DNA of 64,000 nt from NCBI GenBank assembly GCA_037200985.1, contig JBBCGJ010000001.1, positions 3,386,756 to 3,450,755 on the forward strand, in the 5' to 3' direction. Both the position numbers and the translations under genes were made by a program. The notes beneath the pieces are model-generated. The model did no database searches, was not told the DNA's origin, and saw only the letters and a list, made by a program, of their open reading frames with translations. Every line of letters begins with the position of its first letter. Positions within the stretch are counted from its first letter, which is position 1. The stretch comes from Rhizomicrobium sp. (GTDB taxonomy: Bacteria; Pseudomonadota; Alphaproteobacteria; Micropepsales; Micropepsaceae). Below, one piece after another: positions 1 to 64,000 of this stretch.

Positions 1-1054
1 CGGGCAGATGGCGGGCGATGACCTGGCCGATGGTGTACTGGTCGAACTTGTCGGCGATGCCGTCGGGCCGCTTGAGCGGCGCGACATAGGCCGGCGCGGC
101 CGGCGCGCCGAGGGCTTCCGCGACCGCTTCCAGCGCCTGCGTGCCGTCCTCGCCGGGATGGGCGAGATAGTGGATGACGCAGCCTTGCGGCAGACCCCAG
201 CTCGGCTTGCCCGGATAGGCGAAGAAGGAGACCGGCGGCTTGGCGCCGACGAGGACGAGCTGCTCGGTGTCGGCGAAGAATTCGACGATCTGCTCGGCGA
301 AATAGGGAATGCGCGCGACCGCGACGCGGCCGGCGCCGCGCTGCAGCCGCGGCGCGAAGGTGTCGCAGGCGAGGCGCGCATCGGACTTGGCCGCGATGCG
401 GCCGGCGGCGGCGAGGCCGCGCTCTTTCAGGGCGAGCCCGCGGATCAGGATCGTCGTCTTCTTGCCGTTCTTGAGCGCCGAGACAGAACGATAGACCGCT
501 TCGTCGGAAACGGGGGACGGATAGGGACGCGGCAGCGCGGGCGCTTCGCCTTCGGCTTCGTTCCACGCCGTGTCGGCGGGCAGGATGAGCGTCGCGATCT
601 GGCCCGGCGGCGACAGCGCCGCCTGCACCGCGCGGGCGCCGTCGGCGGCGACGGTCAAGGCGCTCGGCGAGGACTGCACCCAGGCCGAGACGGGCCTTGC
701 GAAGCCCGCGATGTCGGACGCGAGCGGCGCGTCGTATTGCGCGTGATAGGTCGCGTGATCGCCGACGATGTTCACCACCGGCGTCGCGGCGCGGCGGGCG
801 TTGTGCAGATTGGCGAGGCCGTTGGCGAGGCCCGGCCCCAGATGCAGGAGGGTGCAGGCCGGCTTCTCCGCCATGCGGCCATAGCCGTCGGCCATGCCGG
901 TCACCGCGCCTTCGAACAGGCCGAGCACCGCGCGGATGCCCTCCACCCGGTCGAGCGCGGCGACGAAATGCATCTCCGAGGTGCCGGGATTGGCGAAGCA
1001 GACCTCGATGCCCGAGGCCGCCAGCGTGCGCACCAGGCTTTCCGCGCCGTTCAT
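1..1054 (-). CDS. Thiamine-diphosphate enzyme, acetolactate-synthase-large-subunit type (partial)
   Basis: The reading frame starts at the ATG at 1054 and runs off the left edge of the window, leaving about 351 residues. The N-terminal pyrimidine-binding domain is clear: ANPGTSEMHFV near residue 20, then GLFEGAVTGMADGYGRMA with the glutamate that activates the ThDP aminopyrimidine ring. A middle domain follows at about residues 180-330. The pyrophosphate-binding C-terminal domain lies outside the window. Family members include acetolactate synthase, benzoylformate decarboxylase and oxalyl-CoA decarboxylase relatives. The gene stands alone with no small regulatory subunit visible, so I do not call it ilvB. 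The substrate cannot be told from this part. Confidence 0.85.
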   Translation of the reverse strand, partial: MNGAESLVRTLAASGIEVCFANPGTSEMHFVAALDRVEGIRAVLGLFEGAVTGMADGYGRMAEKPACTLLHLGPGLANGLANLHNARRAATPVVNIVGDHATYHAQYDAPLASDIAGFARPVSAWVQSSPSALTVAADGARAVQAALSPPGQIATLILPADTAWNEAEGEAPALPRPYPSPVSDEAVYRSVSALKNGKKTTILIRGLALKERGLAAAGRIAAKSDARLACDTFAPRLQRGAGRVAVARIPYFAEQIVEFFADTEQLVLVGAKPPVSFFAYPGKPSWGLPQGCVIHYLAHPGEDGTQALEAVAEALGAPAAPAYVAPLKRPDGIADKFDQYTIGQVIARHLP

Positions 1055-1107
1055 GCGTTTCTCCCCTTTTTTCCGGACTTTCTTAGCACCGATTCCGCGG
1101 CCGACCG

Positions 1108-1587
1108 CCCGTTTCGACCGCTCCGGCGGCGACCTCGAAACGCTGACCGGCCGAAGCGCCGAGGCGCTGGAGGGGCCGGCGGTGAAGCGTCATCGCCATA
1201 TCGAGATATCGAGCGTGGTCGATATCGACGCCATCGGCAAGGACGCCGCCAGCCGGATGACCAACGTCCTGCTGGCGGCGGTGAAAAGGGCGGCCGGCGG
1301 ACGACCAGCGCGTGCGCATCGCCGCGATCCATGACGAGGAGCGGGCGCGCCTGAAGGTGATCGTCACCGGCGGGATCGATACGACGCGCGCGCTGCTGGG
1401 CACCATCAAGGCGCTGGCGATCCTGGGCGGCAAGGACGCGATGGCGGATTCGCCGGGCATCCGGCGGCGGCTCGAAGCCCATGCACCGCGCGTGCAGATC
1501 CGCTGGTTCGCAGAGGACGGTCACTTCCTGCGCGGACAGTCGCTGCCGGTCGACGACTTCCTGATGCCGGCAAACCGGATAACATGA
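1108..1587 (+). pseudogene. Decayed alpha/beta-hydrolase remnant
   Basis: Two frames carry protein-like sequence. One ends near 1334; the other runs to the stop at 1585-1587 and appears to continue it after a frame change near 1290-1310. The last ~50 residues (GGKDAMADSPGIRRRLEAH, then EDGHFLRGQ and DDFL) resemble the C-terminus of small alpha/beta hydrolases, where the histidine of the triad sits in a GHxLxGQ context and is followed by an xILDFL helix. No intact N-terminus, nucleophile elbow or good start is visible. I read it as a truncated, frameshifted leftover. The earlier part is too diverged to identify. Confidence 0.45.
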
Positions 1588-1652
1588 CAGGATATTCCTA
1601 CAAGATGCCGCGACGCTCCCGCCTTAGCGTTCGCGCAACGAAGGAGTTTTCG

Positions 1653-2741
1653 ATGTTCCGTCTGCTGACCGTTCTCGCAGCCGCGCTATTCGCCGCCGCC
1701 CCCGTCCGCGCGATGGCGGCGGATGCGCCGCCGGCGCTCGCGCCGCACGAAGCCGATTTCACGGTGCACGATTTCACCTTCGCCTCCGGCGAGACGCTGA
1801 AGGACCTGCGCCTGCACTACACGACGCTCGGCACGCCGAAGCGCGACGCCAAAGGGCGCGTGACCAATGCGGTGCTGATCCTGCACGGCACGGGCGGCGA
1901 CGGGCATCAGTTCCTGGCGCCGCAATTCGCCAATGTGCTGTTCGTGCCGGGCGGACTGCTCGATCCGGCGAAATATTTCATCATCCTGCGCGACGGCATC
2001 GGGCACGGCAAATCCTCCAAGCCGAGCGACGGACTGCATGCGCGGTTTCCGCATTACGACTATGACGACATGGTGAAGGCCGACCATCTGCTGCTCACCG
2101 AGGGGCTGCGCATCGCGCATCTGCGTCTGCTGATGGGGACGTCGATGGGCTGCATGCAGAATTTCGTGTGGGGCGAGACCTATCCCGATTTCATGGACGC
2201 GCTGATGCCGCTGGCCTGCCTGCCGGTCGAGATCGCGGGCCGCAACCGGATGTGGCGCAAGATGATCATCGACGGGATCAAGACCGATCCGGCGTGGGAG
2301 GGCGGCGAATACAAGAGCCAGCCGCTCGCGGGTTTGCGCACGGCGGCCGATTTCCTGGTGATCGCCGGCACCGCGCCGCTTCTGGCGCAGAAGACCTATC
2401 CGACGCGCGACGCGGTCGACGCCTATCTCGCCAAGGTCATCGACAGGAACCTCGCGACGCTGGACGCCAACGATCTTCTTTATCAGGTGGAGTCCTCGCG
2501 CAACTACCATCCCGAGGCCAGACTCGGCCTCATCAAGGCGCCGGTGATGTGGGTGAATTCGGCCGACGATTTCATCAATCCGCCGGAGCTCGGCATCGCG
2601 GAGCGCGACGTCAAGAATATCGCGCATGCGCAGTTCGTCTTGATTCCGATCAGCGACCAGACGCATGGCCACGGCACGCACACCTGGGCGGCGCTGTGGC
2701 AGGATCATCTCGCGGAACTTCTGAAAACCTCAGCGCGCTGA
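1653..2741 (+). CDS. Secreted alpha/beta hydrolase, homoserine O-acetyltransferase-like
   Basis: 362 residues from the ATG at 1653, chosen over upstream in-frame starts because AAGGAG lies at 1641 and a signal peptide (MFRLLTVLAAALFAAAPVRA) follows at once. The fold is that of the MetX group: LILHGTGGDGHQF forms the oxyanion region, GTSMGC is the nucleophile elbow, an aspartate sits in the NSADDFINPPE strand, and the late histidine lies in HGHGTHTW. Periplasmic MetX-like proteins are usually hydrolases of unknown substrate, not methionine enzymes, and the signal peptide supports that here. No methionine genes are nearby. Confidence 0.82.
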   Translation: MFRLLTVLAAALFAAAPVRAMAADAPPALAPHEADFTVHDFTFASGETLKDLRLHYTTLGTPKRDAKGRVTNAVLILHGTGGDGHQFLAPQFANVLFVPGGLLDPAKYFIILRDGIGHGKSSKPSDGLHARFPHYDYDDMVKADHLLLTEGLRIAHLRLLMGTSMGCMQNFVWGETYPDFMDALMPLACLPVEIAGRNRMWRKMIIDGIKTDPAWEGGEYKSQPLAGLRTAADFLVIAGTAPLLAQKTYPTRDAVDAYLAKVIDRNLATLDANDLLYQVESSRNYHPEARLGLIKAPVMWVNSADDFINPPELGIAERDVKNIAHAQFVLIPISDQTHGHGTHTWAALWQDHLAELLKTSAR

Positions 2742-2794
2742 AACGGAAAAAACATCGCGCGACGTCGGGCGGGCGCCGGTTCCCGCGGGAACCC

Positions 2795-2830
2795 GACGCA
2801 ACTTCGCTCAAGCCTCTTGACGCAACTTCG
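2795..2830. repeat. 12-bp direct repeat GACGCAACTTCG
   Basis: Two identical copies lie at 2795-2806 and 2819-2830, 24 bases apart start to start, between the hydrolase and the lytic transglycosylase. A repeat period near two helical turns could be a regulator binding site, but nothing else supports this. Confidence 0.4.
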
Positions 2831-2953
2831 TTGCCGGGCCATTTGCCCGCCTGCGCGCATGAGCGCGCGGGCCTTTGAGCGCAAGCCAAGGCATCCGGCG
2901 AAGCCGATGGCCTCGCCGTCCCCGTCAACGCACAGTTCGCGAGAAGGTTCCCC

Positions 2954-3658
2954 ATGCACAACGACGTTCGCGCACGCCCCGTCATGCGCGATTGGTTTTC
3001 CTCCCTGCTTCACCTGGCCCTGGCCTTCGCCTTCATTCCGATGGCGGTCTTCCTGGCCCTGCCGCACAAGACGCGCGGCCCGATGACCTATGTCGTGAAC
3101 GTGATCACGCAGATGGTCGGCGAAGCGGCGCCGCCGCCGGTCGGCGGCGTGTTCGCCCGCGAAGAAGCGATGAGCGCGAGCGCGCTTATCGGCCGCTGGA
3201 ATCCGCTGATCGCGGAAGCCTCGCGCCGCTTCGGCGTTCCGGCGGACTGGATCCGCGCGGTGATGCAGGTCGAAAGCGGCGGGCGAACCGTGCTGGCACA
3301 GGATCGCCCCATCACCTCGCGGGCCGGCGCGGTCGGCATGATGCAGGTGATGCCCGGCACCTATGAGGAGATGCGCGCCCAATATGGGTTGGGCGACGAT
3401 CCCTACGATCCGCGCGACAACGTGTTCGCCGGCACCGCCTATCTGCGCTGGCTGCACGGCAAGTACGGGTTTCCCGAGATGTTCGCGGCCTATAATGGCG
3501 GGCCCGGCCGGCTGGAGGCGCATCTGCGCGGCGAAGGCGAGTTGCCGAAGGAGACGCGCGACTATGTTGCGAGCGTTACCGGCAAGCTGAACGCGCCGCA
3601 TCGGGCCACGCATGTCGCCGGCCGTCTGCGCCTTGGACGCGCGGCCGCCGCGCCCTAG
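2954..3658 (+). CDS. Membrane-anchored lytic transglycosylase (SLT domain)
   Basis: 234 residues. An N-terminal hydrophobic segment (about residues 15-35, HLALAFAFIPMAVFLAL) acts as anchor or uncleaved signal. The SLT goose-lysozyme-like domain covers about 75-190: RFGVPADWIRAVMQVESGG with the catalytic glutamate, then GAVGMMQVMPGTY and AAYNGGPGR, the three family motifs. It cleaves peptidoglycan glycan strands to 1,6-anhydro ends in the periplasm. The next gene encodes a bactofilin, a scaffold that often works with peptidoglycan enzymes, so a shared role in local wall remodelling is plausible. Confidence 0.9.
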   Translation: MHNDVRARPVMRDWFSSLLHLALAFAFIPMAVFLALPHKTRGPMTYVVNVITQMVGEAAPPPVGGVFAREEAMSASALIGRWNPLIAEASRRFGVPADWIRAVMQVESGGRTVLAQDRPITSRAGAVGMMQVMPGTYEEMRAQYGLGDDPYDPRDNVFAGTAYLRWLHGKYGFPEMFAAYNGGPGRLEAHLRGEGELPKETRDYVASVTGKLNAPHRATHVAGRLRLGRAAAAP

Positions 3659-3822
3659 CAACCGGAGGCCGTAACGGAACTGCCGCTTAAACAGGCGCTT
3701 TGCCGGACATCGCATCGTCCCCATGAAGCGACCGTGACGCAGGACCTTGGGTCACAATCCGCATGCGCCGCCGCCGCAATTTCACTACGCTCGGCCCGAA
3801 AGCGCGAAAGCGGGCATAGGCT

Positions 3823-4233
3823 ATGAGGCAATCGAACCCACCGGCGGGGCCGCCATCGCTGATCGGCGCGGATCTCGTCGTGCAGGGGACGATCACGTCC
3901 GAGAGCGACATCCAGATCGATGGCCGCATCGAGGGAAAAGTGCGCGGCAAGGCGGTCGTGATCGGCGAGGCGGCGTCCGTCGAGGGCGAGATCGTCGCCG
4001 ACGTGCTGACCATCCGCGGCCGCGCGAGCGGCATCCTGCAGTCGCGTAACACGCATCTGAAGGCCGGCGCGCGGGTCGAGGGCGAACTTCTGCACGATGT
4101 GCTGACGGTCGAGCCGGGCGCCCATCTCGACGGATCGGTCCGCCACACGCCGCGGCCGCTGACCCGCGAGATGGAACCGGCAGGGACGGCGTCTTCGGTC
4201 GCCATCGGATTGCTGGCGCCGGCAGCGACCTGA
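3823..4233 (+). CDS. Bactofilin (polymer-forming cytoskeletal protein)
   Basis: 136 residues. The core (about 10-110) shows the repeating short beta turns of the bactofilin right-handed beta-helix: IGADLVVQGTITSESDIQID, then GRIEGKVRGKAVVIGE, EGEIVADVLTIRG and EGELLHDVLTVEPGAHLDG. The proline-rich N-terminal tail and the unstructured C-terminal tail are typical. Bactofilins polymerise without nucleotide on the inner membrane and position wall-modifying enzymes. The lytic transglycosylase 164 bases upstream on the same strand is a likely functional partner. Confidence 0.92.
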   Translation: MRQSNPPAGPPSLIGADLVVQGTITSESDIQIDGRIEGKVRGKAVVIGEAASVEGEIVADVLTIRGRASGILQSRNTHLKAGARVEGELLHDVLTVEPGAHLDGSVRHTPRPLTREMEPAGTASSVAIGLLAPAAT

Positions 4234-4288
4234 CGCAGCGGCCGGTCGGCGCGGGGCGTTCTTTACGAGTCTTCCGCCGGGTCGCCGG

Positions 4289-5857
4289 CTAGGTTCTGGC
4301 GTAGTCCATGCGAAGACGATTCTTGTCGATCTTGCCCGTTGCCGCGAGCGGCATGCGCGCCACCTGGATCACCCGATCGGGTATCCACCAATCGGCCACA
4401 TTGCCGCGCAACGCCGCCAGGAGCGCGCCGCTGTCGATGGTATGGCTCTGCTGCGGCTCGACCACGAGGATCGGCCGCTCGCCCCATTTGGGATCGGCCT
4501 GGCCGATCACGGCAACCTGCCCCACGCCCGGCAGGCGTCCCACGATGGCTTCGATCTCCGCCGGATTGATCCATTCGCCCCCAGATTTGATCAGGTCCTT
4601 GGAGCGGCCGCAGATCGTGAGGTTGCCGGCGTCGTCGATGCTCGCCAGATCGCCGGTGTCGAAATAGCCTTCGGCGTCCACGGCCTCGGCTTCGGCCTTG
4701 AAGTAGCGCTGCACGACGCCCGCGCCCTTCACCTTCAGATGGCCGGCGACATTGCGCTGCCGCGGCAGGGGCGCGCCGGCGGCGTCGGTGAGCTTGAGAT
4801 CGAGCCCGACCGGCGGACGGCCGGAGGCGACGGCCCGGTCCCGGCCGCGCGGCGCCGCGATGGTGCCGAGCGGCGAAAGCTCCGTCATGCCCCAGCTCGT
4901 CTGCACGCGCGCCGCGAGGCGCGTCTCCATCCGTTCGATCAGCGCATCGGGACAGGTCGATCCGCCGATGATGATGCGCTCGAGCGTCGGCACGTCGCCG
5001 CCATTCGCGTCGAGATGGGCCAGCAGGCCCTGCCACACGGTCGGCACGCCCACGGCGATCGTGACGCCCTCCTCGCGGATGAGCCGCGCCAGATTCGCAC
5101 CGTCGGCGTGACGGCCCGGCAGGACCAGCTTGGCGCCGGCGGCCGGCGCGGCGAAGGGGAGGCCCCAGCCATTGGCGTGGAACATCGGCACCGCCGCCAG
5201 GACGCAATCGGCGGTGGTCAGCGCGATGGCGTCGGCCTGCAGCGCGCGCAGCGTGTGAAGGTAGTTGGAGCGGTGGGTGTAAAGCACGCCCTTGGGCGCG
5301 CCGGTCGTGCCGGAGGTGTAGCAGAGCCCCGCCGGCGCGTTCTCGTCGAATGCGCCCCAGCCCGTCTCCCTGCCGAAGTCCGCGAGCAGCGCCTCGAACG
5401 CGAAGGTCCGGACATTCGCGATGGGTTCGTCCGGCGCGCCGTCCAGAAGCACGACCGTCTCGATGCCCGGGCAGCGGCCCACAAGGTCGCGCGCCAGTTC
5501 CGCGAGCCCGCCGCCGACCGCGAGGACGCGGTCTTCCGCCTCGTTCACCATCGCCGCGAGATGCGCCGCCGTGAGGCGCGGGTTGAGCGTGTGGCACACG
5601 AAGCCCGCGCCCATCGCGCCGTAGTAAAGCTCAAAATGGTGCTGCGTATTCCAGGCGAGCGTCGCGATGCGCTGGCCGGTCTTCAGGCCGAGCGCGCGCA
5701 GGCTTCCCGAAAGCCGGTTGGCGCGCGCCCGCAGGGCGGCATAGCCGATGCGCGTGGTCGGGCCCGCCACCGACACGACTTCGGCAGCGCTGTGCCACTT
5801 GGCGGCGTGATCGAGAAACTTGTCTACCGTGAGGGCGTAAGCTTGCATGGCCTGCAT
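4289..5857 (-). CDS. Medium/long-chain fatty-acyl-CoA ligase (AMP-forming)
   Basis: 522 residues, the usual length for ANL-superfamily acyl-CoA ligases. Motifs in order: the P-loop YTSGTTGAPKGVLYTHRS, the aromatic-rich FHANGWGLPF substrate-tunnel motif of the AlkK-like group, SWGMTELSPLGT, YFDTGDLASID, the hinge GRSKDLIKSGGEWINP, and the C-terminal catalytic lysine in TGKIDKNRLR. It makes an acyl-adenylate and then the CoA thioester for beta-oxidation or chain use. It lies just downstream of the TonB receptor gene on the same strand (56-base gap), so uptake of a hydrophobic compound and its activation may be linked. That link is inference. Confidence 0.92.
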   Translation of the reverse strand: MQAMQAYALTVDKFLDHAAKWHSAAEVVSVAGPTTRIGYAALRARANRLSGSLRALGLKTGQRIATLAWNTQHHFELYYGAMGAGFVCHTLNPRLTAAHLAAMVNEAEDRVLAVGGGLAELARDLVGRCPGIETVVLLDGAPDEPIANVRTFAFEALLADFGRETGWGAFDENAPAGLCYTSGTTGAPKGVLYTHRSNYLHTLRALQADAIALTTADCVLAAVPMFHANGWGLPFAAPAAGAKLVLPGRHADGANLARLIREEGVTIAVGVPTVWQGLLAHLDANGGDVPTLERIIIGGSTCPDALIERMETRLAARVQTSWGMTELSPLGTIAAPRGRDRAVASGRPPVGLDLKLTDAAGAPLPRQRNVAGHLKVKGAGVVQRYFKAEAEAVDAEGYFDTGDLASIDDAGNLTICGRSKDLIKSGGEWINPAEIEAIVGRLPGVGQVAVIGQADPKWGERPILVVEPQQSHTIDSGALLAALRGNVADWWIPDRVIQVARMPLAATGKIDKNRLRMDYART

Positions 5858-5912
5858 TCGAACAGTCCGGCCGCCGGCGGTCGTTCAGCCGGCGGCCAGA
5901 AAGAGCCCCCTC

Positions 5913-8303
5913 TCAGAAAAACTTGGACAAGCGGATGCCGTACTGCCGCGGCGCGCCGGCATAGAGGCCGCCGGAATTGTTGGACGCCACGTACTGCTTG
6001 TCCGTCAGGTTGTCGCCATAGAGCGTCCAGAACCAGCTGCCGGTCTTCCATTCGAGCTGCGCGCTGAGCAGATCGCGCACGCCCAGGAGATCGCCCAGGG
6101 CCGGATTGTCGAATATCGACGCCCATTGCCCCGATACATGGGCAAAGCTCAGGCGCGGGGTCAGCGTGTCGCCCTCGCCGATGTCGAAGATGTACTGGGC
6201 GCCGAGATTGTAGGTGACGCTGGGCGCATAGGTGATCGGATGCCCCTTCACGTTGACGCAGTAGGGATCCGTCCCGCCGGTCGCCGGCAGGCACGTCCCG
6301 CTCGCCACGAGATTGAATCGCGGGTCGACCGTCCAGTAGCTGCCCAGTTCGCTCTTCAGCAAGCCGAGGGAGGCGGTGAGGGAGAATTGCCCGAACGTGG
6401 CTTGGGTCTCCCCTTCGAAACCGTAGATCGTGGTCGTCTTGGGAAGGTTGATCTCGTAGCTGTTGCGCGGCGTCTGCGGATCGGACAGCGAGATCTGGAA
6501 GTTGTTGTAGGTCGTGTAGAAGGCGGCCAGCTGGGTGCGCAGATGCCCGTCGAACCAGGAATTCCTCTTCCAGCCCACCTCGTAATTGGTATCCGTCACG
6601 TCGCCGAACGGAGACGGGCCGCCGGCCGCGGATGTGAAGGTGTTGAGGCCGCCGCCCGTATAGCCCGTCGCCACGAAGGCATAGAGGAAGTCGCCGTCAT
6701 TGACGGCCCAGTCGACCGCCGCCTTGTAGGAGAGATTGTTCGACTGCTGACCCTCGAAATCGTGGATCGGCACCGGCGTCAGCGTCGTCACGCCGAAGCC
6801 GTTGCCGTAGTTCCAGAGCATGACGTCGTTGTGCGTGCGGGTCTGGGTCCAGCGGCCGCCCAGGGAAACCTGGACGCCGTCGCCGAGCTTGGCTTCGACC
6901 TGGCCGAAGGCGGCAATGTCCTGATTGCTCGTATGTCCCTGGAACGTGTAGGAGGTATATTGATAGAGATTGCCCGCATTGGGCGTGGGGCCGCCCGGGA
7001 AGCGGGGGCCGACGGCGATCCAGAACTGATAGGGCGGAAGCCAGCCGTAGTCGTTTTCCTGCGCGTACAAGCCCAGCACCCAGGTGATCGGCCCGTCGTC
7101 GGGCGAGACCAGGTTGAGCTCCTCGGAATAGACGGTCTCGTCCACCCGATCCAGGAAGGTCCAGTTCTTCGTGCCGGCAAGCCAGTCCGCAACGGTGGCG
7201 GCGCTGCCGAAGTAAGGATAGTCGGACGGGGCTCCGTAATCGGTGCCGTCGAGGTCGGTCGTCCAATTGCCGTTGCCGACATTGTAGTCGGAAATGGACT
7301 GCAGCTTGATCCCGCTCGGGAAGACGTAATCGATCTTCACGATGCCGCGCTGCTCGCGATCCATTCGCGCCATCGGCGCATTGGCCGTCGCATGGAAAAG
7401 ATTGCCGTCGTGATACGGATTGGGAATGCCGTATGGCGCGACGGGAGCGCCGACAGGTAGGAGCTGCGAGAACGGAACGGACGGCGCGGCGCCGAAATCC
7501 TGATAGAGGGCGTCGTACTTGACCGACACCGTCAGGGCGTCGGTGGGCTGCCACAGGACGCTGAGGCGCCCGGCGGCCACCCGGAGATCGCCCGGATTGT
7601 AGCCGGGCTTGCAGCCGTCATATTTGAAATGCGGACAGGCATCCGCCGGATCCCTGTCGATGATGCTGTAGAAGCTGCCGCGGGCCTCGCCGAAGCCCGA
7701 GATGCGGATCGCCAGGTCGTCGGTGATCGGAACGTTGACCGCGCCCTGCAACTGGCCGTCATTGTAATTGCCGTATTGGCCCATGAAATAGCCGTTATAG
7801 CCGCCGCCGATCACCGGATCGTTCGTCGACACGAACACCGCGCCGCCCGTCGCGTTCTGGCCCACGAAGGTGCCTTGCGGCCCGCGATACACTTCGACGC
7901 TCTTGATGTCGTAATAGGGCTCCGCCGTCAGATAGCCCGGGAAGGTCGACGCGCCGTCGCGGTAGGTGACGACGCCCGGCGGCGTCTGGGTGTTGTGCTC
8001 GCCCTTGCCGATGCCGCGGATGTCGAAGTCGACGCCCTGGCCCAGATCGTTGACCGTCACATTGGGCGCGATGAACTGCAGCGCGTTGACGTTGAACACG
8101 TCCCGGTTCTGAAGATCCTCGCCGCTCAGGACGCTCGCCGTGATCGGCGTCTTCATCAGATCTTCGGACCGGCGCTCTGCGGTGACGACCACCGTCTCGA
8201 TGCCGCCGTTCGCATTGTCGGCGGCCGATGCGGCCGACGGCCAGGCCGCGCCGCAGCAGACAAGCGCCAGAACGGACGTGGATAGGCTAAGCGTGCGCCT
8301 CAT
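5913..8303 (-). CDS. TonB-dependent outer-membrane receptor
   Basis: 796 residues from the ATG at 8303, preferred over the upstream in-frame start because a GGGGAG stretch lies just before it and a signal peptide follows (MRRTLSLSTSVLALVCCG, ending ASAAD). ETVVVTAERR is the TonB-box region, the plug covers about 35-170 (with VEVYRGPQGTFVGQNATGGA), and the rest is a beta-barrel that ends in the expected terminal phenylalanine (RLSKFF). The protein resembles receptors for plant, steroid or aromatic compounds rather than clear siderophore receptors, but the ligand cannot be read from sequence. A nearby TetR gene and operator-like palindrome suggest induction by a small molecule. Confidence 0.93.
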   Translation of the reverse strand: MRRTLSLSTSVLALVCCGAAWPSAASAADNANGGIETVVVTAERRSEDLMKTPITASVLSGEDLQNRDVFNVNALQFIAPNVTVNDLGQGVDFDIRGIGKGEHNTQTPPGVVTYRDGASTFPGYLTAEPYYDIKSVEVYRGPQGTFVGQNATGGAVFVSTNDPVIGGGYNGYFMGQYGNYNDGQLQGAVNVPITDDLAIRISGFGEARGSFYSIIDRDPADACPHFKYDGCKPGYNPGDLRVAAGRLSVLWQPTDALTVSVKYDALYQDFGAAPSVPFSQLLPVGAPVAPYGIPNPYHDGNLFHATANAPMARMDREQRGIVKIDYVFPSGIKLQSISDYNVGNGNWTTDLDGTDYGAPSDYPYFGSAATVADWLAGTKNWTFLDRVDETVYSEELNLVSPDDGPITWVLGLYAQENDYGWLPPYQFWIAVGPRFPGGPTPNAGNLYQYTSYTFQGHTSNQDIAAFGQVEAKLGDGVQVSLGGRWTQTRTHNDVMLWNYGNGFGVTTLTPVPIHDFEGQQSNNLSYKAAVDWAVNDGDFLYAFVATGYTGGGLNTFTSAAGGPSPFGDVTDTNYEVGWKRNSWFDGHLRTQLAAFYTTYNNFQISLSDPQTPRNSYEINLPKTTTIYGFEGETQATFGQFSLTASLGLLKSELGSYWTVDPRFNLVASGTCLPATGGTDPYCVNVKGHPITYAPSVTYNLGAQYIFDIGEGDTLTPRLSFAHVSGQWASIFDNPALGDLLGVRDLLSAQLEWKTGSWFWTLYGDNLTDKQYVASNNSGGLYAGAPRQYGIRLSKFF

Positions 8304-8681
8304 GAGTTTCGCTCCCCTCTCGCCCGCGGGCGATGAACCTCGTGCTCTGCGGCACGTTCGCAAACGCTGGCAGGAAACCGGATCATGGTCAATACTGACT
8401 TACACAACAGTCAATATGTTTGGCCCGGCGTGATGCGGGAACGACACAGGGGCGGGGCGCCGGAGCGGTTCGAGCAGGTCCGGCGGAAGTGCCGGACGCG
8501 TCGCGCACGCGTCGAGGGACGCCGTCGACGCGACGGCATCGCGCTGTGCGACGACTCAAACCACCCCCCAGCGGATGTCGCCCATGCGCGCGAATCTTGA
8601 AGGAGCAGGCGGCCAGCGCGCCGCTTGCGAGCAACGACGCCGCGTTGACGCGTCAGTTACAGGTCGGCAATCTGGCCCGCA
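8304..8681. other. Intergenic region between divergent TonB receptor and TetR genes
   Basis: 378 bases with no supported gene. It holds the inverted repeat at 8392-8417. The rest is GC-rich and shows no other motif I can defend. Confidence 0.6.
8392..8417. promoter_or_regulatory. Candidate TetR operator (inverted repeat)
   Basis: ATACTGACT at 8392-8400 and AGTCAATAT at 8409-8417 form 9-base arms with one mismatch around an 8-base spacer. The site lies 89 bases before the TonB receptor start in an AT-rich patch of otherwise GC-rich DNA, and the next gene on the other side encodes a TetR regulator. GTCAATA also occurs twice here as a direct repeat. The operator role is inferred. Confidence 0.5.
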
Positions 8682-9431
8682 ATGAGCAATATCGAAAAAG
8701 TCGTACAGACCGGCGCGCCGGCGCCGCGGCGTCCGCGTGCCCGGAACAACAAGGCGCGCGCGCGTGAAGCGTCGATCGAACGCATTCTCAACGCCGCCGA
8801 GCAGCTGTTCGCCGAGTTCGGCTATCACGGCGTCACGCTGAAGGACGTCGCATCGCGCATCGGCGTCAGCTCGACGCTGATTCACTACCATTTCAAGGGC
8901 AAGGAAAGCATTTTCGAGGCGGTCTGGGCGCGGCGGGCGCCGCTCTCGGCGCGCAACCGGCTCGAGGCGATGCGGCGCTATGCCGAAGAGGTGGGCGGGA
9001 ACGTCACGGTCGAGGGCGCGCTGCGGGCCTGGATCAACACCGACCTGAACGTGCAGATCGAAGACGAGGAAAATTGGGCGTCGTTCGGCAAGATCGCGGC
9101 ACAGGCCAACAGCACGGCCGGCTGGGGCGCCGAGAAGATGACGAAGTATTTCGATCCGGTCGCGCTCGCGCTGATCGACCTGCTCAAGAAAGCGATGCCG
9201 AATTGCGACGAGGAACGGATCTACTGGGGCTATCACTTCTTGTCGGGCGCGATGACCCACAATATGGCGCGCACCGGCCGGCTCGACAGCCTGTCCCATG
9301 GAATCTGCTCGTCGGACGATTTCATCTCGATCCGGGAGCATATGGCGGCGTTCATGGCCGCCGGCTTTCGGGCGATCTGCGAAGGCCCGGCCGCCGGGAA
9401 GACGGCGCGCCGCCGGCGCAGACCTTCCTGA
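8682..9431 (+). CDS. TetR/AcrR-family transcriptional regulator
   Basis: 249 residues. After a basic tail, residues 25-75 form the TetR helix-turn-helix (RILNAAEQLFAEFGYHGVT, then IGVSSTLIHYHFKGKESIF). The C-terminal ligand and dimer domain includes a conserved WGYHFLSGAMTH stretch. TetR proteins repress until a small ligand binds. The gene diverges from the TonB receptor and acyl-CoA ligase, and a palindrome lies between them, so local control of uptake is likely but not shown. Confidence 0.9.
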   Translation: MSNIEKVVQTGAPAPRRPRARNNKARAREASIERILNAAEQLFAEFGYHGVTLKDVASRIGVSSTLIHYHFKGKESIFEAVWARRAPLSARNRLEAMRRYAEEVGGNVTVEGALRAWINTDLNVQIEDEENWASFGKIAAQANSTAGWGAEKMTKYFDPVALALIDLLKKAMPNCDEERIYWGYHFLSGAMTHNMARTGRLDSLSHGICSSDDFISIREHMAAFMAAGFRAICEGPAAGKTARRRRRPS

Positions 9432-9503
9432 CCTGACCGGAGACGGCCGAAGCGGAGCCGGCGCGAAACAGCCCCAGACTCCGCCACGCGATGCGCCGGC
9501 GCG

Positions 9504-12500
9504 TCATTTTCCGGGCGGCTTGACGTCGCCGCCGCCGCCGTGACCGCCGCCCGAGCGGCCGCCGACCCCGATGTGAACATGGCCGAACACGTCGTCGAGG
9601 AACGAGCCGCGCTTCTGGCAGGTGCCGTTCTTCTGCTCCGTGCCTTCCGGACATTCGCACGCCGTGCCCTCTTCATCGAGGACCATGGGGGCGCGGCAAC
9701 TCGGATGCCGCGGCACGGTGCAGATCTTCCGGGCGTCGTCCCAGTCCTCGCCGCGCTCGCAGGTCACGCAGCGCCGGCCGTTCCAATGGCTCCCGTCGGG
9801 GCAATTGTCGCCGGTCGTCGTGTGCGTCTCTTCGCATTGCAGTTCGTTGCGCACGAGGATCACGTTCGTCGGGCGCGCGCCGATCGTCACCGGGAAGGAG
9901 CGGATCGGCTTGCCGTTGAGCTGATAGCTCGTCTCCCAATGGCAGCCCTGGCGGCCGGGCGGCGGCGGCGCCGTCGGCTCGCGGACCGTGCACTTCGTGC
10001 CCGCCGGCACGGTCTTCTTGGTCGAGTCGAAGCCCGCGGCCGCCGAAGCGGTGTAGCTCAGATTCGTCACCGCACCCCGCGGATCGACGCAGGTCGCGCG
10101 GATCGGGAAGGACTGGCGCGGCGCATAGGTCAGCCGGCCGTCGATCACCGTCACCTTGGAGATCAGGACCGTCGCGCCCTCGGTCGGCTGCGTCTCGCAG
10201 ACCTCGGTATTCAGAATGTGCACGGTGACGGTGCCCGCCGCGATCGTCGCCTGCTGACCGTCGGGGTAGGTCGTGACCCAATGGCACTTGGCGTCCACCG
10301 GCGGCGGCGGCGGCTGTTCCGTGACCGTGCACACCGTGCCGGTGGCCAGGTTCTCGACGTCCTGCGAATAGCCATTGGTGCTGCCCAGGGAGTTCGTGCC
10401 GCCGAGCGCAAGCGTAACCGTCACCGGCGTGCCGCCCGGCGGCGTGCACAAGGCATCCGCATGGAACTCGAGCGAGGAATTGTCGTGGCCGTCCACGGAG
10501 CGGAGGACCTTTTCGACCGTGAGCTTGCCGGAGCCGCCCTTGGTGCCGGTGACGCAGCTCTGGTCGTTCACCGGATTGTAGTCGGTCAGCCCGCTGCCCG
10601 TCGCAAAGCCGACATGGGCGCAATTGGTCACCGTCGGCAGCGGCACGCCCGGGCGCGCATTGGTCGAGACCACCGTGATCGGCGGGAGGAACTGGCCGGT
10701 CGCCACCGTCCCGCTGCCGGTATAGGTGCAGGTCAGCGTGCCGCCAGCCGCGATGGGGAACGGGCCCACGCAATTCCAGTCCGTGCCGGTGGCGCTTGCG
10801 AAGCTCAGCCCCGCGGGCACGACGTCGGTGACGACGACATTGTTCTGGCCGTTGATCGGCTCGCTGACATTGGTGACGGCCAGCGTATAGATATAGCCGC
10901 TGCCATCGGCCGGCCCCTGGCCTTCGGATGTGGCGGTCTTCTGAATCGCGACATCGGTGTGATGGTGGTGCTCTTCGCGCGGCACGACGACGGTGATCGT
11001 CGAGGAGCAGCATTTGTCGCTGCCGTTCGTGCCGGCGCCCGGATCGACGGCGTCGATCTGGATGTCGATGCTCTGGCCGGGCGTGACGCCGGTGAGGACG
11101 AAGGTCGTGTTGATCGGCCCCGGCGGCACGGTGCGGGTCGGCGGCGCGATGCCGACGCCGGGCGTGGTCGTGTGGACGTTGAGCGTCGTCGGATTGAACC
11201 CGGGCGGCCCCGATCCGGTGATCGTCAGCGTTCCCGTACCGTCCGGATTGAGCGTGATCGCCGATTGCAGGTCGAGCAGGCAGGGCGGCGGGCCGCAATG
11301 GCCGCCCACGACCTTGCCGAGATTGACGCTCGCCTGGTTGGTGCCGTTGGCGTCGGTATAGACCGCCGTGTTGGTGACGGGCCCCTGGGTCAGCGTCTCC
11401 GTGCAATCCAGCACCGTCGTCTTGTAGCAGATCTGCGGATCGACATCGGCGGTGTAGTTCAGCGTGACCTGATAGCCCGCGGTGGGCGGCGTGTTGGTGC
11501 CGTAGTTCGGCGTGAACTCGACCGTGAGCGTGGCGTTGGCGCCGGTCGCCGGCAGGTTGACGGCATAGGAATTGGCGGCCGTCACGGAGATCGTCTGCAC
11601 CACCGCGCCGGTCGAATCCTTGATCGTGATCGTGCCGCCGACCAGCTCGGTCGGCCGGCCGACGATGTCCACCGTCGTCCAGTTCGCCTGTTTCGGCTTC
11701 TTGGCGCAGAACGGCGCGTTGATGTCGAAGGTCTGCTGCACATGCTGCTGCATGCAGACGCCGCGGCCCATCGAGCCGTCGCGGCGGAAGCGCCAGAGAA
11801 TCTCGTGATCGCCCAGGCCGAGCAGACAGTGCTCCGGATCGGTCGGATCGGCGGCGTAGCCGTAATCCCGCGAGTCGTTCAGGATCGGATTGACTGGATT
11901 GTTGTTGTTCGAGTTCCACACGGCATTGAAGCCGGCGCACGCCGCATTGGTCGCGAAGTCGAAGCAATAGGGGCCCGTCCGGGTTATGTAGTAGGGATAA
12001 AGGACCTGCCGCGTGCCGGGGATATGGAAGGCGGCAATCACGTAGCGCGCATGATTGGTGGCGGCGTTGGGAACATAGGTGTTGTCCGTCCCATTGAACT
12101 GCCCGCCCGACGTGGTGAAAACCGACGGCATCGCATAAGCCGAGCCATTGGCCGTCTTCAGGCAGGCCGGCGGACCCTGCAGCGCCTGGTGCGCGCAGAC
12201 CGCGACCCAGCCCGGACCGGCATCCGGAACGGGCGATATCGTCATGTAAGCTCCGGTCCTGAGCGGCAGAACGGTTTCCGACGATCCGCCGATCAAGGCC
12301 CATCCCGGGCAGTTCGCACCTGTCGCCAGAACGCGGCAAGCAATGCGGGCCGACGCCGTGCCGCCGTTGTATTCGACGAACACCCGCGGATTGCTTCCGG
12401 AGTCTTCCGCGATCATGTCGCGAAACTGGCCGGCCATCGTGGCGCCGGCCAGCGGCGGCGAACTCACCCAAGCCGCACAGGGCGCCGACGTCGTCGCATC

Positions 12501-13484
12501 GATGCAATAGAGCTGGTTGTTCGCGTTGACGATCAGATGCGTCGGCTGCGCCGGATCGGTCACCACGCCGGCCAGATAGCTGGTGGAGTGGGCGCCATAC
12601 TGGCTCGTCGTGATCGACGACCAGACGAACGGGAACGTCGGGCCGCCGGGGAGCGTGATAAAGGGACACGCCGCCTCGGTCACGGTGTCCCAGCAGCCGA
12701 TGCCGAGATCGGCGGTCGTGTTGTTGGCTTGCTCGTGGCTGGCTGGGAAATAGAACTTGGTGCCCACGACCACGGCATGCGGCCAATGGGGCGTGATCAC
12801 ATTGCCGCCTCCGGCCGCGCTGATCAGCTTCGAATAGCCGGCGCAGGGGCTGAGATCGGACGCGCTCCAGCACATCACGCCTGCGTAAGAACCGGGCTGA
12901 GGATTGGGCATGTGGTGCCACACGCTGTAGATACGTCCGGCCGCCGGGACCGGAATCGGCTGAAAGCCGTCGCCGGTGGAATTGCCGGCCAGGCCGATCG
13001 CCGGGCCGATCGGCGCGACATTCATCGTGAAGCCGGTGCCCGGCCCGAAGCCCGGATTGCTGTAGGTTTCGACGTTGCCGGGATAGCCGGGGCTCGTCGG
13101 ATAGGTCCAGCCCGGCGGCGCCTGGATGGACGGATCGACATAGCTCTGGTTGGCGCTCAGCGTGTCGGTGATGGTGGCCGGGCCGCTCGAACCGCTGGCC
13201 GGCGGCTTGTAGGTCAGCACATATTCGATCCGGTCGCCGGGATGGACCGAGCCGGAAAAGGGCACGGGATCGCCGTTCGAATCGAGGACGAGATTGCCGC
13301 TCGAATCCACCTGATAGGCCGTCTTGGTGAAGTTGGGCGAGGTCGACGACGTCACCGGGGCCAGGGCCACGGCCGGTGCCTTCTTCTGAAGATAGGGCAG
13401 GCCGAAATAGACCGCAGCGGCGATCACGGCGGCGCCGGCGGCCGTGCCGCCGGCGATCAGAAGCGCTTTCATCCAGCCGGTCAT
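9504..13484 (-). CDS. Giant membrane-anchored DUF11-type surface protein
   Basis: 1326 residues from the ATG at 13484. That start overlaps the upstream stop codon as ATGA, which points to translational coupling. An N-terminal transmembrane segment (about 5-25) is followed by extracellular sequence rich in Thr, Gly, Pro and Asn. A first DUF11-like segment near the start (FTKTAYQVDSSG, GDRIEYVLTYKPP) precedes a long central region without clear family. A typical DUF11 domain then follows (HTDVAIQKTAT, YIYTLAVTNVSEP, VVVTDVVPAGL, CTYTGSGTV). The C-terminus has Cys-rich modules (CPDGSHWNGRRCVTCERG) and ends in a Gly/His-rich tail. It resembles adhesin or envelope proteins. The function is unknown. 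Confidence 0.75.
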   Translation of the reverse strand: MTGWMKALLIAGGTAAGAAVIAAAVYFGLPYLQKKAPAVALAPVTSSTSPNFTKTAYQVDSSGNLVLDSNGDPVPFSGSVHPGDRIEYVLTYKPPASGSSGPATITDTLSANQSYVDPSIQAPPGWTYPTSPGYPGNVETYSNPGFGPGTGFTMNVAPIGPAIGLAGNSTGDGFQPIPVPAAGRIYSVWHHMPNPQPGSYAGVMCWSASDLSPCAGYSKLISAAGGGNVITPHWPHAVVVGTKFYFPASHEQANNTTADLGIGCWDTVTEAACPFITLPGGPTFPFVWSSITTSQYGAHSTSYLAGVVTDPAQPTHLIVNANNQLYCIDATTSAPCAAWVSSPPLAGATMAGQFRDMIAEDSGSNPRVFVEYNGGTASARIACRVLATGANCPGWALIGGSSETVLPLRTGAYMTISPVPDAGPGWVAVCAHQALQGPPACLKTANGSAYAMPSVFTTSGGQFNGTDNTYVPNAATNHARYVIAAFHIPGTRQVLYPYYITRTGPYCFDFATNAACAGFNAVWNSNNNNPVNPILNDSRDYGYAADPTDPEHCLLGLGDHEILWRFRRDGSMGRGVCMQQHVQQTFDINAPFCAKKPKQANWTTVDIVGRPTELVGGTITIKDSTGAVVQTISVTAANSYAVNLPATGANATLTVEFTPNYGTNTPPTAGYQVTLNYTADVDPQICYKTTVLDCTETLTQGPVTNTAVYTDANGTNQASVNLGKVVGGHCGPPPCLLDLQSAITLNPDGTGTLTITGSGPPGFNPTTLNVHTTTPGVGIAPPTRTVPPGPINTTFVLTGVTPGQSIDIQIDAVDPGAGTNGSDKCCSSTITVVVPREEHHHHTDVAIQKTATSEGQGPADGSGYIYTLAVTNVSEPINGQNNVVVTDVVPAGLSFASATGTDWNCVGPFPIAAGGTLTCTYTGSGTVATGQFLPPITVVSTNARPGVPLPTVTNCAHVGFATGSGLTDYNPVNDQSCVTGTKGGSGKLTVEKVLRSVDGHDNSSLEFHADALCTPPGGTPVTVTLALGGTNSLGSTNGYSQDVENLATGTVCTVTEQPPPPPVDAKCHWVTTYPDGQQATIAAGTVTVHILNTEVCETQPTEGATVLISKVTVIDGRLTYAPRQSFPIRATCVDPRGAVTNLSYTASAAAGFDSTKKTVPAGTKCTVREPTAPPPPGRQGCHWETSYQLNGKPIRSFPVTIGARPTNVILVRNELQCEETHTTTGDNCPDGSHWNGRRCVTCERGEDWDDARKICTVPRHPSCRAPMVLDEEGTACECPEGTEQKNGTCQKRGSFLDDVFGHVHIGVGGRSGGGHGGGGDVKPPGK

Positions 13485-15712
13485 TGGGCGCGCCCCTCGT
13501 TCGGCTTGCACACGCCACGCGGCACACGCACCCGGATCTTCTCGTGGCAGCAGTCATAGGGCTTGCCGGCCAGGTAGTTCGGATCGGCGCTGTTGAAGCC
13601 GCAGATGTCGACCGTCACGACCTGTCCCGGCGACGCGCCACTGAGCTGGATCACGCCCGGGGGCGGATTGAGCGGGATCTGCGGCCCGTTCGACACCGTC
13701 ACGCCCGGCACGCGGGAATAGGCGCTCACCGTATCGATGCCGATCCCGAGCGGATCGGTCGCGGTCAGCTTGTAGACCCAGCCGCCGGAGGCGGGATCGC
13801 ACACCGCGCGTCCCTCCACCGACATGCAGATCTTCGGACCCGTGCAATCCGGTCCTTTGCAGCAATCGGGGCCCGTGCAAGGCGGCCCGCAATCCGGCCC
13901 GGTACAGGGCGGTCCGCAATCGGGACCCGTGCAGGGCGGGCCGCAGTCCGGGCCGGTGCAGGGCGGGTTCGTGCAGTCCGCACCCGTGCAGCCGGCCGGG
14001 TTCGACGGCGGCGGCGGGGCGACGGGGGGAACGGTGTTGACGGCAAAATCGGCATCGCGCGGCAGGGGACACGCGCCGGTGCAGGGCAGGCGATAGACGC
14101 GCACGCCGCCCACGCTGCCGGCATGGTTGGCGTTGTCCATCTGGGCCGAATAGTTGACGAAATAGCTGATCGCCGGCGGCGCGTTGAAGCCGCGCACGGG
14201 CCGCGCGGGGCTGATCTGCAGGCCGTTGAGCTGGAGCGCGCCGACCGGTGCGAAGCCGTCCGGCGTCTTGTGGAAGCTGCGCAGGCTGTCGCCGGTGAAG
14301 ACGATCGCATCCTCGCAGCCGTCGATGTCGAAAGTGACGACGCCCTTGTCGTCTATCCGGTAGCCATAGGCGAGATCGACGCCGCCGCCGCTGGCGCGGT
14401 TGCCGTGCCCATAGCCCACCGCATATTCCTCGGGCTGCTGGTACCAGGCGCTCGCCGTCTTCGGATCGTCCGGCCGTTCGGGCCAGAATCGCCAGACATG
14501 CGCGGCGCCGGAGGGCGCCAGCGGGCTGTAGTCGAAATGCGCGCCGATGACGGCGCGCTCGGCCACGATCATCGCGCCGTCATGGCCGAACACGATGTCG
14601 GAGACCGGCGCGTCACCGGCCGGAAGATCGATCTCCTTGCGCGGATCGCCCGCGAAGTCGCCGTCGTCCTTCAGCCCCACCGACCAGATATGGCCGTCGG
14701 CGGTCGCGTAATAGAGTCTGCTGTCATGCACCGCGAGGCCCCAGACGCGGCGGGCCGAGGGCGCGAAGCCCCAGGTGGCCGGGTTCTCCGGATTGAAACC
14801 CGTATCGGTGATCTGCACGCGGCCGGACGAATCGTAGGCGACCGCGTCCAGGCCGGCGGCGCGGCGGCCGTCCGTGCCGTGATCGAAATTGCCGAGATCG
14901 CGCCCCGCCAGGTCGAGCCTGTGGATCAGCCCGGTCGACAGGTTGGAGACGAAGATCTGACGATGCGCGGCATCGTAGGCGAGATTGCCGAGCCCCGCCG
15001 GTCCGCCGGCGCCGCCATCCACCGTCGCGAACAGCGTGACCTGGCCGGTGCGGCCGTCGACGCGCCAGATGCTCGAGGGACCGCCGCCGGCGCCGAACTG
15101 GCCCGCCATCCATTCCGCGCGGGGTCCGCCCGTGTGAAGGCGGTGCGGCAGCGCATCGTCGTCGTCGTCATCGCCCTTTTTCTTGTCGTCATCGTCGTCG
15201 TCGCCGTCATGCGGCGGCCGCTCGACCAGGTTCAATCCGTAGACGGACGTCGCGGCGAGATAGATATTGGGGTGGGAAGCATCGTCGATCGCGACGCCGA
15301 AGACCTGCCCGACATCCGCGGCGCGGATCGCATGGGTCTGCGGCGCGACCCACATGTCTCCGTTCCAGACCGAGCGCGGTTCGCGCGCGTTGAGGATGCG
15401 CGCCGCCGGACCATGGATGTCGATGAAGGTCTGCGCGAGCGCCTGTGCCCCCATCGGAGACGGGGCGAGCTCTTCGGCGCGGATTGCAGTGCCCGCGAAG
15501 CCGGTCACGACCGCATCGTTGAGGGCGAGAAGCTGCCCGCCGGCCAGCGAAACCGGCACGGCGCTTTTTTCGGGCGGCGTCTCGTGGCGAATGAGCGTGC
15601 AATAGGAAAGCAGCAGGACGAGCACAAGTATGACCACTGCCGCAAGCAGCCACAGCAGGCGATTGTTTTTCACGAAAATCCCCACGCGTCGGAAACAACG
15701 CGCCCCATCCAT
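13481..15712 (-). CDS. Large membrane-anchored protein with NHL/SMP-like region, poly-Asp tract and Cys repeats
   Basis: Up to 743 residues from 15712. A GTG start at about 15673 with GGGG before it, giving MKNNRLLWLL, is an attractive alternative. An N-terminal membrane segment (LWLLAAVVILVLVLLLSYC) anchors it. The body contains propeller-like repeats (FGVAIDDASHPNIYLA, GLGNLAYDAAHRQIFVSNL, WGLAVHDSRLYYATADGHI). A run of Asp and Lys (DGDDDDDDKKKGDDDDDD) near residue 175 may bind calcium. Four copies of a CTGPDCGPP-like unit lie before a C-terminal Cys-containing domain. Its stop overlaps the next start by four bases, so the two proteins are probably made together and may interact. Confidence 0.75.
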   Translation of the reverse strand: MDGARCFRRVGIFVKNNRLLWLLAAVVILVLVLLLSYCTLIRHETPPEKSAVPVSLAGGQLLALNDAVVTGFAGTAIRAEELAPSPMGAQALAQTFIDIHGPAARILNAREPRSVWNGDMWVAPQTHAIRAADVGQVFGVAIDDASHPNIYLAATSVYGLNLVERPPHDGDDDDDDKKKGDDDDDDALPHRLHTGGPRAEWMAGQFGAGGGPSSIWRVDGRTGQVTLFATVDGGAGGPAGLGNLAYDAAHRQIFVSNLSTGLIHRLDLAGRDLGNFDHGTDGRRAAGLDAVAYDSSGRVQITDTGFNPENPATWGFAPSARRVWGLAVHDSRLYYATADGHIWSVGLKDDGDFAGDPRKEIDLPAGDAPVSDIVFGHDGAMIVAERAVIGAHFDYSPLAPSGAAHVWRFWPERPDDPKTASAWYQQPEEYAVGYGHGNRASGGGVDLAYGYRIDDKGVVTFDIDGCEDAIVFTGDSLRSFHKTPDGFAPVGALQLNGLQISPARPVRGFNAPPAISYFVNYSAQMDNANHAGSVGGVRVYRLPCTGACPLPRDADFAVNTVPPVAPPPPSNPAGCTGADCTNPPCTGPDCGPPCTGPDCGPPCTGPDCGPPCTGPDCCKGPDCTGPKICMSVEGRAVCDPASGGWVYKLTATDPLGIGIDTVSAYSRVPGVTVSNGPQIPLNPPPGVIQLSGASPGQVVTVDICGFNSADPNYLAGKPYDCCHEKIRVRVPRGVCKPNEGRAQ
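13853..13990 (-). repeat. 27-bp tandem coding repeat (Cys-rich units)
   Basis: About four tandem 27-base units encode CTGPDCGPP in the large surface protein. The units differ mostly at synonymous positions, so the peptide is kept while the DNA drifts. The last unit changes to CTGPDCCKGPDC. Such repeats can change copy number by slippage. Confidence 0.75.
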
Positions 15713-15974
15713 TACGAGAGTTTCACAAAACGGTTCGGAAAGGAAGGATTATAATATTTCCCGTCGCCGCTTCGCGATCGACCGACGGTCAACGCCTGAG
15801 AACGGCAAGTTGTAGGGCGCCTTATTTCGGCGCGCACTCAGGATATTCGTTTGGGCGACGCGACTTACCGCGGACGCGCCGGTGCTTTCCATCGATGATG
15901 CCGGCTGAACCAAGTCTTCGATCGCACCTCGAGACGATGCCGCGATCAGCGGTTGTCTTCGGGACCGAAAAGAC
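15713..15974. other. Intergenic region upstream of the surface-protein operon
   Basis: 262 bases between the surface operon and tRNA-Thr. It must hold the operon promoter on the minus strand, but I see no clear boxes, repeat or small gene. Confidence 0.5.
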
Positions 15975-16050
15975 TGGTGCCGCCTGCGTGACTCGAACAC
16001 GCGACCCCATCATTACGAATGATGTGCTCTACCGGCTGAGCTAAGGCGGC
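15975..16050 (-). tRNA. tRNA-Thr(CGT)
   Basis: 76 bases including an encoded CCA. The acceptor stem GCCGCCT/AGGCGGC, D-arm with AGCTCAGCCGGTAGAGC, anticodon stem CATCA/TGATG around loop TTCGTAA (anticodon CGT) and T-arm GCGTG-TTCGAGT-CACGC are all present and fully paired. It reads ACG codons. Confidence 0.97.
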
Positions 16051-16214
16051 TTTCCGAAGCGCGCCGCCAAAGGCCCGCCCGAAGAGGCGCGGAAAATACG
16101 CATGTCGCCCCAAGACTGCAACACAGGATTTCCCCTTGGGAAACCTCGATTTTTGCCGTTGCCGGACGCGGGAGCGGGGGCCATTCTGGCCGCCAACCAC
16201 AATAAGAAGCGCCC

Positions 16215-17318
16215 ATGCTGACCAAAGCCGACGACTACCCGGTGCACCAGCTGCCGGAACCCATCGCCACGTCCGGCACCGACCGCAACTTCTACGACCG
16301 CTATTTCTTCAACGGCTATTCCGCCGACGGCGCGGTGTTCTTCGCCGCCGCGCTCGGCGTCTATCCGCATCTGAACGTCATGGATGCCGCCCTGTCGGTG
16401 ATCGACGGCGGGGTGCAGCACAATCTGCGCGCCTCCAAGCTGCTCGCCATGGAGCGGATGGATACCGCGGTCGGCCCCATCGCGGTGCAGGTGATCGAGC
16501 CCCTGAAGACGCTGCGCCTCGTCGTGGGCAAGAACGATCACGGCATCGCGGCGGACATCACCTTCCATGCCCGCGCCCTGCCCGTCGAGGAGCCGCGCTT
16601 CACCTATCGCATGGGGCCGCTCACCTTCATGGACTATACAAGGCTGACGCAGAACGGGACCTATGACGGCTGGATCGAGGTCGCGGGCAAGCGGATCGAA
16701 CTTTCGCGGGACAAGATCGTCGGCACGCGCGACCGCTCCTGGGGCGTGCGGCCGGTGGGCCTCGCCAATCCGCAAGGCGCCGCGCCGCCGCGCCTGCCGC
16801 AATTCTATTGGCTGTGGTCGCCGCTGAATTTCCCCGACCGCTTCATGCTCTATCACAACAATGCCGACGCTTCGGGCAAGGCGTGGAACACCGCCTCGGT
16901 GATCGGGCCGGCCGGCACCGACGAGGCCGAGCACATGGCGGCCTGCTGGTCGACCATCGACTACAAGCCGGGCACGCGGCACGCCCGGCACGCGACGATC
17001 GAGACGCGCGACGCGCGCGGCGGAGAATGGCGCGCCGAGATGACGCCGAAGTTCAATTTCTACATGTCAGGCATCGGCTATGGCCATCCCGAATGGGGCC
17101 ATGGGCGCTATCACGGCGAATTGGCGGTCGGCTATGACGCCTACAAGACCGCCGAGGTCGACGAGAACCTGCCGCAATTCCAGCACATCCAGGCCTTCGT
17201 CGAAGCCAGGCTGACCGGGCCGAACGTGAACACCAGCGGCACCGGCGTGCTCGAACAGCTCGTCGTCGGCGCCTATGCGCCGCACGGCCTCACCGGCATT
17301 TTCGATCCGGCGCCATGA
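16215..17318 (+). CDS. Lipocalin-like protein of unknown function (DUF7064/7065-like)
   Basis: 367 residues with no signal peptide. Landmarks include RNFYDRYFFNGYS near the start, DRSWGVRPVG (residue ~175), FYWLWSPLNFPDRFMLYH and YGHPEWGHGRYHGELAVGYD. This pattern of W-rich beta strands with a DRSWG motif is seen in proteins related to the AttH/CrtC-like lipocalin fold. The assignment to the DUF7064/7065 group is from memory and not tested. The stop overlaps the start of the phosphotransferase gene by four bases (ATGA), so the two are co-translated. Pairing with a kinase-like gene suggests action on a lipid or terpenoid-like substrate, which is inference. Confidence 0.6.
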   Translation: MLTKADDYPVHQLPEPIATSGTDRNFYDRYFFNGYSADGAVFFAAALGVYPHLNVMDAALSVIDGGVQHNLRASKLLAMERMDTAVGPIAVQVIEPLKTLRLVVGKNDHGIAADITFHARALPVEEPRFTYRMGPLTFMDYTRLTQNGTYDGWIEVAGKRIELSRDKIVGTRDRSWGVRPVGLANPQGAAPPRLPQFYWLWSPLNFPDRFMLYHNNADASGKAWNTASVIGPAGTDEAEHMAACWSTIDYKPGTRHARHATIETRDARGGEWRAEMTPKFNFYMSGIGYGHPEWGHGRYHGELAVGYDAYKTAEVDENLPQFQHIQAFVEARLTGPNVNTSGTGVLEQLVVGAYAPHGLTGIFDPAP

Positions 17319-18325
17319 ACGATCTTTCCGACAGGCTTCAGACCTATCTGCGCAGCCGGCTCGACGCGCCCGATCTGACCGTCACGGGACTGGCGCGGAT
17401 TCCGGGCGGCGCGTCGCGCGAGACCTATCGCTTCCGCGCCCGCAGCGGCGGGCGCGAGCGCGGACTGATCCTGCGCCGCGATCCGCCGGCCAGCCTGATC
17501 GAGACCGAGCGGACCACCGAATATCGCGCCTATGAGGCGTTCCATGCCCTCGGCCTGCCGGTGCCCGAGCCGGTGGCGCTGGAGCTCGACCCGGCGCCGC
17601 TGGAGCGGCCCTTCTTCATCATGGAGGAGATCGAGAACTGCCTGGCGGGCTCGATCATGAGCCCCGATCCCTATGGCGCGCATCGGGACGCGATCGGGCG
17701 GGAGTTCTTCAGCGTGCTGGGGCGGATCGCGTCGGTCGATCCGCGCGATGTCGGGCTGTCCGAATTCGAGGGCGAGACCGACATCCACGACGTCGCGATG
17801 CACGAGGTGGCGCGCTGGGAAAAGGTGATCGACGAGGACGAGAGCGAGCCGCAGCCCATCGTGCGCGCCGCGATCCGCTGGCTGAAGCGCAACCCGCCGC
17901 CGCCGGCGCAGAAGATCGCGGTGGTGCATGGCGATTATCGCACCGGAAATTTCCTCTATGACGAGACGGGGAAAATCCGCGCGATCCTGGACTGGGAGAT
18001 GGCGCATCTGGGCGATCCGCTGGAAGACCTCGGCTGGGCGATCGATCCCCTGTGGTCCGGCGGCAATCCCGATTTTCCGGGCGGCATGATCGCGCGGGCG
18101 GAGGCCATCGCGATCTGGGAGAAGACGAGCGGCCTGAAAGCCGAGCCGGCGGCGCTGCGCTGGTGGGAGATCTTCGCGGGGGTCAAGGGCGCGGCGATCT
18201 GGATCTCGGCGGCGCGCGAATATGCGCAAGGGCGCAATATCGATCCGATCAACGCCTTTTCAGGATGGTATTGCCTCGCCTTCCACAACATGGTGCTGGC
18301 TCACCGGCTGGGAGACGCGGCATGA
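17315..18325 (+). CDS. APH-family phosphotransferase (ACAD10/11-kinase-like)
   Basis: 336 residues. It shows the aminoglycoside-phosphotransferase/choline-kinase fold: an ATP-binding N-lobe (about 25-110), Brenner motif HGDYRTGNF with the catalytic aspartate near residue 208, and ILDWEMAHLGDPLEDLGW with the metal-binding aspartate. In many Actinobacteria and Proteobacteria this subgroup is linked to hydroxyacyl-CoA or lipid breakdown and not to drug resistance. It overlaps by ATGA with the genes on both sides, so it is the middle of a tight three-gene operon. Confidence 0.88.
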   Translation: MNDLSDRLQTYLRSRLDAPDLTVTGLARIPGGASRETYRFRARSGGRERGLILRRDPPASLIETERTTEYRAYEAFHALGLPVPEPVALELDPAPLERPFFIMEEIENCLAGSIMSPDPYGAHRDAIGREFFSVLGRIASVDPRDVGLSEFEGETDIHDVAMHEVARWEKVIDEDESEPQPIVRAAIRWLKRNPPPPAQKIAVVHGDYRTGNFLYDETGKIRAILDWEMAHLGDPLEDLGWAIDPLWSGGNPDFPGGMIARAEAIAIWEKTSGLKAEPAALRWWEIFAGVKGAAIWISAAREYAQGRNIDPINAFSGWYCLAFHNMVLAHRLGDAA

Positions 18326-18753
18326 ATCCCGACGTCGGAACGATCCTGGACAAGTCGATCGAGAAGATCGCGAGCGGCCTCAACGAACACGGCGCGGCCT
18401 TCGCGCAGGGCACGGTGGGTCTTCTTTCGACCGTGCTGACGATGGCGGCGAAGGAATACGACCGCGGCGCCGATATCCGTGTCGCGGAGAACAGCGATCT
18501 GCGCGCCCTGTTCGGCGAAATCGCGGGCGCGGTGGGCGATGCCGAATTGAGGGCCGGGCTCGAAGCGGCGGCGGCATCGGCGGACGAGAACCTGCGCATC
18601 TCCACGCTGAACGCGAACAACTACGCGCTGCGCCGCCTTCTGACCGAGGCGATGATCTTCGCGGAGCTGCATCGCCTCAGCGATGCGGAGAAGAAGATCT
18701 GGGCCGTTCTAAAGGCGGCGGCGACCCGGCGGCTTGTCCAGCTCGGTCCCTGA
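18322..18753 (+). CDS. Small helical protein of unknown function, third gene of operon
   Basis: 143 residues from the ATG at 18322, which overlaps the phosphotransferase stop codon as ATGA. That coupling decides the start. Composition is Ala/Glu/Leu-rich and probably all-helical (IADKS-like N-terminus, then ALRRLLTEAMIFAELHRL). I do not recognise a named domain. Position suggests an accessory to the phosphotransferase. Confidence 0.7.
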   Translation: MNPDVGTILDKSIEKIASGLNEHGAAFAQGTVGLLSTVLTMAAKEYDRGADIRVAENSDLRALFGEIAGAVGDAELRAGLEAAAASADENLRISTLNANNYALRRLLTEAMIFAELHRLSDAEKKIWAVLKAAATRRLVQLGP

Positions 18754-18777
18754 GCGGTCCTTTGCGCGGCACGATGG

Positions 18778-18817
18778 GTCCCGGCTCATGCTCGCTGCGC
18801 TCGCTTGGCCGGGATGA
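18778..18817. terminator. Hairpin between convergent operons
   Basis: CCCGGC at 18780-18785 pairs with GCCGGG at 18808-18813, with GTC/GAC extending the base and a further GAGC-rich loop pairing inside. It lies between two convergent genes. The sequence type (GTCCCGGCTC..GCCGGGATGAC) recurs widely in alphaproteobacterial intergenic DNA. No U-tract follows, so the terminator role is tentative. Confidence 0.35.
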
Positions 18818-18827
18818 CGATCTTGCA

Positions 18828-19736
18828 CTATCCGCGCGGGTGGGCTTTTTCATAGACCGCCATCAGCTTCTTCGTGTCGATCTCCGTGTAGGTCTGTGTC
18901 GTGGACAGCGAGGCGTGGCCCAGGAGCTCCTGCACGGCGCGGAGGTCGCCCCCATTGGCGAGCAGATGCGTCGCGAAGGAATGGCGCATCGCATGCGGCG
19001 TCGCCCGCTCCGACAGGCCCAGCGCGCCGCGCAAGCGTTCCATCAGGAGCTGCGCCTCGCGCGGGCTCATCGGCTTGCCCCGGCGGGACAGAAACAGCGC
19101 TGTGTCCTTCGCGCCGGCGAAGGGAATGACACCCTCATAGGCGGCGATGGCCTCGCGCACGGAGTCGAGCATCGGCACGACGCGTTCCTTGGCGCCCTTG
19201 CCGAGGATGGTCAGCGACGGCGCCAGGGGCACGTCGCCGCGCTTCAGGCTCAAGGCCTCCGAGATGCGCAGGCCGGCGCCATAAAGAAGAGTCAGCAGCG
19301 CCGCATCGCGGCGCGCGATCCATTCGACGGCGTTCTCGCCCGCGACTTCGATGGCACGCGCCGCGTCGCGTTCGCTGAGCGGGCGCGGCAGGCCTTTGCG
19401 GATGCGCGGGGTGCGGATGCTGCGCGCGGCGGCGCTTTCCAGGATATTCTCGCGCGCCAGATAGCGGAAGAAGCTGCGCACCGCGGCCATGGCGCGCTGC
19501 ACGCCCTTCGCGCCCAGACCTTCGGCGCGGCGGACGGTGATGAAGGCGCGGATGTCGGCCGGGGCGAGCTTGGCCAGCGCGCGTTCGTTGACGCCGCCGC
19601 CGAGATGGCCGTGCAGGAAAGCGAGAAAGCGCGCCATGTCGTCGCCATAGGCGCGCAGCGTGTGCGGGCTGGCGCGCCGCTCATGCGCGAGGCTGGCGAG
19701 CCAGGCCTTCTTCAGATCTTCGGCAGATCGAGCCAT
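18828..19736 (-). CDS. xerC: Site-specific tyrosine recombinase XerC
   Basis: 302 residues, the normal XerC length. The N-terminal SAM-like domain (about 1-95) has the HTLRAYGDDMARF motif. The catalytic domain has Arg in YGAGLRISEAL, Lys in the beta hairpin (LGKGAKERVVP), HAMRHSFATHLL, LGHASLSTTQTYT with the active tyrosine. With XerD it resolves chromosome dimers at dif. The gene overlaps the end of the DUF484 gene by 25 bases. A DUF484-xerC arrangement is typical of Proteobacteria and supports XerC over XerD. Confidence 0.95.
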   Translation of the reverse strand: MARSAEDLKKAWLASLAHERRASPHTLRAYGDDMARFLAFLHGHLGGGVNERALAKLAPADIRAFITVRRAEGLGAKGVQRAMAAVRSFFRYLARENILESAAARSIRTPRIRKGLPRPLSERDAARAIEVAGENAVEWIARRDAALLTLLYGAGLRISEALSLKRGDVPLAPSLTILGKGAKERVVPMLDSVREAIAAYEGVIPFAGAKDTALFLSRRGKPMSPREAQLLMERLRGALGLSERATPHAMRHSFATHLLANGGDLRAVQELLGHASLSTTQTYTEIDTKKLMAVYEKAHPRG

Positions 19737-20410
19737 GCCCTTATGGCCCGTTCGAGCGCGCGCGCGGCGAAGCGCAGATCGGTGGCGATGGCCTCGTCCT
19801 CGAACGCGGCTTCCGCCAGGGCGCCGATGACGAGGAGCGCGGCGGGCGCGTCGCGGCCGATCTTGACGCGGAACACCGCGAGGCTGCGGAAGTCGCCGCC
19901 GCCGCTGCCCAGGAGAAGTTCGCCGCCGCCCGAGAGGATCGCCCCGGTGCCGTCGCGCCCCAGCACCGCTTCGGTCGTGCCGGGCGGGATCAGACGGACG
20001 CCTTCGGTGCGGATCTTCGCGATGCCGGCTTCGCCTTCGACGCAGATCGCGGCGCGGTCGGCGCCGAAGGAGGGCGCGGCGGCGATCACCACCGCGATGG
20101 CCTCGGCGAAGCTGCGCGCATCGATCAGGTCGAGCACGAAGCGACGCACGCCCTCGCCCATGCGGACGGAGGATTTCTGGAGGCCCAGCAAACCGTCGCG
20201 CTCGGCCCGCAGCGTCGCGTTCTCCGCCGCCAGCCGGTCGATCACGAAGCGCTGGAAATCCCGCGCGTCGCCGATGTCTTCGCGCTCGGGCAGCAGCAGC
20301 GACAGCAATTCGCCGTCATCCGCGAGCTTGCCGCGGTTCATCCGGATATAGGCCTTGATCGCGTCCGCCGCCGCCTGCCCCGGTGGCGCGGTTTTCGCCT
20401 GTTCGCTCAT
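19712..20410 (-). CDS. DUF484 family protein
   Basis: 232 residues. The N-terminus ([37 protein letters not shown]) matches DUF484, with a GAF-like fold expected after about residue 80. Its role is not established, but the gene is commonly next to xerC. It overlaps transaldolase upstream by ATGA and xerC downstream by 25 bases, so all three are one operon. Confidence 0.88.
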
Positions 20411-21066
20411 TCGTCCCTGATTCTGACGCCGGCCTTCTTCGCATCCGCGATGAAGGCCGCCAGCCCCTTGTCGGTCAGCGGATGGTTGAGGAGGGTCTTG
20501 AACACGTCGACCGGGATCGTCGCGACGTCGGCGCCGCTGAGCGCGCTTTCGCGCACATGCGGCACGCCGCGGATCGAGGCGGCGAGGATCTGCGTGTCAT
20601 AGCCGTAATTGTCGTAAATGGTGCGGATCTCGCGGATCAGTTCCATGCCGTCCTGGCCGGCATCGTCGAGCCTTCCGATGAAGGGCGAGATGAAGGTGGC
20701 GCCGGCTTTGGCCGCCAGCATCGCCTGCACCGGCGAGAAGCAGAGCGTGACGTTGACCATCATGCCATCGCCGCGCAGCGCGCGGCAGGCGGCCAGCCCG
20801 TCCCAGGTGAGCGGCACCTTGATGGTGATGTTCTTGCCGATCTTGGCGAAGATCTTCGCCTCGGCGATCATGTCCTTGGTCTCGACCGCGAGCACTTCGG
20901 CGCTCACCGGGCCGGAGACGGAGGCGCAGATCTGGTGCAGCGATTCGACGTAGTCGAGGCCGGTCTTGGCGGCGAGCGAGGGATTGGTCGTCACGCCGTC
21001 CACCAGGCCGGTGGCGGCCCATTTCGCGATTTCCTTGGGGTCGGCGCTGTCGATGAAGAGTTTCAT
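20407..21066 (-). CDS. Transaldolase / fructose-6-phosphate aldolase-type (TalC/FSA)
   Basis: 219 residues, the short form. Motifs: [24 protein letters not shown], and [10 protein letters not shown] with the Schiff-base lysine, then [20 protein letters not shown]. It transfers dihydroxyacetone units between sugar phosphates in the pentose phosphate pathway, or acts as an FSA-type aldolase. Sequence alone does not separate the two. First gene of the operon with DUF484 and xerC. Confidence 0.92.
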
Positions 21067-21107
21067 GGGACCACTTTACGGTTGACCCGGAAGAATCACC
21101 AACTCAA

Positions 21108-23324
21108 GTGTACCGCATGAAGCTTGCGGCGTTGAGACCTGCCGGGGATTTGTTGCTGCAGCCTGCGCCGCGGGCCGGAGTGTTGCTGCCTTTGCCGCTA
21201 TCCGGCGCCTACGATTACAAGCTGCCCAGAGGAGCAAACGTGCTGCGCGGCCTTCTGGTTTCGGCGCCCTTGGGCCCGCGCGCGCAAATGGGCGTGGTTT
21301 GGGGCGCGGCGGAAGGAAGCGTCGGCGACAACCGCCTGCGGGAGGCCATACCCTTCGAAGGGAATCCCGCGATCCCGGAAAGGCTGTGCGACTTCATCGA
21401 CTGGGTGGCGCAATACACGCTGTCGCCGCCGGGGTCGATCCTGGCCATGGTGCTGCGCAGCGGACGGGCCTTCGAGCCGCAGGCGATGCGCACGGCCTTC
21501 GTCCGCGGGGCCGAGACGCCGAAGCGCCTGACGCCGGCACGGGCGCGGGTGCTGGACCTGGCGGCGGACGGGCTGGCGCGCAGCGTGCCGACCCTCGCCG
21601 AAGAGGCCGGCGTCTCGCCGGCGGTGGTGCGCGGGCTGATCGAGGCGGGGGCGCTGGCGCCGACAGAGCTTCCCGAGTTTCCGCCCTTTCCCGCGCCCGA
21701 TCCCGCCTTTGCCGCCGTCGAACTGAACGGCCCCCAGGGCGAGGCGGCGGAGGGCCTGCGCGCCGAGGTCGCGGCACATCGTTTCGCGGTCAGCCTGCTC
21801 GACGGCGTGACGGGATCGGGCAAGACCGAGGTCTATTTCGAGGCCGTCGCCGAGGCGCTGCGCGCCGGGCGGCAGGTGCTGATCCTTTTGCCGGAGATCG
21901 CGCTGACGGTGCAGTTCCTGGAGCGCTTCGCGGAGCGTTTCGGCTGCCGGCCGGCGGAATGGCATTCCGATCTCTCTTCGAAGGAGCGCACGCGCACCTA
22001 TCGCGCGGTGATGAACGGCGAGGCGCGGGTCGTGGTCGGGGCGCGGTCGTCGCTGTTCCTGCCGTTCAAGGACCTCGGCCTCATCGTCGTCGACGAGGAG
22101 CACGAGCAGGCCTACAAGCAGGAAGACGGCGCGATCTATCACGCGCGCGACATGGCGGTGGTGCGGGCGCGCTTCGAGCAATGCCCCGTCGTGCTGGCGA
22201 GCGCGACGCCGTCGCTGGAGTCCTACGTCAACGCGACGAGCGGGCGCTATGCGCATCGGCGGCTTGGGAGCCGGCACGGCGCGGCGGTGATGCCGGTCGT
22301 CCGGCTGATCGACCTGCGCCACGAAAAGGCGGAAGCCGGAAGCTGGCTGTCGCAGCCCTTGCGCGAGGCGGTCACGGCGGCGCTGGCGGCGGGCGAGCAG
22401 TCGATGCTGTTCCTGAACCGGCGCGGCTATGCGCCCCTCACTTTGTGCAGCGCTTGCGGCCACAAGATGACCTGCCGCGATTGCTCGTCCTGGCTGGTGG
22501 AGCATCGCTATCGCAAGCGGCTGGCGTGTCATCAATGCGGCTATGAGATCGCGACGCCGCCGAAATGCCCCGCATGCGGCGCGGAGCACACGCTGATCGC
22601 CTGCGGCCCCGGCGTCGAGCGCGTGGCCGAGGAATTCGCGGCGCTGTTTCCCGGGGCGCGCGTCGCCATCGCGTCGTCGGACACGATGCACGGCCCGCGC
22701 GAGACCCAGGCCGCGATCCGCGCCATGGCGCGGCGCGAGATCGACGTGCTGATCGGCACCCAGATCGTCGCCAAGGGGCATCACTTTCCGCAGCTCACCC
22801 TGGTGGGCGTGATCGACGCCGATCTCGGCGGCTCGGACGGCGATCTGCGGGCGCGTGAGCGGACGTTCCAATTGCTGCATCAGGTGTCGGGACGCGCGGG
22901 ACGCGCCGAGAAGCCGGGACTCGTGCTGATCCAGACGCGCAATCCGAAGGACGCGGTGATGGGGGCGCTGGCGAGCGGCGACCGCGACGCATTCTATGAA
23001 CAGGAGCGCCTCTACCGCGAGCGCGCCGGCGCGCCGCCCTTCGGACGGCTGGCGGCGATCATCCTGTCGGGCCATGACGGCGTCGCGGTGATGGATGCGG
23101 GGCGGGCGCTGGCGAAAGCGGCGCCGGCGGCGCGCGGCGTGAAAGTGTGGGGCCCGACGCCGGCGTTCTATCACCTGCTGCGCGGGCAGACGCGTGAGCG
23201 GCTTCTTGTTCAAGCAGAACGAAACGTCGACGTGCAGGCCTATCTGCGGGCGTGGCTCGGCGGCGCGAAGCTGTCGAACAAGGTGCGGGTGACGGTGGAC
23301 GTCGACCCGGTGAGTTTTTTTTGA
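21108..23324 (+). CDS. priA: Primosomal replication helicase PriA
   Basis: 738 residues from GTG at 21108; ATG at 21117 is an equally good start. The N-terminal DNA-binding domain (about 15-120) is followed by the superfamily 2 helicase: Walker A DGVTGSGKTEVYF, DEEHEQAYKQ as motif II, ASATPSLESY as motif III. Between helicase lobes the zinc-binding cysteines are clear: CSACGHKMTCRDC, then CHQCGY and CPACG. Motif V/VI is GTQIVAKGHHFP and VSGRAGRA. It restarts stalled replication forks. It is divergent from the transaldolase operon. Confidence 0.97.
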   Translation: MYRMKLAALRPAGDLLLQPAPRAGVLLPLPLSGAYDYKLPRGANVLRGLLVSAPLGPRAQMGVVWGAAEGSVGDNRLREAIPFEGNPAIPERLCDFIDWVAQYTLSPPGSILAMVLRSGRAFEPQAMRTAFVRGAETPKRLTPARARVLDLAADGLARSVPTLAEEAGVSPAVVRGLIEAGALAPTELPEFPPFPAPDPAFAAVELNGPQGEAAEGLRAEVAAHRFAVSLLDGVTGSGKTEVYFEAVAEALRAGRQVLILLPEIALTVQFLERFAERFGCRPAEWHSDLSSKERTRTYRAVMNGEARVVVGARSSLFLPFKDLGLIVVDEEHEQAYKQEDGAIYHARDMAVVRARFEQCPVVLASATPSLESYVNATSGRYAHRRLGSRHGAAVMPVVRLIDLRHEKAEAGSWLSQPLREAVTAALAAGEQSMLFLNRRGYAPLTLCSACGHKMTCRDCSSWLVEHRYRKRLACHQCGYEIATPPKCPACGAEHTLIACGPGVERVAEEFAALFPGARVAIASSDTMHGPRETQAAIRAMARREIDVLIGTQIVAKGHHFPQLTLVGVIDADLGGSDGDLRARERTFQLLHQVSGRAGRAEKPGLVLIQTRNPKDAVMGALASGDRDAFYEQERLYRERAGAPPFGRLAAIILSGHDGVAVMDAGRALAKAAPAARGVKVWGPTPAFYHLLRGQTRERLLVQAERNVDVQAYLRAWLGGAKLSNKVRVTVDVDPVSFF

Positions 23325-23328
23325 AGAC

Positions 23329-23503
23329 TCACGCGGAGACGCAGAGAACGCGGAGTTCTTTAGCGGTCGGCACGGATTGATCGTCATTGTCATTCCCGCG
23401 CAAGCGGGAATCCAGGGCCATCCCAAAGACTGGATGCCCGCCTTCGCGGGCATGACAATGTTAGAGGAAGCTGCAACTCCGAGTTCTCCGCGGCTCCGCG
23501 TGA
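23329..23503. repeat. Nested inverted-repeat element (MITE/REP-like)
   Basis: Two layers of inverted repeats share one centre. Outer arms are 23329-23357 and 23475-23503 (29 bases each, 26 matching). Inner arms are 23385-23415 and 23430-23460 (31 bases each) and contain the common TGTCATTCCCGCG-type palindrome found dispersed in many proteobacterial genomes. No coding sequence is inside. It follows priA directly and could form a long hairpin in RNA or be a non-autonomous mobile element. Confidence 0.7.
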
Positions 23504-23512
23504 ATCAAAAAC

Positions 23513-23598
23513 TGGCGGAGGGTGAAGGAGTCGAACCCTTAGCGTTGCCGCTACCCCGGTGTTCGGAACCGGTTGCCGGCCATTCGGCGGCACCCTCC
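23513..23598 (-). tRNA. Serine-type tRNA-like gene, anticodon CGA, possible 8/4 fold
   Basis: 86 bases with encoded CCA and G73. The acceptor can pair over 8 bases (GGAGGGTG/CACCCTCC). The T-stem then has 4 pairs (AGGG/CCTT, one G-T) around TTCGACT. The long variable arm is perfect (TAGCG-GCAA-CGCTA), as in class II tRNAs. The anticodon stem CCGGT/ACCGG closes the loop TCCGAAC, giving anticodon CGA but with C at position 33 where nearly all tRNAs have U. The D-arm is weak (GCC/GGC). This is either an allo-tRNA-like gene with a 12-pair acceptor branch or a drifting tRNA-Ser(CGA). Confidence 0.7.
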
Positions 23599-23601
23599 GT
23601 T

Positions 23602-23692
23602 TGGCGGAAGGGGTTGGGATCGAACCAACGCGGGATAACGAACCCCGGCTACGGCTTTCAAAGCCGACACATTGCCTCTCTGTCACCCTTCC
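23602..23692 (-). tRNA. tRNA-Ser(TGA)
   Basis: 91 bases with encoded CCA and G73. Acceptor GGAAGGG/CCCTTCC (7 pairs), D-stem ACA/TGT, anticodon loop TTTGAAA (anticodon TGA, normal U33), long variable arm with CGGG/CCCG, T-arm GTTGG-TTCGATC-CCAAC (5 pairs). This is a standard class II layout. It lies three bases upstream of the unusual CGA gene, so the two are probably one transcript. Confidence 0.88.
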
Positions 23693-23833
23693 TGGTCAGG
23701 ACGAGCAACGCGATGAGTGCAATGGAAGCCGCATGTTCATTGTTCTTATTTGCGCGAACTCAAGCGCAGGGTCAAGTCAGATCAGCCATGCGTGATCGAC
23801 GGTCGGCTTCGATTTGGAAATTCGGTGGTACAA

Positions 23834-24319
23834 CTATACATCGTGAAAATTCAGGTATGGCGCGATGGCTTCCTTGAGCCGTAGAAGCCCATTCTCAAAG
23901 TCGTTGAGTTGGATGTCCTGAATTTCTTCAAACTTCTTGTGATAAAAAGCGGGATCAGCCACATACAGCTCCGGATTCTCCTTGAAATATATTACTCGTC
24001 CACCTTTCTCGTTTAAGCCTTTGAGAAGAGACTCGATTTCAGATTTGTTGCTGAACAAAAATTTTGACTCTTGGTATGCGTGAAAAAATCGCCTTTTAGC
24101 GGCTTCTTGTTCTGGCGTTCCCTTCCACGAGACCATCGCATCCCAGTAGTCAAAGATACTATCAAAGATCGCGAGCCGCCTGCCGAAGAGGTCAAAGCGA
24201 AGCTTTTGTTCGGCAATTGTCTTTTGATGCCACGCGAAGTACGCGGTTACTGATAAGGCAGACAGCGCTGCAATAACTGTAGCTACAGGTCCTGCGAAAT
24301 CTTTCAGCACTTGGTACAT
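23834..24319 (-). CDS. Hypothetical membrane-anchored protein
   Basis: 161 residues. One N-terminal transmembrane segment (about 12-30, ATVIAALSALSVTAYFAW) is followed by a charged, mostly helical cytosolic part (RFDLFGRRLAIFDSIFDYWD). I recognise no domain. GC is clearly lower than in neighbouring genes, and it sits beside the two tRNA genes, which suggests acquisition by transfer. A promoter for it is not obvious. Confidence 0.65.
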   Translation of the reverse strand: MYQVLKDFAGPVATVIAALSALSVTAYFAWHQKTIAEQKLRFDLFGRRLAIFDSIFDYWDAMVSWKGTPEQEAAKRRFFHAYQESKFLFSNKSEIESLLKGLNEKGGRVIYFKENPELYVADPAFYHKKFEEIQDIQLNDFENGLLRLKEAIAPYLNFHDV

Positions 24320-24349
24320 CGTTAAGCACTCCCTTCAAACTCGGGAATG

Positions 24350-25750
24350 CTACTGAAACTCCCGCACATCCGCGAGATGGCCGGCAATCGCGGCGGCGGC
24401 GGCCATCGCGGGGCTCATCAGATGGGTGCGGCCGCCGCGGCCCTGGCGGCCTTCGAAATTGCGGTTCGAGGTCGAGGCGCAGCGCTCGCCGGGCTCCAGC
24501 TTGTCGGCGTTCATCGCCAGGCACATCGAACAGCCGGGCTCGCGCCATTCGAAACCGGCGTCCACGAAAATCTCGTCGAGGCCTTCCTCTTCCGCCTGCG
24601 CCTTCACCAGGCCCGAGCCGGGAACGACCATCGCGCCGACATGGGCCGCGACCTTGCGGCCCTTCAGGATCGCTGCGGCGGCGCGCAGATCCTCGATCCG
24701 GCCATTGGTGCAGGAGCCGATGAAGACGCGGTCCACCTTCACGTCCTTGAGCGCCACGCCGGGGAGCAATCCCATATAGTCGAGCGCGCGCGCGACGCTG
24801 GCGCGATGCGCCTCGTCCTGGATCGCGGCGGGGTCGGGCACGTTTCCGGTCACCGGCAGCGCCTGCTCCGGCGAGGTGCCCCAGGTCACCATCGGCACGA
24901 TCTCGGACGCGTCGAGCGTCACTTCCGCGTCGAACACCGCGTCGGGATCCGATTTCAGTGTCTTCCAGTACATCACGGCATGCTCGAACGCCGCGCCCTT
25001 GGGGGCGCGCGGCCTGCCGGCGACATATTTGAACGTCGTTTCATCGGGCGCGATCAGGCCGGCGCGGGCGCCGCCTTCGATCGTCATGTTGCACAGGGTC
25101 ATGCGGCCTTCCATCGAGAGGCCGCGGATCGCGTCGCCGGCATATTCGATCACATAGCCGGTGCCGCCGGCGGTGCCGATCTTGGCGATGATCGCCAGCG
25201 CGATGTCCTTCGCCGTCACGCCGAGCGGCAGCGCGCCGCTCACCGTGATGCGCATGTTCTTCGACTTGCCGATCAGCAGGGTCTGGGTCGCCAGCACGTG
25301 CTCGACATCCGAGGTGCCGATGCCGAAGGCGAGCGAGCCGAAGGCGCCATGGGTCGAGGTGTGGCTGTCGCCGCACACGATGGTCATGCCGGGCAGCGTG
25401 AAGCCCTGCTCCGGCCCCACGATATGGACGATGCCCTGGCGGATGTCGGGCAGCGGCAGATACTCGACGCCGAACTCCTTGGCGTTGGATTCGAGCGTGG
25501 CGACCTGGAGACGCGATTCCGGATCGGAATTGCCCATGGAGCGGCCGATGGTCGGCACGTTGTGGTCGGGCACCGCCAGCGTCGCCTCGGGCCGGCGCAC
25601 CTTGCGATGGGCGAGGCGCAGGCCTTCGAAAGCCTGCGGGCTCGTCACCTCGTGCACGAGATGGCGGTCGATATAGAGCGTGGCGGATTCGCCCGGCGGC
25701 TGCTGCACCAGATGGGCGTCCCAGATCTTGTCGTACAATGTCTTCGGCAT
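24350..25750 (-). CDS. leuC: 3-isopropylmalate dehydratase large subunit
   Basis: 466 residues, the usual LeuC length. Aconitase-superfamily motifs: [29 protein letters not shown] with the first 4Fe-4S cysteine, and CSMCLAMN with the other two. The N-terminus ([12 protein letters not shown]) is typical. It isomerises 2-isopropylmalate to 3-isopropylmalate in leucine synthesis together with LeuD. leuD is not adjacent on either side within the window, so it must be elsewhere. Confidence 0.96.
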
Positions 25751-25836
25751 GGGGTCACAAAGTCAGATTTTGGGTCAGAATGTTGCGTTGCCGTATCAGC
25801 CGGCGCAAGGACGCGCAAGCGGACTCGTTCCCGCAG

Positions 25837-26028
25837 CTATTTGCGGCTGAAATACAGGACCGCCATGATGATGACGACGGCGATGAACTGCGCCAGGACG
25901 CGCAGCCGCATCAGCCGGTTGGACCACGTCGCCGAGACGGCGCCGCCCTTCCAAAGCGTGTAAAGCCCGGCCAGCAACACGCCGAACACCACGGCGATGG
26001 CGATACCGACGGCGACCTTTCCGCTCAT
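25837..26028 (-). CDS. Small twin-transmembrane protein, HIG1-like
   Basis: 63 residues with two hydrophobic helices (about 5-24 and 45-61). The connecting loop holds SNRLMRLRVLAQF, the basic MRxRVLxQ motif of HIG1-type and twin-transmembrane proteins. Such proteins associate with cytochrome c oxidase supercomplexes in mitochondria and are common but uncharacterised in Alphaproteobacteria. Confidence 0.75.
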   Translation of the reverse strand: MSGKVAVGIAIAVVFGVLLAGLYTLWKGGAVSATWSNRLMRLRVLAQFIAVVIIMAVLYFSRK

Positions 26029-26076
26029 GAGACCTATATCCGCCCCGCGCCGGGCCGGTGCAAGACCCGCCGCGTC

Positions 26077-26529
26077 TCAGCCGCACCAGCCGTCGCGGCG
26101 GCCGCCGGCATAGGCGCGGGCGAGGCGGGCGCGGATCATCGCGTTCGCGATGTCGCCGCCGCCATCCGCTACCGCGGCGTCGACCCGGCCGCCGAACTTG
26201 TCGTAGCGCACGGCGCTGAGCGTCACGTCGCCGCCCTCGATCCGGCGGGCGAGATAGTCCCGCGCCGCCGCGGCGCCCCTGCGCTCGGCGTCGCAGCGCG
26301 CCCGCAGCTCCGGCGCATCGATGCCCGCGATGCGGACGCGGATGGAAATCTGCTGGTCCAGCCAGATGGCGGCGGAGGCCTCGAAGGTGTCGCCGTCGAT
26401 CACCCGAACCACGCGGGCGTTGACCGGCCCCTGAAAATATCTATCGGAATCAAACGCTTGCGCAACTTTCGGCAATATAATTGTTATTGAGAGCAGCGCG
26501 AGACCCAGCCCAATCCGCTTCCAATCCAA
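26077..26529 (-). CDS. Secreted thermonuclease-family (SNase) protein
   Basis: 150 residues from a TTG start at 26529. An N-terminal signal (IGLGLALLSITIILPKVAQA) precedes a staphylococcal-nuclease-like OB fold: ARVVRVIDGDTFEA, RIRIAGIDAPELRARC-type strand and an RYDKFGGRVDAAV segment with the catalytic Arg. It ends early with WCG. It probably cleaves nucleic acids in the periplasm or outside. The 5' end is AT-richer than the rest. Confidence 0.85.
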   Translation of the reverse strand: MDWKRIGLGLALLSITIILPKVAQAFDSDRYFQGPVNARVVRVIDGDTFEASAAIWLDQQISIRVRIAGIDAPELRARCDAERRGAAAARDYLARRIEGGDVTLSAVRYDKFGGRVDAAVADGGGDIANAMIRARLARAYAGGRRDGWCG

Positions 26530-26583
26530 GATCGCAACCCGCGCTCAACGCAAGGTTGCGTATAGAACAAATATGCAACCTAT

Positions 26584-27051
26584 TCAAGCGAGGGCATCTA
26601 TCTTCTCGTCGGAGAAATTGCCCGGGACGATGGTGACGGGGATCGCCTGGACGCCGCCGGTGAACAGGGACACCAGGGGCCCCGGGCCGTCTTTCGCGGT
26701 GCTCGAAGCGACGACGAGGATGGAAATGTCCTTATCGGACTTGATCAGCTCCAGCAGCGCGTCGGTGGGGCGGCCTTCGCCGAGCACCAGCTCGGGGATG
26801 ATGCCGGCCAGCTCGTTCACGGTCTTGGCGGCGGCATAGATCAGGCCTTCGGCTTCCTGGCGCGCCTCGTCCTTCATGATCTCCTCGACGCCGCGCCATT
26901 GCTGGAAGTCGGCGGGCTGGGCGACGCAGAGCAGCGTGACGCGGCCGTCCGTATGCTGGGCGCGGCGCGCCGCGAAGCGCACGGCGATCCGGCATTCCGG
27001 CGTCTTGTCCACGACGACCAGGAATTTGCGTTTGCGGTCGGGCTCGCTCAT
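26584..27051 (-). CDS. Universal stress protein (UspA family)
   Basis: 155 residues from the ATG at 27051. The Usp alpha/beta fold is seen from FLVVVDKTPECRIAVRFAAR at the start to ILVVASSTAKDGPGPLVSLF and IPVTIVPG at the end. The ATP-binding G-2x-G-9x-G(S/T) pattern is only partly kept (the end reads STAKDGPGPLVSLFTGG), so nucleotide binding is uncertain. The longer upstream in-frame reading is a shadow of the TetR gene. Confidence 0.85.
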   Translation of the reverse strand: MSEPDRKRKFLVVVDKTPECRIAVRFAARRAQHTDGRVTLLCVAQPADFQQWRGVEEIMKDEARQEAEGLIYAAAKTVNELAGIIPELVLGEGRPTDALLELIKSDKDISILVVASSTAKDGPGPLVSLFTGGVQAIPVTIVPGNFSDEKIDALA

Positions 27052-27101
27052 GGCGGCCGATGCTGACACCAGGACGGGCGCGGCTTCAAGGGTGGCGCTG
27101 C

Positions 27102-27764
27102 CTATGGGCGCGGCCGCTTCGACAGATAGGCCGCCTGCATCTCCACGATCGCCGCGACGAAGGAGGATCGCGACGGCCGGCTTGCGAACAGGCCGGCCTG
27201 GGGCTCGAGCCAGGTCACTTCCACCGCGCCATACAAGGCGGCGAGCGAAAAGCGCAGTGCGGCTTCGCCGCCGGCGATCTCGGGCCCGAAGCGCGCCAAG
27301 GCGGCCTTCAGCAGCGTGGCGCGGCCCCGGCTCTGCTGCCGCGCGAACCGCGTGCGCCATGCGCGATCGGGCGTCGTCCGCGCGAAGGCGCGGATCGCGA
27401 GCAGGAGGCCGCGATGCTCGCACGCGACCCGAACGGCCGCCTCGCCGACGCGGCGCAGGAAGTCGGGCAGGTTCCGCGCGCTGGCGGCGAAGGCCGCGTA
27501 TTCCGCCTCCCGCTTTCCGTCGCCCAGAGACGCGAAATCGAGGAACGCGGCCGCAACGAGGGCGTCCTTGTCGGGATAGCGGCGGTAGATCGTGCCCACC
27601 GCGACGCCGGCCCGTTCGGCGACGGCCGGCACGGTGCAGGCATCGAGGCCGCCCCGGTCGGCCAGCGCGAGAACCGCGGCGAGGAGGCGCTCTTCGGTGC
27701 GGAAGCTGCGCCGCTGGCGCTTCCGCTTCTGCGGGGAGGCCGGTGTCTTGACCAAGGCCGTCAT
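27102..27764 (-). CDS. TetR-family transcriptional regulator
   Basis: 220 residues. The helix-turn-helix (about 22-70) reads LLAAVLALADRGGLDACTV, then ERAGVAVGTIYRRYPDKDAL. The C-terminal domain is of the short AcrR-like type. It is divergent from a membrane-protein gene, with a perfect palindrome at 27775-27794 in the 41-base gap. Autoregulation and control of the neighbour are likely. Confidence 0.9.
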   Translation of the reverse strand: MTALVKTPASPQKRKRQRRSFRTEERLLAAVLALADRGGLDACTVPAVAERAGVAVGTIYRRYPDKDALVAAAFLDFASLGDGKREAEYAAFAASARNLPDFLRRVGEAAVRVACEHRGLLLAIRAFARTTPDRAWRTRFARQQSRGRATLLKAALARFGPEIAGGEAALRFSLAALYGAVEVTWLEPQAGLFASRPSRSSFVAAIVEMQAAYLSKRPRP

Positions 27765-27774
27765 TCTCCTGTTA

Positions 27775-27794
27775 ATGTGAATCCACTTTCACAT
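27775..27794. promoter_or_regulatory. Candidate TetR operator (perfect palindrome)
   Basis: ATGTGAA at 27775-27781 and TTCACAT at 27788-27794 are perfect 7-base inverted arms around a 6-base spacer. The site occupies most of the gap between the divergent TetR and membrane-protein genes, 12 bases before the latter's start, so binding would block both. Confidence 0.7.
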
Positions 27795-27805
27795 ATGAGG
27801 TTGCC

Positions 27806-28432
27806 ATGGGCCTGTCCAGTAGCCGTCAGCGAACGCGCCGCATCGTAGCGGTTCTCGGCCTTTATGCCCTGGCCTATCTCTTCGCCAGCTGGCTCGACCT
27901 GTTCACCACCGCGCTCGCCCTCGTCCGGCCGGAGGCCAGCGAGGGGAACATCTATGCGACGGGCGCGGCAGGCTATGTCTCCGCCAAGGCCTGGCTGATC
28001 ACGGTCGCGGGCGGCATCGCGATCGAAGCGTGCCTGCTCTGGGCGATCCTGGCGGCCGGAACGGTGACGCAGCACTGGCTCGCCCATCCCATCCGCTCCT
28101 TCGCCCGCCCTTACGTCAATCCGTGGTCGCGACGGGTACGGGACCGTTCGCCGCTGCATATGGCGAGTTTCGTCATCGCTTTCGTGCCGCTGCGGGTGCT
28201 GGCCGCGCTGAACAATGTCGCCATCGCCGCCACCGGAACCGCGCCGCTCGGACGGCTCGTCGGCCTCGCCTCGCGGGCGACCACGCCGGCGATCGGATTC
28301 TGGCTGGTGCTGGGACCGCTATTCTATCTCCTGGCGATCCTGCTGGCGCCGCTCGCAGCGCGCCTCATCGTCTGGGTCCGCGGCGGCGAGGATGCCGCCA
28401 GGATGCCCCCGGACACGCGGTCTACGGTTTGA
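27806..28432 (+). CDS. Polytopic inner-membrane protein, probable TetR target
   Basis: 208 residues with about four transmembrane helices (about 14-34, 62-88, 115-135, 160-190). I recognise no family. It overlaps the end of mutS by 11 bases on the opposite strand. Control by the divergent TetR regulator through the shared palindrome is probable. Confidence 0.72.
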
Positions 28433-31112
28433 TCGCCTTGAGCTTGTAGATCAACTCCAGCGCCTCTTTCGGCGTCAACGTGTCGGGCTCGATCGCGCGC
28501 AGCGCTTCCTGGAATCCGTCGGGCCTGGGCGCCGGCGCGGCCGCGGCGAAAAGCGGCAGGTCGTCGATGCGGGCCAGCGGCTTGTGGCCTTCGCGGCCGT
28601 CTTCGAGCGCCTTCAGCACCTCCTCGGCGCGGCCGACCACGGCCGGCGGCAGGCCCGCCAGCTTCGCCACATGGATGCCGTAGGAACGATCCGCGGCGCC
28701 CGGCGCGACCTCGTGCAGGAAGACGATGCTGTCGTTCCATTCGCGCACCCGCATCGTCACGCAGGCGAGCGACTTCAGACGTTCGGCCAGCGCCGTCATC
28801 TCGTGATAGTGCGTCGCGAACAGGGCGCGGCTCTTGTTCTTCTCGTGCAGATGCTCGGCGGTCGCCCAGGCGATGGCGAGGCCGTCGAAGGTCGCGGTGC
28901 CGCGGCCGATCTCGTCCAGGATCACCAGACTCTTCGCCGTCGCCTGGTTCAGGATCGCGGCGGTCTCCACCATCTCGACCATGAAGGTCGAGCGGCCGGC
29001 GGCGAGATCGTCGCCCGCGCCGACGCGGGAGAACAGCCGGTCCACGATGCCGATATGGGCCGAATCGGCGGGCACGAAAGCGCCGGCCTGGGCGAGGATC
29101 GCGATCAACGCATTCTGGCGCAGGAAGGTCGACTTGCCCGCCATGTTGGGGCCGGTGACGAGCCAGAGTCTTCCAATTCCCCCAGGAGACAGGTCGCAGT
29201 CATTGGGCACGAAGGGATGGGCGTTGTCGTGCGCCAGCGCGGCTTCGACCACGGGATGGCGGCCGCGCACGATCCTGAAGGCCGTGCCGTCGTCGATCTT
29301 CGGACGGGTGTGGCGACAGGCGACCGCGAGCTCGCCCAGCGCGCAGGACACATCCACCACCGCGAGCGCGGCCGCGATGCGGTTGAGCGCCGGGGCGCAG
29401 GCGATGGCCTCTTCGCACATCCGGTCGAACAATTCGCGCTCCAGCGCGAGGGCCTGGTCGGCGGCCTGGGAAATGCGCGACGCCAGCGATGCGAGCTCAT
29501 CGGTGGTGAAGCGCACGGCGCTGCCGATGGTCTGGCGGTGGCGGAACAACGCGCGGTTGTCGCCCGATTGCAGCTTGTCGGCATGCTGCGGCGTGACCTC
29601 GATGAAATAGCCCAGCACGCCATTGTGCTTGATGCGCAGCTGCGCCACGCCGCTGTCGCCGCGATAGCGCGCTTCGAGGCCGGCGATCACGCGGCGCGAT
29701 TCGTCGCGCAGCTTGCGCACCTCATCCAAGGGCGCGTGCACGCCGGCCGCGATGAAGCCGCCGTCGCGCGCGAAAAAGGGCGGCTCGGCGATCAAGAGCG
29801 TCTCGACCTTGTCGGCCAGGCGCGAGGCGCCGGTCGTGCCTTCGATGAGATCGTGGCAGGCGTCGCGCAATTCGCCGGGCGCCGGCTTGAGCGGATCGTC
29901 CAGCTTGAGGCGGGTGCGCAGATGGCGGGCGCATTTGATGCCGTCGCGCAGCGCGGCGAGATCGCGCGGGCCGCCGCGGCCGACCGAGATACGCGCCAGG
30001 GCGCGGGCGATGTCGGGGGCGCGGCGCAGATCCTCGCGCAGGCTGCGGCGCAATTCGGAATCGCCCTCGAAGAAAGCGACGGCGTCGTGGCGCCGCGCGA
30101 TGGCCGTCTCGTCGGTCAGCGGCGCCGCGAGCCGTGCCGCCAATTCGCGCGCGCCGGCGGCGGTCACGGTACGGTCGACGGACGACAAGAGGCTGCCCTT
30201 GCGCGCGCCGGCGAGAGTCTCCGTCAATTCCAGATTGCGCCGCGTCGCGGCATCGATCCCCATGAAGGCGCGCGGCGCGACGCGGGCGAGCGTGCGCAGC
30301 GCCGGCAGGTTGCCCTTCTGCGTCAGGTCGAGATAGGCGATCAGCGCGCCGGCCGCCGACAACTCGGCGCGGGAGAAGGCGCCGAGGCCGTCCAGGCTCT
30401 GCACCTTGTAATGCGCCTTCAGCGCGCGCTCCCCGGCGCCGGACTCGAACTTGATCGACGGCAGCGGCGACAGGGCGGGGCCGAGCGCTTTGAGAATCGG
30501 CGCCAGCGCCGCGTCGGCGAGCAGCGCATCCGGTACGAGCAATTCGCGTGGGGACACGCGCGCCAGCTCCGTCGCGATCTCGTCCGCTTCGACCGGCGCG
30601 ACCGAGAAGCTGCCGGCGGACATGTCGCAGGCCGCGATGGCGAAGGCGCCGCCGGAACGGCCGAGCGCGGCCAGCGTGTTGGCGGCGCGCGCCTCCAGCA
30701 GCGAATCCTCGGTCAGGGTTCCCGGGGTCACCAGACGCACGACCTCGCGCTTGACGACGGATTTGGCGCCGCGCTTCTTGGCCTCGGCCGGGTCCTCCAT
30801 CTGCTCGCACACCGCGACGCGGAAGCCCTTGCGGATCAGCTTCTCCAGATAGCTTTCCGCAGCGTGAACCGGCACGCCGCACATCGCGATATCCTCGCCC
30901 TGGTGCTTGCCGCGCTTGGTGAGCGCGATGTCGAGCGCCTCGGCCGCCGCCACCGCATCGTCGAAGAACAGCTCGTAGAAATCGCCCATGCGGTAGAACA
31001 GCAGATAGCCGGCATGCGCCGCCTTGGTCGCCAGGTACTGCGCCATCATCGGCGTCGCCGCATCGGGCGACGCCTTACTTTCTTGCGGGGCCTCCGGCGC
31101 GTGTTCGTTCAT
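28422..31112 (-). CDS. mutS: DNA mismatch repair protein MutS
   Basis: 896 residues from the ATG at 31112, preferred to a start 63 bases upstream because residues before it do not resemble MutS. The mismatch-binding Phe-x-Glu motif lies in [11 protein letters not shown]. The C-terminal ABC ATPase shows [14 protein letters not shown], the signature-like [14 protein letters not shown], and [15 protein letters not shown]. It recognises mispairs and recruits MutL. A small C-terminal helical domain follows. Confidence 0.97.
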
Positions 31113-31213
31113 GTCGCGGACTTTATCATGTCGCAGCGCATGCCGCGGTTGCGGCATTGATATAGGATGGGTCAAAGGGGGATATTCTGTGGATCACTTC
31201 AGCCGGTAACCCC

Positions 31214-33466
31214 ATGTCCAACATCAAGAAGCCCTCTTTCACCAGGGACGAAGCCCTCGCCTTTCACGCCCAGGGAAAGCCCGGAAAGCTCGAGATCACG
31301 CCGACCAAGCCGATGGCGACGCAGCGCGACCTGTCGCTCGCCTATTCGCCCGGCGTGGCGGTGCCCGTGCTGGCGATCGCGGAGAATCCCGATCTCGCCT
31401 ATGACTATACGTCGAAAGGCAACATGGTGGCCGTGATCTCCAACGGCACGGCGATCCTGGGGCTGGGCGATCTGGGCGCGCTGGCGTCCAAGCCGGTGAT
31501 GGAGGGCAAGGCGGTGCTGTTCAAGCGCTTCGCCGACGTCGATTCCATCGACCTGGAGGTCGACACCTCCGACGTCGAGCAATTCATCGGCGCGGTGCGC
31601 TATCTCGGCCCCTCCTTCGGCGGCATCAACCTGGAGGACATCAAGGCACCGGACTGCTTCGTCATCGAGGAACGGCTGCGCGAGATGATGGACATTCCCG
31701 TCTTCCACGACGACCAGCACGGCACCGCGATCATCTCCACCGCCGGCATCATCAATGCGATGCACCTGACGGGGCGCAAATTCGAGGACCTCAAGGTCGT
31801 GGTGAACGGCGCGGGCGCGGCGGGTATCGCCTGCCTCGAACTGCTCAAATCCATGGGCCTGCCGAGCGCCAATGCGATCCTGTGCGATTCCAAGGGCGTG
31901 GTCTATCGCGGCCGCACCGAGGGCATGAACCAGTGGAAGTCGGCGCATGCGGTGGAGACCAAGGCGCGGACGCTGGAAGACGCGGTCAAGGGCTCGGACG
32001 TGTTCCTCGGCCTGTCGGTCAAGGGCGCGATGACCCAGGAGATGGTGATGTCGATGCGCAAGGCGCCGATCATCTTCGCCATGGCCAATCCCGATCCGGA
32101 GATCACGCCGGAGGAGGTGAAGGCGGTGCGCTCCGACGCCATCGTCGCCACCGGACGCAGCGACTATCCCAACCAGGTGAACAACGTGTTGGGCTTTCCC
32201 TACATATTTCGCGGAGCACTCGACGTGCGGGCGCGGACCATCAACGAGGCGATGAAGATCGCCGCCGCCGAGGCGCTGGCGGAGCTGGCGCGCGAGGACG
32301 TGCCGGACGAGGTCGCCGCCGCCTATCGCGGCGCGCGCCCGGAATACGGGCCGGACTACATCATCCCGGTGCCGTTCGATCCGCGCCTGATCAGCCGCGT
32401 GTCGCGCGCGGTGGCGGAAGCGGCGATCAGGACCGGCGTGGCGCGGCGCGAGATCAAGGACCTCGACGCCTATTCCTTCCAGCTTTCGGCGCGGCTCGAT
32501 CCCTCCGCCGCGCTGTTCCAGCGCATCACAGCCAGCGTGCGGGCCAATCCCAAGCGCGTCGTGTTCGCGGAGGGCGAGGAGGAATCGGTGATCCGCGCCG
32601 CCGCCGCGTTCCAGAACTCCGGCCTCGGCAAGGCGATCCTGGTGGGGCGCGAGGAGATCATCAAGAACGGCATCCGCCGCGCCGGCCTCGACGAGCACGG
32701 GCTGGAGATCCGCGTGCCGCATTCGGCGCAGGACGCCCAACCCTATATCGAATTCCTCTTCAAGCGGCTGCAGCGGCGCGGCGTGCTCTATCGCGACGCG
32801 GTGCGCATGGTGACCAACGACCGCAACGTCTATGCGAGCGCGATGCTGGCGCAGGGCGATGCCGACGCGATGGTGACGGGCGTGACGCGGAACTATGCCG
32901 CGGCGCTGACCGATGTGCGCCTGGTGCTCGATCCGCCCAAGGGCGAGCGGCCGATCGGCGTGATGCTGATCTTCGCGCGCGGCAGGCTGGTGTTCGTCGC
33001 CGATACCTCGGTGCACGAGATGCCGACGAGCGAGGAGCTGGCCGACATCGCGGTGCAGGCGGCCGGCGTGGCGCGGCGCTTCGGCTTCACGCCGCGCGTG
33101 GCGCTGCTCGCGTCCTCGACCTTCGGCTTTCCGCGCAGCGAGCGCTCGGAGCGCATCGTCGAGGCGGTGCACATCCTGGACGAGCGCCATGTCGATTTCG
33201 AATATGACGGCGAGATCGCGGTGGACGTGGCGCTCGACCGCGAGAAGATGCTGCTCTATCCGTTCTGCCGGCTGACCGACACGGCGAACGTCCTGATCAT
33301 GCCGGCGATCCATTCGGCGGCGATCTCGACCCGGCTCCTGTCGCAGCTCGGCGGCGTGACGATGATGGGGCCGCTTCTGATCGGGCTGGAGAAATCGGTG
33401 CAGATCGCCCCGCTCGGCGCCAAGATGAGCGAGATCTACAACGCGGCGGTGATCGCGGCGCTTTAG
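31214..33466 (+). CDS. maeB: NADP-dependent malic enzyme with phosphotransacetylase-like domain
   Basis: 750 residues, the size of the MaeB hybrid. The malic-enzyme domain (about 1-420) shows SLAYSPGVAVPV, FHDDQHGTAIISTAG and VVNGAGAAGIACLELL for NAD(P). From about residue 430 a phosphate-acetyltransferase-like domain (RVVFAEGEEESVIRAA, TGVTRNYAAAL) is regulatory in known MaeB proteins, sensing acetyl-CoA. It converts malate to pyruvate and CO2 with NADPH formation. The NADP preference is assigned from the family. Confidence 0.94.
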   Translation: MSNIKKPSFTRDEALAFHAQGKPGKLEITPTKPMATQRDLSLAYSPGVAVPVLAIAENPDLAYDYTSKGNMVAVISNGTAILGLGDLGALASKPVMEGKAVLFKRFADVDSIDLEVDTSDVEQFIGAVRYLGPSFGGINLEDIKAPDCFVIEERLREMMDIPVFHDDQHGTAIISTAGIINAMHLTGRKFEDLKVVVNGAGAAGIACLELLKSMGLPSANAILCDSKGVVYRGRTEGMNQWKSAHAVETKARTLEDAVKGSDVFLGLSVKGAMTQEMVMSMRKAPIIFAMANPDPEITPEEVKAVRSDAIVATGRSDYPNQVNNVLGFPYIFRGALDVRARTINEAMKIAAAEALAELAREDVPDEVAAAYRGARPEYGPDYIIPVPFDPRLISRVSRAVAEAAIRTGVARREIKDLDAYSFQLSARLDPSAALFQRITASVRANPKRVVFAEGEEESVIRAAAAFQNSGLGKAILVGREEIIKNGIRRAGLDEHGLEIRVPHSAQDAQPYIEFLFKRLQRRGVLYRDAVRMVTNDRNVYASAMLAQGDADAMVTGVTRNYAAALTDVRLVLDPPKGERPIGVMLIFARGRLVFVADTSVHEMPTSEELADIAVQAAGVARRFGFTPRVALLASSTFGFPRSERSERIVEAVHILDERHVDFEYDGEIAVDVALDREKMLLYPFCRLTDTANVLIMPAIHSAAISTRLLSQLGGVTMMGPLLIGLEKSVQIAPLGAKMSEIYNAAVIAAL

Positions 33467-33861
33467 GGCGCAATGAGCGGCACGGACGGAAAATAGGTTC
33501 GATAGCGGCTAGGATCACGCGTCAGGAGCCGATAGCCGCCGACCGCCGCATGCGCTCCGATGAAGAAATCCGGCAGCGGCGAGCGACGGACGCCGCCGCG
33601 TCTGCGATATCGCGCGAAGGCCTTGCCGGCGAGGAATGCCGCCTCGTACGGAACGATCTCACGCTCGATGGCGGATGGTATCGCGTCGTCGGCCAGCTCC
33701 GGACTGTCATAGCCGACCGACATTTCGGCGTAGATCACCAGATTGATGACCACGCGTCCGCGATCGAGCGCATCCAGCAGTGCGGCAGATGAAACCGCCG
33801 ACCAAACAGGATCCGGAACCAGAATGTCGAGAAGGACATTGCTGTCGACAAGAACCGCCAC
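33463..33861 (-). CDS. vapC: PIN-domain toxin VapC
   Basis: 132 residues from a GTG at 33861, which follows the antitoxin TGA directly. The PIN-domain acidic residues are at VDSNVLLDIL, YAEMSVGYD and SPLPDFFIGAHA. VapC toxins cleave tRNA or rRNA when the antitoxin is lost. The 3' end overlaps maeB by four bases on the other strand. Confidence 0.92.
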   Translation of the reverse strand: MAVLVDSNVLLDILVPDPVWSAVSSAALLDALDRGRVVINLVIYAEMSVGYDSPELADDAIPSAIEREIVPYEAAFLAGKAFARYRRRGGVRRSPLPDFFIGAHAAVGGYRLLTRDPSRYRTYFPSVPLIAP

Positions 33862-34110
33862 TCAGTCGTCGCCGCGCGTAAGCGCCATGATCTCGTCGGT
33901 TGTCATGCGGATCGGATGCGCCTTGGCGAAACGCCGCATATGCTCGACGACCTTCTCGCCGCGGGTCTTGCCTTTGGGCTTCTTGGCGCGGAAGAGCACC
34001 ACCCGATCCTTCCCTTCATAGGCGAAGTCGACTTCCGTGTCCGGAAGAAGCCCGGCTTTTTCGCGGATATGGGCCGGGATCGTGACCTGGCCCTTGCTGG
34101 TGATGCGCAT
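33862..34110 (-). CDS. vapB: AbrB/MazE-fold antitoxin VapB
   Basis: 82 residues. The swapped-hairpin AbrB DNA-binding domain is at the N-terminus (MRITSKGQVTIPAHIREKAG), and the C-terminal tail (RFAKAHPIRMTTDEIMAL) would bind the toxin. It precedes vapC with no gap. The complex usually represses its own promoter, which should lie in 34111-34150, where GTAGTATTAC-like AT-rich sequence is visible. Confidence 0.9.
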   Translation of the reverse strand: MRITSKGQVTIPAHIREKAGLLPDTEVDFAYEGKDRVVLFRAKKPKGKTRGEKVVEHMRRFAKAHPIRMTTDEIMALTRGDD

Positions 34111-34169
34111 CGCCCTACTTTCTTACTTGGCCGGGTAATACTACCGCCGGGGCCGCGCGGCGGCAACCG

Positions 34170-35012
34170 TCAGACACGCACGAACGGCCGCAGCACCATG
34201 CCCAGCATCACCAGGCTGACGAAGGCGCGGTAGAAGGCGAGCGTCAGTGCCATCGGGAAGTAATTCGGGTTGGGCTCGATCTGCGAGAGCTGGCAGCCGA
34301 AGGCGGCGGGGATGTCGAGCGTCATGGCGTTGAACGTGTCGTTCAGCCAGAGCTGGGCGAGCTGCTGGGCGCGGTCGCGCTCGGGCGCATAGCTCGCGGC
34401 GTCGAAGGTCTTCAGGTGCAGGGCGCCCATCATCGTTTCGGTGCAATGGGGCGTGACATGGCGCAGACCGTAGCGACCGAACTCGCCATAGGCGCTGGCC
34501 GGATCGGCGATCCAGTTGGGATTGCCGCGCTGGAACGGGACCGTCTCGCGCTCCAGGAAGGTGCCGAAGGCGACCAGCGCGAAGGGCATGGCGAGGATGC
34601 CGAGCACGCCGACGACATAGAGGTGCCAGTAGAAATCGGGATTGCGGAAGGCGTGCACGATGGGGATCGCGATAAGCAGGAGCAGCGCGGGTCCCCATAT
34701 CCAGGTGGCGGAATCGCGCACCACGATGAAGATGTCGAGGAACAGGAGATCGGCGTCGCCCAGGATGTCCGCCGGATCGAAGGTGGCGACGAAGCCGTGC
34801 GGCAGCCAGTAGAGGCTCGCGAGCCAGCTTCCCAGAAGGATCATGGCCACCGCGAAGGGGGCGAGCAGCCAGGGATCGAAGCCGAAGCCATCGCCCCGGG
34901 CCAGGCGGCGCAAGCCGGCCCCGATCTCGCGCAGGCCGCGCCAGATGGCGAGCAGCCACAGGATCGCCAGACTGAGCGCGCAGAGCTTCAGCAGGATGAA
35001 TTCGGTCGCCAT
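34170..35012 (-). CDS. Polytopic membrane protein of unknown function
   Basis: 280 residues from the ATG at 35012, which has AAGGGGG before it and starts directly with a membrane helix. Helices at about 5-22, 45-65, 95-115, 125-150 and 255-275 enclose a periplasmic part with GNPNWIADPASAYGEFGRYG and HVTPHCTETM. I recognise no named family. No operon partner is seen. Confidence 0.72.
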   Translation of the reverse strand: MATEFILLKLCALSLAILWLLAIWRGLREIGAGLRRLARGDGFGFDPWLLAPFAVAMILLGSWLASLYWLPHGFVATFDPADILGDADLLFLDIFIVVRDSATWIWGPALLLLIAIPIVHAFRNPDFYWHLYVVGVLGILAMPFALVAFGTFLERETVPFQRGNPNWIADPASAYGEFGRYGLRHVTPHCTETMMGALHLKTFDAASYAPERDRAQQLAQLWLNDTFNAMTLDIPAAFGCQLSQIEPNPNYFPMALTLAFYRAFVSLVMLGMVLRPFVRV

Positions 35013-35068
35013 GGCCCCCTTACGGAGCCATAGCATAATGGCGGCATGACCGAATTGGGGCGGCCCGG

Positions 35069-36532
35069 ATGACGCAACCGGCGAAATGCGGCATGTTCGG
35101 CCGCCCTCCAACGAGCCCGACCATGACCGTGCCCGCCTTCATCGAACGCATCTGGGAAGACGACATCCTTCCCGTCCTGACCGACTATATCCGCATCCCC
35201 AACAAGTCGCCGCATTTCGACCCGCAATGGGAGGCGCACGGCCATATGGAGCGCGCCGTCGCCATGTTCGAAGCCTGGGCACGCAAGAAGCTCGCGGCCG
35301 TCGCGGGCGCCACGCTGGAGGTGGTGCGCCTCAAGGGCCGCACGCCGCTGATCTTCATCGAGATCCCGGGCGAGGCGAAGGGCACGGTGCTGCTCTACGG
35401 CCATCTCGACAAGCAGCCGGAGATGAAGGGCTGGGCCGAGGGGACCGGGCCGTGGACGCCGGTGTTCAAGGACGACAAGCTCTATGGCCGCGGCGGCGCC
35501 GATGACGGCTATGCGATGTTCGCCTCGCTGGCTGCGATCCTGAATCTGCGCGACGAGAAAAAGGACCATGCGCGCTGCGTGATCTGCATCGAGGCGTGCG
35601 AGGAATCGGGCAGCTACGATCTGCCGTTCTACATCGATCACTTAAGCGACCGCATCGGCACGCCCGATCTCGTCGTGTGCCTGGATTCCGGCTGCGGCAA
35701 TTACGACCAGCTCTGGCTGACCACCAGCCTGCGCGGCATCGCGATGGGAAACCTGACCGTCCGTGTGCTGACGGAAGGCGTGCATTCGGGCGACGCCAGC
35801 GGCATCGTGCCGTCGTCCTTCCGCATCGCGCGCACGCTGCTGAGCCGCATCGAGGACGAGAAGACGGGCACGATCCTGCTCGACGAGCTGTTCGTGCAGG
35901 TGCCGCCGGACCGGCTGGAGCAGGCGCGCGCCTCCGCCGCGATCCTCGGCGACGAGGTCTATACCAAGCTGCCGCTGGCCGGCGCGACCAAGCCGATGGC
36001 ATCCGACCTGACCGAGCTGATCCTGAACCGCACCTGGCGGCCGCAGCTCGCGGTGACCGCGATGGACGGCTATCCGCTGCCCGAGGACGGCGGCAATGTG
36101 CTGTTGCCCTATACCGTCGCCAAGCTGTCGATCCGCCTGCCGCCGACCTGCGACGCCGAGCGCGCGACCCAGGCGATCAAGGCGAAGCTGGAGGCCGAGG
36201 CGCCCTACGGCGCCGAGGTCGAATTCGACGCCGATGCCGGCCAGACGGGCTGGAACGCGCCGGCGCTGGCGCCCTGGCTGGCGGCTTCCTTGAAGAAGGC
36301 GAGCGAGGCGCATTTCGGCCGGCCGGTGGCGTTCATGGGCGAAGGCGGCTCGATCCCGTTCATGGCGATGCTGGGGGAGAAATATCCCAAGACGCAGTTC
36401 GTCGTGACGGGCGTGCTGGGGCCGAAGTCCAACGCGCACGGGCCGAACGAATTCCTGCACGTGCCCACGGCAAAGAAGGTGACGGCCTGCATCGCCGACG
36501 TGCTGGCGGATCACGCGGGGCGCCAACCGTAG
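35069..36532 (+). CDS. M20-family metallopeptidase (dipeptidase-type)
   Basis: 487 residues from 35069; the ATG at 35123 (TVPAFIERIWEDD) may be the true start. Two-zinc ligands are placed as in M20/M25: LLYGHLDKQPEM (His, Asp), GRGGADDGYAMF (bridging Asp), EACEESGSYD (catalytic Glu pair), CLDSGCGNYD, and HGPNEFLHVP (last His). The lid domain (about 215-370) has the dimer sequence VHSGDASGIVPSSF. It hydrolyses short peptides in the cytosol. The exact substrate is unknown. Confidence 0.92.
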   Translation: MTQPAKCGMFGRPPTSPTMTVPAFIERIWEDDILPVLTDYIRIPNKSPHFDPQWEAHGHMERAVAMFEAWARKKLAAVAGATLEVVRLKGRTPLIFIEIPGEAKGTVLLYGHLDKQPEMKGWAEGTGPWTPVFKDDKLYGRGGADDGYAMFASLAAILNLRDEKKDHARCVICIEACEESGSYDLPFYIDHLSDRIGTPDLVVCLDSGCGNYDQLWLTTSLRGIAMGNLTVRVLTEGVHSGDASGIVPSSFRIARTLLSRIEDEKTGTILLDELFVQVPPDRLEQARASAAILGDEVYTKLPLAGATKPMASDLTELILNRTWRPQLAVTAMDGYPLPEDGGNVLLPYTVAKLSIRLPPTCDAERATQAIKAKLEAEAPYGAEVEFDADAGQTGWNAPALAPWLAASLKKASEAHFGRPVAFMGEGGSIPFMAMLGEKYPKTQFVVTGVLGPKSNAHGPNEFLHVPTAKKVTACIADVLADHAGRQP

Positions 36533-36543
36533 AGCCTCGCGCC

Positions 36544-36936
36544 GTGGCCGACGAACAAAGGCCTCCCTGGCTTGTACCGCGCATCACGGCGGCGCCGAAG
36601 ATTCGGCAACTCTACTGGTGCGACTTCTGGAAAGATGCCGTGTTGCCGGAGTTCTAGAAGACCCGGCCCGTTATTGTCATTTCCTACAAGAACACGCTGC
36701 ACGGCCCGTGCCTGGTCGTTCCGACGACGACAATTCCCCAGGACGACAACAGGTGGGCGCACCGGCTGTCGGTGACCTTCGACGGCGTCCAGTCCTGGGC
36801 GGTATGCAATCAGCCGACGACGGTCTCTCCCAGCCGTTTCAGCCAATTCCGGGGCCGGATTCCGCTGGTTCCGGAGGCCGATTTCAATGCGATTCTGACC
36901 ATTTTGAACCTGTGGCTCCCGAAGCCATTTCCGTAA
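36544..36936 (+). pseudogene. MazF/PemK-family toxin gene broken by an in-frame amber codon
   Basis: One open frame of 131 codons from GTG at 36544 to TAA at 36934 is interrupted only by TAG at 36655-36657. Before the stop: RQLYWCDFWKDAVLPEF. After it: KTRPVIVISYKNTLHGPC, SVTFDGVQSWAVCNQ and NLWLPKPFP. This order matches PemK/MazF-like proteins, in which a tryptophan normally stands between PEF and KTRPV, so a TGG to TAG change explains the break. No antitoxin gene is seen next to it. The rest of the frame is intact, so inactivation looks recent. Confidence 0.75.
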
Positions 36937-37021
36937 TTGAAAATTCAGAGCCGCAATACTATGTTTTCAGCATATGCGGCCCCGAAAGGGTGTCCGTTGC
37001 CCGCAAGGGAGACAATCGACC

Positions 37022-37047
37022 AAGGGGAGCCCTAAAAAGCTCCCCTT
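37022..37047. terminator. Strong hairpin between convergent genes
   Basis: AAGGGGAGC at 37022-37030 and GCTCCCCTT at 37039-37047 form a perfect 9-pair stem with an 8-base loop, followed on the plus strand by TTGGTTTAA. It lies between the broken toxin gene and the convergent channel gene and could end both transcripts. Confidence 0.6.
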
Positions 37048-37091
37048 TGGTTTAACTGGACGGCGGGATCGCAAGCTGCGGCGCCGCCAAA

Positions 37092-38072
37092 CTACCCCGC
37101 CGACAGCACGATCACACCCACCGCCGCGGCGAAGAACGCGATGTGGACCGCGAAGCTCGTGCGGTCCAGCCGCATGACGCGCTCGTCCGGCACGTTCGAC
37201 GTCTTCTGCCAGCTTGCCGTGCCCACCACCTGCGCCAGGGTCGCGATCACCAGCAGGTAGGCGATGGCGTAAATCTTGTCCATCAAGACCAGCGAGCCGA
37301 TCTCCGGCAATTCGTCGGAATAGGATTTCTGCAGGAAGACCAGGGTCAGGAGCGCGGTCGCGGTCAGCGCGGTGCGCACGTCGACCAGGTCCGGCTTGAT
37401 CAGGAAGGCCAGCCAGTTGGCGAACATCACGATCAGGAGCGGCAGGAACAGCTTCCAGAGGAAGAAGCTCGCGCGGCGCTCGATCGCGATGGCGAAGCGC
37501 AGGCTGGGGTGATGCGTGCCCTCCACCACGCCGGGGGCGCCGAAATGCGTCGCATAGTCCTGCACCGACGCCTCGGCATGCCAGCCCAGCATGCGCCAGC
37601 CGGGGACCTCAAGATTGGCGCCGAAGCCCGAATCCTTCAGGTCCGGAACGTAGACGAGGCGGTGATGGGCGTTGATCTCGTCCTCGATCACGATGCTCAG
37701 CATCTGCCGGTCGAACGGGAAATCGATCAGGCTGAAGGGCTGGAAGAAGCGGCCATGGATCTGCAGGAGCTGGTAGGAGCTGCCGTCGGCCAGCTTGCGC
37801 GGGACGTCGAACAGCTTCTGCTGGGTGAAATTCTGCCGCTCGCTGGCATTGGCGAATTCCAGGCCCTCGGTCGGATCGACCGGGCCTTTCCATTTGAGCC
37901 AGACATAGGCGACGACGTCATAGGTGCTGGCGGCGATGTTGAGATCGTCCACCACGGTCGGATAGACGCCGACCGTGACGACCTCCGCCGGCGCCGGCTG
38001 GGCGAGCGCGGGCGCGGCGCAAAGGACAAGCGCCGCCAGCAAAGCCCAAAGCCGTCCGAACGCCTCCGCCAT
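37092..38072 (-). CDS. Prokaryotic pentameric ligand-gated ion channel homologue (Cys-loop superfamily)
   Basis: 326 residues, close to GLIC and ELIC. A signal peptide (WALLAALVLCAAPALAQ) is followed by an extracellular beta-sandwich (about 25-215) holding SLIDFPFDRQMLSIVIEDE. This is the Pro-loop with the FPFDxQ motif of the family and, as in bacterial members, no cysteine pair. Four membrane helices follow: M1 FFLWKLFLPLLIVMFANWLA, M2 with TALTATALLTLVFLQKS, the M2-M3 loop SDELPEIGSL, M3 DKIYAIAYLLVIATL and M4 at the end. Such channels open in response to protons, amines or other small ligands. The ligand here is unknown. Confidence 0.8.
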   Translation of the reverse strand: MAEAFGRLWALLAALVLCAAPALAQPAPAEVVTVGVYPTVVDDLNIAASTYDVVAYVWLKWKGPVDPTEGLEFANASERQNFTQQKLFDVPRKLADGSSYQLLQIHGRFFQPFSLIDFPFDRQMLSIVIEDEINAHHRLVYVPDLKDSGFGANLEVPGWRMLGWHAEASVQDYATHFGAPGVVEGTHHPSLRFAIAIERRASFFLWKLFLPLLIVMFANWLAFLIKPDLVDVRTALTATALLTLVFLQKSYSDELPEIGSLVLMDKIYAIAYLLVIATLAQVVGTASWQKTSNVPDERVMRLDRTSFAVHIAFFAAAVGVIVLSAG

Positions 38073-38347
38073 CGCGCCTGCCCTCCTGTGTTTGTCCTAC
38101 CGCTTATGCCAAAAAGTCGAGGGGATTGAAGGGCTTTCTGCGAGATCCCGTCTGCGGCCTGTGGCGCCGGGGCCGCGAATCAGGCCCTGGCCGCCCTTGC
38201 CGTGCCGGTAGGCCGACCCTATATACCCCATGACGCGGTAAGGGCCATTTCCCGGCCTTTTGCCGTGGTTTTTTATGCTAGGGGACGGCCCGGAGGGCGC
38301 TTCTTCGGAAGGCCAGGAACCCGTCCGCCAAAGGTAAGGAAACAGAC
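38073..38347. other. Divergent intergenic region upstream of dnaK
   Basis: 275 bases without a gene between the channel gene and dnaK. It contains the RpoH-type promoter at 38197-38226 and an AAGGTAAGGA ribosome-binding site before dnaK. Confidence 0.7.
38197..38226 (+). promoter_or_regulatory. RpoH (sigma-32)-type promoter of dnaK
   Basis: CTTGCC at 38197-38202 and CCTATAT ending at 38226 are separated by about 16-17 bases. This fits the alphaproteobacterial heat-shock promoter pattern CTTG-N16/18-CYTATNT. It lies about 120 bases before the dnaK start. Heat-shock control of dnaK is expected. Confidence 0.6.
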
Positions 38348-40270
<1,923 letters not shown>

Positions 40271-40291
40271 AAGCCGGGCCAGATAACAAAG

Positions 40292-40325
40292 AGCCCGGCG
40301 TGTCGAAGCGCCGGGCTTCTTTTTA
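40292..40325 (+). terminator. Rho-independent terminator between dnaK and dnaJ
   Basis: AGCCCGGCG at 40292-40300 pairs with CGCCGGGCT at 40309-40317, a perfect 9-pair stem, followed by TCTTTTTA. It would reduce dnaJ transcription relative to dnaK. Confidence 0.88.
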
Positions 40326-40350
40326 AAGGGGCGTGTGTGCACAGACCGTC

Positions 40351-41478
40351 ATGAGCAAGCGCTGCTATTACGAAGTCCTCGGGTGCCAGAAGGGCGCCGG
40401 CGTCGCCGAGCTGAAGGCAAGCTATCGCAAGCTCGCGATGGAGCTGCATCCCGACCGCAACCCCGACGACGCGACCGCCGAGGTCAAGTTCAAGGAAATC
40501 AACGAAGCCTATGACGTCCTGAAGGACGATCAGAAGCGCGCGGCATACGACCGCTTCGGCCATGCGGCGTTCGAAGGCGGCATGGGCGGGCGGGGCCCGA
40601 GCGGCTTCGACTTCGCCTCCTCCTTCACCGACGTGTTCGACGATCTGTTCGGCGAGTTCATGGGCGGGCGGCGCGGCGGGCGGCGGCAGAACCGCGGCGG
40701 CGACCTGCGCTACAACCTCGAAATCTCCCTCGAAGAATCCTTCAAGGGCCGGGGCGCCGAGATCAAGGTGCCGAGCGCGGTGGCCTGCGAGGCCTGCGGC
40801 GGCTCGGGCGCCGAGCCCGGCACCAAGGCCGAGCAGTGCCCGACCTGCTCCGGCATCGGCAAGGTGCGCGCCCAGCAGGGCTTCTTCACCATCGAGCGGA
40901 CCTGCTCGACCTGCCGCGGCAACGGCCGCGTGATCAGGAGCCCGTGCAAGAGCTGCAAGGGCACCGGCCATGTGCAGAAGGAACGCACGCTCTCCGTCGA
41001 CATCCCGCCCGGCGTCGAGGAGGGCACCCGCATACGGCTTTCCGGCGAGGGCCAGGCCGGGCTGAACGGCGGGCCGGCCGGCGATCTCTACATCTTCGTC
41101 TCGGTGAAGGCGCATGAGATGTTCCAGCGCGAGGGCCACGACCTTTATTGCCGCGCGCCGGTGAGCTTCGTGACCGCGGCGCTGGGCGGGGCGATCGACG
41201 TGCCGACGCTGGACGGCGGGCGCACGCGGGTGACGATCCCCGAAGGCACGCAGTCCGGCCGCCAGTTCCGCATGCGCGGCAAGGGCATGCCGGTCTTGCG
41301 CGGCGGCGGCATGCACGGCGATCTCTATGTCGAGGTCGCGGTCGAGACCCCAGCCAAGCTGAGCAAGAAGCAGAAGGAACTCCTGAAGGAGTTCGACAAG
41401 CTCAGCGACGCGAGCACGCACCCCGAAAGCGAAAGCTGGCTCGCCAAGGCGAAGAATTTCTTCGAGACGAAGAATTAG
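40351..41478 (+). CDS. dnaJ: Co-chaperone DnaJ (Hsp40)
   Basis: 375 residues from the ATG at 40351, where the J-domain begins ([16 protein letters not shown]). The J-domain HPD motif is in [12 protein letters not shown] Gly/Phe-rich linker follows, then the four zinc motifs [24 protein letters not shown] and CKSCKGTG. The C-terminal substrate domain is intact. It stimulates DnaK ATP hydrolysis and delivers clients. It is the last ordinary chromosomal gene before the accessory island. Confidence 0.97.
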
Positions 41479-41749
41479 CGAGCGTCCCGCTCACCTGTCA
41501 TCCCCGCGATAGGACGGCAGGTCAATTTATGATTGAAAAACAGCCGGATATTTTGCTGATTTTGGCTGTGTAGGATTTGTGTAGGTTGTTCTGCACATTC
41601 TGCCTATTTCTACCAGTTGGTACAGCGGTTTGCATCTTTTGCAGCGACGTTGTCCACATCGGAAAACGTCGCTGAATTTGCGAGCCATATTTGGAGCGAG
41701 CAACGGACCATCCAGCTATAGTACGCGCGGGTTCCCCGAGGCGAGCGTG
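41479..41749. other. Left junction of the accessory island
   Basis: 271 bases after dnaJ. The first ~35 bases look chromosomal (CTGTCATCCCCGCG type). From about 41515 base composition drops and protein-like sequence stops. No tRNA, clear direct repeat or integrase lies here, so the exact border cannot be placed. Confidence 0.5.
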
Positions 41750-42133
41750 ATGACCAACTATGAGCCGTCCTTCTTTGTCGGTAAATACTTCAACGTCTTT
41801 CCGGCTGTCGTCAGTGTGTTCACAATTCCAAACGAACGGCTTCGCCTCGTCCTGCGCCGTCACTGGATGTTTGCCGTGACGGGATATTCCGATACCGAAC
41901 TGACCGCTATCAACACCACGACCCATCACAACCTGACCATTTCACTGGATGAAATAGCTTCGTGCGCTGATGAAGGTAACGGGCTGCCGAGCCATCTGAA
42001 TCCCCTTGCCCTGCGGCTTACTTCTCAGGTCTGTTGGGATCATACGAGATTATGGCGTCAGTCGTTACACAGCTTCAGCGACCTTGGCCCTCGCGACCGC
42101 CTCTTGGTATCGAGGCGGCGTACCGTTCATTGA
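41750..42133 (+). CDS. Hypothetical protein at island edge
   Basis: 127 residues from the ATG at 41750 with GAGG nearby. The N-terminal half looks protein-like (SFFVGKYFNVFPAVVSVFTI, LTISLDEIASCAD), and the C-terminal end is basic and unconvincing. No domain is recognised. An overlapping minus-strand frame (41522-41929) looks less likely. It may be a fragment of a larger gene cut by the island junction. Confidence 0.35.
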   Translation: MTNYEPSFFVGKYFNVFPAVVSVFTIPNERLRLVLRRHWMFAVTGYSDTELTAINTTTHHNLTISLDEIASCADEGNGLPSHLNPLALRLTSQVCWDHTRLWRQSLHSFSDLGPRDRLLVSRRRTVH

Positions 42134-42336
42134 ATTTTGTGGTTGCGCATGCAACCGAACTAGCCCTGCGGCAATGAGCGGGGTTAAGCCGTCATAGGCC
42201 GCAGCGCGTGAATCTTGGTGCGGGCCGGAGTGAAGCGACTACCCGGTCACTCGATGCGCTTGTCTTGGCCTTGACGGAAAGAGGGGCGCAGCCCCAACTC
42301 ACCTGCTACTTTAGAGGCTTTCAATTGGATCGATTC

Positions 42337-42999
42337 TCAGAATAAACGCTGCTGTGCACCGCTATCTGCAAGACCGTATAATTGGCGCATCTGTCCCAAA
42401 AACTCCGTCTGTCCGCCATAACTCGGATGACGCACTTGCGTGATCTCTAGAGTGTCGGTCAGACGGCCAGCAGCGTGTGCCGCATCATTGCCTATTGCGA
42501 TCAGTCTGCGCGGTTTCAAAAGTAGAATTAGCTGGACAAGAATTTCTTCCCCGGCCCGTCGTTCTCGGGAATTGTGCGAACGATTGCTGAAGGGATCGCC
42601 GGGTTCATGTGGATGTAGCGGAAACACATTCCAAAGAAATACCGGGGCTTCTATTTGAAATAGCACAGCCCAGATGACCGCGGCTGTTCGCTCCGCGACA
42701 GCGCCTCCCTTGGTGGGGCGCTCCACTGAAACACCCCATCGCTCCGCGTGCGCGTCTATATGGACATCATCGGTTAGTGCAAGTCCGGTCCGCCGTCCTC
42801 CACGATATCCTAGGTCTCGACCAATCCATATGGAGTCGATATCGCTATCGACTGCGACTTCGAGCATGGCCCGCAACGTTGCGGAACGCCGGCGTGGCGC
42901 ATCACGCACATCGTGCACAGCACAGTGATCGGAGTAGGGGTTAAAGGTGTTGTCAAAATCTAACGCGCCGAGCGCATCGACAAACTGAGTCGGTGTCAT
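42337..42999 (-). CDS. Uracil-DNA glycosylase superfamily protein
   Basis: 220 residues, last gene of a four-gene operon. UDG-fold landmarks are present: IDSIWIGRDLGYRGGRRTGL for motif 1 and its loop, NVFPLHPHEPGDPFSNR for the base-binding strand, RRLIAIGNDAA, and QVRHPSYGG, which corresponds to the DNA-intercalation HPS motif. The family flips out and removes uracil or damaged bases. Specificity here is unknown, and motif 1 lacks the usual GEAPG or GQDPY form. Its ATG overlaps the MazG-like stop as ATGA, so it is co-translated. Confidence 0.75.
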   Translation of the reverse strand: MTPTQFVDALGALDFDNTFNPYSDHCAVHDVRDAPRRRSATLRAMLEVAVDSDIDSIWIGRDLGYRGGRRTGLALTDDVHIDAHAERWGVSVERPTKGGAVAERTAAVIWAVLFQIEAPVFLWNVFPLHPHEPGDPFSNRSHNSRERRAGEEILVQLILLLKPRRLIAIGNDAAHAAGRLTDTLEITQVRHPSYGGQTEFLGQMRQLYGLADSGAQQRLF

Positions 43000-44180
43000 G
43001 TACGCCTCCCCCTTTTCAACGATCTGTACCCAATGGTGCGCGCCTTACGATCACCGATGACGATGCCTCCGTTGTTGTCACGCACTTTCCGAAAAACCGC
43101 AAATCCTTGCAGAATGGCCCTTTCCCAAAGCATGAGCGGACATTGATCGACCTCGTAACCCTTTACGAACTGGCCAATTGTTTTCAGTAGATCGAACGAA
43201 ATGCTCTTCTGATCTTCAAAATAGTTTAGAGCTTTCGCGCGCGAGAAAATCCAAGCCGTCAAGCCTTCCTCCACGACGATAGCTCTCCCGCCGTCCTGGG
43301 CCTCGTCATATTCGCGGTCGCTTTTACGTTTCTGCTTGATGAGCGCACGAAAGACCGGCGACCAATGAAGGATTGCAGCGTGCGCGAAGTGAAACACATC
43401 GTGGAATCGGTAGCCGTCTCGGTCGAGGATATTGTCGGTTAATGGATCACCGACGAATACGCCGTTCCATTGCAGATAACTTTGACCGCTCTTGCGCTGG
43501 GTTATCTTGATCGCAAAATTCTGTGGAATCCGTTCTTCTTCGAGAAACTTGTGATCGAATGTTGGCAAGCGAGAGAAATCGGGATGGAGAAACCGGCCAC
43601 GCGTTTTAGCGATATTTTCATGAACGACGCTTGAGAAGGTTACGCCTGCCGCTCGTAGCGCTTGCAAATAGTGGTCGGCGAACACGCTAAGGTGCCCACG
43701 AACACTTTCTCCCGGCCCTCTCAGGTCGAGAAGGGGAGAAACTGCGTCGCCGAGCTTCAGGAATGCGTCATGCAGGGATGGTGAAGCAACGAAGGACGCA
43801 ACGTGAGAAACGGAACCTTCCAGAAGATCGCTAGCGGCAATGCTCTCGCCATACCCCGGCCCCTTGGAAACCGCCGAGAATACTGATTCGAGCTCAATCT
43901 TGAGACGTCGGCATAACGCAGCGAAATACCACAGGGTGTCGCCGAATTCTTCGGCGACCGTGTCATGAAATCCGATATAGGCCTTTCCCTCGCGGTCGAC
44001 CTTTTTTGCGGTAGCCAGGATGCTTCCGACCTCACCGAATAGGCCCAAAAGAACGGGGCGCAGATCATGGGGCGGCAGTTTGTCGGTCTTGGCTATTTCG
44101 CTTACGTACTCGCGCAGCAGAATCGAGCCTTTATCAGAGGCTGATTTCGGCCTTTTGAGACTGACGATCTGTTTAGTCAT
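42996..44180 (-). CDS. MazG-like nucleoside triphosphate pyrophosphohydrolase with C-terminal extension
   Basis: 394 residues from the ATG at 44180, which overlaps the Nmad2 stop as ATGA. A longer TTG-started form is less likely. The N-terminal domain (about 20-95) has the all-alpha NTP-PPase signature: GLFGEVGSI, then AEEFGDTLWYFAAL, with the acidic metal ligands. From about 200 a second domain (FHDVFHFAHAAILHWSPVF, IVVEEGLTAWIFSRAKAL) resembles the MazG C-terminal domain. MazG proteins hydrolyse (d)NTPs or modified nucleotides to monophosphates. Here it is between an Nmad2 protein and a glycosylase, which suggests removal or supply of an unusual nucleotide. Confidence 0.75.
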   Translation of the reverse strand: MTKQIVSLKRPKSASDKGSILLREYVSEIAKTDKLPPHDLRPVLLGLFGEVGSILATAKKVDREGKAYIGFHDTVAEEFGDTLWYFAALCRRLKIELESVFSAVSKGPGYGESIAASDLLEGSVSHVASFVASPSLHDAFLKLGDAVSPLLDLRGPGESVRGHLSVFADHYLQALRAAGVTFSSVVHENIAKTRGRFLHPDFSRLPTFDHKFLEEERIPQNFAIKITQRKSGQSYLQWNGVFVGDPLTDNILDRDGYRFHDVFHFAHAAILHWSPVFRALIKQKRKSDREYDEAQDGGRAIVVEEGLTAWIFSRAKALNYFEDQKSISFDLLKTIGQFVKGYEVDQCPLMLWERAILQGFAVFRKVRDNNGGIVIGDRKARTIGYRSLKRGRRT

Positions 44181-44794
44181 GGCGACCGTACCCAATCAAG
44201 CGGTCGTCCCGCGTAGCCATGCCGATCTAGAGATTGGAGCCATGCCGCAAAATCTCCGATCAAATGGGGATCGTCAAAGATTTTGCGACCTTGACCCTGT
44301 TTGCAGATGTCTTCGCCGCCATAGTTGCGAAATTGCGCGGGTATTTTCGGACCTTCGCCGCCAAAATAGACAAACGTGTTGCTTACCAATACCCGGTCAA
44401 CGCCTGTGTCACGCTTAATATGTCGCGGGTTGGGCGAGCCATCGTCTCGGCTATGGAACGAATTGAGCTGGCTCCATGCCCCGTCGGCCGATTGGCTATA
44501 TATATTATCGCCACATTCACGCATGCGACTACGGCTCAAATTCGGCTTTTTGTTCTGGAAACGCGGATCCTGCCAATACTGTGCAAAACGGGGCGTTTCG
44601 GTGACGCGCATTGCATATACGAGAAAGCCGCCACGCTTGAGTTTCTTGTCTGCGCTGCCCGAGCCTACCACCCAGTCTCCGATTGCCGCTGCCTTTCGTA
44701 TGTCGGGCTTGCAGGTTGCGAGGGTGCAGAAACCATAGAACGGATTGGGGGCAAAACCGCTGTCATAGCGTACGACGTAGGAATGTAACCGCAT
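44177..44794 (-). CDS. Nucleotide-modification-associated domain 2 (Nmad2) protein
   Basis: 205 residues from the ATG at 44794; a GTG at 44815 that overlaps the TIR stop is possible. Landmarks: MRLHSYVVRYDSGFAPNPF, LATCKPDIRKAAAIGDWVVG, RGGFLVYAMRVTETPRFAQY, and VLVSNTFVYFGGEGP near residue 150. These match the Nmad2 family, predicted by Aravind and co-workers to act with DNA or nucleotide modification enzymes. The catalytic role has not been shown as far as I know. It follows the TIR gene after 14 bases and overlaps the MazG gene by four. Confidence 0.7.
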   Translation of the reverse strand: MRLHSYVVRYDSGFAPNPFYGFCTLATCKPDIRKAAAIGDWVVGSGSADKKLKRGGFLVYAMRVTETPRFAQYWQDPRFQNKKPNLSRSRMRECGDNIYSQSADGAWSQLNSFHSRDDGSPNPRHIKRDTGVDRVLVSNTFVYFGGEGPKIPAQFRNYGGEDICKQGQGRKIFDDPHLIGDFAAWLQSLDRHGYAGRPLDWVRSP

Positions 44795-44808
44795 GGCTGG
44801 AGGGCCAG

Positions 44809-45285
44809 CTAACACGGGTGCCGCTTTATAGGCCGAGGCAACGTGGGCGTGCCGTCAGGTTTCTCCCAATCTTCATTTGTCCCGTTGATCGCATCGACGA
44901 TGCTCGGCCCATGCCAGCCGACAATGACCGCATCGGCATAGTTCTTGAGAGCTTCCGGCATATCGCATTCGGCGGCCCCGTGTTCCCAAACGCCGACAAT
45001 TTTCTTTTCCAGCTTAAGGGCGTATTCGATTTCCCAATTCACCCATTCGCTGTTTTTGGTGTCCGGCGAAATGTACACCAGTAGCGTGCTCGCCCACTGA
45101 ATCTGAGGAGCCAGAATCTGAGACTTTATGTACTCTAGCGACGTGGCGTCGTTGGGCTTTTCGGAATTAATCGAGGAATCGCGGATTTCCATGCCGTGTT
45201 TCGCCAGCAATTCCTTGATCTTGCCAAGTGCCGCATCGTCCTCGTGAATATGGCTTATAAAGACATGCTTTCTGTCATCGGCCAT
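44809..45285 (-). CDS. TIR-like domain protein (MTH538/ThsB-type)
   Basis: 158 residues from the ATG at 45285. The whole protein is one flavodoxin-like TIR fold: HVFISHIHEDDAALGKIKEL (strand A and box 1), SLEYIKSQIL, STLLVYISPDTKNSEWVNWE with a conserved Ser and the WE glutamate expected to be catalytic, and KKIVGVWEHG. ThsB of Thoeris and related TIRs convert NAD+ into signal molecules or consume it on phage infection. No ThsA-like sensor is next to it. It is first gene of an operon with Nmad2, MazG and UDG genes, so it may be the alarm or effector of that system. Confidence 0.82.
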   Translation of the reverse strand: MADDRKHVFISHIHEDDAALGKIKELLAKHGMEIRDSSINSEKPNDATSLEYIKSQILAPQIQWASTLLVYISPDTKNSEWVNWEIEYALKLEKKIVGVWEHGAAECDMPEALKNYADAVIVGWHGPSIVDAINGTNEDWEKPDGTPTLPRPIKRHPC

Positions 45286-45534
45286 GACACACACCAGCCC
45301 TTCTAGATCGCAGAGGATGCGCGCAACTAATAGTATTGAGCATTCGATTCGTGCAATTTGCCATAGATAAGTGCAGAGCGCCAATGTAAATGGGTTCTAT
45401 ACGGCGTGCGTCTACTTGGACGATGGCGAGATGTGACATGTGGGGGACACGATGGAGTGGAATTGCCCTGAACAAATCTTCAAGCGTCTCAACAGCGCGT
45501 CTGAGCGTGTGGTCAATAACCTCTTGGCAACGCT
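45286..45534. other. Divergent promoter region of the TIR operon
   Basis: 249 bases, AT-richer than the chromosome, between the TIR operon and a plus-strand membrane protein gene. Promoters for both should lie here. I see no palindrome or small gene. Confidence 0.45.
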
Positions 45535-46197
45535 ATGACCGGCGCGACGCCATCACCCGGACTCGGGCTCTTTTCAGTGAGCCTGCAGCCCGACTGGTCA
45601 CTCTCGATCCAAGTCAGCTTTTGGGTCGGGTTGGCGTTGATTGTCGGCGTCGTCATCTATTTTTTATGGCGCTGGTACTACGGAAGCGCGGCCTGGAAAA
45701 ACTTCGAGATAGACCGCGCTGAAATCGGGGTTGGTACGGGAAAACTCACGCTCAAACCCAACATGACCGATCGACAGGTCGCCTACTCAATATGGGTCGA
45801 ACTCAGCACTCGAAAGATCGGCCTGCCAATTGATTTTGAACATGACGTGATCGCGGAGATTTATGATAGCTGGCATACATTCTTTTCCGTCACTCGCGAC
45901 CTCATAAAGTCCGTGCCCGTCAACAAGGTTCGGCATGGCAGCACGCAGAAGATCATCAAACTGTCGATAGAGGTCTTGAACGATGGTCTGCGGCCACATT
46001 TGACAAAATGGCAGGCGCGTTTCCGGCGGTGGTATGACTACGAGCTTGGGAAAGTGAGCGGTGAGCTTGTGATTGATCCGCAAGACATTCAGCAGAAATT
46101 TCCAAAATGGGCTGAATTAAAAACCGACATGGAGCGCGTCAACGGGCACCTAATGCACTATAGAGAGAAGATGCGATTACTCGTGTTGACCGACTAA
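45535..46197 (+). CDS. Membrane-anchored protein of unknown function, island cargo
   Basis: 220 residues. One transmembrane segment (about 27-47, FWVGLALIVGVVIYFLWRWYY) is followed by a cytosolic helical domain with conserved-looking patches: AYSIWVELSTRKIGLPID, AEIYDSWHTFFSVTRDLI, and LNDGLRPHLTKWQARFRRWY. I recognise the family as a recurrent unnamed protein of accessory islands but not its function. Its end overlaps the ABC-3C ATPase gene by 21 bases on the opposite strand. Confidence 0.65.
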   Translation: MTGATPSPGLGLFSVSLQPDWSLSIQVSFWVGLALIVGVVIYFLWRWYYGSAAWKNFEIDRAEIGVGTGKLTLKPNMTDRQVAYSIWVELSTRKIGLPIDFEHDVIAEIYDSWHTFFSVTRDLIKSVPVNKVRHGSTQKIIKLSIEVLNDGLRPHLTKWQARFRRWYDYELGKVSGELVIDPQDIQQKFPKWAELKTDMERVNGHLMHYREKMRLLVLTD

Positions 46198-47285
46198 CGG
46201 CGTGGGCGTCACTCGCTCAAAGTAGCCGAACCTCGGCACACCATCTTTGCCGGTGAATTTTGTCGCTTGCGGCAATGCCTGTATAGCCGCCGGAGGGTCG
46301 GTGTTCTCTACGATGATGACCTGCTCGTTGGCGCTTAGCGCTTGCAGATAAGTGTAAAACTTAGTGTTCAAATCCGTGCCACGCAGATCATCTTCCTGAT
46401 TGTCGGGCTTGCGATAGGACAACAGCGGCGAATCGAGGATCAAAAAACCTGGGTGGGGTTTATCGTTTTTGCGGCAGAACTCCATTAATCCGACGCTGAA
46501 CGCGGCCTGCGTGATCGCGCGCATACCTTTTCCGTAAGAAATGCGATCCTTGCCGTTTATGACCAAGTCCTTCGCTTTCAGATCGAAGTGAACGCGGTCG
46601 GCATTTGGGAAATGCCATGCTTTGAGAATAGCAAGAACTTCGGTAGCGAATGCATCTACTACGGTGGAGGGAAGCCCAACATCGACAGAGCCCGCCCCTC
46701 CATTCGCGGCCTCTTCGGCGAGCAGCCTGACCTTGCGGTCTTCCAAATCCTTCAGGGTTTTATGGAAGCCCAGCGCCTCGCGAACTTCCCCCTTTTTATC
46801 CGCGAGTTGGCCGTAACCGCTACGAAGCTGACGCAGATTGGGCGCTAGCAGCGTCTCGATCTGCTGCGCCGCAGCGTGGTAATCCGCTTCGATTTTTGGA
46901 AGTCGGCGCTCGAACGACCGTTGCTCTTTCTCAAGGTTGGAAATCGTGTCCTGCAACTCCGATTGCCGAAGCTGGATCTTCGCAGCCTCAGCTCGCGCAG
47001 CCGCCACGACTGCATCTACATTCCCGTCGCATTCTTCTTTGAGACGATGATGCTCTGGCAATGCGCCGCACAACGGACAGGCGGTTTCCGCCAGCGCGGA
47101 GAACAGGCTGCCGGCTTCCTCGATTCCCTTGAGGCGCTCCAGGTCAGAGCTGTAATGGTCGTCCAGCAGGTTAAAGCGATCCAACAGATTCGTAATCTCG
47201 GTCAGCCGATTGTTGCCTTCATCCAGCCGGGTCAGTAAGTCACGACGCTTGGCGGAGGCTTCGCGATACTGCGCCTCCGAACTAG
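46177..47285 (-). pseudogene. ABC-3C system ATPase, 3' part (split by IS5 element)
   Basis: This holds the C-terminal ~369 codons of an SMC/Rad50-like ABC ATPase whose 5' part lies at 48131-48909. It begins inside a coiled coil, has a hook-like CPLCGALPEHH, a second coil, then YGKGMRAITQAAFSVGLMEF (signature region) and GFLILDSPLLSYR (Walker B and D-loop). The end is RFGYFERVTPT. Without the 5' part it has no Walker A and no start. Removing the IS and one CTAG copy joins the halves in frame (QQLA-SSEAQY), giving 627 residues. Confidence 0.85.
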
Positions 47286-48130
47286 GGTCCAGACTCATAA
47301 AGTCCACCACACGATAGCAGCGACGAGGCATACGGAGGCTAGGAAGTTTCTGGCGAGCCTGTCGTAGCGTGTGGCGATGCGCCTGAAGTCCTTGAGGCGG
47401 CAGAAGGCGTTCTCGATCTTGTGTCGCTGCTTGTAGGATTTTCTGTCGAAGCTGAAGGGCTGCTTGCGGTTCGATCTGTTGGGCACGACGGGCTTGGTGC
47501 CGCGCGCCGTCAGCCATAATCGCAGTTCTTCGCTGTCGTAGGCTTTGTCGCCGAGCAGCTTCTTGGCGATCTTGCTTCGGCGGATGAGACGCTGGGCCGG
47601 CGGGCAATCGTGCGCCTGGCCGCCGGTCAGGAGGATGGAAAGAAGACGGCCCTTAGCATCTGCGATTGCGTGGATTTTCGTGTTTCGCCCGCCGCGCGAG
47701 CGGCCGATCGCCTGCTTAAGCTCCCCCTTTTTGCGCCCGATGCCGAGCGGTGGGCTTTGACATGCGTCGAGTCGATCATCTGGGTATCGGTGGATCGTCC
47801 GCGCTCCGCCAATTTGCGGAACAGCCGCTCCCAGATGCCGCGCTCGGCCCAGCGCACGAAGCGATTGTAGATTGTCGTATGGGGGCCGTATTCCGGCGGG
47901 CAGTCGCACCACCGGCAGCCGCTCTTCAAGACATGTAGGATGCCGCTGATTACGCGACGGTCGTCCACACGATCTTTGCCGCGCACGTCCGTCGGCAAGT
48001 GCGGCTCGATCCGAAGCCATTGCTCGTCGCTCAGCCAAAACAGGTTGTTCCGCATCCCAATGCCTCCGAATCACGAAGCAACGGAATCATCAACCGATTC
48101 AACCGACAATGACTTTTTTGGGTTTCGGCC
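47286..48130 (-). mobile_element. IS5-family insertion sequence (IS427 group) in ABC-3C ATPase gene
   Basis: 845 bases, flanked by CTAG at 47282-47285 and 48131-48134, the preferred NTAN-type target of IS427-group elements. Imperfect terminal repeats (GGTCCAGACTCATAAAGTC and GGCCGAAACCCAAAAAAGTC) mark the ends. It carries one transposase in two frames. Clean duplications and intact transposase suggest recent insertion. Confidence 0.88.
47295..48055 (-). CDS. IS5-family transposase, probably made by ribosomal frameshift
   Basis: Two frames make one DDE transposase. The first (48055 to 47627) has the start MRNNLFWLSDEQWLRIEPHL, WCDCPPEYGPHTTIYNRF and MIDSTHVKAHR with the first aspartate. The second continues after an A5G5 slippery run (complement at 47723-47732) with GELKQAIGRSRGGRNTKIHA, LLGDKAYDSEELR with the second aspartate, and HKIENAFCRLKDFRRIATRY with the glutamate. 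Such two-frame organisation is normal for this group. Confidence 0.88.
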
Positions 48131-48909
48131 CTAGCCAATTGTTGTCCACGTTCCGCAATGGATGCATCGAGTTTTTCGAGCTGGGCTTCGAGTTCTGAAG
48201 GTGCGCCCGCCAATTCTTTCACCTGGCGTCTCATGTCGGTGATAAGCTGGTCGAGCAATTCGAGCTGACCCTCGCGCGAATTCTCTTCGGCGCTGGCGGT
48301 GCGTGTCGCAGTCAGCGCCGAATCGTCCATGCCGGTAATCAGAAGCTTGAATGCGGATGTGTTAGCTGTGTCTGCGGTGTAGTTGCCGTCTGACAGCGGC
48401 GAGCGTTTTTGGATTATCTCTTCTTCGTTCACGATCACAAGTCGGGCTAGGTTGCGAAAGCTCAAACTTTGGGTTTCCAATCGCGCATTCTTACGAATGC
48501 GTTTTCCCGCTAACCCAATCTTTTCCAGCAGGAACATCGACAGGTTGTCGGTCCGCTTTTCGTTATGTGTGTCAGACAGCGGTATGCCTTGGCCTTCTGG
48601 TGCCTTCTCGAAGTGAAGACCCTGGAAGAGCAAGAATGCACCGCCATCGACGCTGCGCTGAACCGTATACTTTTCTCCCGCCAGCGTTTCGAGGGCGAGT
48701 AAGATACGGTCGTATCCATCCCGCTCGGTAAAGTAGCGCAACGGCCCCTTACCACCCAGCATGTAGTCGATACTATCGACGATAAAGGACTTACCGGTGT
48801 CCGACGCGCCATAGATCACATTAAGCCCGGCACCAAATTCCATGGTGGCGGGTAGTCGCACCGGCCCCATGAAAGTTAGGTGGCGAATACGCAATCCAAG
48901 GGCGGTCAT
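48131..48909 (-). pseudogene. ABC-3C system ATPase, 5' part (split by IS5 element)
   Basis: 260 codons from the ATG at 48909, which overlaps the middle-component stop by ATGA. The N-terminus has LNVIYGASDTGKSFIVDSID with the Walker A motif, followed by a Rad50-like lobe and the start of a coiled coil (REGQLELLDQLITDMRRQV, SELEAQLEKLDASIAERG). The frame then enters the IS. A truncated protein could still be made but lacks Walker B and signature motifs, so it cannot hydrolyse ATP normally. Confidence 0.88.
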
Positions 48910-49406
48910 TCGACCCCCAGACTATTCTCGACGGCTTGGAATTCCATTATCCAGCTATCGAAAAAGCGGCGCATCAGCTCATCGAAATCAGCATCGGTAT
49001 AGTCAGCAAGATACGTCACCAACCAACGCGCACGCTCCTTGAGAGCATCCATATAAGGTGTTTGTAGCGAATTCAGAAAGAACGAAGCCGTCTCGCCAGC
49101 ACGGTAACGAATACCGTCCGCATGCGGCTGCCGCACGACAAGGTCACGCGCCATCATCAACAACAACGATTGCTGCACAAGCTTACGTCGCACTTCAGTA
49201 GCCGGGGTCTTAAGCGGCGTTGAAGGGTGTAGGTCCTCAGGGCCGCCCAGCTGTTCCGTCCTGACAAGCAAATAATCGAGCGCCGTCAGGCGCTGAAGGT
49301 CGAACGAGCGCGGAAACGCGGCAGCTAAAACGGCAACGGCGCGCACACCGGCCTCCAGCGGACCGTTGAAGGTCAGTGTCAGTCTGTCTGCTGTCACTCC
49401 GTCCAT
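48906..49406 (-). CDS. ABC-3C system middle component
   Basis: 166 residues. The sequence (FPRSFDLQRLTALDYLLVRT, ETASFFLNSLQTPYMDALKE, RARWLVTYLADYTDADFDEL) is of the all-helical wHTH-like middle component placed between effector and ATPase in ABC-three-component systems. It is thought to link the ATPase to the effector. It overlaps the effector gene by 13 bases and the ATPase gene by four, which fits one operon. Confidence 0.8.
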   Translation of the reverse strand: MDGVTADRLTLTFNGPLEAGVRAVAVLAAAFPRSFDLQRLTALDYLLVRTEQLGGPEDLHPSTPLKTPATEVRRKLVQQSLLLMMARDLVVRQPHADGIRYRAGETASFFLNSLQTPYMDALKERARWLVTYLADYTDADFDELMRRFFDSWIMEFQAVENSLGVE

Positions 49407-50476
49407 GTAATCCGTTCGTCATTTGCTAGCTGGTGGCAGATGCCGTGCTTATCCTCAGCAAAAGTGTTGTGAACCAGCGGGTGGGCAGTAAGCGGTAGAA
49501 TCTGCGCCCGGTCGGTCACCGCAACCAGACGCTCAAGCTGATCGCTATACGCTGCGTCGCGCGTGTCAATGATGCCCTTGTAAATCTCGTCTTGGAGATT
49601 TTCAAACGTGCCCGCTTCGACCTTATCGCGTACGAACACGCGAAGTGATTCGGCATGGTAAAATGCTTCGCGCTGGCGTCGGAAATGTTGTGCCAGCTTT
49701 TGCGTGAGTTCCGCAGCGGCGGTCACCGGCTTTTGAAGCCGTTCGGAATAGGCAACCAGCAACTTCGTGATGTAACCGCTTTCCACGTCGTCGATTTCGA
49801 CTGGCGGTGCGCCCGGCTTTGGCCGCGGTGGCAAGCCGCCCCCAAAACGTGACAGGAAATACGGCGTAGCTTTGTGCTGCTCTATGATCTCCCGGACGGT
49901 CTTCGCCTGAAAGATCGAAAAGTCAAACGCGTTCACATACACTGCGAACGCACCTTCAAGTGGCACGGGCTGAGTCTTGGTGATGTGTTCGCGAATGTTA
50001 GCGTCCCATACCTCCAGCACCTTTGCCTTCAGCACAGGCGCGTTGGCAAGGTACTGGCTTAGCGTCGTGCCACACTCGCGCGGCGCCACGAAGTAGTAGG
50101 CGCGCGGCGGAACGTAGTGCCCCTTAAATGAATGCCAGAGTATCTTGCCAATCTCGGGCCAAGCATCGCCGGGGTGAAGCGGGTGGTCATAGTGCTTGCA
50201 CTGATAATTATCCCAGGCACCTTTCAGCATCGACTTATGCATGAACCCGGCAATGTCGATGCCGCGATCATTCGAACCTGAGAAGCGCTTGACGGCCTTG
50301 TACTTCGGTTTCTTCAAACCGTGTGTCGCCCATTCGTCGATGAACTTTTCCCAGTCGTCGGCTGTGTAGGTGAGAATGCGCGTCAGCGGGTCGATGGGCG
50401 GCCCGCTCTGCAATTGCATGGCGGTAAGCATGGTATTAGCAGGTGGAGGCGGCGCGATATCCGAGAAATCATCCAT
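49394..50476 (-). CDS. ABC-3C system effector with restriction-endonuclease-like domain
   Basis: 360 residues from the ATG at 50476. Upstream in-frame sequence back to 50863 does not look protein-like. The N-terminal domain (about 40-110) shows a PD-(D/E)XK pattern: KRFSGSNDRGIDIAGF, then WDNYQCKHYDHPLHPGDAW, with acidic residue and Q-x-K spacing of restriction-like nucleases. The C-terminal part (LSRFGGGLPPRPKP, EDVESGYITKLL-type segment, FYHAESLRVFVRDKV) matches the ABC-3C C-terminal domain. It is expected to cut nucleic acid when the ATPase senses invading DNA. First gene of the operon. Confidence 0.8.
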   Translation of the reverse strand: MDDFSDIAPPPPANTMLTAMQLQSGPPIDPLTRILTYTADDWEKFIDEWATHGLKKPKYKAVKRFSGSNDRGIDIAGFMHKSMLKGAWDNYQCKHYDHPLHPGDAWPEIGKILWHSFKGHYVPPRAYYFVAPRECGTTLSQYLANAPVLKAKVLEVWDANIREHITKTQPVPLEGAFAVYVNAFDFSIFQAKTVREIIEQHKATPYFLSRFGGGLPPRPKPGAPPVEIDDVESGYITKLLVAYSERLQKPVTAAAELTQKLAQHFRRQREAFYHAESLRVFVRDKVEAGTFENLQDEIYKGIIDTRDAAYSDQLERLVAVTDRAQILPLTAHPLVHNTFAEDKHGICHQLANDERITWTE

Positions 50477-50826
50477 GAAGCCCACATCGTGTTTGCGTTT
50501 GAAATCGCCGGTGGCGGCTATGAATGCCGCTGAAATAAAATGAGTCCTATAATACCCACACAGCAATAGAGGATTGTAAAAATATAGACAACAATGACAT
50601 TCGCCTAGCATGGCCGATTGCGTGACTGCGGCGTGCGAAGAACCGCAAGGAGTCGAGCGTGACCGTGCGAGGGGCTGTAGCAATCCGAACTTTGACGCAG
50701 AGCTCACGTGCCGGACCGGCGCGGTGGCACGTCGCGCCGGAACGCAGTCGGGCAATTTCGCATTCCTTCGACCGGAGGCTGCTAGGAGCCTGCGCAACAG
50801 CGCAGGCGGGACGCGCCGGATCGCCC

Positions 50827-50908
50827 TGCCAGTCAGCGCCGCGAGGCGCACGCAGTGGCGCACCCGTAGGAGTCGCGTAGCGGCGGGACCGAGTGCGCCT
50901 GACTGGCA
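50827..50908. repeat. Inverted repeat, possible structured RNA or transfer site
   Basis: TGCCAGTCAG at 50827-50836 is the exact reverse complement of CTGACTGGCA at 50899-50908. Inner GCGCAC/GTGCGC adds pairing. The region between is GC-rich and could fold into a branched hairpin. Function unknown. Confidence 0.5.
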
Positions 50909-51138
50909 TCGCCATTCTCGAAACGAGAGGCCGGTCTTGGATGGCCCGAACCCAAGCGCAAGGGTGCGGGAAGGCGTACTGCCCGCTCCGCCAAAATGGG
51001 AATGGCGGCGGATCGCCGGGTCACAGGGGTTGGCGCGAACCCCTCCAAGTCCCCCTCGCTCGGGTGTGTGCTCGATGCACCAGTCCGACGCGAATACATC
51101 AACTTTTGCTCAACCTGAAAGCGAGTACTTGAAAACGC

Positions 51139-51168
51139 ACGTTGCGTAGCAATGTATAAGTGCACCCA
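51139..51168 (+). other. Origin of transfer (oriT), MOBQ/RSF1010-like
   Basis: ACGTTGC-gta-GCAATGT (51139-51155) is a 7-pair hairpin with one G-T pair, followed after one base by TAAGTGCACCCA at 51157-51168. RSF1010/pTF1-type nic regions have an inverted repeat followed by TAAGTGCGCCCT, so the match is strong, with one G to A change and a different last base. By analogy the nick would fall after 51164. The site lies 62 bases before the relaxase start. Confidence 0.7.
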
Positions 51169-51230
51169 TAGCGGTTGAGCTACTTACTTCTTACTTCGTT
51201 CGGCAGGCGGGGTTAAAGGAGTTGCGGCTA

Positions 51231-52211
51231 GTGGCGATCTACCACCTTCGCCTCAAGGTGCTGTCCCGTTCGCTTGGCAGAGTTGCCAGGTCTGGCGGCG
51301 CTACGCGCAGATCGGCGGTGGCGGCAGCTGCTTATCGCTCGGGCGAAAAACTTTACGACCAGTCGCAGGGCAAATGGTTCGAGTTCGAAAACGCCGTCAT
51401 TCATAACCACATCCTTGCACCGGAGGGGGCACCCGCCTGGGTATTTGACCGACAGGCCCTCTGGAACGTGGTTGAACGTGCTGAAAAGCAAGTGAATTCC
51501 CAGCTTGCCCGGGAAGTCGAACTCTCGCTGCCGCGTGAACTGACGCGCGCACAGCAGATCGACCTTGTAACGCGGTTTGCGCGCGACCATTTCGTGTCCA
51601 GGGGAATGATCGCGGATGTGGCGATCCATGAACCGCTGGCGACCGACGGCATAAAACAGCCGCATGCTCATATTCTATTAACGATGCGTCCTCTCGACCC
51701 GAGTACCGCGACGGGGTTCGCACGCAAAAAGAACCGCGACTGGAACGAACGCGAGGATGTCGCCCGGGTCGTGGCGGAAGCGCGCAAGCGGTTCAACGAC
51801 ACGGGGGCGCCGCATCACAAGGAAGCGCTCGCGATGGCCGAGGCGCTGCGCAATGTGAATATCTGGCGCAAGGGCTGGCAGGACTATGCCAACCGGGCGC
51901 TCGCCGATGCCGGATCGGCGGCGCGGATCGATCACCGGACGCTGGAAGCGCAGGGGATCAAGCGGCTCGCACAGCCCAACCTCGGCATCGCGCGCCATAT
52001 CGAGCATGCTTATGCCTACCTGAAAGACCGCCTCACTCAATGGGTTGCGGTCAAGAAACGGGCGGGGCTTTACGAGGAAGCGGCGCGCTACCAGCGGCGC
52101 GATCCGGCCAAGCTCGCCGACTTCCTGCTGCGCCTGCACGACATGGCGGAAGGCATCACCTCGCAATTCAAACGGCCCACCCCTATCCCGGAGGTCCCCC
52201 TTGAGCGCTAA
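51231..52211 (+). CDS. MobA/MobL-family relaxase
   Basis: 326 residues from GTG at 51231, chosen because AAAGGAG precedes it and MobA/L proteins begin AIYHLRLKVLSRSLGR. The HUH relaxase fold is present: SAVAAAAYRSGEKL with the region of the nicking tyrosine, then KQPHAHILLTMRPL with the paired metal-binding histidines. The C-terminal helical part is short, without a helicase or primase domain. It should nick oriT just upstream and lead the strand into a recipient cell. The next gene overlaps its end. Confidence 0.88.
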   Translation: MAIYHLRLKVLSRSLGRVARSGGATRRSAVAAAAYRSGEKLYDQSQGKWFEFENAVIHNHILAPEGAPAWVFDRQALWNVVERAEKQVNSQLAREVELSLPRELTRAQQIDLVTRFARDHFVSRGMIADVAIHEPLATDGIKQPHAHILLTMRPLDPSTATGFARKKNRDWNEREDVARVVAEARKRFNDTGAPHHKEALAMAEALRNVNIWRKGWQDYANRALADAGSAARIDHRTLEAQGIKRLAQPNLGIARHIEHAYAYLKDRLTQWVAVKKRAGLYEEAARYQRRDPAKLADFLLRLHDMAEGITSQFKRPTPIPEVPLER

Positions 52212-52662
52212 CGATTTCGACCGCGTGTTCGGCGGGGGCTCCCGCCCCAGCTTCACCGACCGCCTTGGGCGGGCAACCCCCGAGGCGGCGGCAAGCGCGC
52301 CCGATGCAGCCACGCCCGACCCGCACGAATACCGGGCCTATGGCTACCTACCCAGCGGCAATGTCGGGGAGACGTGCGAGATCGCGCGCTGGATTGACGG
52401 CACGGATGTGCCGGAGGGGATGGAGTTCGGCTACCGGTTCCTCATGCGGATGGGGTTCGTGGCCGACGAGGAGATCCGTCTGTTCCTGCCGGACTGCATC
52501 ATCGTCGTCGAAGGGCGGAACCTGCGCGAGCTGCGCCAGAAGCTGGCGCGCCGGCAGGTAACCTTCGTGCGGCAATATTCGGCGCGGGTCTGGCCGAAGG
52601 CCCCGGCGCCGACGGACCCGATCATCGAGCGGGTGACGATCACCGTGCCGGACCGCGACTAG
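52201..52662 (+). CDS. Small conserved protein partner of relaxase
   Basis: 153 residues from TTG at 52201, with GGAGG six bases before it. It overlaps the relaxase gene by 11 bases. The N-terminal tail is flexible (MSANDFDRVFGGGSRPSF), then comes a compact domain (EYRAYGYLPSGNVGETCEIA, EGMEFGYRFLMRMGFVADEE, FLPDCIIVVEGRNL). No named family is recognised. Its coupling to the relaxase suggests a transfer accessory. The stop codon uses the TA duplicated by the IS630 insertion. Confidence 0.7.
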   Translation: MSANDFDRVFGGGSRPSFTDRLGRATPEAAASAPDAATPDPHEYRAYGYLPSGNVGETCEIARWIDGTDVPEGMEFGYRFLMRMGFVADEEIRLFLPDCIIVVEGRNLRELRQKLARRQVTFVRQYSARVWPKAPAPTDPIIERVTITVPDRD

Positions 52663-53872
52663 TGTCCTGAGTCACAAATTCGCCACCATAGATTCGCGTT
52701 AGATTCGTGCTTGGCCCTCATGCTTTTCTGGAAGCGAAGCGGGAGCGGACGGATGGCGGGTCGGCAAGTTTCAGGGCTGGAGCTGAGCGCTGAAGAGCGT
52801 TCGGAGCTTGTGTCGCTATCCTCGCGGCGCAAAACGGCGCAAGCCTTGGCGCTGCGGGCGCGGATCGTCCTGGCCTGCGTGGACAGCGGACAGAACGACA
52901 AGCAGGTCGCGGCGGCGCTGGGCCTGGACCGCTCGACGGTCGGCAAATGGCGACGCCGCTTCCTTGCGCAGGGCATAGACGGCTTGCACGACGAGGCGCG
53001 CTCAGGTGCGCCACGTTCCATAGACGATGCGCGCATCGAAGCGGTCATCGTCAAGACGCTGGAGAGCATGCCTGCCAATGCCACGCATTGGAGTTCGCGC
53101 GGCATGGCCAAGGCCAGCAACGTGTCGGTCTCCAGCGTGCAGCGCATCTGGCGCGCCTTCGGCTTGCAGCCCCACCGGATGGAGACGTTCAAGCTCTCGA
53201 CCGACCCGAACTTCGTGTCCAAGGTGCGCGACGTGGTGGGCCTCTATGTCTCGCCGCCGCAGCACGCCATCGTGCTGTGCGTGGACGAGAAGTCCCAGAT
53301 CCAGGCGCTCGACCGCAGCCAGCCGATGCTGCCGATGCGGCCGGGCCAACCGGCACGAAGGACCCACGACTACAAGCGGCACGGCACCACGTCGTTGTTT
53401 GCGGCTCTGGACATCGCCACGGGCCATGTCATCGGCAAATGCTACAGCCGCCACCGCGCAGCCGAGTTCCGCAGCTTCCTCGACGAGATCGAAGCCGCCG
53501 TGCCGGCCGATCTCGACGTTCACTTGGTCATGGACAACTACGCCACTCACAAGACGCCGATGGTGCGCAAATGGTTCGCCAAACGGCCGCGCTGGCATGT
53601 GCATCTGACACCGACAAGCGCATCTTGGCTCAATCAGGTCGAGCGCTTCTTCGCTCTCATAACCGGCAACAAGATCAGGCGTGGCGTCTATCGAAGCGTC
53701 GCAGCGTTGCGCGCCGACATCTCATCCTTCATCGACAAACACAACGCCAGTCCAAAACCCTTCCGGTGGACGAAGTCCGCAGACGACATCCTCGCTTCTA
53801 TCGAGAGGTTCTGCCGCTACAACGCACCGGCCAAGCCGTGACAAAAGATAGCGAACTTCTGGTTCAGGACAC
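52662..53872 (+). mobile_element. IS630-family insertion sequence
   Basis: 1211 bases between TA dinucleotides at 52660-52661 and 53873-53874, the IS630/mariner target duplication. Terminal repeats start GTGTCCTGA at both ends and continue with CA..A.TTCGC similarity for about 22 bases. It carries one intact transposase. It landed in the TAG stop of the relaxase partner gene, and since the IS begins with G the stop is kept. Confidence 0.9.
52753..53841 (+). CDS. IS630-family transposase
   Basis: 362 residues from the ATG at 52753. The N-terminal helix-turn-helix ([20 protein letters not shown]) binds the ends. The DDE core has [29 protein letters not shown] and [15 protein letters not shown]. 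The frame is complete, so the element may still move. Confidence 0.93.
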
Positions 53873-53971
53873 TAGGTAGAAGCCCCCAAGGGGAAATGCA
53901 CGCGCGGGGTCGCACGTAATCCTTTTTTTTCGCTTCCATTGCGATTTCGCAAAGGCGGCCCGGCCCCACTT

Positions 53972-53990
53972 CGTTAAAGAACTCTTAACG
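53972..53990. promoter_or_regulatory. Palindrome upstream of the domain-repeat gene
   Basis: CGTTAA and TTAACG flank a 7-base spacer in the 214-base gap before the 54089 gene. It may be an operator. A related CGTTAAGAAC stretch occurs near the right edge of the window. Confidence 0.3.
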
Positions 53991-54088
53991 CGGCCAGTAA
54001 CTTTTGTCCGGGCGGAATCTGTCAATTCCATCCGGGCATTAGCTAGAATCACGCTGCCGACTCATCTTTTTTGGAAGCCGCCCGGTTC

Positions 54089-55762
54089 ATGACCAGCGTT
54101 GCGCCATTTGAATTGCGTCTCCCGCGACCCGCGCTGGCCGTCGCACGCCCGCAGGAGATCGCCAGCGTAATTCAATTTACCTATGCCGCCGAGACCATCG
54201 CGGCGGCAAAGCAATGGGTCGCCAAAGCCCGGGCAGCGCTCACCTCCGCCAAGGCGGACGCTGCCGCCGATGCGGTCGAAAAAACAATTGCCTTCATCAA
54301 TGAAGCGCTGGCATCCCATCTACCCGCCGACTTCGTCCGAAGCGACGAAGCGCTGATCGCACGGGCTTTGGCCGTACCCGGCTTCCGCACATGCCTTGAG
54401 GAAATATTCGGCGGACCGCCGCGTTCGCCGCCATTTCCCATCAACAGCGATGCGCAGGAGCCAAGCGGTGCTGACGGGTATCTCGCCGCGTTCTTTTGGG
54501 AGGAAATTGAAACCCTTAGCAAATGGCATAGGACGCCGACCGCTGCCGAACTTGCGGCCTACCTCTCACATGATCGAGCAACTAGCCGAGCCTTAGCCAA
54601 TTTCAACACCGCAATGCCGGGCCTGAATGTTTTGCGCCTCATGCTCCGCGACGAAGCGGCGATTCAATTCAACAGCAAGCTGAGTAAAGAATTTGGAACG
54701 CCGTTAAATCGATTGCTCGGCGTTTCGGATTCGGTTGCGAGAAAATTCATTGGGGCAAAAGTCTGGGACAAGTACCTAAGCTTTCGCGCGAAAAAATTGC
54801 AGAAAGACGAAAGCATTCCTGATCTGCTCGACGTGTTGCTGAAAGTCACACGTTACGCGCAGGACGAGATTTTGTGCCTTGTTCGTTGCAATAGCTCTCC
54901 TAATGAAGTTCCCGAAAATTCAGATGCTTTGTCGGCTGAACAAGCTGCGCAACTAGCTTCGAAGTGTTTAGTAGTCGGCGGTTGCCTGCTCAGCGACTAT
55001 CGAACGTATAGCGATAAGTTTCGACGTACCGCATTCGACCGCAATATGTTGCAGTTCGCCAAATTTCATGGCGATAACCAACCAAGTGACAAAGCGGCCG
55101 GAAGAATTGATCGGCGAAGCAAAAAAAACGCGACCCTCAACGAACAAATTGCCGAACTGGACAAAGTCCGGTATCCTGTACGCAAGCTAAATTCATTTGT
55201 TGAGTTTGCATTCGAAGTCATTTCTGAAGGCGTTATCGGCAACGACAAAACAAATTTAGAGAAGCGCCGCGAGAGCATCGAGGAATGGCTAGCCTCGCTT
55301 GACAAGTTTGCGACCGATAACCCCGACACACCGATCTCTAGCTACGTGCGTCGGACATTGCCATCGCCCATTCGGCATTTGCTTGAGCCCTCACCGCTCT
55401 CCGAGCAGCGCCCATTGCCTACCAAAGCGCCTGCGCTTTGGGCAAAGGATCGAAAGCCGGGTGACACCCCCGCTAGCTTTTTTGCGCGTGTTTATGAGCC
55501 GTGGGTCGGACGAATGACGCGCAAGGATGTTGGGAGGCTTGATCATGCTTGGTATGCCGCGCTCTCAAATTGGCTGCGGCGAAACGAAATTCCGGCAGAT
55601 ATCGATTTACCGACGGTAAGCGAGATGAATGATCGACTTCTGGATCAGTTCCAAGTGCGCGAACGAACACTTGATAGGCAGGCAGACGATAGCGCCAAAT
55701 TTAGAGAACTAAAGCGTCTAGCTTCCGCCATGCAGCGACGCACGGGAAAAAAAGAGCTATAA
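54089..55762 (+). CDS. Large island protein ending in the unrecognised ALWAKD/YEPWVG domain
   Basis: 557 residues from the ATG at 54089; a TTG 18 bases upstream also fits. The first ~440 residues are helical and charged without a domain I recognise. The last ~115 residues carry a compact module: LPTKAPALWAKDRKPGDTPA, then FFARVYEPWVGRMTRKDVGR and LDHAWYAALSNWLRRNEIPA. The same module occurs in the proteins at 60212 and 60763. Low GC in the middle part suggests a separate origin of the two parts. Confidence 0.72.
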   Translation: MTSVAPFELRLPRPALAVARPQEIASVIQFTYAAETIAAAKQWVAKARAALTSAKADAAADAVEKTIAFINEALASHLPADFVRSDEALIARALAVPGFRTCLEEIFGGPPRSPPFPINSDAQEPSGADGYLAAFFWEEIETLSKWHRTPTAAELAAYLSHDRATSRALANFNTAMPGLNVLRLMLRDEAAIQFNSKLSKEFGTPLNRLLGVSDSVARKFIGAKVWDKYLSFRAKKLQKDESIPDLLDVLLKVTRYAQDEILCLVRCNSSPNEVPENSDALSAEQAAQLASKCLVVGGCLLSDYRTYSDKFRRTAFDRNMLQFAKFHGDNQPSDKAAGRIDRRSKKNATLNEQIAELDKVRYPVRKLNSFVEFAFEVISEGVIGNDKTNLEKRRESIEEWLASLDKFATDNPDTPISSYVRRTLPSPIRHLLEPSPLSEQRPLPTKAPALWAKDRKPGDTPASFFARVYEPWVGRMTRKDVGRLDHAWYAALSNWLRRNEIPADIDLPTVSEMNDRLLDQFQVRERTLDRQADDSAKFRELKRLASAMQRRTGKKEL

Positions 55763-56146
55763 GTCGCCTGTCCTTCGCTATTCTTTGCGTTAGAAATAAT
55801 ACAAGAAAATCATGGCCAGCACCGTACCTATGGCGGTCGCGGCGGTCATGACCAAGAAATCTGCCACATAGCGCATCTTTGATCCCAACGAATCTGCTTC
55901 GATTGGGCAAAGGTACAGACACAACCCTAACATACATTGAACGGTACACGAGATACGCGAAATTAACACTTTTCGGCCAACATCCGTCAGTCAGCGAACG
56001 CACTCCGATCAATAGGCGCTCGCAACGGGAGTGGCACCAATGCCTCAACGAAGACTACTTATTTCGCTGCTCGGCCGTGTGGCCGGTGCGGTCCTCAGTG
56101 CCGTTCTAACCGCCGCTTTCCATAGTGCGTCTCGGCCGTTCTTCCC
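55763..56146. other. Intergenic region before the coupling-protein gene
   Basis: 384 bases. Apart from a possible 28-codon membrane peptide on the minus strand (55790-55876) I see no gene. A promoter for the coupling-protein operon is expected here, where AT content is raised around 55900-55960. Confidence 0.5.
55790..55876 (-). CDS. Possible 28-residue single-helix membrane peptide
   Basis: ATG at 55876 to TAA at 55790. After MRYVADFLV the peptide is a single hydrophobic helix (TAATAIGTVLAMIFLYYF) ending on an aromatic cap. A weak GGGAT lies before the start. It resembles small toxin-like or regulatory membrane peptides in form only. Confidence 0.3.
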   Translation of the reverse strand: MRYVADFLVMTAATAIGTVLAMIFLYYF

Positions 56147-57814
56147 ATGAACATCCTGCGCCGCAGCACGCCAACCCGCGTCGTCGCCCCCAAATGCTGG
56201 AGCCTCGACGCGCCGCTCGTCTCGCTTTCGAGCGCAACAAGCGACAGCCTCACGCTGGGCGATTGCCTTGAGCATGTCGCCATTTTCGGCGGCACCGGCA
56301 GCGGCAAGACGAGCGGCAGCGGCAGCACCGTCGCGCAAACTTATTTGCGCGCCGGGTTCGGCGGCCTCGTCTGCTGCGCCAAGCCGGACGAGGCCGCGCG
56401 GTGGCAAGCCTATGCGCAAGCCACCGGCCGCGCGAATTCCGTCATCCGCTTCGACGCGTCGGGCCGCTACCGGCTCAACGTCCTCGACTACCTGCTGCAC
56501 CTGCCGCCCGAACTCGGCGGCGGGCTGGTGGACAATGCGGTGCATACGCTGATGCACCTGCTGCAGGTCGCCCAAGGCAAGAACGGTGGCGATAGCGAGC
56601 GGACAGACTTCTGGCTGAAAGCCGTCCGCGAACTGCTCTCCAACGCGATCGCCAGCCTGTACCATGCCTATGGGACGGTGCGGCTGGATGAATTGCTGCA
56701 ACTCATTCACTCGGTGCCGACCTCCGAAGAACAGGCGCGCGATCCCGATTTCCAAACATGGTCCACCTGCTATTCGACCATGCGGCGGCTTTTCGACAAG
56801 CCGAAGATCCCGCTGCCGGAGCGCGAGGCCAAGCTGCTCGTCAGCTATTTCGGGCAGACGTTCGGGCGGCTCGATCCCAAGACGCGCTCCAACATCATCA
56901 TCACGCTATCGACGGAGCTGAGCCCCTTTCTCAAGGGGCCGCTGCATACGCTGTTCTGCACGGGCACCAATATCACGCCCGAGGTGACGCATGACGGCGT
57001 CGTGCTGGTGATGGACTTGCCGCTAAAGCGTTTCGAGCAGGCGGGCTATGTCGCCCAGATGCTCGTCAAGTATCTCTGGCAGAAAGCGGCGGAACGGCGC
57101 GGGCCGTCAGGGCAGGCGCGGCCGATCTTCCTGTTCGCCGACGAGGCGCAATTCTTCGTCTCGCCCTATGACATGGAGTTCCTGAGCACGGCCCGCTCGG
57201 CACGGGCGGCGACGGTCTATATCACGCAGAACCTGCCGTCGCTCTATGCGAGCGTCGGCGGGACGCATCCGCAGGACCGCATCGATGCGCTGCTGGGGAA
57301 TTTCCAGACGAAAATCTTCCACGCCAATAGCTGCCACCGCACCAACCAATGGGCGGCGGACCTGATCGGCAAGTCCGTCCAGCGGCGGTCGAACCGCAGC
57401 TGGTCGTTCGGCGAGAGCAGCCAGACCAGCGACGGACACAGCGGCAATTGGGGCATGCAGCGCGGCACCAGTCGCGGCGACAATCGGGGCAGCAGCGTGG
57501 GCGGTTCTTATAGTGCCGAAGGACAGCACAGCATCTCATTCAATGTCAGTGCGGGACGGCAGAAAGGCACCAGCCATTCGCGTTCCGTCGGCGGTGGCTG
57601 GTCGACCGGCACCAGCAGCGGGCAGAGCGATACGGCGGGCGGCGGCTGGTCGGAAGTAAGCGACTACACGGTTATGCCCAGCGACTTCGCCAATGGACTG
57701 CGCCAGGGCGGGCCGCGCAACCACTTCGTGGTGACCGGGCTGCTCCTGCAAGCCAATCGCCGGTTCTCGCGCAGCGGGGCGTGCTGGACGCCTGTCAAAT
57801 TCAAGCAGCCATAG
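56147..57814 (+). CDS. VirD4/TraG-type conjugative coupling protein
   Basis: 555 residues. The ATPase core has HVAIFGGTGSGKTSGSGS (Walker A), FLFADEAQFFVSPYD (Walker B) and STARSARAATVYITQNLPSL, as in TraD/TraG/VirD4 proteins. It lacks the usual N-terminal membrane helices. From about residue 420 a long Ser/Gly-rich stretch (SFGESSQTSDGHSGNWG, GGGWSTGTSSGQSD) separates the core from the last 45 residues. It should pass the relaxase-DNA complex to a type IV channel. No channel genes are in the window, so it probably uses one from another element. Confidence 0.85.
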   Translation: MNILRRSTPTRVVAPKCWSLDAPLVSLSSATSDSLTLGDCLEHVAIFGGTGSGKTSGSGSTVAQTYLRAGFGGLVCCAKPDEAARWQAYAQATGRANSVIRFDASGRYRLNVLDYLLHLPPELGGGLVDNAVHTLMHLLQVAQGKNGGDSERTDFWLKAVRELLSNAIASLYHAYGTVRLDELLQLIHSVPTSEEQARDPDFQTWSTCYSTMRRLFDKPKIPLPEREAKLLVSYFGQTFGRLDPKTRSNIIITLSTELSPFLKGPLHTLFCTGTNITPEVTHDGVVLVMDLPLKRFEQAGYVAQMLVKYLWQKAAERRGPSGQARPIFLFADEAQFFVSPYDMEFLSTARSARAATVYITQNLPSLYASVGGTHPQDRIDALLGNFQTKIFHANSCHRTNQWAADLIGKSVQRRSNRSWSFGESSQTSDGHSGNWGMQRGTSRGDNRGSSVGGSYSAEGQHSISFNVSAGRQKGTSHSRSVGGGWSTGTSSGQSDTAGGGWSEVSDYTVMPSDFANGLRQGGPRNHFVVTGLLLQANRRFSRSGACWTPVKFKQP

Positions 57815-57824
57815 GAGATATGCC

Positions 57825-58268
57825 ATGATGAACAAAGACAGCGGCAGCTTTCGCGCCTTCGCCTGCCTGACAGGTGTTGTTGCGATTCTTGGCTTCTTCC
57901 TGCCCGTCGGCGGGCTGGCGACACTGGCGATCATCTGGGCGGCGTACCTGCTCCTGCATACGGCCGTCGCCGTGGCGCGGTATGGCATCCGCGCCTTCTT
58001 CATGGCGACTGGCGCAATTGCCGTTGTCGGCGTCCTGCATCTCGACGCGCTGGGCGGCCTCTGCCTCGGCCTGTGGATCGCAACGGCGCTGCTTTCGATC
58101 TGCGTGCTGCCGCTGCGCGGCGTCTTCGCCAAGATGTTCGGCTATGCGCTGCCGCCGTCCGCTGCCGGCGGCGCGGACAAGCGCGAGTTCGTCTCCATCG
58201 CCGTGCCCGGCGCAGGCGATGTCGATGCGCAAACCGTGCTGGCCGAACACGGCCTTGGAGGGAGCTAG
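57825..58268 (+). CDS. Small polytopic membrane protein of the transfer operon
   Basis: 147 residues with about four hydrophobic helices in the first 105 residues and a soluble tail (GGADKREFVSIAVPGAGDVD). It starts ten bases after the coupling-protein gene and touches the next start directly. It may supply the membrane anchor that the coupling protein lacks; this is inference. No named family is recognised. Confidence 0.7.
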   Translation: MMNKDSGSFRAFACLTGVVAILGFFLPVGGLATLAIIWAAYLLLHTAVAVARYGIRAFFMATGAIAVVGVLHLDALGGLCLGLWIATALLSICVLPLRGVFAKMFGYALPPSAAGGADKREFVSIAVPGAGDVDAQTVLAEHGLGGS

Positions 58269-58556
58269 ATGAGCGGGCGGCAGGATAGCGGTCTCGGCGC
58301 GTTCTTCGTCCACGAAGCGCGCCAAGCCGTCCAGGACATAAGGCAGAAGCTGTTCGAGGAGGCGTGGTTCGGCCGGGTCGTGACCGCCGCGCCGGTGATG
58401 GAAGTGGAAAAGGAGAGATCGCCGGAGGACCGGCGCACCGTCCATGACGGGTTGGGCGAACGGCGCTCAGCGTTCGACGAGGCGTGGGGCAAAGGGATGC
58501 ACCCATCCCACGCCGAGGAGCGGCAGTTGACGCGCGAGCAGGACTTTGAACGGTAA
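58269..58556 (+). CDS. Small hydrophilic protein of the transfer operon
   Basis: 95 residues, charged and helical (FFVHEARQAVQDIRQKLFEE, then HPSHAEERQLTREQDF). It begins on the base after the stop of the previous gene. I do not recognise a domain. Tight packing supports co-expression with the coupling protein. Confidence 0.65.
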   Translation: MSGRQDSGLGAFFVHEARQAVQDIRQKLFEEAWFGRVVTAAPVMEVEKERSPEDRRTVHDGLGERRSAFDEAWGKGMHPSHAEERQLTREQDFER

Positions 58557-58568
58557 CAGGAGGATGGG

Positions 58569-59555
58569 ATGAGCACGGCGAACGACGATTCCAAGACGCA
58601 GGGCGAGATTCCGCTTTGGCTGAGTGTTGCGATCCTTGCGCTGGTTCCTATCGTCATTGTGCTTCTCGGCGGTGGCAAGATCGTTTTCGCCGTGTTTGTT
58701 GGTTGTGGGCTGATTTTTCTCATCACGAAACTTCTTCCGGCTGCGCCTGACGGCCGCAAGCCGGTGCGAGCATCGAATCTCATGTCGCTGGAGCGGCTAC
58801 GCACCTTGCGCGAGAGGCTTGGCGACAGCCTTTCCGCATTTTCGCGGCTCGAAGTGTTCCGCGCCGACGACGCCGAGCTTGCGGCGGCATGGGCGCGCAA
58901 GAACACGGCCAGGATCGAGGAATTGCTGCGGAAAGGCGATGCCCTGACGCGCAGCAACTGGAAGGCGGGAATCCGCCTTTATAACGACGCGGCCAAGGCT
59001 GTGGACCTCGCGCGGGGCAAGATGGCCTACCTGCTGACGAAGGCTGAGGGCGCGCTTGCGCCATTCGCCATCGACTATGCTTCTATCGCGGTGGGCGAAA
59101 GCAAGCTGCTCCGTGGCAGCGCCCCAAGCATGAAGCGGCAGCGGCGCGTTGCCGAGCGGCTGAATTACTGCCGCGGCGCCGGTATCACGCTGGCGCGCGG
59201 GCTGAACGGCCAGATCTCCGGCCCGGCCGCTTTGGCTGTGAGCGCGGGCCTATTGATCCATCACGCCATCAACCAGAGCAAAATCCTGCGGCAGTTGAAG
59301 GAAGTCGAGGGCAAACTGAAAGCCAACGCGACGGCAGCCAAGGGCGATTTCCGCATGTTTCAGGCGGTGCTTAAGACCCGCATCCTGCCGCAGTTCGACG
59401 GGCTGCTGGCGATTGCGGCGAAGCTGGAAAGCGAGTTGGCGGCGCTTGGCCGGACAAACGATATCGCCGCGCCCGAGCAGAAGGACCGCGCATTCCGGCT
59501 GGCCTGCGCGCTGTTGGAAGGAAAGCAGCTTCTTGAACTGACGGCAGGTGACTGA
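58569..59555 (+). CDS. Membrane-anchored coiled-coil protein of the transfer operon
   Basis: 328 residues with a good AGGAGGATGGG site before the ATG. Two adjacent N-terminal membrane helices (about 16-36 and 38-56) precede a long helical part with coiled-coil character (LERLRTLRERLGDSL, KILRQLKEVEGKLKANA, LAIAAKLESELAAL). Family unknown. Its TGA overlaps the next ATG by one base. Confidence 0.7.
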   Translation: MSTANDDSKTQGEIPLWLSVAILALVPIVIVLLGGGKIVFAVFVGCGLIFLITKLLPAAPDGRKPVRASNLMSLERLRTLRERLGDSLSAFSRLEVFRADDAELAAAWARKNTARIEELLRKGDALTRSNWKAGIRLYNDAAKAVDLARGKMAYLLTKAEGALAPFAIDYASIAVGESKLLRGSAPSMKRQRRVAERLNYCRGAGITLARGLNGQISGPAALAVSAGLLIHHAINQSKILRQLKEVEGKLKANATAAKGDFRMFQAVLKTRILPQFDGLLAIAAKLESELAALGRTNDIAAPEQKDRAFRLACALLEGKQLLELTAGD

Positions 59556-60010
59556 TGGGCGAGATTGAAGACAGCACGGGAACGATCTTGATGGCGGCGC
59601 GCGAGCGCGGCCGCAGGGCGGTCAGCGCAACGGCGATTCCAGCCGGGCTTGACCATTTCACTGTCTATGTCGGGCTGATTGGCAGCGCCCTGGAGCTCGG
59701 CAAGCTGGTGGCGACGCAGAAGCGCGATCTCAAGGTGATCGACAGCCACTACGAGATCGAGGCGTCGAAGATCGATACCGCGATGCGCGAAGTGGAAGCG
59801 GCGATGAGCGCCGATTTTCGACGGGACCGCTCGCTGCGCAAGCGGACCTTCGAGTCGATCAACATGCTGATCGCTGCCGGGCAGCATGAGATTGCCCTGA
59901 AGTTCTACGAGCGCCTGCTGGACGGATTTACGCGTGGCGCGCTCGAAGGGCTGATCGCGCTGAGAAACCATGTCGCCGTCGAAAGCGGCACGCGGCTGCG
60001 CCTCAAATGA
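59555..60010 (+). CDS. Helical protein of the transfer operon
   Basis: 151 residues, starting at TGATG with the preceding stop. After a Gly-rich start it is helical (KLVATQKRDLKVIDSHYEIE, TAMREVEAAMSADFRRDRSL, INMLIAAGQHEIALKFYERL). I recognise no domain. It is the last gene of the coupling-protein operon. Confidence 0.68.
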   Translation: MGEIEDSTGTILMAARERGRRAVSATAIPAGLDHFTVYVGLIGSALELGKLVATQKRDLKVIDSHYEIEASKIDTAMREVEAAMSADFRRDRSLRKRTFESINMLIAAGQHEIALKFYERLLDGFTRGALEGLIALRNHVAVESGTRLRLK

Positions 60011-60124
60011 AACACTACCATAAACTCATTATGCATGCTTCAATCGTAACAGAATCTTCTTATTCGTATCTGAGTCTGAGCTGTACAATGGGGCGTTGGA
60101 GACATCCGTCGAGGGAGCGGAAAG

Positions 60125-60697
60125 ATGAATATGGGCAAGACAACAGCGGATGTCGTTCAAAGACCTAAATGAGAAGTATTTCTGGCTGAAGAAAAAACAG
60201 ACGAAGACCTTTTGAATAGCGTCGATGGATTAGTGGCTCGACTGCACGAGCTGCTTTTGAGCAATCCAAAGGCTGAGATTTCCTCAGCGACACGCGACAA
60301 ACTCGTTGCCGTGGCGCAGGTAGTGGATGAAAGGGGCAGGCCCGACCGCCCTCCGCTGCCTAAGAAGGCGCCGGCGCTTTGGGCAAAGGATCGTCTCAAG
60401 GGCGATACGCCAGTCAGTTTTTTCAAACGCGTCTATGAGCCGTGGGTCGGTCAAATGACGCGTAAAGATGTCGGCAGGCTCGATCATGCCTGGTACGCGG
60501 CGCTGTCTAATTGGTTGCGGCGAAATGAAATTCCGGCCGATGTCGATCTTCCAACGATAGCGGAGATGAACGACAGGCGTTTGGAGCAGCTATTTGCGGG
60601 CCGCGAAAACGAACTCGGCGGCGGAAGAGCAATGGTCAAGCAACTGAGGCGGCTATCGTCGGCCATGGAATGGCGGATACATAGGACAGAGAGATAG
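60125..60697 (+). CDS. Small protein with ALWAKD/YEPWVG domain; 5' end interrupted by TGA
   Basis: ATG at 60125 has a strong GGGAGCGGAAAG site but the frame meets TGA at 60170-60172 after 15 codons. The same frame continues (VFLAEEKTDEDLLNSVDGLV) to the stop at 60695. Translation could restart at CTG 60182 or TTG 60212, giving 161 residues from 60212. The domain covers the last ~115 residues: LPKKAPALWAKDRLKGDTPV, FFKRVYEPWVGQMTRKDVGR, LDHAWYAALSNWLRRNEIPA. Protein identity to the 54089 gene is very high while many third codon positions differ, so the domain is under selection. Confidence 0.68.
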
Positions 60698-61590
60698 ATA
60701 TCGGCGAAGAGAATACAGACAAAGCTTCCCCTTCGGATAATGCCGACGATCTGATCGCACGCTTGGACAAAGTTTTGGCTGATGATCCAAACGTAGTCAT
60801 TTCCGATGTCGCGCGGGCGAAGCTTGCCGTGCTGGCGAAGAAAGTGACCGAATTTAAAGACCCACTGTCGAATGTGCCACCGTCGCCGAAGAATATTCCC
60901 CCATTGCCAGTCAAAGCGCCCGTCCTTTGGGCTGACGGTCGAAAATTCAAGGAGCGACCACCACAGTTTATCGCACGAGTTTATGGGCCATGGTTGGGAA
61001 ACGGATTTACAACAGGTGTCCTTTATAGTCTCGACGCTCGCCTGTACTCGGCTTACCAGAAATGGGAGGGCGCGCACCCAGGCGCTGACTTTCGACTTCC
61101 AAGAAAAATGCAAGACAATGACCAATGGATTGCACAGCTGACCGCCGAAACGCCGGGAGGATTGTCGGCTGTGCTGAGGGAGGCAGAACGGCGTGTGTCA
61201 GCGCTGCGCCGTCGAATGACCCATCCTGATCTTCCGCCGTTGCCTAAAGTGCCTCCAGCGTTATGGGAGAAGGATAAACTGCCGGACGATACGCCAATGA
61301 GCTTCTTCATGCGGCATTACCAGCCGTGGGTCGGGCGACTGTTCGAAGGGGACTACCGGCGCCTGGACCAGAAGGGCTACAACGCCCTCCGGTACCATTT
61401 AAAATGCGGCGGTGAAATTCCAGAAGACTTCGAGCTTCCGTCGCGCCGCGACCGAAACCGGAAGTGGGCTGAAGAAGTGGAAACGACCGGCGTACTGGTG
61501 CCACCGACCGGCAAGGCAGAAGTGTCATATCGGGACTTGGAAAGGCTGGCGGCATCCATGAGACGTAAGATCGACCGGTCAAAGAGCTAA
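60694..61590 (+). CDS. Protein with two diverged copies of the ALWAKD/YEPWVG domain
   Basis: 275 residues from TTG 60763, but similarity to the preceding protein (GEENTD / AEEKTD, then DDLIARLDKVLADDPNVVIS) begins at about 60700, where only ATA or ATC codons are in frame. A rare start or ATAG coupling at 60694 is possible. Copy 1 (about 60890-61200): LPVKAPVLWADGRKFKERPP, FIARVYGPWLG. Copy 2 (about 61236-61585): LPKVPPALWEKDKLPDDTPM, FFMRHYQPWVGRLFEGDYRR. Both end in a basic helix (LERLAASMRRK). Function unknown. Confidence 0.68.
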   Translation: MDIGEENTDKASPSDNADDLIARLDKVLADDPNVVISDVARAKLAVLAKKVTEFKDPLSNVPPSPKNIPPLPVKAPVLWADGRKFKERPPQFIARVYGPWLGNGFTTGVLYSLDARLYSAYQKWEGAHPGADFRLPRKMQDNDQWIAQLTAETPGGLSAVLREAERRVSALRRRMTHPDLPPLPKVPPALWEKDKLPDDTPMSFFMRHYQPWVGRLFEGDYRRLDQKGYNALRYHLKCGGEIPEDFELPSRRDRNRKWAEEVETTGVLVPPTGKAEVSYRDLERLAASMRRKIDRSKS

Positions 61591-61598
61591 TTTATCTT

Positions 61599-62180
61599 TC
61601 AGCATCGCCAGCTGCGCCAAAGTCGCCGTGCAAAGGCGGTTTCCTCGCGGCCCACTGCCTGCTGGTAGATGGCGGTGGTTTCCAGCTTGGCGTGGCCGAG
61701 CCATTTCTGTGTGGTCGCCATCGGTACGTTCTCCTCCGCATTGGCGACACCGAAACCATGCCGCAAGCCCTTCGGCATGGCTTGCGACCCGGTAATGCCC
61801 GCGTCCTCCATGACGGCTTTGACATGCCGCCATGCGGTCTGTCGGCACCAGCGCCATAGCCGCTCGCCCGGTGCGCGGCCATCGGCCAGGCGGACCAAAG
61901 CCGCCATCAGGTCGGCCGGGACGGGCACGGCACGGAAGGCCTGCCGCCGCCGCTTCAGGGTGCGAAAGACCACGCGGCCCGTCGCCGGGTCCAGCTGGTC
62001 GGGCGTCAATGCCAGCGCTTCACTGATGCGACAGCCGGTGAAGGCAAGCAACCGGCAGAAGGTGCAGGTCAGCGTATCGGCGCGGCGCGCCGCATCGAGG
62101 AATCGCGGCAGTTCACTTGCGCAAAGATATTTGCGCCCGCCGTCATGATCGAACAGTGCGATCTGATTGGACCCGTTCAT
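61599..62180 (-). CDS. Short tyrosine recombinase (catalytic domain only)
   Basis: 193 residues from the ATG at 62180. The catalytic domain is whole: LLAFTGCRISEALALTPDQL with the first Arg, VVFRTLKRRRQAFRAVPVP for the hairpin, MPKGLRHGFGVANAEE with His-x-x-Arg order shifted to LRHGFG, and WLGHAKLETTAIYQQA with the nucleophile tyrosine. The N-terminal arm and core-binding domain of most integrases are absent. Short recombinases of this size exist on integrative elements and plasmids. Palindromic sites lie just upstream (62198-62224 and 62356-62369). Confidence 0.8.
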   Translation of the reverse strand: MNGSNQIALFDHDGGRKYLCASELPRFLDAARRADTLTCTFCRLLAFTGCRISEALALTPDQLDPATGRVVFRTLKRRRQAFRAVPVPADLMAALVRLADGRAPGERLWRWCRQTAWRHVKAVMEDAGITGSQAMPKGLRHGFGVANAEENVPMATTQKWLGHAKLETTAIYQQAVGREETAFARRLWRSWRC

Positions 62181-62194
62181 CGGCCTATTCCAGG

Positions 62195-62369
62195 TGCTGC
62201 AACACTATGAGGAATAGTGTTGCAAGCCGGGGGGCCGCCGAAAGGCGCAGCCAATCTAACAAAATCGAGAATCTGCGGATCGCGCCGCTTACAGCTATCC
62301 ATGGAAGGAAACATGCGTTCACTCTTGGAAGATCGCCGCCAATGGCGCAACCGAATTCCTCATAGTGTT
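62195..62369. repeat. Inverted pair of TGYAACACTATGAGGAAT sites
   Basis: The 18-base sequence TGYAACACTATGAGGAAT occurs at 62198-62215 on the plus strand and as its reverse complement around 62355-62372, about 150 bases apart. The pair brackets the region between the recombinase and the 62408 gene. This could be an invertible segment or the two arms of an attachment site. Confidence 0.55.
62198..62224. promoter_or_regulatory. Perfect 11-bp palindrome, candidate recombinase or operator site
   Basis: TGCAACACTAT and ATAGTGTTGCA flank GAGGA, 18 bases upstream of the recombinase start. Arms plus a 5-base centre resemble a tyrosine recombinase core site. A related inverted copy is at 62352-62369. 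Confidence 0.6.
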
Positions 62370-62407
62370 ACAAATTCCTTGCCAATTACCGGGGCGAGGA
62401 CCTGCAC

Positions 62408-62602
62408 ATGGCGCATAAATATGAAGCTCACACGAAGCACGGCAAAGTCTACGCTGTGACAACGGACCACCATCACGACGATCACACCGACGATAACTTC
62501 AAGAAGTTATTGGCAAAGATCATCGAAGGCGCGGCAAGCGGCGCGGCGAGCAGCGTTGTCGGCGTCGTCGTCACCAAGTTCGTCTTCAAAGGCAAGCACT
62601 AG
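62408..62602 (+). CDS. Small His-rich protein with glycine-zipper-like helix
   Basis: 64 residues. A His/Asp-rich segment (TTDHHHDDHTDDN) is followed by a helix with small residues in register (IIEGAASGAASSVVGVVVTK), as seen in glycine-zipper membrane peptides. The His/Asp run could bind metal. No family recognised. Confidence 0.6.
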   Translation: MAHKYEAHTKHGKVYAVTTDHHHDDHTDDNFKKLLAKIIEGAASGAASSVVGVVVTKFVFKGKH

Positions 62603-62611
62603 CGGGCGGCC

Positions 62612-63007
62612 ATGTCTGGAAGATTTCGAACGGCAGTGCGTATGGCTGCCCTGCCGGCGGCCTGTGCCTTTGCGCTCTGCGCGGGCACGGCCGCCGCGCA
62701 GGACGACGCGGTAACCCGCGCAAATCGGATGGCATATGAGCTGGCGATGAAATGTTACGTCGCGAATGGTGTTGCGCGCGGCGACAATCTCGACGCAGGT
62801 AACGCCGCCTATGCGAAGATTTTCGAGGCGGACGCACGGAAAGCCTTCGATATCGCGGTGAAGCTGGGCAACGCGCTTGGCTATTCGGGCAGCCGGCAAA
62901 ATCAGGACTTCGGCATGGCGGAAGCGCAAGAGCTTGCGCGCTTCGTGAAGGACAAGGCCTACCTTAAACAGACGCTGGCGACGTGCAAAGCTGCCGGCGC
63001 GACCTAG
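62612..63007 (+). CDS. Periplasmic hypothetical protein
   Basis: 131 residues with a signal peptide (MAALPAACAFALCAGTAAAQ; cleavage after AAA-Q likely). The mature part is helical, with two cysteines (MKCYVANGVARG and LATCKAAGAT) that could form a disulfide. It starts nine bases after the His-rich gene, so the two are probably co-transcribed. Function unknown. Confidence 0.68.
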   Translation: MSGRFRTAVRMAALPAACAFALCAGTAAAQDDAVTRANRMAYELAMKCYVANGVARGDNLDAGNAAYAKIFEADARKAFDIAVKLGNALGYSGSRQNQDFGMAEAQELARFVKDKAYLKQTLATCKAAGAT

Positions 63008-63010
63008 AAT

Positions 63011-63859
63011 TCATCCGCGCAACGGAATGTCCGCTTGCGCGACGGCGGCGGCGGAAACGCCGTGACCCTGTCGCGCATTGTCCCCACCCGCGAGCTGCGC
63101 TGCCCGGAAAACCGCGACCACGTCGGGCGGGACCGATGACGTTGCATCCGGCGATGCGGCGTTGGCAGGGCCGGGCGGGCTGACTGCAGGCGGCTTGCCT
63201 TCCTTCGCAGGCGGCGAAGCCGCTATCAGCTGGTCGCGCGCATTCTGGAGGCCCGTCAGCCTGGACGCATAATCGGGACTGCGGTCGGCGCCATGCGCGC
63301 CGGCGTCTTTTAATTGGTCGATCGCCAATTGATTGGCCCGCAGGTTGCCTTCGGGCGTGCCCTCGGCAAGCGCCTTTTCGATGGCAAGGCGGCGTTCTTC
63401 CTCGCGGTGGCGATAGCCGTCCTCATCCTCAGCCGAGGCGAATTTGAGATAAGGATCGAAGATACGGCGACCGTAAAAGTCGCGTTCGAAGTCGGTGACG
63501 GCGCTGCGGGCCGCATCGCTCGCCTGGGCGAGCGCCGCCTGCGCCGCGCCTGCGGCCTTGTCCGCCTGCTCCTGTCGCACGAAGGCTTGCGTGGCGGCGA
63601 CACAGGCAGCCACCTCATTGCGGATGGCAGTGAGCGTGGCTGCATCGGCGGATGCGATGCGGCGCTGGAGTTGGGAGAGGCCTTGCAGTTGCGTTGTCGC
63701 GGAGATGACGGCGCTGCCGACTGCTCCCGTACTCAGCGCGCCGCGCAATTCCGAAAGCCTGTTCTCCACGTCGAACTGGGCGCTGGCGATTTTCGTGGAA
63801 AGTTCGGCGCGGAGATTGGAATCTGCCTCATGCGGCGGCTGGGCCGCATGGCGTAGCAT
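63011..63859 (-). CDS. Helical hypothetical protein with Pro/Ala-rich C-terminus
   Basis: 282 residues, convergent with the preceding gene. Long helices (FDVENRLSELRGALSTGAVG, LQGLSQLQRRIASADAATL, AACVAATQAFVRQEQADKA) suggest a coiled-coil protein, with a conserved-looking FYGRRIFDPYLKFASAED patch near residue 130. The tail is low complexity. No domain recognised. The ATG at 63859 is unproven. Confidence 0.6.
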   Translation of the reverse strand: MLRHAAQPPHEADSNLRAELSTKIASAQFDVENRLSELRGALSTGAVGSAVISATTQLQGLSQLQRRIASADAATLTAIRNEVAACVAATQAFVRQEQADKAAGAAQAALAQASDAARSAVTDFERDFYGRRIFDPYLKFASAEDEDGYRHREEERRLAIEKALAEGTPEGNLRANQLAIDQLKDAGAHGADRSPDYASRLTGLQNARDQLIAASPPAKEGKPPAVSPPGPANAASPDATSSVPPDVVAVFRAAQLAGGDNARQGHGVSAAAVAQADIPLRG

Positions 63860-64000
63860 CGAAGGCTGATCTGTACGGTCGAATGCGATGGCGCGTCCGT
63901 CTACGAGTGCATGTACTCAATTCTAGATTGCAGGCGTTAAGAACGCGTTAAGTTTTCGGCTTATGCCCAGGCCGCGGCAAAGACGAAAATTCAGTCGCTT

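What the first reader, a model, noticed from the sequence alone, without database searches (positions are those of the whole stretch)
23513..23598. Serine-type tRNA gene with an 8/4 acceptor branch and C33
The gene can pair 8 acceptor bases and only 4 T-stem bases, has a perfect variable arm and encoded CCA, but a cytosine replaces the nearly universal U33 before anticodon CGA. Allo-tRNAs with 8/4 or 9/3 folds and serine identity have been described in bacteria (Mukai, Soll and co-workers). Next to it is a normal 7/5 tRNA-Ser(TGA), which makes the contrast clear.
Basis: partly seen in the sequence, partly recalled or inferred. Interest (0 to 1): 0.72.

Follow-up and report, generated by a model that had tools for sequence, protein, structure and literature searches.

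The report
Phage-derived 8/4 serine tRNA with C33
This is a spare serine tRNA gene of an unusual shape (8-pair acceptor stem, 4-pair T stem) that an alphaproteobacterium shares with temperate phages and has kept structurally intact; it belongs to a family common in phage and plasmid tRNA clusters that standard tRNA finders often miss.

Summary
The gene at 23513-23598 (minus strand) is real. It can only fold as 8/4 (position 49 cannot pair with 65), and it has a perfect variable arm, G73, encoded CCA, anticodon CGA and C33. ARAGORN and Rfam's tRNA model both miss it. It is not a solitary oddity. A covariance model built here finds 140 distinct 8/4 tRNA-Ser(NGA) genes, mainly in phages and cyanobacterial tRNA arrays. 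In them position 8 pairs with 65 in 137/140, and a Watson-Crick pair 9:45 covaries (CG 82, GC 49). Only the window genome and its closest sampled relative (2 of 69 in the genus) have it, at one leuC-priA site. The relative's copy is 82/86 identical to one in an alphaproteobacterial temperate phage, so acquisition from a phage is likely. All changes since then keep the fold, including compensatory pairs, which argues against a pseudogene. C33 predates the split of the two genomes and recurs in 23/140 members. The genome also has a normal tRNA-Ser(CGA), so the gene is a spare. Its upstream partner carries GCT, not TGA, in the relative. The kind (8/4 tRNA-Ser, Mukai et al. 2017) is known. Charging, decoding and any nuclease-evasion role remain inferred.

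The parts
23513..23598 (-). 8/4 tRNA-Ser(CGA) gene with encoded CCA
   Evidence: sequence; model R1 102.2 bits, E 1.9e-25, against at most 49.5 bits for canonical tRNA-Ser in the genus
23591..23598 (-). 5' half of the 8-bp acceptor stem (positions 1-8)
   Evidence: pairs with 23517-23524; 8:65 pairs in 137/140 distinct relatives
23517..23524 (-). 3' half of the 8-bp acceptor stem
   Evidence: as above; G73 at 23516, CCA at 23515-23513
23575..23588 (-). D arm: 4-bp stem (GCCG/CGGC) with 6-nt loop AATGGC
   Evidence: D stem covaries in all four pairs across 48 sequences
23556..23572 (-). anticodon arm: 5-bp stem, loop TCCGAAC, anticodon CGA at 23565-23563, C33 at 23566, C38 at 23561
   Evidence: sequence; C33 and C38 shared with relative G072 (loop CCCGAAC)
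23540..23553 (-). variable arm TAGCG-GCAA-CGCTA
   Evidence: two compensatory double changes against G072 (TAACC-GCAA-GGTTA)
23525..23539 (-). 4-bp T stem with 7-nt loop TTCGACT
   Evidence: sequence; 4 T-stem pairs form in 100% of the 48 sequences
23602..23692 (-). partner tRNA-Ser, 7/5, anticodon TGA (23660-23658), 3 nt upstream of the 8/4 gene; ortholog in G072 has GCT
23599..23601 (-). 3-nt spacer (AAC) between the two tRNAs
   Evidence: sequence

Best explanation
The gene is an intact, spare serine tRNA of the 8/4 type, acquired from a temperate phage in the ancestor of this species and its closest sampled relative, as part of a two-gene cassette [tRNA-Ser(GCT)-type]-[8/4 tRNA-Ser(NGA)]. 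Shown by sequence: 8/4 fold, family membership, near-identity to a phage copy, one shared insertion site in two genomes, maintenance of every base pair since, and presence of a normal tRNA-Ser(CGA) elsewhere. Inferred: it is co-transcribed with its partner, charged by the host SerRS (which reads G73, acceptor and variable arm, not the anticodon), reads UCG with lower efficiency because of C33, and acts as a reserve serine tRNA when the host tRNA-Ser pool is limiting or destroyed, for example by anticodon nucleases.
For: Fold: 26/26 pairs, at most 20/26 in shuffles. Family: 48-sequence alignment with 96.2% of cells paired and 19 of 27 pairs with changes on both sides; 137/140 distinct members pair 8:65 while only 36/140 could pair 49:65; U8-A65 (C1 mycobacteriophages, Shigella phage B2) and C8-G65 (L131) are compensatory variants of the 8th pair. 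Origin: G072 copy and prophage copy L130/L301 differ at 4 of 86 positions; L130 also carries terminase, portal and capsid genes (my reading of the ORFs). Distribution: 2 of 69 genus genomes, 102-103 bits against 49.5 for the next match. Ten relatives have leuC, none with a tRNA nearby. Constraint: 6 differences from G072 = two compensated pairs plus two unpaired bases, while flanking spacer aligns poorly. Redundancy: housekeeping Ser CGA, TGA, GGA, GCT all present.
Against: No expression, charging or decoding data. No sigma-70-like promoter was found upstream, though that scan does not cover alphaproteobacterial promoters well. C33 normally weakens an elongator tRNA (established knowledge, from memory). 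The nuclease-evasion role is only an analogy.
Confidence: 0.75

Rival explanations
1. Anti-defence tRNA: the cassette is kept because its odd fold and loop (C33, C38) make it insensitive to tRNA-cutting toxins or defence nucleases (VapC, PrrC-like, others) that destroy the host tRNA-Ser.
For: Homologues sit in phage tRNA clusters and plasmid arrays. C33 arose repeatedly (at least 16 changes on the tree). Phage tRNAs with anticodon-loop changes are proposed to evade anticodon nucleases (PMC10264068). A PIN-domain protein lies 10 kb away in the window.
Against: C33 is in only 23/140 members. Compared with other tRNAs found by the same program the excess is not significant (8/95 against 44/961, p 0.13). 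PIN proteins are common. No nuclease of this host with this target is known.
Confidence: 0.3
2. Decaying pseudogene: C33 and C38 are the first steps of loss, made possible by the normal tRNA-Ser(CGA).
For: Redundant with L038; C33 is unusual, 45 of 45 other tRNAs of this genome have U33.
Against: C33 and C38 are older than the split from G072, C33 is already in the phage copy, and all later changes preserve pairing, with two compensatory pairs.
Confidence: 0.12
3. Suppressor, missense or regulatory allo-tRNA in the sense of Mukai et al.
For: Same 8/4 branch and serine-type features; reported allo-tRNAs can be charged with serine in E. coli (review PMC7609411).
Against: The anticodon CGA is a cognate serine anticodon, so no miscoding is expected if serylated; all but a handful of the relatives carry NGA.
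Confidence: 0.06
4. A selC-like selenocysteine tRNA.
For: Best Rfam match is tRNA-Sec (29.2 bits).
Against: Below the cut-off of 47; 12-bp not 13-bp branch; anticodon CGA; no tRNA-Sec above cut-off in the genome, and housekeeping Ser and Leu tRNAs score higher on that model.
Confidence: 0.01

Closest known systems
8/4 tRNA-Ser of bacteria and phages (Mukai et al. 2017, Nucleic Acids Res 45:2776; abstract recalled from memory, paper not held)
   Same: 8-bp acceptor and 4-bp T stem, long variable arm, serine anticodon, phage and bacterial occurrence
   Different: Here on a chromosome without phage genes, in a tight two-gene pair, with C33 and C38. I could not check whether C33 or the 9:45 pair were noted there.
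allo-tRNAs (8/4 and 9/3) of Clostridia, Proteobacteria, Acidobacteria (review PMC7609411)
   Same: 12-bp 8/4 branch, serine-type identity features
   Different: Most allo-tRNAs have non-serine anticodons; this one has CGA and its family NGA.
Phage and plasmid tRNA arrays, incl. Anabaena trn operon on plasmid delta, silent until translational stress (PMC10272220) and mycobacterial tRNA array units (PMC5966550, abstract)
   Same: Homologues of this gene lie inside such arrays (Nostoc pNOS7524.01, Kovacikia pA, Sphingobium phage Lacusarx)
   Different: Only two tRNAs here, no array and no mobile genes beside them.
Anticodon-loop-altered phage tRNAs of C1 mycobacteriophages (van den Berg et al. 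2023, PMC10264068)
   Same: Spare tRNAs with loop changes next to the anticodon
   Different: That study holds that C1 phages avoid Ser(NGA). Searches show an 8/4 Ser(CGA), often unannotated, in many of these phages.

Membership tests
8/4 tRNA-Ser | 8-bp acceptor stem and 4-bp T stem, not 7/5 | tested here: met
   own fold; 8:65 pairs in 137/140, 49:65 possible in 36/140; the base before the 4-bp T stem pairs inside the variable arm
8/4 tRNA-Ser | long variable arm, G73, serine anticodon | tested here: met
   sequence; variable-arm covariation
8/4 tRNA-Ser | charged with serine by SerRS | not testable with these tools
   needs aminoacylation assay
8/4 tRNA-Ser | homology to phage-borne copies | tested here: met
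   4 of 86 differences between G072 ortholog and prophage L130; BLAST
allo-tRNA (narrow sense, suppressor/missense) | non-serine or stop anticodon | tested here: not met
   anticodon CGA reads UCG
tRNA-Sec (selC) | score above Rfam cut-off, UCA anticodon, 13-bp branch | tested here: not met
   29.2 against 47 bits; CGA; 12 bp
canonical tRNA-Ser (7/5, U33) | 7/5 branch, U8, U33 | tested here: not met
   A49.C65, G8, C33
tRNA pseudogene | relaxed constraint, broken pairs | tested here: not met
   no broken pair; 2 compensatory double changes against G072
anti-defence phage tRNA | resistance to a tRNA nuclease | not testable with these tools
   needs cleavage or infection assay

The most novel reading that the evidence does not exclude
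8/4 tRNA-Ser(NGA) genes are a widespread, under-annotated class of mobile serine tRNA whose different core (8/4 branch, 9:45 pair) and recurrent loop changes (C33, or G32/U38 in C1 mycobacteriophages) let them escape the nucleases that cut host tRNA-Ser in its anticodon loop. The bacterium of this window has domesticated such a pair as an immunity or anti-toxin reserve.
Probability: 0.2. Interest if true: 0.75.

Novelty: new variant of a known kind. Interest (0 to 1): 0.5.

Why it matters
It shows an 8/4 serine tRNA passing from a phage to a chromosome and staying under structural selection beside a full housekeeping set. It gives a testable model for tolerance of C33, at a position nearly always U. 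It also exposes a blind spot: ARAGORN misses 30/117 U33 and 13/21 C33 members of the family. Because of that blind spot, the published statement that C1 mycobacteriophages avoid Ser(NGA) tRNAs needs re-examination: of 57 such 151-158 kb records listed, 34 have no annotation over the gene, 3 call it tRNA-Leu, 1 'OTHER' and 19 tRNA-Ser.

Tried and rejected
Exact search for the anticodon arm in viral contigs gave two chance matches in other sequence (L060, L061). A first 5' pattern was off by one and found nothing, repaired. The key 2017 paper is not held. Attempts to score a 7/5 structure with the pair counter failed on string balance; the same test was done by counting 49:65 pairs. RNA folding alone prefers a different D arm (z -2.0), so the 8/4 cloverleaf rests on covariation, not on minimum energy. 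Considered and rejected: sequencing error for C33 (shared with G072); tRNA-Sec. C33 'enrichment' was tested and is not secure: 23/140 against 44/961 gives p 2e-6, but with equal detection (ARAGORN only) 8/95 against 44/961 gives p 0.13.

Full report
1. Observation. The minus strand of 23513-23598 reads GGAGGGTG-CC-GCCG-AATGGC-CGGC-AA-CCGGT-TCCGAAC-ACCGG-GG-TAGCG-GCAA-CGCTA-AGGG-TTCGACT-CCTT-CACCCTCC-G-CCA. Every one of the 26 cloverleaf pairs is standard; 200,000 shuffles never exceeded 20. With 7/5 pairing position 49 (A) faces 65 (C), whereas G8 pairs with C65, so 8/4 is the complete fold. C33 (23566) precedes CGA. ARAGORN misses it, the Rfam tRNA model does not reach its cut-off, and tRNA-Sec scores 29.2 against a cut-off of 47.

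2. Genome context. The window lies in G000 (4.64 Mb, one contig). Judging by gene order and relatives this is an alphaproteobacterium (inference). The genome has 46 Rfam tRNAs including normal Ser CGA, TGA, GGA and GCT. All 45 distinct tRNAs read at the other loci have U33. The gene sits between leuC and priA (names by my reading of the ORFs), 3 nt downstream of a second Ser gene.

3. Relatives. BLAST with both tRNAs found mainly the 8/4 gene, not its partner, at 73-80% identity in phage tRNA clusters (Salmonella Arash, Mycobacterium Sparky, Sphingobium Lacusarx, Shigella B2, Erythrobacter XM05) and in cyanobacterial plasmids. In Sparky, Arash and pNOS7524.01 it is unannotated, fitting the gap beside annotated or predicted tRNAs. 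Pattern scans of viral and genome contigs brought many more, among them Xanthobacteraceae MAGs L148 and L149 and Pseudaminobacter soli L160 with the same two-gene order, tRNA-Ser(GCT) followed within 2-9 nt by an 8/4 tRNA-Ser, and C33.

4. Structure. On 48 sequences (A4) the 8/4 structure has 96.2% of cells paired, covariation score 0.516 against 0.164 in shuffles and at most 0.134 when slid. Position 9 pairs with the second base after the anticodon stem (45) in all 48 (CG 32, GC 16), and in the enlarged set CG 82, GC 49, 9 others (two of those nine are T.G wobble). I take this as a tertiary Watson-Crick pair specific to this family; the housekeeping Ser(TGA) of this genome has G at both places (sequence). 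Model R1 gave 140 distinct NGA members over two searches: 8:65 pairs in 137, 49:65 could pair in 36. Some search patterns fixed G8 or C65, but not both at once except in sequences found twice, and the BLAST-found members with U8-A65 are free of that bias.

5. Evolution here. R1 finds the gene in G000 (102.2 bits) and its closest sampled relative G072 (103.1 bits), 2 of 69 in the genus and 2 of 96 in the order, 1 of 385 in the class sample, 3 of 398 in the phylum sample. Only a few top candidates per genome were scored in the larger searches, so rarity there is approximate. Both copies lie at one leuC-priA site; ten other relatives have leuC (priA seen within reach in six) and no tRNA there; G073 shows a 290-nt spacer without it. 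The G072 8/4 gene differs at 4 of 86 positions from one in a prophage (L130, same DNA as L301 of G551), which carries terminase, portal and capsid genes by my reading. Between G072 and the window there are 6 differences: A-U to G-C, C-G to G-C, and two loop bases. Nothing breaks. This is the main argument for a constrained RNA.

6. The partner. In G072 it reads GCT (loop TTGCTAA), in the window TGA (loop TTTGAAA), with the rest of the gene nearly unchanged. All three anticodon bases changed and serine identity would be kept, since SerRS ignores the anticodon (established knowledge). I read it as an anticodon switch between the AGY and UCN boxes. The mechanism is unknown; the anticodon lies in a DNA hairpin with a three-base loop, where such block changes may be easier (speculation).

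7. C33. 23 of 140 distinct members have C33, the rest U33, with at least 16 changes on a weakly resolved tree. On the same loci other tRNAs show C33 in 44/961 and the other Ser tRNAs in 1/74. ARAGORN finds 8/21 C33 members but 87/117 U33 members, and with ARAGORN-only counts the excess is not significant (8/95 against 44/961, p 0.13). So C33 is recurrent and old here, but a specific enrichment is not proven.

8. Function. Best reading: a spare, phage-derived, serylated UCG reader held as a reserve. Shown: fold, kinship, acquisition, constraint. Inferred: transcription, charging, decoding, benefit. The cyanobacterial arrays that carry a homologue resemble the operon that is silent until translational stress in Anabaena (PMC10272220), which suits a reserve role.

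9. Wider point. C1 mycobacteriophages (Bixzunavirus) carry an 8/4 tRNA-Ser(CGA), loop GTCGAAT, acceptor U8-A65, between Ser(GCT) and Leu(CAG). A 2023 study concluded that these phages rarely encode Ser(NGA) tRNAs and avoid them because of anticodon nucleases (PMC10264068). In 57 listed records 34 have no annotation there, and in Sebata the gene is called tRNA-Leu. Its supplementary tables could not be read here, so I say only that the claim should be re-examined.

10. Placement. The kind, 8/4 tRNA-Ser in bacteria and phages, is known (Mukai et al. 2017, from memory; review PMC7609411). New here are the chromosomal two-gene cassette kept in two species, the old and recurrent C33, the 9:45 covariation (not checked against that paper), the partner's anticodon switch, and the annotation blind spot.

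Noticed in passing
23602-23692 (minus), anticodon 23660-23658: Partner tRNA-Ser has anticodon TGA where its ortholog in G072 and its phage-type relatives have GCT: a three-base anticodon switch in an otherwise near-identical gene.
   Followed up: partly
L286, L287, L288 (Mycobacterium phages Alice, Nappy, Sebata) and rows: 8/4 tRNA-Ser(CGA) is present in over 100 mycobacteriophage records, mostly unannotated or misnamed, against a published claim that C1 phages avoid Ser(NGA).
   Followed up: partly
23834-24319 (minus): 161-aa ORF in a low-GC stretch (40-52% against about 69%) between leuC and the tRNA pair; absent from all 68 other genus genomes searched, including G072; one plasmid relative at 29%; no Pfam match.
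   Followed up: partly
33463-33861 (minus): PIN-domain protein (Pfam PF01850), possibly a VapC-type toxin; no antitoxin looked for.
   Followed up: no
23391-23415 and nearby: Repeat-like inverted element CATTCCCGCGCAAGCGGGAATCCAG just beyond the tRNA pair; only one copy in the window.
   Followed up: no
L073 3442-3529, L074 12147-12233, L085 3973-4058 and others: Some phage tRNA-Ser(GCT) also appear to fold 8/4, so the odd branch is not confined to NGA anticodons.
   Followed up: no
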